NCBI GenBank assembly: GCA_005882415.1
Contig: VBAE01000111.1
Coordinates: 1-36,220 of the forward strand
Direction of reading: 5' to 3'
DNA length: 36,220 bases
Source of the DNA: Alphaproteobacteria bacterium
GTDB lineage: Bacteria > Pseudomonadota > Alphaproteobacteria > Sphingomonadales > Sphingomonadaceae
In this document: positions 1 to 36,220 of the stretch, piece after piece
How the letters are laid out: every line of letters starts with the position of its first letter
Position numbering within the stretch: position 1 is the first letter of the stretch
Position numbers and translations under genes: made by a program
The notes under the pieces: model-generated
The model's database searches: none
The model's input: only the letters and a program-made list of their open reading frames with translations
What the model was told of the DNA's origin: nothing

Positions 1-2
1 TC

Positions 3-326
3 AGCGGCCTGTTCTACATCGATGCCCGCACCACCGGCGGCTACAATACCGGCTCCGACCTGTTCCCGCAGAAGGAGCAGGAGAGCTACACGCTGGTCAA
101 CGCCCGGGTCGGTGTCCGCGGCGCAAACGAGCGCTGGGCGCTGGAGCTGTGGGCGCAGAATTTGTTCAACGTCAATTACGCCCAGGTCGCGTTCAACTCG
201 CCCTTCCAGGCGGGCGCGACCTCGGCCCCGTTCGTCGACCCGCAATTCCCGGGCGGCCGTCAGATCTTCTCCGCCTATCTCGCCGAGCCGCGCACCTACG
301 GAGTCACCGCCCGCTTCAAATTCTGA
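3..326 (+). CDS. TonB-dependent receptor, C-terminal end (partial)
   Basis: The open frame enters from the left edge and ends at TGA, giving the last 107 residues of a protein. The sequence shows alternating beta-strand patterns, including ARVGVRG, the plug/barrel signature WAQNLFNVNY, and a C-terminus ending in RFKF with the terminal aromatic typical of outer membrane beta-barrels. This matches the last strands of a TonB-dependent receptor, which takes up siderophores, vitamins or oligosaccharides using energy delivered by TonB; a tonB gene lies at 28.9 kb. The start and the plug domain are outside the window, so the substrate cannot be stated. A rho-independent terminator follows 24 bases after the stop. 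Confidence 0.85.
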   Translation, partial: SGLFYIDARTTGGYNTGSDLFPQKEQESYTLVNARVGVRGANERWALELWAQNLFNVNYAQVAFNSPFQAGATSAPFVDPQFPGGRQIFSAYLAEPRTYGVTARFKF

Positions 327-349
327 TCGAAGCGAAAGGAAAAGGATTG

Positions 350-380
350 GGGCCTCGCCGGGAGCGGCGGGGCCCTTTTT
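350..380 (+). terminator. Rho-independent terminator after the TonB-dependent receptor
   Basis: An 11-bp stem (GGGCCTCGCCG / CGGCGGGGCCC, one T-G wobble) with a four-base loop is followed by five T residues. It sits 24 bases downstream of the receptor stop on the same strand. Confidence 0.85.
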
Positions 381-442
381 CTATGGGACACCGACAGCAG
401 GGACGACCTCTCCGGTGAAAGCGCCACACGTCCCCGCGGCCG

Positions 443-474
443 GGATGTCCGCTTTCCACCCATTGCAGACATCC
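443..474 (+). repeat. Hairpin repeat A, copy 1
   Basis: Core CTTTCCACCCATTGC flanked by the inverted arms GGATGTCCGC and GCAGACATCC (one mismatch), giving a 10-bp stem and a 12-base loop. It lies in the gap between the receptor terminator and the next ORF. Confidence 0.85.
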
Positions 475-498
475 GATGTGAGTGGCAGCGTGTGAGGA

Positions 499-879
499 AT
501 GATATCCAAGCGTAACTTCAACGGCATCGCTCACGACATTGCCCATCACGCCCAGAGCGGACTTAGCTACCTGCATCCTCATGTGGTTGAGGCGATACGG
601 CGCAACGGCGCTGCCGCTGCGAAGCTAGACCTTATTGCTGAACAGCCTTGGCCCCCGAACTTCATCGTGGAGGTGCCTCTGCAACTCGCCACCGCTGCGC
701 TTCAAAGGAGGTTTCGGGATATGGTGTCGGGAGTGTCTCTCGACGTGGACGACCTCGCCGCCGCTTCGCTGTTGTTTCTCCACCCGGCAGGGAAGGACGA
801 TTACACCGCAGAGGTGCGGTCCGTACTGATCACGAAAGAGGGCAAGCGCTTTGAGCATACCCTCACCGTGGATTGGTGA
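499..879 (+). CDS. Hypothetical protein, 126 aa
   Basis: A complete ORF without a recognised family. The predicted soluble protein begins MISKRNFNGIAHDIAHHAQS and contains a hydrophobic stretch around residues 90-97 (AAASLLFLH) that is too short for a membrane segment. There is no signal peptide. Codon use is GC-rich at third positions like the neighbouring genes, which supports a real gene rather than a shadow. It lies between hairpin repeat copies 1 and 2 and is in tandem with the next small ORF. No function can be assigned; homologues in other sphingomonads would be expected to be annotated as hypothetical. Confidence 0.6.
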   Translation: MISKRNFNGIAHDIAHHAQSGLSYLHPHVVEAIRRNGAAAAKLDLIAEQPWPPNFIVEVPLQLATAALQRRFRDMVSGVSLDVDDLAAASLLFLHPAGKDDYTAEVRSVLITKEGKRFEHTLTVDW

Positions 880-888
880 GGCAGGTAA

Positions 889-916
889 CGTCCCCTTTCC
901 ACCCATTGCGGACATT
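889..916 (+). repeat. Hairpin repeat A, copy 2
   Basis: Core CTTTCCACCCATTGC with arms GTCCCC and GCGGAC (one mismatch in the stem). It sits immediately upstream of the start chosen for the next ORF and would be translated as part of it if the longer frame from 851 were used. Confidence 0.8.
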
Positions 917-943
917 CTGGGCCCGGCACATTATGTCGCTACG

Positions 944-1213
944 ATGACGAGCAGGGGCTCACTTCATGAACAGGTCGCGGCCAATCTGCTGAAGATGCAG
1001 TCGATGGCGCACTTCGCCTCCGACGAGTTGTGGATGACATTCTATCTCTCCGGCCCACCCGATCGCCTGAGGACGGTGGCCGAAGAGCTCGCAGGGGAAG
1101 GCTGGCAGAATACCGACGGTTGGGAAGGCGCCTTCCTCTACCCGAAGGCACGGGTGGCGCGGAATCTTTCGGCCATCGTCGATGTTGCGCGGTCGGTGCA
1201 AGCGCTCTGCTAA
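944..1213 (+). CDS. Small RraB-like protein, apparently shortened by an in-frame stop
   Basis: The start is placed at ATG 944 because the longer ORF from 851 would translate hairpin repeat copy 2. The 89-residue product (MTSRGSLHEQV...) has the alternation ELWMTFYLSGP, RLRTVAEELAGEGW, GAFLYPKA that resembles the ribonuclease E inhibitor RraB / ferredoxin-like fold; this assignment is tentative. After the TAA at 1211 the same frame continues in protein-like sequence (GVVLIDADTSPDVTRSQF) to a TGA at 1304-1306, just before repeat copy 3. The ancestral protein was therefore probably about 120 residues, and the present gene is either a nonsense mutant or a sequencing error. Confidence 0.5.
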   Translation: MTSRGSLHEQVAANLLKMQSMAHFASDELWMTFYLSGPPDRLRTVAEELAGEGWQNTDGWEGAFLYPKARVARNLSAIVDVARSVQALC

Positions 1214-1307
1214 ACGCACGCCGTGGGCGTGGTCCTCATCGACGCAGACACTTCGCCAGATGTGACGCGCTCGCAGTTTGTGACTCTCTACGTGTCGCCT
1301 AGCTGAC

Positions 1308-1333
1308 GTCTGCTTTCGACCCATTGCGGACAC
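1308..1333 (+). repeat. Hairpin repeat A, copy 3
   Basis: Variant core CTTTCGACCCATTGC with arms GTCTGC and GCGGAC. It touches the stop codon of the minus-strand membrane protein that follows. Confidence 0.8.
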
Positions 1334-1651
1334 TCAGTCGGGGTCCAAAGCATAGCTCTGATGGGCGCAGTCCGTCGCGGTCCACGCCGCTGCAGGAACG
1401 CCGATGAGCAGTGAAAGCGATGACAGCGCCGCCCCAATCAGGGCGTAGAAGGGACCGTACGGTTGCTGCGATTCGAGGTAAAATGATCCGGCAAGGATCA
1501 CGAATGGCAATATCGCTGCTCCGCAGGCTGCCGCCCAAAATGTGCTGCGCAACAATCGATGGCACAGCCTCGTGAGCAAGGCGGCCCCGAGCGCCGAAAC
1601 GCAGATTACCATTACTATCCAAAGCATCATCGATCGACCCATGGCAGCCAC
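1334..1651 (-). CDS. Small hypothetical inner-membrane protein, 105 aa
   Basis: About three hydrophobic helices are visible: LWIVMVICVSALGAALL near residues 10-28, FWAAACGAAILPFVILAGSF near 38-57, and YALIGAALSSLSLLIGV near 69-85, followed by a short polar tail. The overlapping 128-aa minus frame (1299-1685) lacks this pattern and was treated as a shadow. The start could be the first ATG (1651) or one of three further Met codons within the first nine residues; a GAGAG stretch upstream fits the first. No family recognised. It is flanked on both sides by copies of hairpin repeat A and has no partner in an operon apart from the OmpA-domain gene upstream on the same strand. Confidence 0.5.
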   Translation of the reverse strand: MAAMGRSMMLWIVMVICVSALGAALLTRLCHRLLRSTFWAAACGAAILPFVILAGSFYLESQQPYGPFYALIGAALSSLSLLIGVPAAAWTATDCAHQSYALDPD

Positions 1652-1671
1652 TCGCCACTCTCTCGGCTGAA

Positions 1672-1698
1672 TATCCGCTTTCCACCCATCTCGGACCT
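1672..1698 (+). repeat. Hairpin repeat A, copy 4 (degenerate)
   Basis: CGCTTTCCACCCATCTCGGAC: the loop is conserved but the 3' arm reads CTCGGAC instead of TGCGGAC. It is located about 20 bases upstream of the membrane protein start on the other strand. Confidence 0.7.
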
Positions 1699-1734
1699 CA
1701 ACGGCGTCACGGCGTCAGCCTCTGCGTTGCAATG

Positions 1735-2235
1735 TCACCATCCTGCCTCTGGAAGAAACGTGATAATGACATAGCGGTTTTGAGCGTCGGGCGCGCCTCT
1801 TGGCGCGTTCACCAAGGGCTCGGAAATCCCAAGCCCCTTGGTCGTGATCTTTGCCCCGGGCACGTTTCGTCCAAGTAGGTACCGCCTCACTCTCTCTGCC
1901 CGACGATAAGAAAGGAGCGGGTCCCGCTCCTCCGCCGCCGAGTTGTCCGTGTGACCCGATATGTCCGCCGTCGCGCCATCGACGCACCCGGACTCCCAAA
2001 GTGCTGCAACGGTATCAAGAATTGCTGTCGCCCGGTCGGTGATTTCGTCGCTTCCAGGATCGAAAAACACGATGAAGGGCCCGGCAAAGCAATCAACAAT
2101 AACAGGAGCGGGCGGCGGCGGCGAGGTCAACGAAGCAGGAGTGATGTAAGCGGATCCCCAGATAACTGGCGCCAGGAGCACTGAGAACGCGTTTAACGCC
2201 ATCAACCCGAGCCTTCCACGACGACAGCCGATCAT
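1735..2235 (-). CDS. OmpA-family (OmpA C-terminal-like domain) exported protein
   Basis: The 166-residue protein has an Arg-rich N-terminus and a hydrophobic stretch (LNAFSVLLAPVIWGSA) that reads as a signal peptide, then a short proline-rich linker (SPPPPAP). The rest is a peptidoglycan-binding OmpA-like domain: FIVFFDPGSDEIT, the signature GHTDNS around residue 94, YRRAERVRRYL, and NRYVIITF at the end. Proteins of this type attach non-covalently to peptidoglycan from the periplasm. It has no beta-barrel, so it is a minimal form. An alternative start at 2202 has a better-spaced GGAAGG, but the longer form keeps the positive charges expected of a signal peptide. Confidence 0.8.
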   Translation of the reverse strand: MIGCRRGRLGLMALNAFSVLLAPVIWGSAYITPASLTSPPPPAPVIVDCFAGPFIVFFDPGSDEITDRATAILDTVAALWESGCVDGATADISGHTDNSAAEERDPLLSYRRAERVRRYLLGRNVPGAKITTKGLGISEPLVNAPRGAPDAQNRYVIITFLPEAGW

Positions 2236-2332
2236 GCACCGCCGGGCCCTCGAGGAGCAAGCGCATCCTTCAGGATAGCGACCAGCTGGCCCCTAATCCG
2301 GTGTCGGGCGACGATTCGGAGGCATAGGGAAG

Positions 2333-2358
2333 GTCCGCTTTCCACCCATTGCAGACAT
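2333..2358 (+). repeat. Hairpin repeat A, copy 5
   Basis: GTCCGC arm, core CTTTCCACCCATTGC, arm GCAGAC. It is in the 262-base gap between the OmpA-domain gene and the next ORF; the gap holds copies 5 and 6 and no other recognisable feature. Confidence 0.85.
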
Positions 2359-2447
2359 TCGTGTCCCCTTGAACGCTGGCGTGTTCAGTGAGCGAAACAA
2401 CTGACATTGCGACCCATGGCAACCGCTTGATCCATTTTAGCGCTAAT

Positions 2448-2474
2448 GCTCGCTTTCGACCCATTGCGGACATT
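2448..2474 (+). repeat. Hairpin repeat A, copy 6
   Basis: Variant core CTTTCGACCCATTGC as in copy 3, with 3' arm GCGGACATT; the 5' arm (GCTCGC) no longer pairs well. Confidence 0.75.
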
Positions 2475-2497
2475 GGCGGGATAGCTAGGTTCCAGCG

Positions 2498-3601
2498 ATG
2501 CCTCCCATTCTGACCATCGATGATGTGTTCGACATAGAAGCGTGGGGAGGGCTTATAGTCGTTCCCGGCCCGCTGATTGCTGACGGCCCTGCAAGAGCGG
2601 AGGGGCCGGTTCTCCTGAAACGTCCTGATGGTTCGACGGTCACAGCGGTGCTGCGGATGGGCGAGATTTTTCAAACCCCTCCCCCTAAGGAGCGGCGATG
2701 GGGGTGCCTCCTCAAGGGGGTCGAAAAGGCAGAGGTCCCTATCGGGACGGAGGTTTGGCTAACTGACGAAGGTCCGCTTTCCACCCATTGCGGACATTGG
2801 CGTGTGCGTGCATCCTCGCGGCACAAGAGCAGCGGGGGTTCTGTGTTTCGAGCGATGAAGCTGCGGCCACCGCACGGATGGCCGGCGGTTTGGTGGGAAC
2901 TCGCAATTGTGACCATCGGCGTGCTGATCGCGCTCGGGCTGGGCGAGGTTGCCACCGCCATTCGCTGGCGCTTCGACGCCGCGGAGGCGCGATCGGCAAT
3001 GATGACCGATTTGGAGCGGGACGCCGGCGTCATGCACGAACGGCAACTCGCAAGACGCTGCATCGAGCGGCGGCTCGGCGATGTCGATGCGCTGCTTCAG
3101 CAGGCGAGACGTAGCGGGACTTTGCCGCTGGTGAGCCGCATCGGGCGGCCCCCGACGAGACCATTGGTCACGGCCGCCTGGGACATGAGCGTATCTTCCG
3201 GAGTGCTTCCCCATCTCTCGCGGGACGAAGCAGGCGGCTACTCCGCGAATTTCGACATGATCAATGAAATGGCGGGCGACTTCAAAGCGCAGAGCGCCCT
3301 TTGGGCTAGATTGGCCGCGCTGGAGAATGCCCCCGGCCCGGTCTCACAGGACTTCCTGACCGAATTGATGTTCGTCAGCGCGGAGCTGCGCCTGGGAAGC
3401 CGCTATGTCGATACGGTCGCGGGACAGATCGTCCAAATCGGGCAAGCCAACGGCAGACTCGATTATTGGCTTATCCTCGATCGGGAGAACGGAAGCGCGG
3501 CCGACATAATCGCCGGTCTGCGTTCGATGCCGATATGTCAGCCGTTGGTGGTGGATGGTCGCCCCTATTCGCGGCGAGGGGGAGAAGCGCATGCGCTTTA
3601 G
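2498..3601 (+). CDS. Fused ORF: small beta-barrel-like domain plus DUF6090-like membrane protein
   Basis: One uninterrupted 367-codon frame appears to contain two genes. Residues 1-91 (MPPILTIDDVFDIEAWGG..., ending VPIGTEVWLTDE) resemble a small stand-alone domain reminiscent of EF-Tu domain 2 (tentative). Residues 92-101 (GPLSTHCGHW) are encoded by hairpin repeat copy 7. From Met120 (ATG at 2855) begins a typical member of the triplet that follows: MKLRPPHGW, a single membrane helix WELAIVTIGVLIALGLGE, then a helical region with CIERRLGDVDALL and IGRPPTRPL. The likely native start of the membrane protein is 2855 (248 aa), but no stop separates the two parts and the Shine-Dalgarno sequence there is weak, so a fusion product is possible. 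It overlaps the next gene by 11 bases. The membrane part is probably inner membrane with a periplasmic domain. Confidence 0.6.
   Translation: MPPILTIDDVFDIEAWGGLIVVPGPLIADGPARAEGPVLLKRPDGSTVTAVLRMGEIFQTPPPKERRWGCLLKGVEKAEVPIGTEVWLTDEGPLSTHCGHWRVRASSRHKSSGGSVFRAMKLRPPHGWPAVWWELAIVTIGVLIALGLGEVATAIRWRFDAAEARSAMMTDLERDAGVMHERQLARRCIERRLGDVDALLQQARRSGTLPLVSRIGRPPTRPLVTAAWDMSVSSGVLPHLSRDEAGGYSANFDMINEMAGDFKAQSALWARLAALENAPGPVSQDFLTELMFVSAELRLGSRYVDTVAGQIVQIGQANGRLDYWLILDRENGSAADIIAGLRSMPICQPLVVDGRPYSRRGGEAHAL
2772..2797 (+). repeat. Hairpin repeat A, copy 7 (inside an ORF)
   Basis: GTCCGC / GCGGAC arms perfectly paired around the 12-base loop TTTCCACCCATT. It is the only copy of the seven located wholly inside an open frame, where it is translated as about ten residues linking two domains. 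Confidence 0.9.
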
Positions 3602-4280
3602 TCTGCCGAGGCCGCTTCATGGCTGGCGACGGTTTCTCGGCGAGGTTGGCGTGATCGTGATCGGCGTGCTGATCGCGTTGGGGGCTCAGCAGGCAGCCGA
3701 GAGCTGGAATCAGCACAATGACGTGGCTGAAGCGCGTAAAGCGTTGCGCGCCGAGATCGCTATCGCCGCGGCCGACGTCCGTGCGCGCATTGCGCTCAGT
3801 CCCTGCGTGAACCGGCGTGCTGCCGACCTCGAACAATGGCTCGAAGGCTATCGCAAGCACGACGCCCGGTCGCCCATCGGAGCCATCGGCCGCCCACCTT
3901 CGAATCCGCCGATCAGCGAAGCATGGGAAACGCTGAAGGCGAGCCCCGCCGCGATGCATATCCCAACGCAAGAGCGGCTCGCCTACGCGACGCTCTATGC
4001 GCGATTGCAGACGATCCGGGAAATCGAGAAGGCCGAGCGCGAGGCCTGGCTCGAGCTTCAAGACTTTCAAGACGCCCCCGATCTCGACCCGGCTTCCGCG
4101 ATGAAGCTGCGCGGATTGATTTATAGGGTCCTTCAGGCAGACGATGCCTTGCAGCGCTACGGCCGCGGGGCTCTCGATGCCGCTGCGCAGATGCAGGTGC
4201 GTCCAGTCGCGCGCCCGCCCGCCAAAGCCTCGGACCTTTGCAGGCCGCTTAAACTGGCTGTGACGAAGGGGGCAGCATGA
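3591..4280 (+). CDS. DUF6090-like single-pass membrane protein, 229 aa
   Basis: The start is ATG 3591, preceded by AGGGGGAG; the ORF-track start at 3555 would lack this site. After MRFSLPRPLHGW comes a single membrane helix, FLGEVGVIVIGVLIALGAQQ, then ESWNQHNDVAEARKALRAEI and a long helical, probably periplasmic, region. The helix motif (GE-x-x-V-x-V-I-G-V-L-I-A-L followed by W-N) is like that of DUF6090 proteins, known mainly from Bacteroidetes and without a known function. It is a clear paralogue of the preceding membrane protein: CVNRRAADLEQWLEGYRK and IGRPPSNPP align with CIERRLGDVDALLQQARR and IGRPPTRPL. Both also keep a cysteine near the C-terminus (LCRPL versus ICQPL), so an intramolecular disulfide is conceivable. 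Its ATGA overlap with the next gene implies translational coupling. Confidence 0.7.
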   Translation: MRFSLPRPLHGWRRFLGEVGVIVIGVLIALGAQQAAESWNQHNDVAEARKALRAEIAIAAADVRARIALSPCVNRRAADLEQWLEGYRKHDARSPIGAIGRPPSNPPISEAWETLKASPAAMHIPTQERLAYATLYARLQTIREIEKAEREAWLELQDFQDAPDLDPASAMKLRGLIYRVLQADDALQRYGRGALDAAAQMQVRPVARPPAKASDLCRPLKLAVTKGAA

Positions 4281-5032
4281 TCTTCAAGCGGGCAGTGGCC
4301 AGGCTGAGGGCGCAGGACTGGATGGCGATCGGCATCGAAATCGGGATCGTCATCATCGGCGTATTTATCGGCACCCAGGTGTCGAATCTGAACAACGCGC
4401 GGATCGAGCAGGCGAAGACCCAGCAAATGGCGCGCGACCTCCAGCCTGAGCTGCGCAACCTCGCGAGGGATTTGCGGATTATGATTGCGTATTACGCCAC
4501 AGCCCGTCGCTATGGCGATACCGCCTTTGCAGGTTGGCGGGACGACCCACGAGTCAGCGATCGCGATTTCGTCATCGCTGCTTACCAGTCCAGCCAGAAC
4601 GTGCTCACCGGGGTCAACAACGCCAGCTGGTCGCAGATTTTCGGCAGCGACCGGCTCCGGGATCTCCAGAATCAGCGTCTGCGCGAGTCCTTGTCGGCAC
4701 TGATGACGACCGACCTTGCCGGTTTCGAGAGAGACCTGTCGACCGAGTATCGCCGCGACGTACGCATGGCGATCCCCGAAGATATCCAGGATGCGATCCG
4801 CGCGCATTGCGGAGACCGGCGCACCGGCCTCGCTACGATCGCCCTGCCGCCGACCTGCACGCTCGATCTCCCCGAGGCGCGCTTCACGGCGGCGGCACAG
4901 GCGCTTCGCGCGAACCCGAAGTTGGTCGGCGAACTGCGCTATCACTTCGCAGTCGTGGCAAGCTATGTTGAGACCATTCGATTCCTCCACGATCTGACGC
5001 ACTCGGCGCTTCAGCAAATCACCCGCGCATGA
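4277..5032 (+). CDS. DUF6090-like single-pass membrane protein, 251 aa
   Basis: Third member of the run. ATG overlaps the preceding TGA by four bases. The N-terminus MIFKRAVARLRAQDW leads into the membrane helix IGIEIGIVIIGVFIGTQVSN and the polar segment NARIEQAKTQQMARDLQPEL, the same architecture as the two genes before it. The C-terminal region is more diverged: it contains WSQIFGSDRLRDLQNQRLRE and a cysteine pair (HCGDRR and TCTLDLP) rather than the IGRPP block. Most of the protein is predicted helical and periplasmic. No catalytic motif is evident. No terminator is seen downstream; a degraded remnant and the glnD tail follow on the opposite strand. Confidence 0.7.
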   Translation: MIFKRAVARLRAQDWMAIGIEIGIVIIGVFIGTQVSNLNNARIEQAKTQQMARDLQPELRNLARDLRIMIAYYATARRYGDTAFAGWRDDPRVSDRDFVIAAYQSSQNVLTGVNNASWSQIFGSDRLRDLQNQRLRESLSALMTTDLAGFERDLSTEYRRDVRMAIPEDIQDAIRAHCGDRRTGLATIALPPTCTLDLPEARFTAAAQALRANPKLVGELRYHFAVVASYVETIRFLHDLTHSALQQITRA

Positions 5033-5042
5033 ACCCGGACGA

Positions 5043-5296
5043 TCAGCCCCCGCCGAGGCCGTCGTAAAAGATGAATACGAGGTCCTCCGTGCGTCCGGTT
5101 GAGAACGCTCGCCCCCGGCGTCAACGCCCGGGCGTCCCCACCGGTTGGAGAATGCCGCCGACCATCCTGCCGTCGGCAACCTCGACAGTGAATTGCGGTC
5201 GTCTATGAGGAATGGATAAAGGCTGTCGCCGCTCGTCGATAGTACGGCCCGCTGGTAAAAGCGGCACAATGGCGGTCGATGCGTGGCCGCTTTCAC
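5043..5296 (-). pseudogene. Degraded C-terminal remnant of an unidentified protein
   Basis: On the minus strand three protein-like blocks follow each other in different frames: YQRAVLSTSGDSLYPFLIDD, then FTVEVADGRMVGGIL ending at a TGA, then RTEDLVFIFYDGLGGG ending at another TGA near 5043. Read together they look like the tail of one protein broken by at least two frameshifts. No start or family could be identified. The long 379-aa minus ORF covering this stretch is otherwise the antisense shadow of the membrane protein gene. Confidence 0.35.
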
Positions 5297-5319
5297 CGAT
5301 CGGTGTCTGGTTGTGACCC

Positions 5320-7984
5320 CTAAGCCGCTCGGCGGCGTTCGGTCTGGGGGTCGGCGGCGGCTTTGGCGAGGCGGGTCTGGAGGGCTTTGACTTTGGCGGG
5401 GCTGAGGATCTTCGCTCCGGCGAGGTCGGTCAGGTAGAAGACATCGACGGCGCGCTCGCCATAAGTGGCGATGTGGGCGGAGTGGACGATGGTGCGCGAT
5501 TCGTAGAGGGCGCCGGCGAGGCCGCTGAGCAGGGCCGGGCGGTCGCGGGCGTTGACTTCGACCACCGTGTAGCGGCTCGAGGCGTGGTTATCGACGAAGG
5601 CGGCGGGCTGGACGCGGAACGCCTCGGCGCGAGCGCGGGGCAGCGGCTCCGGCGCCGTCCTGGACCAGGAAATTGTCGATCGCCATGCCGTCATTGGTGG
5701 TGTGGATGCGCGCGTCGATGATGTTGCCGCCGGCGAGGCTGATCGCGGCGGCGAGGCGGTAGAAGAGGCCGGGCTGGTCCTTCGAATAGAGGCTGACCAG
5801 GGTGGCGCCGCGCTCCGCCTGGACGGAGGTCGAGATGGGACGGGCGCTGGCGGGGGCGCGGTCGGCTGTATCCATCAGCCGGGCATTGCCTTCGAGGACG
5901 TCGAGCGGCTCGGACAGCCAATAGCTGTCGGGGAGGCGGAAGCCCAAGCGGGCGAAGCGCGAATCCTCCCAACCCAAACGCCCGGCAAGCTCCTCCTGCA
6001 CGGAGGCGACCCGCTCGCGGCGGCCCTTCTGCTTGTGGCCCAAGCGGAGCAGCTCCTCGGCGGAATCGAACAGCTCGCGCAGGAGCTGGCGCTTCCAGCC
6101 GTTCCAGACGCCCGGTCCGACCGCGCGGATGTCGACCACGGTCAGCAGGAAGAGGAGGCGAAGCCGCTCCATGCTCGCCACCTTCTCGACGAAATCGGCG
6201 ATGGTCTGCGGATCGGCGAGGTCGCGCTTGAACGCGGTCGCGGACATCAAAAGGTGGCGGCGGACCAGCCAGGCGACGGTGTCGGTTTCGGCTTCGTCGA
6301 GGCCGAGCCGCGGGCAGAGGGTGCGGGCCACCTCGGCGCCGAGCTCGCTATGGTCGCCGCCGCGGCCCTTGGCGATGTCGTGGAGAAGGACCGAGACGTA
6401 CAGCGCCCGGCGCGAGGCGATCGACTTGATCAGGGCGGTGGAGAGCGGATGGTCTTCCTTGAGCTCCCCGCGCTCGATCTTCGCCATCAGGCCGATCGCC
6501 CGGATCGAATGCTCGTCGACCGTGTAGTGATGGTACATGTCGAACTGCATCTGGGCGACGACGCGGCCGAAGTCGGGCACGAAGCGGCCGAACACGCCGG
6601 CCTCGTTCATCCAGCGCAGCACCGTCTCGGGATCGCGGTGCGAGGTGAGGACATCGAGGAACAGGGCGTTGGCGCGCGGAGCGGCGCGGACGGCGGCGTC
6701 GATCAGCTTCGCATCGCGCGCCGCGGCCCGCATTGCCAGCGGATGGATTTCGAGCGCGTGGCGGTCGGCGAGGGCGAATATCTGGAGCAGGCGCACCGGG
6801 TCCTGCTGGAAGAAGTCCTCCGATGGCAGAGCGAGGCGGCCTCGGTCGAGGACGAAGCCTTCGAGCTTGCTCGGCCTGCGGCGCAATGCGGGAAGCCCGA
6901 AGCGGCGGCCGGAGCGGGCGAACTTCTCGTCGAGATGGGCGAGGAACACCCCGGTCAGATCGCCGACCGTCTTCGCGTGGAGGAAATAGTGGCGCATGAA
7001 CCGCTCGACCGGCGAGCGGCCGGGGCGGTCGGCATAGTTCATCCGCGCCGCGATCTCGCGCTGATAGTCGAAGGTAAGGCGCTCCTCCGCCCGCCCCGCA
7101 ACGAGGTGGAGGTGGCAGCGCACCGCCCAGAGGAAGCGCTCGGCGCGCTGGAAGTGGCGGAGCTCCTCGGGCGACAGGAGGCCGACCTCGACCAGCTCGC
7201 GAACGTCGCGGAGGCGATAGGCGAACTTGCCGATCCAGAAGAGGGTGTGGAGGTCGCGAAGGCCGCCTTTGCCCTCCTTGACGTTGGGCTCGACGACGTA
7301 GCGGCTGTCGCCCATGCGCTTGTGGCGGGCGTTGCGTTCCTCAAGTTTCTCGGTGACGAAGGCGCGGGCGTCGGTGCCGACCACTTCCTTCCAGAAACGC
7401 GCCTGGACGACGTCGAACAGGGCCTCGTCGCCCCACAGGTATCGGCCTTCGAGGAGGGCGGTGCGGACCGTATGGTCTTCGCTGGCGGTGCGGATCACCT
7501 CGTCGACCGAGCGGCTGGAATGGCCGACCTTCAGCCCGAGGTCCCAGAGGAGGTAAAGGATCGATTCGATCGCCTGTTCGGACCAGCCGGTCGGCTTCCA
7601 GGGGGTGACGAAGGCGATGTCGACGTCCGAATGGAGCGCCATCTCGCCGCGCCCGTACCCGCCCACGGCCATCAGCAGCAGCCGCTGCGCGTCGGTCGGG
7701 TTGGAGAGGGGGTAGAGGCGCTGGACGGCGAGGTCGTGGACGAGGCGGAGGATCTGGTCGGTGAGGAAGGCGTAGGCCGCGGCGGTCTCGCTTCCCTGCC
7801 AGGGCTTGTCGGCGAGGCGGCGGGCGATTTCTTCGCGGCCTGAGGCGAGGGCTTCCTTGAGGATGGCCAGCGCGTCGCGGCGGAGGGCCTCTGGGCTACC
7901 GTCCAGCGCCGCGATCCGGTCCGACAGCGCCCGGCGATCGACGATCGCTCGGCGGTTGGGGATGGGATGGGCGCGCTCGGGCAT
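5320..7984 (-). pseudogene. glnD: Protein-PII uridylyltransferase GlnD, frame-shifted before the second ACT domain
   Basis: GlnD uridylylates PII proteins when glutamine is low and removes UMP when it is high. Visible in order: nucleotidyltransferase motif GGYGRGEM and HSDVD near residue 107, the HD hydrolase motif LLHDIAKGRGGDHSE near 534, and ACT1 (LVSLYSKDQPGLFYRLAAAI) near 723. The main frame (5588-7984, 798 aa) reads through DNFLVQDGAGA and then into unrelated Arg/Pro-rich sequence. ACT2 (VVEVNARDRPALL, HSAHIATYGERAVDVFYLTD) continues in another frame, 5320 to about 5650. Compared with the usual length of about 910-925 residues, roughly 30 residues between the ACT domains are missing as well as the frame. 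If real, the product keeps both catalytic domains but loses ACT2, which takes part in glutamine sensing. It starts two bases after mutS and is probably co-transcribed with it. Confidence 0.85.
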
Positions 7985-7986
7985 GT

Positions 7987-10581
7987 CTAGCCCTGGTTCT
8001 CGGCAGCCAGACGCTTCAACTGGTAGACCAGCTCAAGCGCCTCGCGCGGGCTGAGGGAATCGGCGTCCACCCCCGCCAACGCCTCTCGCACCGCGTCGCA
8101 GGCTGCGGCTTCTTCCGCTTCGGTAGCGGCCGCGGCGGCGAACAACGGCAAGTCGTCCAGCCCCGCCGCGATTCCGCCGGTGGCCGCCCGCCCCTCCTCC
8201 AGCTTGGCCAACACCGAGCGGGCCCGGGCCAGCACCGGCGCGGGCAGGCCCGCAAGCTTGGCCACCGCCAGCCCGTAGCTTCGGTCGGCGGGGCCGGTGG
8301 CGAGTTCGTGGAGGAAGACGAGCTCGCCTTTCCACTCGCGGGCGCGGACGTGGTGCAAGGACAGCGCGTCGAGGCGTTCGGCGAGCCGGGTCAGCTCGTG
8401 ATAATGGGTGGCGAACAGGCAGCGGCAGCGGTTGCGGTCGTGGATCGCCTCGACCACCGCCCAGGCGATGGCGAGGCCGTCATAAGTCGATGTGCCGCGG
8501 CCGACCTCGTCTAGGATGACGAAGCTTCGCTCGGTGGCTTGCGACAGGATCGCCGCGGTCTCGACCATCTCGACCATGAAGGTGGAGCGGCCGCGGGCGA
8601 GATTGTCGGAGGCGCCGACCCGGCTGAACAGGCGGTCGACCAGGCCGAGCGTCGCGCGGGCGGCGGGGACGAAGGCGCCGGCCTGGGCGAGGACGGCGAT
8701 CAAGGCGTTCTGGCGGAGGAATGTGGATTTGCCGCCCATGTTCGGGCCGGTGACCAGCCAAAGGCGCTCCTCCTCCGACAGGCTGCAATCGTTGGCGACG
8801 AAGCGGGCGCCGCTCGCCCTCAGCGCATCTTCGACGACCGGGTGGCGGCCGCCTTCGATTTCGAAGCAATTGTGCGGGGCGAAATGGGGGCGGGACCAGC
8901 CGCCTTCCGCGGCGCGCTCGGCAAGGGCTGCGGCGACGTCGAGGCGGGCGAGCGAGTCGGCGGCTGCAGCGATCGGCTCGGCCCGGGCCAGAGCGGCTTC
9001 GGTCAGGTCCTCGAGATGCGCGGCTTCGGCGGCGAGGGCGTGGGCGCCGGCCTGGCCGACCCGAAGCGCCTGGTCGTGAAGGTCGGGCGCGTTGAAGCGG
9101 ACGACGCCGGCGAGGGTCTGGCGGTGGGTAAAGCCCGAATCGGCGGCCATCAGCGGGTCGGCATGCTTGGCCGGAACCTCGATATGGTAACCGAGCACGC
9201 CATTGTGGCGGATCTTGAGGGTCGCGATGCCCGTCTGCTGGCGGTAGCGCGCCTCCAAGGACGCGATCGCCCGCCGCCCCTCGCCGCCCGTGGCGCGCAG
9301 GGCATCGAGGGCGTGGTCGTAGCCTTCCGCAATATAGCCGCCCTGGGCGCTGTCGATCGGTGGCATCGGCACGAGGGCTCGGGAGAGGAGATCGGTCAGC
9401 TCGCCATGGCCGGTGAGCGAGGGCAGCAGGCTCGCGAGCAAAGGCGGCTGGTCGGGGAGGGTGGCCAAGCGCGCATGGAGGCGGCGGGCTTCGTTGAGGC
9501 CGTCGCGGAGCTGGCCGAGGTCGCGCGGGCTGCCGCGGCCGGCGGCGAGGCGGCCGAGCGCCCGGCCGATGTCGGGGAGCGCTTTGAGCTGCCGGCGGAG
9601 CATCTCGCGGCTGCCGGCGTCGCGCTCGAACAAAGCGACGAGGTCGAGCCGCGCCTCGATCCGCTCCCGGTCGAGCAAAGGCGCGCCGATGTCGGCGGCG
9701 AGCAGACGCGCGCCGGCGCCGGTGACGGTTCGGTCGACCGCGTGGAGCAGGCTTCCGGGGCGGCCGCCGGTCGCGGAGGCGGTGAGCTCCAGGCTCTCGC
9801 GGGTGGCGGCGTCGATCATCATATGATCGCCAGCGGCCCGCGGGGTGGGCGGGCGGAGGAAGGGGAGCGATTCGCGGGCGACCTCGTCCAGATAAGCGAG
9901 CAGGCCGCCCGCGGCGCACAGTGCTGCTCGGTCGAAGCTTCCGAAGCCGTCGAGGGTCGCGACCTGGAAGCGCTCGCACAAGCGCTTCTCGGCCGAGACC
10001 GAGTCGAAGCCGCTCTTCCGCTCCTGATCGATCACTTCGGCCGCCGACAGCCGGGCGAGCTCGGCGTCGAGCGCGTGGGGCGGGATCGAACCGAGCTCGA
10101 AGCGCCCGGTGGAGATGTCGGCGGCGGCGAGGCCGAAGCGCTCCCCCACCTTGGCGATCGCGACCAGCCAATTGGCCGCGCGCGAATCGAGCAAAGCCTC
10201 CTCGGTCAGCGTTCCGGCGGTGACGACGCGGACGATGGCGCGGTTCACCACCGATTTGGAGCCGCGCTTCTTCGCCTCCGCCGGGCTCTCGGTCTGCTCG
10301 GCGATGGCGACCCGGAAGCCGCCCTTGATCAGCCGGGCGAGATAGCCTTCCGCGGCGTGGACGGGGACCCCGCACATCGGGATCGGCTCGCCCTCATGCT
10401 CGCCGCGGGCGGTGAGCGCGATGTCCAGGCACTGGGCGGCGGCCTTGGCGTCGTCGAAGAAGAGCTCGAAGAAGTCGCCCATCCGATAGAAGAGCAGGCA
10501 ATCGGGCGCCTCCGCCTTGATGGCGAGGTACTGCGCCATCATCGGAGAAGGAGCGCCGGAAGGTTTCGCCTGGGTGGCCAT
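7987..10581 (-). CDS. mutS: DNA mismatch repair ATPase MutS
   Basis: The 864-residue protein binds mispaired bases and, with MutL, starts mismatch repair. The N-terminal mismatch-recognition domain has the motif [14 protein letters not shown] (Phe-x-Glu type wedge). The core lever region follows, and the C-terminal ATPase carries Walker [10 protein letters not shown] near residue 610, Walker [16 protein letters not shown], and the conserved ATHYHELT. Length matches the family and no lesion is seen, in contrast to glnD immediately downstream. The first ATG ([19 protein letters not shown]) was kept as the start. Upstream is palindromic repeat B1 and the divergent maeB. Confidence 0.97.
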
Positions 10582-10638
10582 GGTCGGGAGGGTAGTGGGT
10601 TAGCGCGGGCGGTGGAACCGGGGCGCGCCCCTTTTTCT

Positions 10639-10741
10639 CCTCCCCGGAACGGGGAGGGGGACCGGCCGAAATGAGCAGGTCGCGATGTCCCCCGGACATC
10701 GCTGGACAGTGCGGGGCACTGTCCACCTGCTCATGGTGGAG
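10639..10741. repeat. Composite palindrome B1, branched (cloverleaf-like)
   Basis: It opens with the perfect hairpin CCTCCCCG-GAA-CGGGGAGG. An outer stem ATGAGCAGG (10671) / CCTGCTCAT (10726) then encloses two inner hairpins: GATGTCC-CCC-GGACATC, and TGGACAGTGC with a GGG loop and a perfect 10-bp arm. It lies between the divergent mutS and maeB. The outer GGGGAGGGGGACC and GGTGGAGGGGG motifs are shared with B2-B4, but the branched interior is unique in this window. Confidence 0.85.
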
Positions 10742-10813
10742 GGGGCCCGCCTCTCCACCGCACCGGAGCCAACTTCAAAAGCCTAAGGCAGCGGCAAAAG
10801 CCGGGAGTTGAGG

Positions 10814-13037
10814 ATGAGCGAAGGCAGCAACGTCAAATTCTCCGAGCAGGAAGCGCTGGACTTCCACTCCGAGGGGCGGCCCGGGAAGATCGAGATCATC
10901 GCGTCCAAGCCGATGGCGACGCAGCGCGATCTGAGCCTCGCTTATTCGCCCGGAGTCGCGGTGCCGGTGCGGGCGATCGCCGAGGATCCCGACAAGGCTT
11001 ACGATTATACCGCCAAGGGTAATCTCGTGGCCGTCATCTCGAACGGCACCGCCATCCTCGGCCTCGGCAATCTCGGCGCGCTTGCCTCGAAGCCGGTGAT
11101 GGAAGGCAAAGCGGTGCTGTTCAAGCGCTTCGCCGACGTCGATTCGATCGACCTCGAAGTCGCGACCGAAGACGTCGACGCCTTCGTCAACGCGGTCGCT
11201 TTGCTCGAGCCGAGCTTCGGCGGGATCAACCTGGAAGACATCGCCGCCCCCGCCTGCTTCATCATCGAGCAGACGCTGAAGGAGCGGATGAACATCCCGG
11301 TCTTCCACGACGACCAGCACGGCACCGCGATCATCACCGCCGCCGGCCTGATCAACGCCTGCCACCTCACCCGCCGCGATTTGAAGGACATCCGCGTCGT
11401 CGTGAACGGCGCCGGCGCGGCGGCGATCGCCTGCACCGAGCTGGTCAAGGCAATGGGTGTACGCGGCGACAATGTTATCATGTGCGACCGCAAGGGCGTG
11501 ATCCACAAGGGCCGCACCGACCTCGACCAATGGAAGTCGGCGCATGCGGTCGAAACGGACAAGCGCACGCTTGCCGACGCAGTCGACGGCGCGGATGTGT
11601 TCCTCGGCCTGTCGGCGGCCGGCGCGCTCAAGCCGGAAATGGTCGAGAGCATGGCCAAGGAACCGATCATTTTCGCGATGGCCAATCCCGACCCTGAGAT
11701 CTGGCCGCCCGACGCGCGCAAGGTCCGCCCCGACGCAATCCTCGCCACGGGCCGCTCGGACTTCCCCAACCAGGTCAACAACCCGCGCGACGACGATCAA
11801 CGACGAGATGAAGATCGCCGCCGCCGAAGCGCTCGCCGCGCTCGCCCGCCAGCAGGTGCCCGAGGAAGTGGCCGCGGCCTATGGCGGCAAAGCGCACAGC
11901 TTCGGCCCCGATTACATCATCCCCGCCCCCTTCGACCCGCGGCTGATGGAGATCGTCCCCGCCTCGGTCGCCCAGGCGGCGATGGACAGCGGCGTGGCGA
12001 GGAAGCCGATTGCCGACATGGCCGCGTACCGCACGCAACTCCGCTCCCGCCTCAACCCGACCACCTCGGTGCTGTCGCTCGCTTATGACGCGGCGCGCGC
12101 AAACCCGAAGCGCGTGCTGTTCGCGGAAGGGGACGAGGACATCGTGCTCCGCGCCGCGATCTCGTTCCGCGACGGCGGCTATGGCGTTCCGGTGCTGGTC
12201 GGGCGCGAGGACGTTCACGACCGGCTCCGCGCGCTCGGGGTCGACGATCCGGAGAGCTTCGAGGTTTTGAACAGCCGGGTCTACGGCCGGGTGCCGGAGA
12301 TGGTGGAATTCCTCTACGGGCGCCTCCACCGGCGCGGCTATCTGCACCGCGAAGTGGAGCGGATGGTCAACCAGGACCGCAATACGTTCGCCGCGCTCGC
12401 GCTCGCGCTGGGCGAAGCGGACGTTCTGATCACCGGCGTCACCCGGCCTTATGCCCAGACGGTGCGCCAGATCCAGCGCGTGCTCGACCCCAAGGCCGGC
12501 TGCACCCCGTTCGGGATCCACATCCTGGTCGGCCAGAGCCACACCACCTTCATGGCCGACACGACGGTGACCGAGCGGCCGAGCGCCGAGCAGCTCGCCG
12601 AGATCGCCATCCAGACCGCAGGAGTCGCCCGGCGGATGGGCCACGAGCCGCGCGTCGCCTTCCTGTCCTACTCGAATTTCGGCGATCCGGAGGGGAGCTA
12701 TCTCGACCGGATTCGCGACGCGGTGAAGGTGCTCGACGCCCAAGGCGCGGTCGATTTCGAATATGAAGGCGAGATGTCGCCCGACGTCGCGCTCAATCCG
12801 GCGATGGCCAAGGTCTACCCGTTCAGCCGCCTCACCGGCCCGGCCAATGTGCTGGTCATGCCGGGGCTCCAGACGGCGAACATCTCGGCCAAGCTCCTCC
12901 GCGAGCTCGGCGGCGACGCGGTGATCGGCCCGATGCTGGTAGGCATGGCGCAGCCCGTCCAGGTCGCCTCGATGACCACCTCGGCCTCCGAGCTGGTCAC
13001 TCTGGCGGTGCTTGCGGCAGGCGGGATCGTCGCCTGA
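10814..13037 (+). pseudogene. maeB: NADP-dependent malic enzyme with phosphotransacetylase-like domain, frame-shifted
   Basis: MaeB converts malate to pyruvate, CO2 and NADPH. The first frame (ATG 10814, [18 protein letters not shown]) has the malic enzyme core, with [11 protein letters not shown], the NAD(P)-binding [12 protein letters not shown] and [11 protein letters not shown], and reads to about 11782 (residue 323). It then leaves the family at SDFPNQVNN. The match resumes in another frame at [20 protein letters not shown] and continues through the PTA-like domain (RVLFAEGDEDIVLRAA, LVGQSHTTFMADTTV) to the stop at 13037. In intact enzymes about 15 residues, roughly VLGFPFIFRGALDV, separate NQVNN from the RATTIN segment; they are missing here. 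As read, the gene yields a 425-aa protein with a foreign tail. It converges with bamE with no gap. Confidence 0.9.
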
Positions 13038-13517
13038 TTATTGCGGGTTGTCGGGGGTGCTGCCCTGCTGGCTGGTCGCGCCGACCGCGCCGATATTGCC
13101 GAACAGCTCCTTGATGATGCTGGTCTGGCGTCCGAGCGTGGGGGTCTTGTCCTTGCTCGGGTTGATCGAGGCGACCTGCTCCATGCCGCGGCGGTCGACC
13201 GAGGCGACGTTGCCGGCGGCGTCGAAGCTGATCCGGACGACGGACTGGCTGTCCGGGTGCGGCATGTTGAACGCCATATTCTTGGTGTGGCGCGAGATAT
13301 AATACCAGTCGCGCTGGTCGAAGCCGCCGGTGAAGGTCGGGCGGCCGAGCGTTGCGGTGACCGAATCGCGATTGTCGACCCCGGGCTGGACCGATGAGAC
13401 GAGCGTCTCGTCCATCACATAGCCCATCCGGTCCTGGATCTTGGTGCAGCCGCTTGCGAGCAGCCCGGCGGCCAATGCCATCGCCAGAGCGGCGCTTCGT
13501 CCGTGACCGAGGATCAT
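13038..13517 (-). CDS. bamE: Outer membrane protein assembly factor BamE (SmpA/OmlA family)
   Basis: BamE is a lipoprotein of the BAM complex that folds beta-barrels into the outer membrane. The start is ATG 13517, preceded by CAGGAGA; the track start at 13673 would add an implausible Arg-rich leader. The N-terminus MILGHGRSAALAMALAAGLLASGC has a lipobox (LASGC), so Cys24 would be lipidated. The mature part has VQPGVDNRDSVTATLGRPTFTGGFDQRDWYYIS, the SmpA/OmlA beta-alpha pattern. The C-terminus is extended with a Ser/Gln-rich tail. It is divergent from the cytochrome bc1 chaperone. Confidence 0.9.
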   Translation of the reverse strand: MILGHGRSAALAMALAAGLLASGCTKIQDRMGYVMDETLVSSVQPGVDNRDSVTATLGRPTFTGGFDQRDWYYISRHTKNMAFNMPHPDSQSVVRISFDAAGNVASVDRRGMEQVASINPSKDKTPTLGRQTSIIKELFGNIGAVGATSQQGSTPDNPQ

Positions 13518-13653
13518 GCTGGAAATTCTCCTGAAAACCTGCGCCGCACGCTCCGGGCGCGCGGCCGACGCCCTTGCGGGCCGTGCCTTGAGGCACCAAT
13601 ATCCGACGAAAGCTGAATGGCGCAAGTACGCGCCCGTCCCGGAGCGCCCGCCT

Positions 13654-14103
13654 TTGACCTTTCTCACCCGCATTTTCGGCGGCCGCCGCGAGCGCGAACG
13701 GCTCCGGCCGCTCTACGACGCCGTCGTCGCGGCGGGGCGCGCGCCGGTCTGGTACCGCGACGGCGAGGTGCCGGACAGCGTGGAAGGGCGGTTCGAGATG
13801 ATCGCGGCCACCCTGTCGCTGGTGCTGCTGCGGCTGGAGGCGGACGGGGAGGCGACCCGCCGCGATTCGGTCTTCGTCGTCGGCAAGCATATCGGCAAGA
13901 TCATGGGCGCCGTGGGGGGCAGGCTCGGCGTCTTCCGGGGCGCCGGGAGCCTCGACGAGCCGGTGCGGCACAACATCTTCCGCAATGCTCCGCCGTCCGA
14001 GGCGGCGGTGGCCAAGGTCGCGAAGCGGCTGGAGGCCTTCCGGGCAGCCCTCGCCGCCCTTCCCAGCGAAACCCTCCTCAACGGAAATGTGCCGACGCCA
14101 TGA
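13654..14103 (+). CDS. Ubiquinol-cytochrome c chaperone (CBP3/UQCC1 family)
   Basis: Proteins of this family help assemble cytochrome bc1. A TTG start at 13654 is preferred: GGAG lies nine bases upstream, and the product then begins (M)TFLTRIFGGRRERERLRPLYDAVV, as family members usually do. The track start at 13516 would run through the bamE promoter region. Recognised blocks are APVWYRDGEVPDSVEGRFEMIAATLSLVLLRL and the C-terminal DSVFVVGKHIGKIMGAVGGRLGVFRGA. Length is 149 aa. Its TGA overlaps the ATG of the DUF177 gene, a pairing common in sphingomonads as far as I recall. Confidence 0.85.
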   Translation: MTFLTRIFGGRRERERLRPLYDAVVAAGRAPVWYRDGEVPDSVEGRFEMIAATLSLVLLRLEADGEATRRDSVFVVGKHIGKIMGAVGGRLGVFRGAGSLDEPVRHNIFRNAPPSEAAVAKVAKRLEAFRAALAALPSETLLNGNVPTP

Positions 14104-14627
14104 CTGCAGAATTCAGCCGTCCGATCCGCACCGACACCGTGGGCGCCGCCGCCAAGCATCTCGACATCGAGGCGACTCTAGCGGAGCGCGAGGCGCTGGC
14201 GCGGCGCTTCGTCATCCCCGCGGTGGACAGCCTCACCGCCGAGGTCGAGGTGACCCGCAACGGCGAAATGCTGAGCGCGCGCGGGTCGCTGAAGGCCGCC
14301 GTCACCCAGAGCTGCGTCGCCACCGATGAGCCGGTCGAGCAACAGGTCTCCGAGAGTTTTGAGATCCTGTTCCGCCCGCACCCGGCCGAGGTGGGCGCCG
14401 ACGAGGAAATCGAGCTCAGCGCCGGCGAGCTCGACGTGGTGTTCTACGACGGCGTCACGATCGACGTCGGCGAAGCGGTGGCGGAGTCGCTCGCCCTCGC
14501 CCTCGACCCCTACCCCCGCTCCCCCGCCGCCGAGGCCGCCCTTCGCGAGGCCGGGGTCAAGACCGAAGAGGAGGCCCGGATGGAATCGAGCCCCTTCGCG
14601 GTGCTGAAGGACAAGCTCGGAAAGTAA
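14100..14627 (+). CDS. DUF177 (YceD-like) protein
   Basis: The 175-residue protein starts at an ATG overlapping the preceding stop by four bases. It shows the family pattern: SLTAEVEVTRNGEMLSARGSLKAAVTQSCVATDEPVEQQVSESFEILF, the acidic block ADEEIELSAGELDVVFYDG, and VDVGEAVAESLALALDPYPR. In many bacteria YceD lies directly before rpmF (ribosomal protein L32) and in plants a relative is linked to 23S rRNA; neither rpmF nor plsX follows here. It is instead paired with the bc1 chaperone and followed by repeat B2. Confidence 0.85.
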   Translation: MTAEFSRPIRTDTVGAAAKHLDIEATLAEREALARRFVIPAVDSLTAEVEVTRNGEMLSARGSLKAAVTQSCVATDEPVEQQVSESFEILFRPHPAEVGADEEIELSAGELDVVFYDGVTIDVGEAVAESLALALDPYPRSPAAEAALREAGVKTEEEARMESSPFAVLKDKLGK

Positions 14628-14628
14628 G

Positions 14629-14786
14629 TCCTCCCCGTCGAAGACGGGGAGGGGGACCCCGCGTAGCGGGGTGGAGGGGTAGAAGGCTCGGAACGGGTGG
14701 GTTCTCGCGCGAACCGCTCACTCCCCGCCAGCTACCCCTCCACCACCCTGCGGGCGGTCCCCCTCCCCCGCTACGCGCGGGGAGGA
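14629..14786. repeat. Composite palindrome B2
   Basis: A long imperfect inverted repeat: the left end TCCTCCCCGTCGAAGACGGG and right end CGCGGGGAGGA bracket sub-palindromes (CCCCGCGTAGCGGGG, ACCCCTCCACCACCC). It fills the space between two convergent genes and may act as a bidirectional terminator. It shares motifs with B3 and B4. Confidence 0.85.
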
Positions 14787-16286
14787 CTAATATTGCCCGT
14801 AGCGGCCCATGACGGAGGCGAAGAGGGCGCGGCTGTCGAAGCCGATGCCGTCCTTGAACACGATCTCGACATTTTCGAGGTCTTCTATCCGCCGCGACGG
14901 GTCGCCGCGGACGATGAGGAGGTCGGCATTCTTGCCGACCGCGACCGAGCCGATGCGGTGGGCGAGGCCGAGATAGGTGGCGCCGTTCAGCGTTCCGATT
15001 CGGATCGCCTCCAGGGGCGTGAAGCCGGCCTGGGTGAGGAGCTCGATCGCCCGCACGTCGCCGAAGCCGGGGAGGACGTTGCCGGCGCCGGTCGGGTCGG
15101 GCCCGGCGATCAGAAGGCCGCCGGCGCGGACGAAGGCGCGCTCCATAAGGAGTTCGTTCGCCCACAGCTTCGCCCGCGCCGCGATCCTCTCGGGCGGGGA
15201 GGAGGCGGAGAGGGCGCGCAGCTTCAGATAATCGGATCGCGCCTCCGGGCTCAAAGCCGCGAGCTGGCGCGGGTCGAGGGGGCGGTAGGCGGGGGAGGTC
15301 GGCTCGAACACCGGCAGGGTCGAGGTCACCGCCACTTTCGCCTGGACGAGCTGGCGGATCAGCGCCTGCCCGGCCGGGCTGTCCGGCTCCATAGCGGCGA
15401 GGGTCGGGCCGCCGACGGTCGCCGGGCAGAGGTCCGGCTTCTTGCCCGGATCGTTCTGGGTGTTGACCCAGAAGCCGTGCTCGAGATCGTCGATTCCGAG
15501 CGCCGCGGCTTCCGGATAGGTGACCGAGCAGAGATGGCCGGTGAGCTTCAGCCCGCGGCGGTGCGCCTCGTCGATCGCCGCTTTGAGCTGGGCCCGGCTG
15601 ATGTTCATGTACGCCTTGAACGAGGTCGCGCCCTGGTCGGCCCAGAAGGCGACGGTGCGCCGCGCCTCGTCCGCGTCGCGAAGCTGGTGCATCTGGATGA
15701 AGGGGCTGTTGGGCCCTTCCAGATAGGGTCCGGTCACATCCATATGCGGCCCGGCGATCTTGCCCGCGTCGATCTGCGCTTTGACGTTCAAGTCCGTGTA
15801 GGGCTCGACGCTGCCCGTCGTCCGCATCGTCGTCACCCCGGCCGCGAGGTAGAGGCGCGGCGCGCTGAAGGTCATCTGCGGGACGAGCGGGCTCGGCGAG
15901 TCCGAATGGCCTTCGGCGTCCAGGTCCGGCCGCGCGATATAGTACATATGGTCGTGCATGCCGACGATGCCGGGGAGCACGGTCGTTCCGGCAAGGTCGA
16001 TCACCCGGGCGCCCGAAGGCACCGGAGCGCCGGGACCGCCGATCGCAGCGATCCGTCCGCCTTCGATCAGGATCGACCGGTCGTCGAGCGCCGCAGCCCC
16101 GGTGCCGTCGACGATCCGGACATGGGTGAGGAGTATCCGACCGCCGGGGATCTTGACGAAGGGCTGCACCGCTTCGCTGGGTTTGGCCGGCGGAGGGAGG
16201 ATTCGGGCGGCGAGGTCCACGCGAGGGTTGGGGGCGGCGCCGGTGAGGGCCACCGCTGCGAGAAGGAGTCCGACAGACTTGTTCAT
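14787..16286 (-). CDS. Exported amidohydrolase-family protein
   Basis: The start is ATG 16286 (MNKSVGLLLAAVALTGAAP, a signal peptide), preceded by GAGGGGGG; the longer frame to 16316 enters repeat C1. The 499-residue product belongs to the metal-dependent amidohydrolase (TIM barrel) superfamily. HxH metal ligands appear in LPGIVGMHDHMYY near residue 108, a candidate carboxylated lysine in TSFKAYMN, further His residues in TGHLCSVT and LEHGFW, and the catalytic Asp in IAGPDPTG. Late blocks ELLTQAGFTPLEAIRIGTLNGA and VGKNADLLIVRGDP are typical of imidazolonepropionase-like/prolidase-like members. The substrate is unknown; a periplasmic location is inferred. Confidence 0.85.
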   Translation of the reverse strand: MNKSVGLLLAAVALTGAAPNPRVDLAARILPPPAKPSEAVQPFVKIPGGRILLTHVRIVDGTGAAALDDRSILIEGGRIAAIGGPGAPVPSGARVIDLAGTTVLPGIVGMHDHMYYIARPDLDAEGHSDSPSPLVPQMTFSAPRLYLAAGVTTMRTTGSVEPYTDLNVKAQIDAGKIAGPHMDVTGPYLEGPNSPFIQMHQLRDADEARRTVAFWADQGATSFKAYMNISRAQLKAAIDEAHRRGLKLTGHLCSVTYPEAAALGIDDLEHGFWVNTQNDPGKKPDLCPATVGGPTLAAMEPDSPAGQALIRQLVQAKVAVTSTLPVFEPTSPAYRPLDPRQLAALSPEARSDYLKLRALSASSPPERIAARAKLWANELLMERAFVRAGGLLIAGPDPTGAGNVLPGFGDVRAIELLTQAGFTPLEAIRIGTLNGATYLGLAHRIGSVAVGKNADLLIVRGDPSRRIEDLENVEIVFKDGIGFDSRALFASVMGRYGQY

Positions 16287-16310
16287 TTCACGCCCCCCTC
16301 GTCCCAACAT

Positions 16311-16406
16311 CGTCATGCCGGACTTGATCCGGCATCCATGAACACGGATCGCGTCCAGTTCTCACAAACCTGTGTTCATGGATTCCGGGTCAAGCCCGGA
16401 ATGACG
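16311..16406. repeat. Palindromic repeat C1
   Basis: Outer arms CGTCATGCCGGACTTGATCC and its near complement ending GGAATGACG enclose a second inverted pair, CCATGAACAC / GTGTTCATGG. Such elements are widespread in alphaproteobacterial intergenic regions. This copy lies between ssb and the amidohydrolase. Confidence 0.85.
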
Positions 16407-16410
16407 GTTC

Positions 16411-16917
16411 TTAGAACGGAACGTCGTCGTCGAGGTCGGTGTCGAAAGCCGGCTGCGGGCGGGGCTGGGGACGGGAGGCGCCGCCGCCACCGCCGAAGCC
16501 GCCACCTCCGCTCTCATAGCCGCCGCCGAAATCGTCCCCCGCACCGGCCCCACCACCGCCGCCGCCACCGCCGCGGCTGTCGAGCAACACGAGCTCGCCG
16601 CGGAAGCGCTGGAGGACGATCTCGGTCGAATAGCGGTCGGCGCCCGACTGGTCGGTCCATTTGCGGGTCTGGATCTGGCCCTCCAGGTAAACCTTGGAGC
16701 CCTTGCGCAAGTACGACTTGGCGACCTTGCCGAGATTCTCGTTGAAGATCACCACCCGGTGCCACTCGGTCCGCTCCTGGCGCTGGCCGTCCCGGTCCTT
16801 CCAGCTCTCCGACGTGGCGAGGCGAAGGTTCACCACCTCGCCGCCGTTATTGAGCGAGCGGCTCTCCGGATCGTCGCCCAGATTGCCGACCAGGATCACC
16901 TTGTTGACGCCCGCCAT
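16411..16917 (-). CDS. ssb: Single-stranded DNA-binding protein
   Basis: SSB protects single-stranded DNA and recruits repair and replication proteins. The start is ATG 16917 after TTTAGGAGAGT; the track start at 16977 lies inside feoB. The 168-residue protein has the OB-fold: [67 protein letters not shown] long Gly-rich linker follows, and the acidic tip is DLDDDVPF, the partner-binding tail. It starts 10 bases after the feoB stop on the same strand, so it may be partly co-transcribed with feoAB. Confidence 0.95.
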
Positions 16918-16927
16918 TCCTACTCTC

Positions 16928-18781
16928 CTAAAGCCCCAGGGCCACCGCGCCCCAATAGACCGCGCCCGCGGCCACATAAGCCAGCGCGAAGAGATAGCCT
17001 AGCATGAAGGCGGGCCACTTCCACCCGTTCGTCTCCCTTCGAGTAACGGCAACTGTGGATAAGCATTGGGGGGCGAAGACGAACCAGGCGAGGAAGGCCA
17101 AAGCGGTCGGGAGCGACCAGCGGCCGCGCAGGCGATCCTCGATGACCCGGCTGCCCTCGTCGCTGTCGTCGGCCTGGATCGAGTAGGCGGTGGCCAGCGC
17201 GGAGACGGCCACCTCGCGCGCCGCCATCGCCGGGATCAAGGCGAGCGCGATCTCATGGTTGAAGCCGATCGGGCGGACGACGACTTCCAGCGCGCCCGCC
17301 ACCTTGCCGGCGATCGAGCTGTCGAGCGCGGTCTCTCCGGGCTTCGGCTGCGGGAAAGCGAGCAGGGCCCAAAGGATCACGGTGGAGACGAGGATGATCG
17401 TCCCCGCACGCTTCAGGAAGATGAGCGTCCGGCTCCACAGGCCGATCGCGATGTCGCGCGCCCGGGGGAGCTGATATTTCGGCATCTCCATCATGAAGCC
17501 GCGCGGGGCGCCCCTGGTCACGGTGAAGCGGAGTACCAGGGCCGCCACCAAAGCCCCGAGCACGCCGAGCACATAGAGGCCGAACAGCACCAGCCCCTGC
17601 AACCCGATGCCCATGCCGATGCTCCGCGCCGGAATGAACGCGCCGATGATGATTCCGTAGACCGGCAGCCGCGCCGAGCAGGTCATCAAGGGCGCGATGA
17701 GGATGGTGGTCAGGCGGTGCTTGGGATCCTCGATCGTTCGGGTCGCCATGATCCCGGGAATGGCGCAGGCGAAGGAGGAGAGGAGGGGGATGAAGGCGTG
17801 ACCGGAGAGGCCGACCCGGGCCATCAGCCGGTCCATCAGGAAGGCCGCGCGGACCATATAGCCGCTCGCCTCCAGCACCAGAATGAACAGGAACAGGATC
17901 AATATCTGAGGCAAGAAGGCGATCACCGCGCCGACCCCCGCGAGCACCCCGTCGACGAGCAGCGAGCGGAGCAGCCCGTCCGGGATGATCCCGGCGACTG
18001 CGCCCTGCGTCGCGGCGACCAGTGCCTCGATCCAATTCACCGGCGCCTCGCTCCAGGCGAACACCGCCTGGAACATGAAGAACATGATCCCGACGAAGAT
18101 CAGCGGCCCCGCAACCGGGTGGAGCGCGATGGAATCGATGATCTGGGTCGAGCGGCGGACCTCGCGCTCGCTCACCGTCACCAGTTTCGCGATCGCGCGG
18201 GCGCGGCGCTGGATGGCGGCGAAGTCTTCGGCTTTGGCACCGTCGCCGGCACGAAGGCGGCGGGCGGCCCCGACCGAGGCGCTCAAAGCTTCCTTCAATT
18301 CATCCCCGCCGCGGCGGCGGACCGCGACCGTCTCGATCACCGGCACGCCGAGCTCCCGCTCAAGCGCCACGGGATCGATGTCGAGGCCGTCGCGGCGGGC
18401 GAGGTCGACCATGTTGAGCGCCACCACCGTCGGCGCGCCGAGTGCGATCAGCTGCAAAGCGAAGCGAAGGTGATTGTCGAGATTGCTGGCGTCGAGGACG
18501 ATCAGAAGCGCGTCGGGCAGCCGCTCGCCCTGCTGCTTGCCCAAGAGGACGTCGCGGGTCACCTCCTCATCCGGGCTGGAGGGATCGAGACTGTAGGCGC
18601 CGGGGAGGTCGACCAGCTCGACCGGCCGGCCGTCGGCAAGATAGAGGCGGCCCGACTTCCGCTCGACGGTGACGCCCGGATAATTGCCGACCTTCTGTCG
18701 CGCCCCGGTCAGCATGTTGAACAGGGCGCTCTTGCCGGCATTGGGATTGCCGACCACCGCGATCAGCGGATAGGTGCTCAC
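16928..18781 (-). CDS. feoB: Ferrous iron transport protein B
   Basis: FeoB imports Fe(II) across the inner membrane. The N-terminal G domain has G1 [12 protein letters not shown] at residues 11-22, G3 [11 protein letters not shown] and G4 ALNMVDLA. After a helical linker come the membrane core and gate motifs, including [16 protein letters not shown] and [17 protein letters not shown], both with the family's conserved cysteine. Length 617 aa is in the usual range for short FeoB forms. The start is GTG, overlapping the feoA stop by four bases (GTGA), which indicates translational coupling. Likely under the Fur-box-like site upstream of feoA. Confidence 0.96.
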
Positions 18782-19023
18782 TGGCCCCCCGCCTCGACGG
18801 AGATGGCCTGGGCCTGGAGCCTGCGCATCGCCACGGTCATCCGCCCGATCCGGATCGCCAGCGGGTCGCGGCCGAAGGGGGCGCCGTGCAGAGCCTCGAT
18901 CCGCACCCCTTCGTCGAAGCCGAGATTGCGAAGCCGCCGCGCGTCCGGCTCGGACAGGCGCGACCAGTCGATCCCGGTCACGGTCGCCGGGGTTCGGAAC
19001 GGAAGCTGGTCGAGGCTCATCAT
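18778..19023 (-). CDS. feoA: FeoA-family iron transport protein
   Basis: FeoA is a small SH3-like protein that assists FeoB. The start at 19023 follows GGAAGA with good spacing; an ATG at 19035 is also possible, and the long 157-aa track ORF is not credible. The 81-residue product has LPFRTPATVTGIDW, RRLRNLGFDEGVRIEALH and DPLAIRIGRMTVAMRRLQAQAI, the standard FeoA pattern. Confidence 0.92.
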   Translation of the reverse strand: MMSLDQLPFRTPATVTGIDWSRLSEPDARRLRNLGFDEGVRIEALHGAPFGRDPLAIRIGRMTVAMRRLQAQAISVEAGGQ

Positions 19024-19037
19024 CGCGTCTTCCATAT

Positions 19038-19058
19038 AATGCGAGTGATTATCAATAA
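19038..19058 (-). promoter_or_regulatory. Fur-box-like site upstream of feoAB
   Basis: AATGCGAGTGATTATCAATA is an AT-rich site in a GC-rich context, with a TGATTATCA core as in Fur operators (GATAATGATTATC type). It lies just upstream of the feoA start, where a repressor would block transcription. The match is by eye. Confidence 0.6.
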
Positions 19059-19180
19059 CGAGTGAAAAAGGCCGAACTGCGGCGTGGGCGGCGCGGGCAG
19101 CGCCCGCGGCCTTTGTTGGGGGGAGTGGCGAGGCGGCTTCTTTGTGCCTAAGCTTCGCGCCAAACCGAGGGGAAGCCACC

Positions 19181-20458
19181 ATGAAGACCGCGATCGTCCT
19201 GCTGACCGGGGCCGCCAGCCTCATCGCCGCGCCTGCCGTCGCCAAGCCCAAGGCGGAGACGGTGGAGCAGCGAGTCGAGCGGGTGCTGAGCGCCAGCCCG
19301 GTGATCGACGGGCATAACGACCTCCCCGGCGAGATCCGGGAGGGTTACGATTTGTGGCGGAAACCCCTCGACCTCAATGCCGACACGTCGGCGCTCGAGC
19401 ACAAGCTCCAGACCGACCTCCCCCGGATGAAGAAGGGCCATGTCGGCGCCCAATTCTGGTCGGTCTACATTCCGGCCACGACCACCGGCCCGCAGGCGAT
19501 CCAGGACACGCTGGAGGAGATCGACATCGTCCACCGCATGGTCGATCGCTATCCGGGCCAGCTCGAAATGGCGGGCACCGCGGCGGATATCCGCAGGATC
19601 GAGAAAGCGGGCAAGATCGCCTCGCTGATCGGCGTCGAGGGCGGGCACCAGATGGCCGGCTCCGGGGCGGCGCTGCGCAGCTATTACGCGCTCGGCGCCC
19701 GCTACATGACCCTCACCCACTCGGTGAACAACGAATGGGCCGATTCGGCCACGGACGATCCGGCGCACAACGGCCTCACCCCCTTCGGCCGCGCCGTGAT
19801 CCACGAGATGAACCGGCTCGGCATGTTCGTCGATCTCAGCCACGTCTCGGCCGAGACGATGCGCCAGGCGCTGGCGACCACGAAGGCGCCGGTGATCTTC
19901 TCCCATTCCAGCGCCCGCGCTTTGATGGACCACCCGCGCAACGTCCCCGACGACGTGCTGAAGCTGCTTCCGGCGAATGGCGGGGTGGTGATGGTGAACT
20001 TCTACCCGGCCTTCCTCAGCCCCGCTTACCGCGCCTGGAATGCGGCGTCCGACGCCGAGCAGGCGCGGATCAAGAATGTCTATTCGGGCCAGCCCGAGCG
20101 GCGGAAGGCGGCGACCGAGGCCTGGGAAGCGGCCAACCCTGCGCCCGCAGTCCCCGTGTCCGTGGTCGCGGACCATGTCGAGCATATCCGGAAGATCGCA
20201 AGCGTCGACAATATCGGCATCGGCTCCGACTTCGACGGGATCAACGGCACCTCGCCGCAGGGGCTCGAGGGGGTCGACAAATATCCGGCCCTGTTCGTCG
20301 AACTCGCCCGCCGCGGCTGGAGCGACGCCGATCTGGCCAAGGTGTCCGGCGGCAACCTCCTGCGCGCAATGGAGCGGATGGAGCAGGTGGCGGCGTCGAT
20401 GAAGAACGAACCCCCGCTCAACGCGACCATCGAGCAGCTGGACAAGCCGACTCCGTAA
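19181..20458 (+). CDS. M19 family membrane dipeptidase (exported)
   Basis: ATG 19181 with GAGGGGAAG upstream is chosen over the track start at 19142 because it begins a signal peptide, MKTAIVLLTGAASLIAAPAVA. The 425-residue product belongs to the renal dipeptidase family, zinc enzymes that hydrolyse dipeptides. Visible ligand motifs are the HxD in IDGHNDLP (His45, Asp47), IGVEGGHQM, MTLTHSVNN, FVDLSHVS, IFSHSSAR and GIGSDFDGI. The enzyme is probably periplasmic or outer-membrane associated. It converges with the DOPA dioxygenase-like gene across repeat C3. Confidence 0.93.
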   Translation: MKTAIVLLTGAASLIAAPAVAKPKAETVEQRVERVLSASPVIDGHNDLPGEIREGYDLWRKPLDLNADTSALEHKLQTDLPRMKKGHVGAQFWSVYIPATTTGPQAIQDTLEEIDIVHRMVDRYPGQLEMAGTAADIRRIEKAGKIASLIGVEGGHQMAGSGAALRSYYALGARYMTLTHSVNNEWADSATDDPAHNGLTPFGRAVIHEMNRLGMFVDLSHVSAETMRQALATTKAPVIFSHSSARALMDHPRNVPDDVLKLLPANGGVVMVNFYPAFLSPAYRAWNAASDAEQARIKNVYSGQPERRKAATEAWEAANPAPAVPVSVVADHVEHIRKIASVDNIGIGSDFDGINGTSPQGLEGVDKYPALFVELARRGWSDADLAKVSGGNLLRAMERMEQVAASMKNEPPLNATIEQLDKPTP

Positions 20459-20467
20459 GACTCAGGC

Positions 20468-20550
20468 CGTCATTGCGAGCGTAGCGAAGCAATCCAGTGC
20501 GGCCTCCGAGGCCCATGGATTGCCGCGTCGCTTCGCTCCTCGCAATGACG
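20468..20550. repeat. Palindromic repeat C3
   Basis: Arms CGTCATTGCGAGCGTAGCGA and the near complement ending TCGCAATGACG, with a second inner inverted pair (AATCCA/TGGATT). It sits between convergent genes and could terminate both. Confidence 0.85.
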
Positions 20551-20552
20551 GG

Positions 20553-20900
20553 CTAGGGGGAGACGGTGGGGTCCGTATTCGGCTCCCCCGCAAGCTCCGC
20601 TTCCTGCTCTTCCGGAAGCACCTCGCCGTGGAGGGGCAGCGGCGTGCCGATCCACACCGCATCGAGGAGATGGTCGCGCTTGGCGTTGACCAGGCTCTGG
20701 AACAGCTCGGGTGCGAAGGCGACCTGATACATGGCGGCGCCGTGCGGGCCGACCGGCCCCTCGCGCCAGAAGCCGAGCCGGACCCGGAACCGCTCCGCAA
20801 CCGCCTCGCGAAGCGCCGCGGCGTGCGCCCGCTCCCCGGACGACCGGAAATAGATATGGGCGTGATAGCTCGCGATCTCTGACGGCGAGCGCGGCTGCAT
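20553..20900 (-). CDS. DOPA 4,5-dioxygenase-like protein with an internal in-frame gap
   Basis: The start is ATG 20900, overlapping the COQ9 stop by one base. The 115-residue product has the DOPA dioxygenase family opening EIASYHAHIYFRS, with a metal-binding His motif, then VRLGFWREGPVGPHGAAMYQVAFAPELFQSLV. Relatives normally continue with a block like PWLMLNR...VLVHPNT before reaching DH-x-x-x-A-x-W-x-G. Here SLV is joined directly to NAKRDHLLDAVWIGTPLPL, so about 17-20 residues including a conserved His are missing. The missing His suggests an inactive product if the gap is real. The family includes extradiol-type enzymes, but many members have unknown substrates. Confidence 0.75.
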   Translation of the reverse strand: MQPRSPSEIASYHAHIYFRSSGERAHAAALREAVAERFRVRLGFWREGPVGPHGAAMYQVAFAPELFQSLVNAKRDHLLDAVWIGTPLPLHGEVLPEEQEAELAGEPNTDPTVSP

Positions 20901-21559
20901 CAGACGGCCGGGTAGCGCAGCCGGCCGAGGAAGCGGCTGAGCGATGGCCTGCGTTCGCGGCCGCGGCGCCACTGGGCCTTCACTTTCTCGAACTTCATCA
21001 CGTCGTCGATCCGCCGGTCGAGGAAGGCGCGGGTTTCGGTCAGTTCGGGCCCCTCGTCGTTCATGTAGACCAGCGTCGTGGAGCCGTAGACGCCCATCAG
21101 GATCGCGCGCTTGGAATAGAAGTTGAAGTCGGTCGCTTTGTCGCCGGCGATCCGCCACATCCGGTCGGCCGCACGCCAGGCGAGGCGGCTCCCCTCCAAC
21201 ACATTCTGCGGCTGGGCGAGGATGGCGAGAGCGCGGCGAAGCGCCTCCTTGTGCGGATTGGCGACCTCGATCCGGAACATGACCAGCTCCCGGATCCGCT
21301 CCCTGATCTTCATCGCCTCGACCCGCTCCAGCGGAAAGGCGGCCGCCGCGGCGCGGTCGATCGAATCGAACCAGCCGTCGATCATGTCGAGCGCGCCCCG
21401 TGGGAAAGCGAGCCGGGCGCGGGCGGCGGGGACTCCGAGGGTGGACGCGGCCATGGCCAGCGCCGAGTCCGACCAGCCGTCGAACACCGCATTCTCCGGG
21501 ATCAGCGGCGACAGAGCCAGCTTGAGCTCGTCCAGCGTCATTTCCGATGGCTCGACCAT
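20900..21559 (-). CDS. COQ9 family ubiquinone biosynthesis protein
   Basis: COQ9 is a lipid-binding protein that presents ubiquinone intermediates to Coq7. The start is uncertain: ATG 21559 (MVEPSEMTLDELKLAL) or 21541; 21559 leaves seven bases after the EamA gene. Family blocks are PENAVFDGWSDSALAMAA, FPRGALDMIDGWF, RIRELVMFRIEVANPHKEALRRALAILA, WRAADRMWRIAGDKATDFNFYSKRAILMGVYGST, and an RRIDDVMKFEK region near the end. Length fits. Confidence 0.92.
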   Translation of the reverse strand: MVEPSEMTLDELKLALSPLIPENAVFDGWSDSALAMAASTLGVPAARARLAFPRGALDMIDGWFDSIDRAAAAAFPLERVEAMKIRERIRELVMFRIEVANPHKEALRRALAILAQPQNVLEGSRLAWRAADRMWRIAGDKATDFNFYSKRAILMGVYGSTTLVYMNDEGPELTETRAFLDRRIDDVMKFEKVKAQWRRGRERRPSLSRFLGRLRYPAV

Positions 21560-21566
21560 GGCGGAC

Positions 21567-22475
21567 TCAATGATCCTCGTCGGCGGCGGTTGCAAGGCCG
21601 GGCCGCTCCGGCAGCCGGATCAGGACGAGGGCGGCCGCGATCAGGACCGCCCCGAGCGCGTCGGCGAGGCCGAAGCGTTCGTGATAAGCGAACCAGCCGA
21701 TCAGCGCCGTCGCGGCGGGCTGGGTGAGCAGGCCCAAGCCGACCACCACCGGCGAGAGATAGCCGACCGCGTAGACGAGCAGGCCCTGGCCGATCAGCTG
21801 GCTGCCGATCGCGAGCAGGATCACGGGAGTCCAGTCGGTCGGAACCACCTTCTCGCCCAGCGCCAGCGCGAACAGCAGGAGCGGGACCGCCCCGGCTGCA
21901 GTGGCGATGGCGAGCACCGGCATCGGCCGCATCGATTTCCGCGCCCGGTCCACCGCGACCAAATAGAAGGTGTAGAACAGGCCGGCGAGCATCGCGAACA
22001 GGTCTCCCGCGAAATGGTCGGGCGACATCTCGTAGCTCGATCCGAGCAGCAGCGCCGCCCCCGCCCCCGCCAGCACCAGGGCCGCCACCTGCATCCGCGC
22101 CGGAAGCGCCCGCGCGACGACGAAGCCGTAGATGACGAGGAGGAAGCTCGACGAATTGCCGAACAAAGTGGCGTTGGCGAGCTTGGTCATGCCGATGCCG
22201 ATATGCCAGGCGGCGAGATCGGCGGCGAAGAACAACCCTCCGAAGGCGACCAGCATCTTGAGCGCCCCGGACCCCTCCCCGAACAGGTCCCGCCGCGCGA
22301 CCAGCAGCAGCACCGGGGCCGCCAGCGCGAGCCGCCAGAAGCCGGACGCCACCGGCCCGACGTCGGCGAGCCGGACCATCCACGGCCCGAAGGCGAGCAT
22401 CAGGTTCGCCAGCACCAGCGCGGGAAAGGCGTATCGCCCGGCGCGGGCGGCGGATTGAGGGATTGGCTGGTGCAT
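21567..22475 (-). CDS. EamA/DMT-superfamily transporter
   Basis: The 302-residue protein has about ten hydrophobic helices in two repeats, as in the drug/metabolite transporter superfamily. Recognisable elements include FWRLALAAPVLLLVARRD, ATLFGNSSSFLLVIYGF in the first EamA half, and SQLIGQGLLVYAVGYLSPVVVGLGLLTQPAATALIGW in the second. The substrate cannot be inferred. It heads a tight minus-strand run (EamA - COQ9 - DOPA dioxygenase-like) and is divergent from the Old Yellow Enzyme with 52 bases between starts. Confidence 0.9.
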   Translation of the reverse strand: MHQPIPQSAARAGRYAFPALVLANLMLAFGPWMVRLADVGPVASGFWRLALAAPVLLLVARRDLFGEGSGALKMLVAFGGLFFAADLAAWHIGIGMTKLANATLFGNSSSFLLVIYGFVVARALPARMQVAALVLAGAGAALLLGSSYEMSPDHFAGDLFAMLAGLFYTFYLVAVDRARKSMRPMPVLAIATAAGAVPLLLFALALGEKVVPTDWTPVILLAIGSQLIGQGLLVYAVGYLSPVVVGLGLLTQPAATALIGWFAYHERFGLADALGAVLIAAALVLIRLPERPGLATAADEDH

Positions 22476-22527
22476 GTCGAAGATGTCGCCGCTAGGGCTG
22501 CCGCTCCTCCGCAGTCAAGGAATGTGC

Positions 22528-23616
22528 ATGAGCGACCTGTTCGATCCGATCCAGCTGGGCGCCCTGCTCTGCCCGAACCGGGTGGTAATGGCCCCGATGA
22601 CCCGCGGCCGGTCGACCCGCGACCATGTCCCGACAGAGCTGATGATCGACTATTACCGCCAGCGCGCCTCCGCCGGCCTGATCATCACCGAGGCGACCGG
22701 AATCTCGCAGCAGGGCCTCGGCTGGCCCTATGCGCCGGGCATCTGGAGCAGCGAACATGTCGAGGCGTGGAAGCCGGTCACCGAGGCGGTGCACGAGGCG
22801 GGCGGGCGGATCGTCTGCCAGCTCTGGCATATGGGCCGGGTCGTCCACCCCGACTTCCTCGGCGGCGAGGCGCCCGTCTCGGCGTCCGCCACCACCGCGC
22901 CCTACAAGGCCCACACCTATGACGGCCGCAAACCTTATGCCGAGGCGCGCCCGTTGACCGTCGACGAGATCGCGGCCGTGGTCGCCGACTACGCCCGCGC
23001 CGCCGGCTATGCGATCGGCGCCGGCTTCGACGGCGTCCAGATCCACGCCGCCAACGGCTATCTCATCGACCAATTCCTCCGCGACGGCACCAACCAGCGC
23101 GACGACGATTATGGCGGCGGAATCGAGAACCGCATCCGCCTGCTCCGCGAAGTCGCCAAGGCGGTGACGGACATCGTCGGGCCGGAGCGCACCTCGGTCC
23201 GCCTCTCGCCCAACAGCGAAACCCAAGGCGCGGCCGATTCCGACCCGGAGCCCCTGTTCGTCGCCGCCGCCGAGGCGCTGCAGGCGCTGGGGATCGCCTT
23301 CCTCGAGCTTCGCGAGCCGGGACCGGAGGGGACGTTCGGCAAGAGCGACGTGCCGGCTATTTCACCGGCGATCCGCAAGGTGTTTACGAAGCCGCTGATC
23401 CTCAACTCCGACTTCACCCTGGAGACCGCCACCGCCGCTCTGGCCGAGGAACGAGCCGATGCGATCAGCTTCGGGCGGCCGTTCATCGCGAACCCGGATC
23501 TGCCGGAGCGCCTTTCCCGAGGTGCAGAGCTAGCGTCCGACGTGATGGCGACCTGGTACAGCCAGGGCCCTGAAGGCTATGTCGATTATCCGGCGCTAGC
23601 TGCCTCCCCGTCGTAA
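22528..23616 (+). CDS. Old Yellow Enzyme family alkene reductase
   Basis: FMN-dependent NAD(P)H oxidoreductases of this family reduce activated C=C bonds. ATG 22528 is chosen with AAGGA six bases upstream; the ATG at 22522 and the track start at 22474 fit less well. The 362-residue product has the family opening LFDPIQLGALLCPNRVVMAPMTRGR, ITEATGISQQGLG, QLWHMGRVVHP, the substrate-binding His-Asn motif IHAANGYLIDQFL near residue 172, YGGGIENR, and the FMN-binding AISFGRPFIANPDLPERL. The last four residues (ASPS) and the stop are encoded by the left end of repeat B3. Confidence 0.93.
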   Translation: MSDLFDPIQLGALLCPNRVVMAPMTRGRSTRDHVPTELMIDYYRQRASAGLIITEATGISQQGLGWPYAPGIWSSEHVEAWKPVTEAVHEAGGRIVCQLWHMGRVVHPDFLGGEAPVSASATTAPYKAHTYDGRKPYAEARPLTVDEIAAVVADYARAAGYAIGAGFDGVQIHAANGYLIDQFLRDGTNQRDDDYGGGIENRIRLLREVAKAVTDIVGPERTSVRLSPNSETQGAADSDPEPLFVAAAEALQALGIAFLELREPGPEGTFGKSDVPAISPAIRKVFTKPLILNSDFTLETATAALAEERADAISFGRPFIANPDLPERLSRGAELASDVMATWYSQGPEGYVDYPALAASPS

Positions 23617-23737
23617 GACGGGGAGGGGGACCAGCGGAGCTGGTGGAGGGGTGACCGAACTCAGACTCCGAGCCTTGTCACCCCTCCACCACCTTCGGTG
23701 GTCCCCCTCCCCACCGCTGCCGCGGCAGGGAGGCAGG
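23600..23737. repeat. Composite palindrome B3
   Basis: CTGCCTCCCCGTC and the far end AGGGAGGCAGG form the outer arms; inside are GACCAGCGGAGCTGGTGG and CCACCACCTTCGGTGGTCCC. The body is nearly the same as B4. It overlaps the 3' end of the alkene reductase gene. Confidence 0.88.
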
Positions 23738-23809
23738 TTAAGCTCTTGATCCTGCGTCTTCTTTTCTTTGCCCACTTGCGCTATGGGCGCCGCTGGGAAG
23801 GGGATGAGA

Positions 23810-25372
23810 ATGAAATTCTGGAAGGCAGCCACGCTCGCGTGCGCGGCAGTGCTGGCCCTCGCGGGCCAGGCCAAGGCCGATTGGTTCGAGGCCCGGAGCG
23901 GCCATTTCCTCGTCTATTCGGAAGGCAAGGAGGAGGCGGTCCGCGACTTCGCGACGCGGCTGGAGCGCTTCGATGCGGGCATGCGCAAGCTGCGCGGGCT
24001 CGAGGAGCGGCAGGGCGATGCATCCAACCCCGTCATCGTCTATGTCGTCTCGGATTTGGGAGCGGTCCAGAAGCTGTGTGGCATCGGCCGGCCGGGCTCC
24101 TTCTGCCAGGGCGTCGCGGGCTTCTACCAGCCGCGCGCCGGCGGGGCGGTGATCTTCACCCCGCGCCGCTCGGGCGAGGGATCGAAGCTCGACCTCAACA
24201 GCCAGATCGTGCTGTTCCACGAATATGCCCACCATTTCATGTTCGGCAATTACGCCGCCGCCTTCCCCGCCTGGTTCGTCGAGGGCTTTGCCGAATTCCA
24301 CTCGACCGCCGAGATCGGCAAGGACGGGTCGATCGACTTCGGCCGCCCCGCCTTCCACCGCTACCGCTCGTTGCTGGCCGGGCAAATGCCGCCGCTTGTG
24401 AAGCTGATCGGCGCGACGCCGGAGAGCCTGGGCAATGAAGGCCGGGAGGCGCTCTATGCGCGCGGCTGGCTGCTCACCCATTATCTGACCTTCAGCGGCA
24501 ATCGGACGGGGCAGCTCGGCGCCTATATCAAGGCCCTGAACCAGGGGAAGCCGCCGGCCGATGCGGCCGCGAGCGCCTTTGGAAACCTGATCCTGCTCGA
24601 CCGGGAGCTCGACAAATATCTTCGGCAGCGAAAGCTCAGTTATTGGGCGATGAAGCCGCAGGGCGTTCCCGCCGTCGCCCTGCGCCGTCTGACCCCGGGC
24701 GAAGCGGCGCTGATGCCGGTGCGGATTCGCTCCGACCGCGGCGTCGACGAGAAGGCGGCGAAGCAGGTGGTGGCCGATGCCCGCCGCCTCGCCGCCGGCT
24801 TCCCGAACGATCCCGGCGCCCAGATCGCACTCGCCGAAGCCGAATATGACGTCGGCAATGACGATTCCGCCGAAGCCGCGGCCGACCGCGCCCTCGCCGC
24901 CGATCCGAAGAATCGCGAGGCCCTGCTCTACAAGGGCCGGGCCCGGGTCCGCCGCGCACAGAAGGCGAAGAGCGAGGATGCCGCGGTGTGGAAGGAGGCG
25001 CGAAGCTGGTTCGTCAAGGCCAACCGGGCCGAGCCCGACGCCGCCGAGCCGCTGATCCTGTTCTACGAGAGCTTCCACAGCCAGGGCATCCGCCCGACGG
25101 CCAACGCCATCACCGGCCTCGAGCGCGCCTACCAGCTCGCGCCGCAGGACCCGAGCCTGCGCTTCGCAATGGCGCGCGAGTTCATCACCGCGGACCGGCT
25201 GGAGGAAGCGCGGGTGGCGCTCGCGCCTCTGGCCTACGACCCCCACGCCGCGGCCGACAACGAAGCCGCCCGGCTGATCGCGCTGATCGATAAAGGCGAC
25301 AAAGCCGCGCTTCGCGCGAAGCTGGAGGAGAAACCGGCCGAGGCGAAAGAGGCGAAACAACCGCCGAAATAG
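23810..25372 (+). CDS. Exported putative metallopeptidase with TPR repeats
   Basis: ATG 23810 follows GGGAAGGGG with usable spacing. The 520-residue product has a signal peptide (MKFWKAATLACAAVLALAGQAKA). A zinc-peptidase motif HEYAH appears near residue 137 (LFHEYAHHFM), with a downstream Glu in FVEGFAEFHS that would be the third ligand, as in MA-clan gluzincins. The C-terminal half is helical and repetitive: AGFPNDPGAQIALAEAEYDV, ADRALAADPKNREALLYKG and [20 protein letters not shown] are TPR-like. Peptidase activity is inferred from the motif. A 61-bp stretch of the TPR region (25116-25176) recurs exactly, inverted, inside ribB. Confidence 0.8.
   Translation: MKFWKAATLACAAVLALAGQAKADWFEARSGHFLVYSEGKEEAVRDFATRLERFDAGMRKLRGLEERQGDASNPVIVYVVSDLGAVQKLCGIGRPGSFCQGVAGFYQPRAGGAVIFTPRRSGEGSKLDLNSQIVLFHEYAHHFMFGNYAAAFPAWFVEGFAEFHSTAEIGKDGSIDFGRPAFHRYRSLLAGQMPPLVKLIGATPESLGNEGREALYARGWLLTHYLTFSGNRTGQLGAYIKALNQGKPPADAAASAFGNLILLDRELDKYLRQRKLSYWAMKPQGVPAVALRRLTPGEAALMPVRIRSDRGVDEKAAKQVVADARRLAAGFPNDPGAQIALAEAEYDVGNDDSAEAAADRALAADPKNREALLYKGRARVRRAQKAKSEDAAVWKEARSWFVKANRAEPDAAEPLILFYESFHSQGIRPTANAITGLERAYQLAPQDPSLRFAMAREFITADRLEEARVALAPLAYDPHAAADNEAARLIALIDKGDKAALRAKLEEKPAEAKEAKQPPK
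25116..25176 (+). repeat. 61-bp inverted repeat, left arm (source copy in the TPR gene)
   Basis: This stretch encodes the TPR-like [20 protein letters not shown] and fits its gene. The reverse complement of all 61 bases is found at 26538-26598. Confidence 0.97.
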
Positions 25373-25376
25373 CCGG

Positions 25377-25540
25377 CCTCCCCATCGCCAGATGGGGAGG
25401 GGGACCAGCGGAGCTGGTGGAGGGGTGACCGGGCTAACAGGCCGGTGGCTTCCCGCGCGAACCGATGACTTCGAGCCTTGTCACCCCTCCACCACCTTCG
25501 GTGGTCCCCCTCCCCCCGAGCTTCGCTCGCGGGGAGGCAG
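25377..25540. repeat. Composite palindrome B4
   Basis: GCCTCCCCATC to CGGGGAGGC form the outer arms, with an inner body shared with B3 (GACCAGCGGAGCTGGTGG, CCTTGTCACCCCTCCACCAC) and a TCCCGCGCGAACCGATGAC block like B2. It lies between the convergent TPR gene and ribH. Confidence 0.88.
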
Positions 25541-25541
25541 C

Positions 25542-25961
25542 TTAAGCGAATCTCTGCCGCAGCTTCATCATCGCCAGCGCGGCCTTGGCAGCTTCGCCGC
25601 CTTTGTCTTTCTCGTCCGGCCTTGCCCGCGCCAAAGCCTGGGCTTCGTTCTCGACGGTCAGGATGCCGTTGCCGATGGCGAGGCCGTCGATGGTGAGGGC
25701 CATGATTCCGCGGGCGCTCTCGCCGGCGACGATCTCGAAATGATAGGTCTCGCCGCGGATCACCACGCCCAGAGCGACATAGGCGTCGAAGCGCCCGCTC
25801 TCGCTCGCCAGTGCGATCGCCGCCGGCACTTCCAGGGCGCCCGGCACCGTCACCGTCTCATGCGCATGGCCTTCCGCCTCGATCGCGGCGCGGGCACCGG
25901 CGAGGAGGAGGTCGTTCAGATGGTCGTAGAAGCGCGCCTCGACGATCAGCAGCTTCGCCAT
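25542..25961 (-). CDS. ribH: 6,7-dimethyl-8-ribityllumazine synthase
   Basis: RibH condenses the RibB product with a pyrimidine to make lumazine, the penultimate step of riboflavin synthesis. The start is ATG 25961 after GGAGG. The 139-residue product has [29 protein letters not shown], the active-site region [23 protein letters not shown], and the C-terminal GKGGEAA-like block ([19 protein letters not shown]). It shares a frame with the damaged 5' part of ribB, which is why the ORF track shows one long 486-aa ORF. It starts two bases after ribB. Confidence 0.95.
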
Positions 25962-25963
25962 GA

Positions 25964-27002
25964 TCAATCCTCCAGCGGGATCGGCCGCTCGCCGACGATG
26001 GTGAGGCCGTAGCCGGAGAGGGCGACCGGCGTGTGGTGGGTGTTGGTGAGGAGGATCATGTCGTGGATGCCGAGCGCGGAGAGGATCTGCGCACCGCCGC
26101 CATAGTCGCGGAGCTGGTCCATGTCGCGCGGCTGCTTGCCGGAGCGCGCGTCGAGGATGTCGGAGATCGGGATCGAACGCGTGAGGGCGACGATCACCCC
26201 AGCCCCCTCCTCGCCGATCAGCTTCATCGCGCCTTTCAGGAGCCCGCCGCGGGCGTCCGCTTCCCCGAACGTGTCGGTGAACAGGCTGAGCTGGTGCATG
26301 CGGACCAGTGTCGGCTTGTCCGGGTCGATCCGGCCTTTGATCAGCGCCACCTGCTCGGTCCCGGTCGCCTTGTTGAGGAAGGACTTCGCCGTCCAGGTGC
26401 CGCCCCAGGCGCTTTCGAACTGGGCCTCGGCGGTCTGCTCGACGAGGTGGTCCTTCTTCAGCCGATAGGCGATCAGGTCGCGGATGGTGCCGATCTTCAA
26501 GCCATGGCGCTGGGCGAAGGCGACGAGGTCGTCCATCCGCGCCATTGCGAAGCGCAGGCTCGGGTCCTGCGGCGCGAGCTGGTAGGCGCGCTCGAGGCGC
26601 GACCAAGGGGAAGACGTGGCCGGGGGTGACGATATGCTCGGGTCCCTTGCCGGCATCGATCGCGACCGAGATGGTGCGGGCGCGGTCGGCGGCGGAGATG
26701 CCGGTGGTGACCCCGTCGCGCGCCTCGATGGAGGTGGTGAAGGCGGTTTCGTGGCGGGTGCCGTTGTGGCGGCTCATCAATTGCAGGCCGAGCTGGTCGA
26801 CCCGTGATTTGGCCAGCGCCAGGCAGATCAGGCCGCGCCCATGGGTGGCCATGAAGTTGATCGCGTCCGGAGTCGCCATCTGGGCCGGGATGACGAGGTC
26901 GCCCTCATTCTCCCGATCCTCGTCGTCGACCAGGATGAACATGCGCCCGTTGCGGGCCTCGTCGATCAGCTCCTCGGGGCTGGACAGGAAACCGCGCATC
27001 AT
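25964..27002 (-). pseudogene. ribB: 3,4-dihydroxy-2-butanone 4-phosphate synthase (RibB with RibA-like domain), disrupted
   Basis: RibB makes the four-carbon precursor of riboflavin. The N-terminal part is normal: [46 protein letters not shown] (residue ~135). After this the conserved stretch normally holding RAGHTEA and GVICEI is absent; a 61-bp inverted copy of the TPR gene takes its place and the frame changes. The match resumes at [26 protein letters not shown] and runs to ERPIPLED at 25964. The C-terminal GTP cyclohydrolase II-like half lacks the zinc cysteines ([15 protein letters not shown] instead of a Cys-rich loop), as known for alphaproteobacterial RibBX-type proteins. As read, the product cannot be active. 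The start overlaps the ribE stop. Confidence 0.9.
26538..26598 (-). repeat. 61-bp inverted repeat, right arm (foreign insert in ribB)
   Basis: It is an exact reverse complement of 25116-25176. In the ribB context it replaces about 117 bases expected by homology. The 3' junction reads ATGGCGCG, which both the TPR gene and an intact ribB (Met-Ala-Arg before MDD) could share, so it may be a microhomology. Confidence 0.97.
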
Positions 27003-27592
27003 CAGCCCCGCATCTCCATCATCCTGCCGATATAGCGGGCGAGGATGTCGATCTCGATATTGACCGCCCGCCCCGGCGCGATGCCTGCGAGCGTGGTCTG
27101 CTCGGCGGTGTGCGGGATGATGTTTAGGGCGAAGCGGCTCCCGTCCACCTCGTTGACGGTCAGCGACACGCCGTCGAGCGCGATCGAGCCTTTGGCGGCG
27201 ATGTAGCGGCCGAGCTCCGCCGGCGCCTCGATGACCAGCCGGGTCGAATCCCCCTCCGCCTCAGCCGACAACACGGTTCCGACGCCATCGACATGGCCGG
27301 TGACGATATGGCCGCCCAATTCGTCGCCGAGCTTCAGCGAGCGCTCGAGGTTGAGCCGCGCGCCCTCGCTCCACATGTCGGACGCGGTTCGGCGAAGCGT
27401 CTCGGCCGACACGTCGACCGCGAACCAGGCCTCACCTTTGTCGACGACGGTCAGGCACACGCCCGAACAGGCGATCGACGCGCCGAGATCGACCCCGGCC
27501 ATGTCATAGCCGCAGCCGATCCGGAGGCGCAGGTCGCCCCTTTCCTCCGTCGCGGCGATCCGCCCGACATCGGTGATGATCCCAGTGAACAT
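27002..27592 (-). CDS. ribE: Riboflavin synthase, alpha subunit
   Basis: RibE dismutates two lumazines to riboflavin. The start is ATG 27592 ([12 protein letters not shown]), the standard N-terminus; the track start at 27637 is within ribD. The two lumazine-binding barrels are visible: first [27 protein letters not shown], then [24 protein letters not shown]; linker [15 protein letters not shown]. The tail is [32 protein letters not shown]. 196 aa, full length. One base separates it from ribD, and it overlaps ribB by one base. Confidence 0.96.
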
Positions 27593-27593
27593 G

Positions 27594-28571
27594 CTAATCC
27601 CGCTCGCGCTCGTAGACTTCCAGCCGGTCGATGCCAAGCATGCGCTGGTCGGCGAGGCGCCAGCGGCGGTGGGCGTCGGCGAGGCTGGTGAGGCCGATAT
27701 AGCCGATCGACGACTTACCCTCCCCGATCAGGATCGGCGCGCGGTAGATGAGCAGCCGGTCGACGAGGTCGGCGGTGAGGAAGGCGGACGCGGTCGCCGA
27801 GCCGCCCTCGACGAGGAGATCGTTGACGTCATGAAGCCCGTGGACCTCTTCGGGCGACGAGAGCTGGAGCCAGCCTTCGACCCCGGCGCCGCGGGTGAGC
27901 AGCGCCTTACGCGGGGAACGGTCCTCGAGGCCGGGGAGCCGGACGTCGAGCGCGGGCTTGTCCGCTTCGTACGTGCCTCGGCCGACCAGGATCATGTCGG
28001 CGGCGGCGCGCTCGCGGTGGACATGGGCGCGGCTGTCCTCGCCGGTAATCCAGCGGCTCTCACCCGAGGGAAGCGCGATTTTGCCGTCCAGGGACATTGC
28101 AAGCTTGAGCGTGATGTAGGGGCGGTCGAGCCGCATGCGAGTGAGGAAGCCGGAGAGCGAGCGTTCCGCCTCCGCCGCGCCGGGTCCGACCACAACTTCG
28201 ATCCCCGCCGCCCGAAGCCGCTCGATTCCGGCGCCGTTGGTGCGCGGGTCCGGATCGACCAGGGCGACGACAACCTTCTTCACTCCGGCTTCGACGAGCA
28301 AGTCCGCGCAGGCGGGGCCGCGTTCGCTCCGATGGGCGCAGGGTTCGAGGGTGACGTAAGCGGTGGCGCCCCGCGCCGCGTCCCCCGCTTCGGCGAGCGC
28401 CACCGCCTCGGCATGGGGGCGCCCTCCCGGCTGCGTCCACCCCTGCCCGAGGACTCGCCCGGCCTTGACGATCAGGCATCCGACATTGGGGTTGGGGGCG
28501 GTGGCGCCCCTGGCGCGGGCGCCCAAAGCGGCGGCCGCAGCCATCCAGCGCACGCCCCCGTTTCGGCTCAC
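27594..28571 (-). CDS. ribD: Bifunctional diaminohydroxyphosphoribosylaminopyrimidine deaminase / reductase
   Basis: RibD performs steps two and three of the pyrimidine branch of riboflavin synthesis. A GTG start at 28571 gives (M)SRNGGVRWMAAAAALG; the RWM block normally lies near the N-terminus, and the long upstream extension is a shadow of the preceding gene. The deaminase domain has the zinc motif HAEAVAL (His53, Glu55) with Cys78 and Cys88 in LEPCAHRSERGPACADLL. The reductase domain has PYITLKLAMSLDGKIA, SRWITGEDSRAHVH and LVEGGSATASAFL. 325 aa, no lesion. It begins two bases after the upstream membrane protein gene. Confidence 0.94.
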   Translation of the reverse strand: MSRNGGVRWMAAAAALGARARGATAPNPNVGCLIVKAGRVLGQGWTQPGGRPHAEAVALAEAGDAARGATAYVTLEPCAHRSERGPACADLLVEAGVKKVVVALVDPDPRTNGAGIERLRAAGIEVVVGPGAAEAERSLSGFLTRMRLDRPYITLKLAMSLDGKIALPSGESRWITGEDSRAHVHRERAAADMILVGRGTYEADKPALDVRLPGLEDRSPRKALLTRGAGVEGWLQLSSPEEVHGLHDVNDLLVEGGSATASAFLTADLVDRLLIYRAPILIGEGKSSIGYIGLTSLADAHRRWRLADQRMLGIDRLEVYERERD

Positions 28572-28573
28572 GC

Positions 28574-28909
28574 TCAAATGCCCAGTCTGTCCAGGTCCTT
28601 GTCGAGCTTCTGGAACTGGCGCTGGCGTTCCTTGCGCGCCGCGTCCAGCTCCGCCTGGTCCTTCTTCTGCTGGGCCTTGATTTCGGCATCGGTGCGGTCG
28701 GCGCGCCAGCTGTCGACATAGACGATCTGCTCGCCGGGCATGATGTTGGTCCGCCCGTCGGTGATGAACAGGATTATGATCCCGATCGGCATCAGGATGG
28801 CGACCCCTGCGGCGAGCCATTGGTGGGGCCGGCGCTCGGCGGCGAAGGCGCGCAGGTCCTGGAGCAGGACTCGGGGGGAAGAGGGGCGGGGAAGCGGCAT
28901 AAGGGGCAA
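28574..28909 (-). CDS. Hypothetical single-pass membrane protein, 111 aa
   Basis: A single hydrophobic helix, QWLAAGVAILMPIGIIILFI, around residues 29-48, is followed by a polar stretch (PGEQIVYVDSWRADRTDAEI) and a charged coiled-coil-like tail (QQKKDQAELDAARKERQRQF). The N-terminus is basic and probably cytoplasmic, placing the tail in the periplasm. It is transcribed between tonB and ribD with short gaps, so it belongs to this operon. No family or function recognised. Confidence 0.7.
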   Translation of the reverse strand: MPLMPLPRPSSPRVLLQDLRAFAAERRPHQWLAAGVAILMPIGIIILFITDGRTNIMPGEQIVYVDSWRADRTDAEIKAQQKKDQAELDAARKERQRQFQKLDKDLDRLGI

Positions 28910-28940
28910 GATAATCCTTCGCCGCTCCCCGCGCCAGTGT

Positions 28941-29615
28941 TTAGGCTTCGGGCAGCACCCAGCGGATGGCGTTCGTCACCTGATCCGGGATTGCGCGACC
29001 CAGATCGTCATGTGCCGGGTTGAAGCGGGCGCGCTGCTTCATCAGCCGGCAGGTGGCCGCGTCGAGCGCCGCCGATCCGCTCGACTGGGTGATCGTGCAG
29101 TTCGACACCCGGCCATTGGGATCGACCCCGAGCTTGAAGCGGGTCGTGCCCTGCTGCCCGTCCCGCTGCGCCGACGCCGGATAATCGTCGTTCGACACAT
29201 AGGAAGCGAGGTTCGCCTTGGCCCGCGCCGGCTGCACCTTGATCGCCGCCGGCGGCGTTGGCGGGAGCTGCTGCGGAGGGTCCATGCTGACCGGGCCCGC
29301 GGTATAGATGGGCAGCGGCGGCAGCGGCACCGGGTCCACCTGGACGTAGACCGGCTTCTCCACGGTGGGGACCTTCGGCGGGGTCACCGTCACCCGCTCG
29401 ATCTGCGTCCTCGGCTGCGGCTTGATCTCGTCGACGGGCGGCGGCGGCGGCTTGTCCGGCGCGATCGGGATCACCTTCAGCACTCCGAGCGGGTCGCGGA
29501 TCACCTCCATCTTGCTCAAGGCGAGCGCGGTGATCGCGGCGCCGTGCATCAGAACGACGACGGCGAGCGCGGTCGAGTTGCTACTCCTCCTGAGGGTCAA
29601 TGCTCCTTCTGTCAT
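28941..29615 (-). CDS. tonB: TonB energy transducer
   Basis: TonB carries proton-motive energy from ExbBD to outer membrane receptors. The start is ATG 29615 after AAGGAGAG; the track start at 30020 is in gltX. The 224-residue protein has a membrane anchor (STALAVVVLMHGAAITALAL), a proline-rich periplasmic spacer (PDKPPPPPVDEIKPQP, VPLPPLPIY), and the C-terminal domain with DDYPASAQRDGQQGTTRFKL, GVDPNGRVSNCTITQSSGS and RARFNPAHD. It lies upstream of the rib genes in the same direction. No exbB or exbD is in the window. Confidence 0.93.
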   Translation of the reverse strand: MTEGALTLRRSSNSTALAVVVLMHGAAITALALSKMEVIRDPLGVLKVIPIAPDKPPPPPVDEIKPQPRTQIERVTVTPPKVPTVEKPVYVQVDPVPLPPLPIYTAGPVSMDPPQQLPPTPPAAIKVQPARAKANLASYVSNDDYPASAQRDGQQGTTRFKLGVDPNGRVSNCTITQSSGSAALDAATCRLMKQRARFNPAHDDLGRAIPDQVTNAIRWVLPEA

Positions 29616-29660
29616 GGCCACTCTCCTTGTCCGGCCTCTTCTGGCTCTTGAATGAGGTGT

Positions 29661-29682
29661 TATCTCATCACAGGATGATATA
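29661..29682. promoter_or_regulatory. Imperfect palindrome in the AT-rich tonB upstream region
   Basis: TATCTCATC-ACAG-GATGATATA (one mismatch) is located 46 bases upstream of the tonB start, in the most AT-rich stretch of the window. It could be an operator, for instance for an iron or TonB regulator, but I cannot name one. Promoter boxes were not resolved. Confidence 0.4.
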
Positions 29683-29743
29683 ATATATCGTAAAGCTGTA
29701 AAGTGGTATTTTGTTCCCGCTGCAGAAGTTGCTTTTCCGGAAG

Positions 29744-31069
29744 TCAGCCGCGGAGGCGGGCGATGGCCTGGTCGCGGCCGATGAGCGGAAGAAGGGCCGC
29801 CATTTCGGGGCCGCTGTCCCGCCCCGTGAGCGCCCGGCGCAAGGGGTGGAACAACGCCTTGCCGCTCCGCCCGGTCCGTTCCTTGAGCGAAGCGACCAGG
29901 GCCGCCCAGGGCGACTCGCTCCAGTCGATCTCCCCCGCAGCCTCGGCCGCCGCTTCGAGGAAGTCGCGATCCTCCGGCGCAGGCTCCGCCTCGACATGGC
30001 CGTGGAGGATTTCCCACCACCCCGCCGCCTCGGCGACGCTCTTCAGATTGGGCCGGAGCGCCTCCCGATCCGCCTCACCCATGCCTTCGGGAAGCCGCTC
30101 AGCCACCGCCGCGTAGGGAAGCTGGTGCACCACTTTGGCGTTCAGCGCCTCGAGCTCGGCCATGTCGAACCGCGCCGGCGCCCGGCCGAAGGTGGCGAAG
30201 TCGAAGCTCTCGATCAGCGGCGCCGCGTCCGTCACCGGCTCGACCGGCAAACTCGTCCCGATCCGCGCCAGCTTGGCGAGAATGGAAATCGGCTCGATTC
30301 CCGCCTCACGAAGCGAATCCATCCCCAGCGACCCCAGCCGCTTCGACAATTTCCCCTCCGACCCGACCAGCAGCGCCTCATGCGCGAAGGCCGGCGGCGC
30401 CGCGCCCAGCGCCTCGAACATCTGCACCTGGAGCGCGGTGTTGGCGACATGGTCCTCGCCGCGGACGACATGGGTGACGCCCATCTCCACATCGTCGATC
30501 GCGCTCGGAAGCATGTAGAGCCAGCTCCCGTCCTCGCGCCGAACCACCGGATCGGACAGCAGCGAGGGATCGAAATGCTGCGGCCCCCGGATCAGGTCGT
30601 CCCACGCGATCGGCGCGTCATGGTCGAGCCGGAACCGCCAATGCGGCCGCCGCCCCTCGGCCTCCAGCCGCGCCCGCTCGTCCGCCGTCAGCGCAAGCGC
30701 CGCCCGATCGTAGACCGGCGGCCTGCCCCGCCCGAGCTGGACCTTGCGCTTCAGGTCCAGCTCCTGAGCGCTCTCATAAGCCGGATAGACTCGCCCAGCC
30801 GCCCTCAGCCGCTCGAACCCCTCCTCATAATGCGCAAAGCGGAGCGACTGCCGATGCTCCTCGTCCGCCTCCAGCCCGAGCCAGGCGAGATCCTCCCGGA
30901 TCGCCTCGACATGCGCCTGTTCGGACCGCTCCGCGTCGGTATCGTCCAGGCGAAGGATGAACCGCCCGCCGCCCTTCCTCGCCCACAGCCAATTGTGGAT
31001 CGCGGTCCGGACATTGCCGACATGGAGCCGCCCGGTCGGGGCAGGCGCAAAACGGGTGACGACGCTCAT
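29744..31069 (-). CDS. gltX: Glutamate--tRNA ligase
   Basis: GltX charges tRNA-Glu (and in many alphaproteobacteria also tRNA-Gln, which is then amidated). The class I HIGH-like motif is PAPTGRLHVGN at residues 9-19 and the KMSKS-like motif GKLSKRLGS near residue 238. Other family blocks: LRLDDTDAERS, RRPHWRFRLDH, MLPSAIDDVEMGVTHVVRGEDH. At 441 residues it is full length with no lesion. Alphaproteobacteria often carry two gltX paralogues; this one is the shorter type. Confidence 0.96.
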   Translation of the reverse strand: MSVVTRFAPAPTGRLHVGNVRTAIHNWLWARKGGGRFILRLDDTDAERSEQAHVEAIREDLAWLGLEADEEHRQSLRFAHYEEGFERLRAAGRVYPAYESAQELDLKRKVQLGRGRPPVYDRAALALTADERARLEAEGRRPHWRFRLDHDAPIAWDDLIRGPQHFDPSLLSDPVVRREDGSWLYMLPSAIDDVEMGVTHVVRGEDHVANTALQVQMFEALGAAPPAFAHEALLVGSEGKLSKRLGSLGMDSLREAGIEPISILAKLARIGTSLPVEPVTDAAPLIESFDFATFGRAPARFDMAELEALNAKVVHQLPYAAVAERLPEGMGEADREALRPNLKSVAEAAGWWEILHGHVEAEPAPEDRDFLEAAAEAAGEIDWSESPWAALVASLKERTGRSGKALFHPLRRALTGRDSGPEMAALLPLIGRDQAIARLRG

Positions 31070-31109
31070 CGCCGCCGCCTAGGCTCTGCCCCGGCGAGGG
31101 GCAAGCCGC

Positions 31110-31637
31110 TCAGCGCTTCGGCACGCCCGAGCGCTCGAGTGTCCCTATGAGGTCGGCGGCCCCCTCCTCGCCCAGCACATGCCGCGGCAGGAAGAAGAAG
31201 AGATTGTCGTTGAACAGAAGCAGGACCGCGCTTCGCCCCGCACCCCATTGGTGGAAATCCGACCAGGCATAACGTCCGCTCGACTTCGCCGTGGTGAGCG
31301 TGAGCCCCTCGTCGGACCAGCGATAGTGGAAGTCCTCCCGCATCGGCTTGTGCTGGCGATACAGCCGGGCCGCGCGCCGCGGAAAATGCCAGAGGGCGAG
31401 CGCGTAGACGGTCAGCAACAGCAGGCCCATGGCCAGGAAACCGGCCGCTGCAGCCAACGCCCCTTCGAGGATGCCGTATTCAGTAAGGCCGACCCATCCG
31501 GAGGCGAGAGTCACCGCGCCCACGCTCAGCATCCTTCGGCGCCACGCCCAGCGGCTCGTCAGGTACAGCCGCAGCCAGTCGCGATTGGCCGCGACATAGT
31601 CCGCCTCCGTCGCCTCGACCGTCACCTCTCCCGCCAT
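31110..31637 (-). CDS. YcxB-like membrane protein
   Basis: The start is ATG 31637 with GGGAG upstream; the track start at 31763 overlaps prs. The 175-residue product opens [21 protein letters not shown], has two hydrophobic helices ([16 protein letters not shown] and [21 protein letters not shown]), and a C-terminal domain [30 protein letters not shown] like the YcxB-like family (PF14317 type). Function unknown. Divergent from prs, 79 bases between starts. Confidence 0.8.
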
Positions 31638-31655
31638 GTCCACTCCCGCTGCCCC

Positions 31656-31684
31656 TTGCCGCACCTCACTAGCGCAATCTAAGG
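31656..31684 (+). promoter_or_regulatory. Possible sigma-70 type promoter of prs
   Basis: TTGCCG and CTAAGG separated by 17 bases, followed by the prs leader. The -10 match is weak. Confidence 0.35.
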
Positions 31685-31716
31685 AGGCGGCAACGGGGCG
31701 CCTGAGGAACAAGCAT

Positions 31717-32652
<936 letters not shown>

Positions 32653-32653
32653 C

Positions 32654-32682
32654 TTGCGCGAGAGGGCGCCTCCCTCTATAGG
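32654..32682 (+). promoter_or_regulatory. Promoter of rpmI-rplT, overlapping two alternative hairpins
   Basis: TTGCGC and TATAGG with a 17-base spacer. The spacer can form AGAGGG-CGCCT-CCCTCT, while GGCGCC at 32665 and 32681 can form a second, mutually exclusive stem. The predicted transcription start is near 32690, giving a leader of about 95 bases before rpmI. Confidence 0.55.
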
Positions 32683-32785
32683 CGCCGCTTCTTTCCAGCT
32701 TTGGAAGATTCGAACCGCCCGGCCATCAAGGGCTGCCGTGGCTGTTCTCAACCGTCCGCCCCCCGTGGTGGCCAAGGAGACGAAA

Positions 32786-32989
32786 ATGCCCAAGTTGAAG
32801 ACCAAGAGCGGCGTCAAGAAGCGCTTCAAGCTCACGGCGACCGGCAAGATCAAGCACGGCGTCGCGGGCAAGCGCCACCGGCTGATCAGCCACAACGCCA
32901 AGTATATCCGTCAGAATCGCGGTACCGAGGTGCTCGCCGTTGCCGATACGGCGCGGGTGAAGGCCTGGGCCCCCTACGGCCTCAGGTAA
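32786..32989 (+). CDS. rpmI: 50S ribosomal protein L35
   Basis: MPKLKTKSGVKKRFKLTATG and HRLISHNAKYIRQNRGTEVL are the L35 signature. ATG 32786 has AAGGAGACGAAA upstream. 67 residues, basic. The longer frame from 32456 is a shadow. Twelve bases separate it from rplT. infC, which often precedes rpmI, is not adjacent. Confidence 0.97.
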   Translation: MPKLKTKSGVKKRFKLTATGKIKHGVAGKRHRLISHNAKYIRQNRGTEVLAVADTARVKAWAPYGLR

Positions 32990-33001
32990 GGAGAACCGCA
33001 C

Positions 33002-33367
33002 ATGGCACGCGTCAAGCGCGGGACCACCACCAAGGCCCGCCACAAAAGAATTCTCGAGCAGGCGAAGGGCTATTACGGCCGTCGCAAGAACACGATCCGG
33101 ATCGCCAAGCAGGCGGTCGAGAAGGCGGGTCAATACGCCTATCGCGACCGCAAGGTGAAGAAGCGCTCGTTCCGGGCGCTCTGGATCCAGCGCATCAACG
33201 CCGCGGTCCGGGCCGAAGGCCTGACCTACGGCCAGTTCATGCACGGCCTGAAGCTCGCCGGAGTCGATCTCGACCGCAAGGTCCTCGCCGACATCGCGAT
33301 GCACGAAGGCGAGGCGTTCAGCGCCATCATCGCCCAAGCCCGCGGAGCGCTGCCGGCGGAAGCCTGA
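33002..33367 (+). CDS. rplT: 50S ribosomal protein L20
   Basis: [40 protein letters not shown] and [20 protein letters not shown] are diagnostic of L20, which is needed early in 50S assembly and often represses its own operon. 121 residues, full length; GGAG lies upstream. A strong terminator follows, so pheS/pheT are not part of this unit. Confidence 0.97.
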
Positions 33368-33390
33368 GCCTCACCGGACTGATCAGAGAC

Positions 33391-33423
33391 AAGGCGCCGA
33401 GGGGAAACCTTCGGCGCCTTTTT
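33391..33423 (+). terminator. Rho-independent terminator after rplT
   Basis: AAGGCGCCGA and TCGGCGCCTT form a perfect 10-bp stem with a ten-base loop, followed by a T run. Confidence 0.93.
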
Positions 33424-33428
33424 CTTGC

Positions 33429-33512
33429 CGTCACCCCGGACTTGATCCGGGGTCCACCTTCTTAGGTCCAATGGCAGAAGAAGGTGGATGCCGGATCAAG
33501 TCCGGCATGACG
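33429..33512. repeat. Palindromic repeat C2
   Basis: CGTCACCCCGGACTTGATCC pairs with the right arm ending CAAGTCCGGCATGACG. The inner inverted pair is CCACCTTCTT / AAGAAGGTGG. It separates rplT from the convergent DUF4170 gene. Confidence 0.88.
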
Positions 33513-33518
33513 AGTTAC

Positions 33519-33719
33519 CTAGTGCAGGCTCTCCGCGGCGATCGAATAGCGCACCGTCGCGTGGCCGCTTTTCTCCGGGCAGCAGCTCAGCCTCGTCCAC
33601 TCGGTCCGCGCCTTGCGCTCGTCCTCGAACGGGCCGGCCATGGTCTCGGTGCCGGGGATGAGCGCCCGGAAGGCCGGATCCTCATATTCCCCGCCGATCA
33701 CCCAGTATCTTTTGGTCAT
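33519..33719 (-). CDS. DUF4170 family protein, 66 aa
   Basis: Too short to appear alone in the ORF track; it is the in-frame tail of the 33519-34100 line. ATG 33719 follows GGGGTAGGATC. MTKRYWVIGGEYEDPAFRAL, then IPGTETMAGPFEDERKARTEW and HATVRYSIAAE, matches the small DUF4170 family of alphaproteobacteria. It contains a Cys pair (RLSCCPEKS) that I do not recall in relatives. Starts 11 bases after aceA; function unknown. Confidence 0.8.
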   Translation of the reverse strand: MTKRYWVIGGEYEDPAFRALIPGTETMAGPFEDERKARTEWTRLSCCPEKSGHATVRYSIAAESLH

Positions 33720-33730
33720 GATCCTACCCC

Positions 33731-35017
33731 TTACTCGGCCGCGACGGCGGTGATGAACTGGTCGGCTTCGGTCGATTCGGCGAGCGCGGTGGTGGAGGCT
33801 TCGCCGCCCGCCACCGTCTGGGCGACCAGGTCGAAATAGCCGGTGCCGACCTCGCGCTGGTGGCGGGTGGCGGTGTAGCCCGCCGCCTCGCTTGCGAATT
33901 CCGCCTGCTGGAGCTCGGAATAAGCCGCCATGCCGCGGTCGCGGTAGGCGCTGGCCAGCTCGAACATGCCGTGGTTGAGGCTGTGGAAGCCGGCCAGGGT
34001 TACGAACTGGAACTTGTAGCCCATCGCCCCGAGCTCGCGCTGGAACTTCGCGATCGTCGCTTTGTCGAGCTTCGCCTCCCAGTTGAACGAGGGCGAGCAA
34101 TTATACGCCATCATCTTGCCCGGGTGCGCCTTCTGCACCGCCTCGGCGAAGCGCCTGGCGTCGTCGAGGTTCGGGTTGCTCGTCTCCCACCAGAGGAGGT
34201 CGGCGTAGGGCGCGAAGGCGATCCCGCGCTTGATGCAATGGTCGACGCCGGTGCCGTCCTTCAGCCGGAAGAAGCCCTCGGGAGTCCGCTCGCCGGTCAG
34301 GAATTCATGGTCGCGCTCGTCGACGTCGGAGGTGATCAGCTTCGCGCTCTCCGCGTCGGTCCGCGCCACCAGCAGCGTCGGCACGCCGGACACGTCCGCC
34401 GCAAGCCGCGCTGCATTGAGGTTGCGGATATGCGCCTGGGTCGGGATCAGCACCTTGCCGCCCAAGTGGCCGCACTTCTTCTCCGACGCGAGCTGATCCT
34501 CGAAATGCACGCCCGCGGCGCCGGCCTCAATGTAAGCCTTCATGATCTCGAAGCAGTTCAAGGGCCCGCCGAAGCCGGCCTCCGCGTCGGCGACGATCGG
34601 CACGAACCAGTCGCGGCTCGCCCCGCCCTCGGCATGCTCGACCTGATCGGCGCGCTGGAGGGTGCGGTTGATCCGGCGGCAGAGCTCCGGCCCGGCATTG
34701 GCGGGGTAGAGGGACTGGTCCGGGTACATCGCGCCCGCGGTGTTGGCGTCGGCGGCGACCTGCCAGCCAGAGAGGTAGATCGCCTTGAGCCCGGCGCGGA
34801 CCATCTGCATCGCCTGATTGCCGGTGACGGCGCCCAGCGCATGCACATAATCCTCGCTGTTCAGCAGCTCCCACAGCCGGTTGGCGCCGCGGCGGGCGAG
34901 GCTGTGCTCGATCGCCACCGACCCCCGGAGCCGCTCGACCTCCTCCGGGGAATAGGGTCGGGAGATTCCGTCGAAGCGGCCGGTGGGGGCCGGGACGAGG
35001 CTGCTGAAATCGGTCAT
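33731..35017 (-). CDS. aceA: Isocitrate lyase
   Basis: AceA cleaves isocitrate to succinate and glyoxylate, first step of the glyoxylate shunt used during growth on acetate or fatty acids. The start is ATG 35017 after GAGGAG; the track start at 35062 adds an unlikely leader. The 428-residue product has [40 protein letters not shown], the catalytic [20 protein letters not shown] near residue 180, and [13 protein letters not shown]. Full length. Malate synthase is not in the window. It is divergent from a likely regulator. Confidence 0.97.
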
Positions 35018-35146
35018 CAAAGGCTCCTCGAGTGTCGCATATCGTACCCCCAACAACCGCATTTCCGCCGATCCGCCGCACGAAATCGGGTCGCGCTGTC
35101 ACGCTGCGACTTGCAGAGCTTGTAAATCTTTGACAGAGTTGCAGCC
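35018..35146. promoter_or_regulatory. Divergent control region between aceA and its likely regulator
   Basis: 129 bases with no ORF. The half next to the regulator is unusually AT-rich and carries TTGCAGAG and GTTGCAG about 28 bases apart around TTGTAAATC, reminiscent of the TTGCAA-type sites bound by RamB/ScfR-like proteins. By-eye match only; promoter boxes not resolved. Confidence 0.4.
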
Positions 35147-36220
35147 ATGGCTGCTCCCGAACGCAAGCTCTATCTCGGCGGTCGTCTCAGACGACTTCGC
35201 CGAGAACTCGGCCTCAATCAGAGCGCAATGGCGGCCGAAGTCGGGATCAGCCCGAGCTACCTCAACCATCTCGAGCGCAACCAGCGCCCGGTCACCGCCC
35301 AGGTCCTGCTCCGCCTCGCCGACAATTACGACATCGACCTTCGAAGCTTCGCCGCCGAGGGGAGCGAGGGCACGGGCGCCGACCAGCTCGCCGAAATCTT
35401 CGCCGACCCGATGTTCGCGGACTTGGGCGTGCCGCGCTACGAACTGCTCGAAGTCGCCGACAACGCACCGTCCGTCGCCGACGCCGTCGCCCGCCTCTAC
35501 GCCGCCCTCGTCGAGCGCCGCCAGCACCCGGTCGGCGGCGCGCCGGACGAAACCAGCCTGGTCACCCCGGAAGCCTGGGTCCGCGACTATATCCAGGCCC
35601 AGCGCAACTATTTCCCCTACATCGAGGAGGCGGCCGAGACCCTCGCCGGCGCGTTGGGCGACTCAGCAAGCGCCTTCGAGCCGCTCCGCCGGCGCCTCCG
35701 CGAAGGCTTCGGAATCGACACCCGAGTCGTCCCGCCCGAGCTTCTCGATTTCGCAAGCCAGCATTACGATTATCACCGCAAGCGCCTGATGCTCTCGGCC
35801 CTGCTCCGCTCCGAGAGCCGGACCTTCGCCATCGCCTATCAGCTCGCCCTCATAGAATGCGGCCCGATGCTGAAGCGCATGGCCGAGACCGCCGCGGCGC
35901 CCGACGTGCCGACCCGCCGCCTCCTCACCATGAGCCTCGCCAATTACGCGGCAGGCGCGATCATGATGCCCTACGACCGCTTCCTCGCCGCCGCCGAGAA
36001 GCAGCGCTTCGACGTCGACCGGCTCTGCGCGGAGTTCGGCGCCAGCGTCGAGCAGGTCTCCCACCGCCTCACCACGCTCGGTCGCCCGGGCGCCCGCGGC
36101 ATCCCCTTCTTCATGCTCCGCGTCGACGCCGCCGGGAACATCTCCAAGCGCTTCGCCGGCGAGAGCTTTCCCTTCTCCCGCTCCGGCGGCACCTGCCCGC
36201 GCTGGAACCTCCACGCCGCC
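35147..36220 (+). CDS. XRE-family regulator of the ScfR/RamB type (partial at right end)
   Basis: ATG 35147 begins MAAPERKLYLGGRLRRLRRE, then a helix-turn-helix, LNQSAMAAEVGISPSYLNHLERNQRPVTAQ, near residues 20-50. A middle region resembles the IrrE/ImmA-like and DUF2083 parts of short-chain acyl-CoA-type regulators, with SSHYDYHRKRLM-like sequence and SLANYAAGAIMMPYDRFLAAAE. The last residues in view, SFPFSRSGGTCPRWNLH, are the conserved C-terminal domain with its single Cys. 358 codons are inside the window; the stop is beyond it. Its position next to aceA implies control of the glyoxylate shunt, as RamB does in actinobacteria. Confidence 0.9.
   Translation, partial: MAAPERKLYLGGRLRRLRRELGLNQSAMAAEVGISPSYLNHLERNQRPVTAQVLLRLADNYDIDLRSFAAEGSEGTGADQLAEIFADPMFADLGVPRYELLEVADNAPSVADAVARLYAALVERRQHPVGGAPDETSLVTPEAWVRDYIQAQRNYFPYIEEAAETLAGALGDSASAFEPLRRRLREGFGIDTRVVPPELLDFASQHYDYHRKRLMLSALLRSESRTFAIAYQLALIECGPMLKRMAETAAAPDVPTRRLLTMSLANYAAGAIMMPYDRFLAAAEKQRFDVDRLCAEFGASVEQVSHRLTTLGRPGARGIPFFMLRVDAAGNISKRFAGESFPFSRSGGTCPRWNLHAA

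Follow-up and report, generated by a model that had tools for sequence, protein, structure and literature searches.

What do three overlapping genes for small membrane proteins form in a sphingomonad genome, a dedicated set or a chance grouping of members of a larger family? The genes g1 (2855..3601, + strand, 248 aa), g2 (3591..4280, +, 229 aa) and g3 (4277..5032, +, 251 aa) lie on a contig stretch of 36,220 nucleotides, which was analysed as a whole and is called the window here. The overlap of g1 with g2 is 11 bases and that of g2 with g3 is 4 bases, and G-rich stretches resembling ribosome-binding sites lie 5' of g2 and g3. In each product a short basic N-terminus leads into a single hydrophobic helix, and each would be a bitopic membrane protein, g1 and g2 carrying what we call a type I body and g3 a DUF6090-like type II body. 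The first two are paralogues (tblastn E=1.2e-19, 30% identity) with C-x-x-R-R-x-x-D, IGRPP and a late Cys in common, and g3 has a Cys pair (C178/C194). An earlier sequence-only reading of this DNA had described three consecutive overlapping genes for single-pass membrane proteins, the first two clear paralogues with these motifs and the third with a Cys pair, and all of this was borne out.

The frame of g1 is open upstream to 2498, across a separate small reading frame and the seventh copy of an array repeat described below. Homologous anchors in relatives support the ATG at 2855 as the g1 start. Between 2498 and 2854 the small frame is continuous via the repeat into g1, and automatic annotation would give a 367-aa fusion.

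The three proteins belong to no curated family in Pfam, NCBIfam, PHROGs or PADLOC. The DUF6090 model, PF19578, gave no match for any of them at E<=10 and none anywhere in the window's own genome at E<=1. A survey covering 100 related genomes led to G066, from another family of the same order, in which contig C1:53229-66515 (L038, L039) carries a run of DUF6090-type genes, about 16 in number, overlapping (mostly by 4 bases) or abutting, with one further copy separate from the run. The first 40 residues of the run's products are near-identical while their bodies have diverged, and several members exceed the PF19578 cut-off. Residues 1-238 of g3 showed full-length homology to one gene of this tandem array (tblastn E=2e-23), and profiles seeded with g1/g2 relatives, on the one hand, and with g3 and the G066 array, on the other, converged on the same 98 proteins. 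DUF6090 proteins share one N-terminal membrane helix with an acid-Gly-Ala/Gly pattern and a length of about 250 aa, and transitivity through the G066 array, which contains accepted members, supports g3 as a remote DUF6090-type protein.

Body-only HMMs trained without the window genes distinguished the two types. The type I model scored g1 at 126.5 bits (E 5.9e-38) and g2 at 141.7 bits (E 1.3e-42), and the type II model scored g3 at 54.9 bits (E 6.2e-16); the type II model gave nothing for g1 or g2 and the type I model nothing for g3. Profile-profile comparison of the types gave E=1.7e-6 with the anchor and 5e-4 for the bodies alone, at a probability of 33%, a weak likeness that makes common descent of the two bodies likely, though short of proven. 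By these sequence comparisons g1 and g2 form a sister type, and single-profile search detects no kinship of its body with that of g3. The proposal that all three are DUF6090-like was supported for g3; for g1 and g2 its basis is the shared anchor and the weak profile-profile similarity. Compared with PF19578, whose model matches none of the window proteins, g1 and g2 carry a body of another type, which has a Cys pair, and the family seen here is larger, modular and anchor-swapping. The searches made found no literature on DUF6090, PF19578 or the repeats described below, and within the libraries searched (Pfam, NCBIfam, PHROGs, PADLOC and the literature) the suggestion of an undescribed system was supported.

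Genes of the g1/g2 type were present in 5 of 25 genomes of the same genus and in 23 of 201 genomes of the order; one genome of 2.3 Mb has up to 14 of them, scattered. The distribution is patchy, with lineage-specific expansion to as many as 14-17 copies per genome. Relatives occur in Sphingomonas, Croceibacterium, Phenylobacterium, Caulobacter, Rhizomicrobium, Lysobacter and Gemmatimonadetes, several of these genomes being metagenome-assembled. Apart from the one run of about 16, they are scattered singletons and pairs beside unrelated, often housekeeping, neighbours, and no second locus with a g1-g2-g3 triplet was seen among the relatives' loci. Clustering of 562 neighbouring proteins gave no conserved partner gene, plasmid collections held no relatives of g2 or g3, and viral contigs did not match the g2-type alignment. 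The sequence-only reading had suggested heterotypic assembly and had named single homologues at unrelated loci as evidence to the contrary; such homologues are what was found. An obligate heterotypic triplet is not supported, and by gene content the triplet is not a conserved unit.

What the family members have in common is the anchor. In the window it occupies codons 1-35 of g1 (2855..2959, +), 1-36 of g2 (3591..3698, +; W12, E18, G25, A29) and 1-36 of g3 (4277..4384, +). Its invariance was computed over 139 distinct members in g2 numbering: position 18 is E or D in all of them, position 25 is Gly in 137 and Ala in 2, position 29 is Ala or Gly in 139 of 139, and position 12 is Trp in 93%. The helix signature proposed earlier was present but drawn too narrowly, and the family-wide form is W-x5-[E/D]-x6-G-x3-[A/G]. 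On an ideal helix, positions 18, 25 and 29 fall within 20 degrees of one line. Anchors are far more conserved than bodies, which are about 25% identical in paralogue sets.

Anchors and bodies do not always travel together. When scored by body models that had not been trained on them, two chimeras from S. caseinilyticus and S. cremea (L114, L122) combined a g3-type anchor (69-72% identical to that of g3) with a type I body (scores of 105 and 100 bits); in another (L115:8143-8946) a type I anchor preceded a type II body (29 bits, E 4e-8), and a fourth (L113) joined a third anchor type to a type I body. These computed matches show anchors and bodies reassorted in both directions, the joint lying within or just past the membrane-helix codons. 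A 24-nt segment shared by g1 (2915..2938, +) and g2 (3660..3683, +) at 92% identity lies inside these codons and is a possible crossover point between the paralogues. Many matches between cassettes start at the repeat or at the start codon and go no further than the anchor, so that this first part of the gene behaves as a module at the DNA level. Positions 4267-4407, around the g3 anchor, have 76% DNA identity to the anchor that a cassette gene of another Sphingomonas (L245) carries. In two paralogue sets third-base identity at shared fourfold sites was 0.50-0.62 in anchors vs 0.32-0.34 in bodies; because anchor identity between genomes was also elevated, at 0.44-0.55, these values do not cleanly separate recent gene conversion from constraint on the 5' DNA. 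Values of dN/dS were 0.01-0.29 in anchors and bodies alike, which indicates purifying selection and therefore constrained proteins.

The AlphaFold2 model of g2, a confident one (pLDDT 92, pTM 0.83), has a helix at 12-68 that would span the membrane into the periplasm, further helices at 70-88, 126-159 and 167-200, and two short predicted strands at 93-96 and 221-224. In the model the helices look like a bundle continuous with the membrane helix. C72 and C217 are near-invariant in type I bodies, and a C72-C217 disulfide is likely. The g3 model was weaker (pLDDT 82). Foldseek searches against the PDB and viral models returned generic helical bundles and nothing at E<=0.001; aspartate-receptor ligand domains were among the non-significant fold matches (E 0.4-1).

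The DNA upstream of the triplet is organised by a 24-bp oriented imperfect palindrome with the consensus GTCCGCTTTC[C/G]ACCCATTGCGGAC. Seven copies, where none are expected by chance, all lie on the + strand with small genes between them: at 447..470, 890..913, 1308..1331, 1673..1696 (degenerate), 2333..2356, 2448..2471 and 2772..2795, the last an exact consensus copy that ends 59 bp 5' of the g1 start codon. Repeats 1 and 2 enclose a small orphan ORF (499..879, +, 126 aa), repeats 4 and 5 an OmpA-domain protein (1735..2235, -, 166 aa), and repeats 6 and 7 the small orphan reading frame (2498..2770, +) that is in frame with g1. A relative of the OmpA-domain protein (44%) is encoded at L248:13033-13551, on a different contig of this genome, and also lies between repeats and in equal orientation to them. 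No repeat copy was found 3' of g3, so the triplet lies at the edge of the array; the contig begins where the window does.

Repeat copies also lie near family genes at other loci, where a matrix built without those of the window found 124 vs 1 in reversed sequence. With gene calls from our own heuristic, and several genomes draft or metagenome-assembled, a repeat lay within 150 bp upstream of 26 of 120 family members vs 37 of 860 other genes (p 1e-9), and repeats lay on both sides of 18 of 120 vs 24 of 860 (p 3e-7). Repeat orientation agreed with that of the gene in 40 of 50 cases. At loci picked for their genes and not for repeats, 80 of 85 adjacent pairs had the same orientation (p 2e-18); overall, with some loci picked for repeats, the figure was 155 of 166 (93%). 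Single arrays were uniform: 18/18 in L254, 12/12 in L260 and 11/11 in L248, on the other contig of the window's own genome. Repeat-to-repeat intervals (n=121) had a median of 661 bp. The closest relatives of g3, at 44% (full length, L254:9946-10707) and 36% identity, adjoin array repeats in S. cremea. No repeat of this kind was present at many other members (those of Phenylobacterium, Gemmatimonadetes and the G066 run), so the cassette context is not family-wide.

Several units turn up again at non-equivalent positions in other Sphingomonas species, with homology ending at or near repeats. A 2.1-kb unit is present in L256 and L251 (81%), and the match ends about 30 bp or less from repeats on both sides of L251. 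For a family gene shared by L250 and L254 homology ends 1 and 51 bp from repeats, and for a kinase-like gene shared by L239 and L244 it ends 40-66 bp from them. A pair of units in S. caseinilyticus sits between two conserved gene blocks, and the relatives examined have no units at either block. No relative examined offered a perfect empty site: the two sides of the tested insertion do not adjoin there. Genomes contain 0-9 scattered copies of an unnamed multi-pass membrane family of about 200 aa (L118:4009-4623, L122:7762-8340, L119:5610-6230, L137:9551-10132), and several copies are repeat-flanked and adjoin DUF6090-like genes. This orphan family recurred among the clustered neighbouring proteins and proved to be repeat-flanked as well.

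The arrays resemble those of integrons and of CALINs (attC clusters without an integrase) in being runs of mostly single small genes between short same-oriented sites, with units present in different genomes at different places. They differ in having a site of just 24-36 bp, no paired attC end boxes and no integrase above cut-off. The left attC box (RYYYAAC) was found at 2 of 231 sites, the right (GTTRRRY) at 7 and both at none, and in 13 genomes the model of the integron integrase IntI (TIGR02249) had no match above cut-off, the matches being generic tyrosine recombinases. Integrons have been reported to be entirely absent from Alphaproteobacteria (PMC9668308). Folding of the repeat into an attC-like hairpin was rejected (within-copy pairing 0.603 vs 0.587 for random pairing), as was pairing across a cassette, which showed no excess over permuted pairing; compensatory change maintaining the palindrome was not seen. 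REP elements with their RAYT transposases are likewise short, intergenic, imperfect palindromes scattered over a genome, but the copies here are uniformly oriented, and the Y1 (RAYT) transposase PF01797 was absent from the repeat-bearing genomes tested (G000, G004, G165, G185, G209); Y1 transposase genes were found in several genomes without the repeat. No Rfam family matched the repeat. In S. caseinilyticus a short tyrosine recombinase (PF00589, 210 aa) is present in two copies (L251:13297-14010, L264:6483-7169), both bracketed by outward-facing repeats. As a candidate mobiliser it was rejected: the tyrosine-recombinase matches inspected in the array-bearing G000 and G185 included no relative of it, and the array-bearing G165 has Xer-sized ones alone.

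Two readings of the arrays have to be weighed. It is possible, though less likely than not, that the repeats are passive intergenic sequences in gene-poor regions that gather orphan genes, the array being a by-product. The repeat by itself is scattered widely through the genus, its palindrome pairs hardly above random, and no recombinase was identified among the genomes searched, all of which suits passive repeats. However, passivity does not readily account for the shared orientation of neighbouring copies (93% overall and 18 of 18 in one array), for the enrichment on both sides of family genes, or for homology between non-syntenic loci that stops at or near repeats. We regard it as conceivable, if somewhat doubtful, that sphingomonads carry an undescribed integron-like system, in which a recombinase other than a recognised integron integrase would move small gene cassettes that lie between short oriented sites, with a modular, anchor-swapping membrane family as a major cargo. 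If the arrays are mobile, Alphaproteobacteria would have a gene-capture platform of the sort they reportedly lack, with a new type of site.

As to the proteins themselves, the reading that we tentatively favour, without calling it probable, is an inner-membrane modular superfamily whose fixed anchor docks members in a shared assembly or on a shared partner while variable bodies face the periplasm. In the topology that we infer, the short basic N-terminus of g1-g3 would stay inside and a helical body of about 200 residues would lie in the periplasm. The sequences show one near-fixed anchor serving differing bodies, anchor and body exchanged at a joint within or just after the membrane-helix codons, and genes scattered singly or in small groups, in sphingomonads often within oriented-repeat arrays. 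Because E18, G25 and A29 share one helix face, the anchor may dock all members in the same membrane assembly, either among themselves or onto one common partner, and each body may bind a periplasmic target of its own. Translated together, g1, g2 and g3 would then supply three subunits to it, as alternatives or in a mixture. Against this, no partner gene is conserved nearby, and a sorting rule, instead of assembly, could explain why anchors are conserved. That g1, g2 and g3 instead form a dedicated heterotrimer, as first proposed, is suggested by their overlapping co-directional genes and by three diverged paralogues, but we consider it very improbable with relatives mostly single or paired at unrelated loci and no second triplet locus seen.

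Other roles fit parts of the same evidence. Expansion within lineages, patchy spread and variable bodies on one anchor are also what might be seen if these were membrane-tethered immunity proteins, different bodies neutralising different competitor toxins that act in the periplasm, with stocks of orphan immunity genes kept in the arrays. We think this unlikely: no toxin or secretion gene recurs alongside, orthologues are under purifying selection, an invariant intramembrane acid would not be required, and PADLOC gave no match above chance (none for g1-g3 and one at chance level for a relative). The predicted g2 helix, unbroken from membrane to periplasm, with its three further helices and the aspartate-receptor domains among the fold matches, recalls chemoreceptor four-helix ligand domains, which are likewise helical bundles continuous with a membrane helix. 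A role as periplasmic ligand sensors or adaptors, signalling via a partner that reads the common anchor, is nevertheless unlikely too, and slightly more so, given a fold similarity that is not significant, a single membrane helix with the C-terminus in the periplasm, and no conserved kinase or receptor neighbour. Membership of the chemoreceptors (MCP) was rejected: no Pfam domain was found, the model ends in the periplasmic part, and g1-g3 have no second membrane helix, HAMP or signalling domain. Least credible of all is a pilin-like subunit, in which an acidic, Gly-containing first helix would polymerise as in type IV pilins beneath variable heads closed by a C-terminal disulfide. Such a subunit would fit the acid early in the hydrophobic helix, the long first helix that enters the head, the conserved anchor with a variable head and the near-invariant C72 and C217 of type I. 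The Gly/Ala of a prepilin-peptidase site five residues before the acid is missing, however (that column is R in 59%, F in 20% and A in 6%), and no pilus or secretion genes recur nearby; membership of the type IV pilins was rejected on the missing site.

Whether or not the arrays are mobile, the family makes a clear, testable claim: with a near-invariant helix recombined onto diverse bodies, it would be the membrane helix and not the body that the cell recognises. E18, G25, A29 and anchor swaps provide handles on a family of unknown function. Cargo bounded by repeats is not confined to orphan genes: in S. cremea (L254:16363-18196 and L245:10142-11875) it includes ordinary enzymes and domains, namely a glutamine amidotransferase, a SIMPL/DUF541 protein and a FAD-binding berberine-type protein. 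Three Rhizobium plasmids (NZ_CP088009, NZ_CP149878 and NZ_CP148092) each carry one near-exact copy of 28 bases of the repeat.
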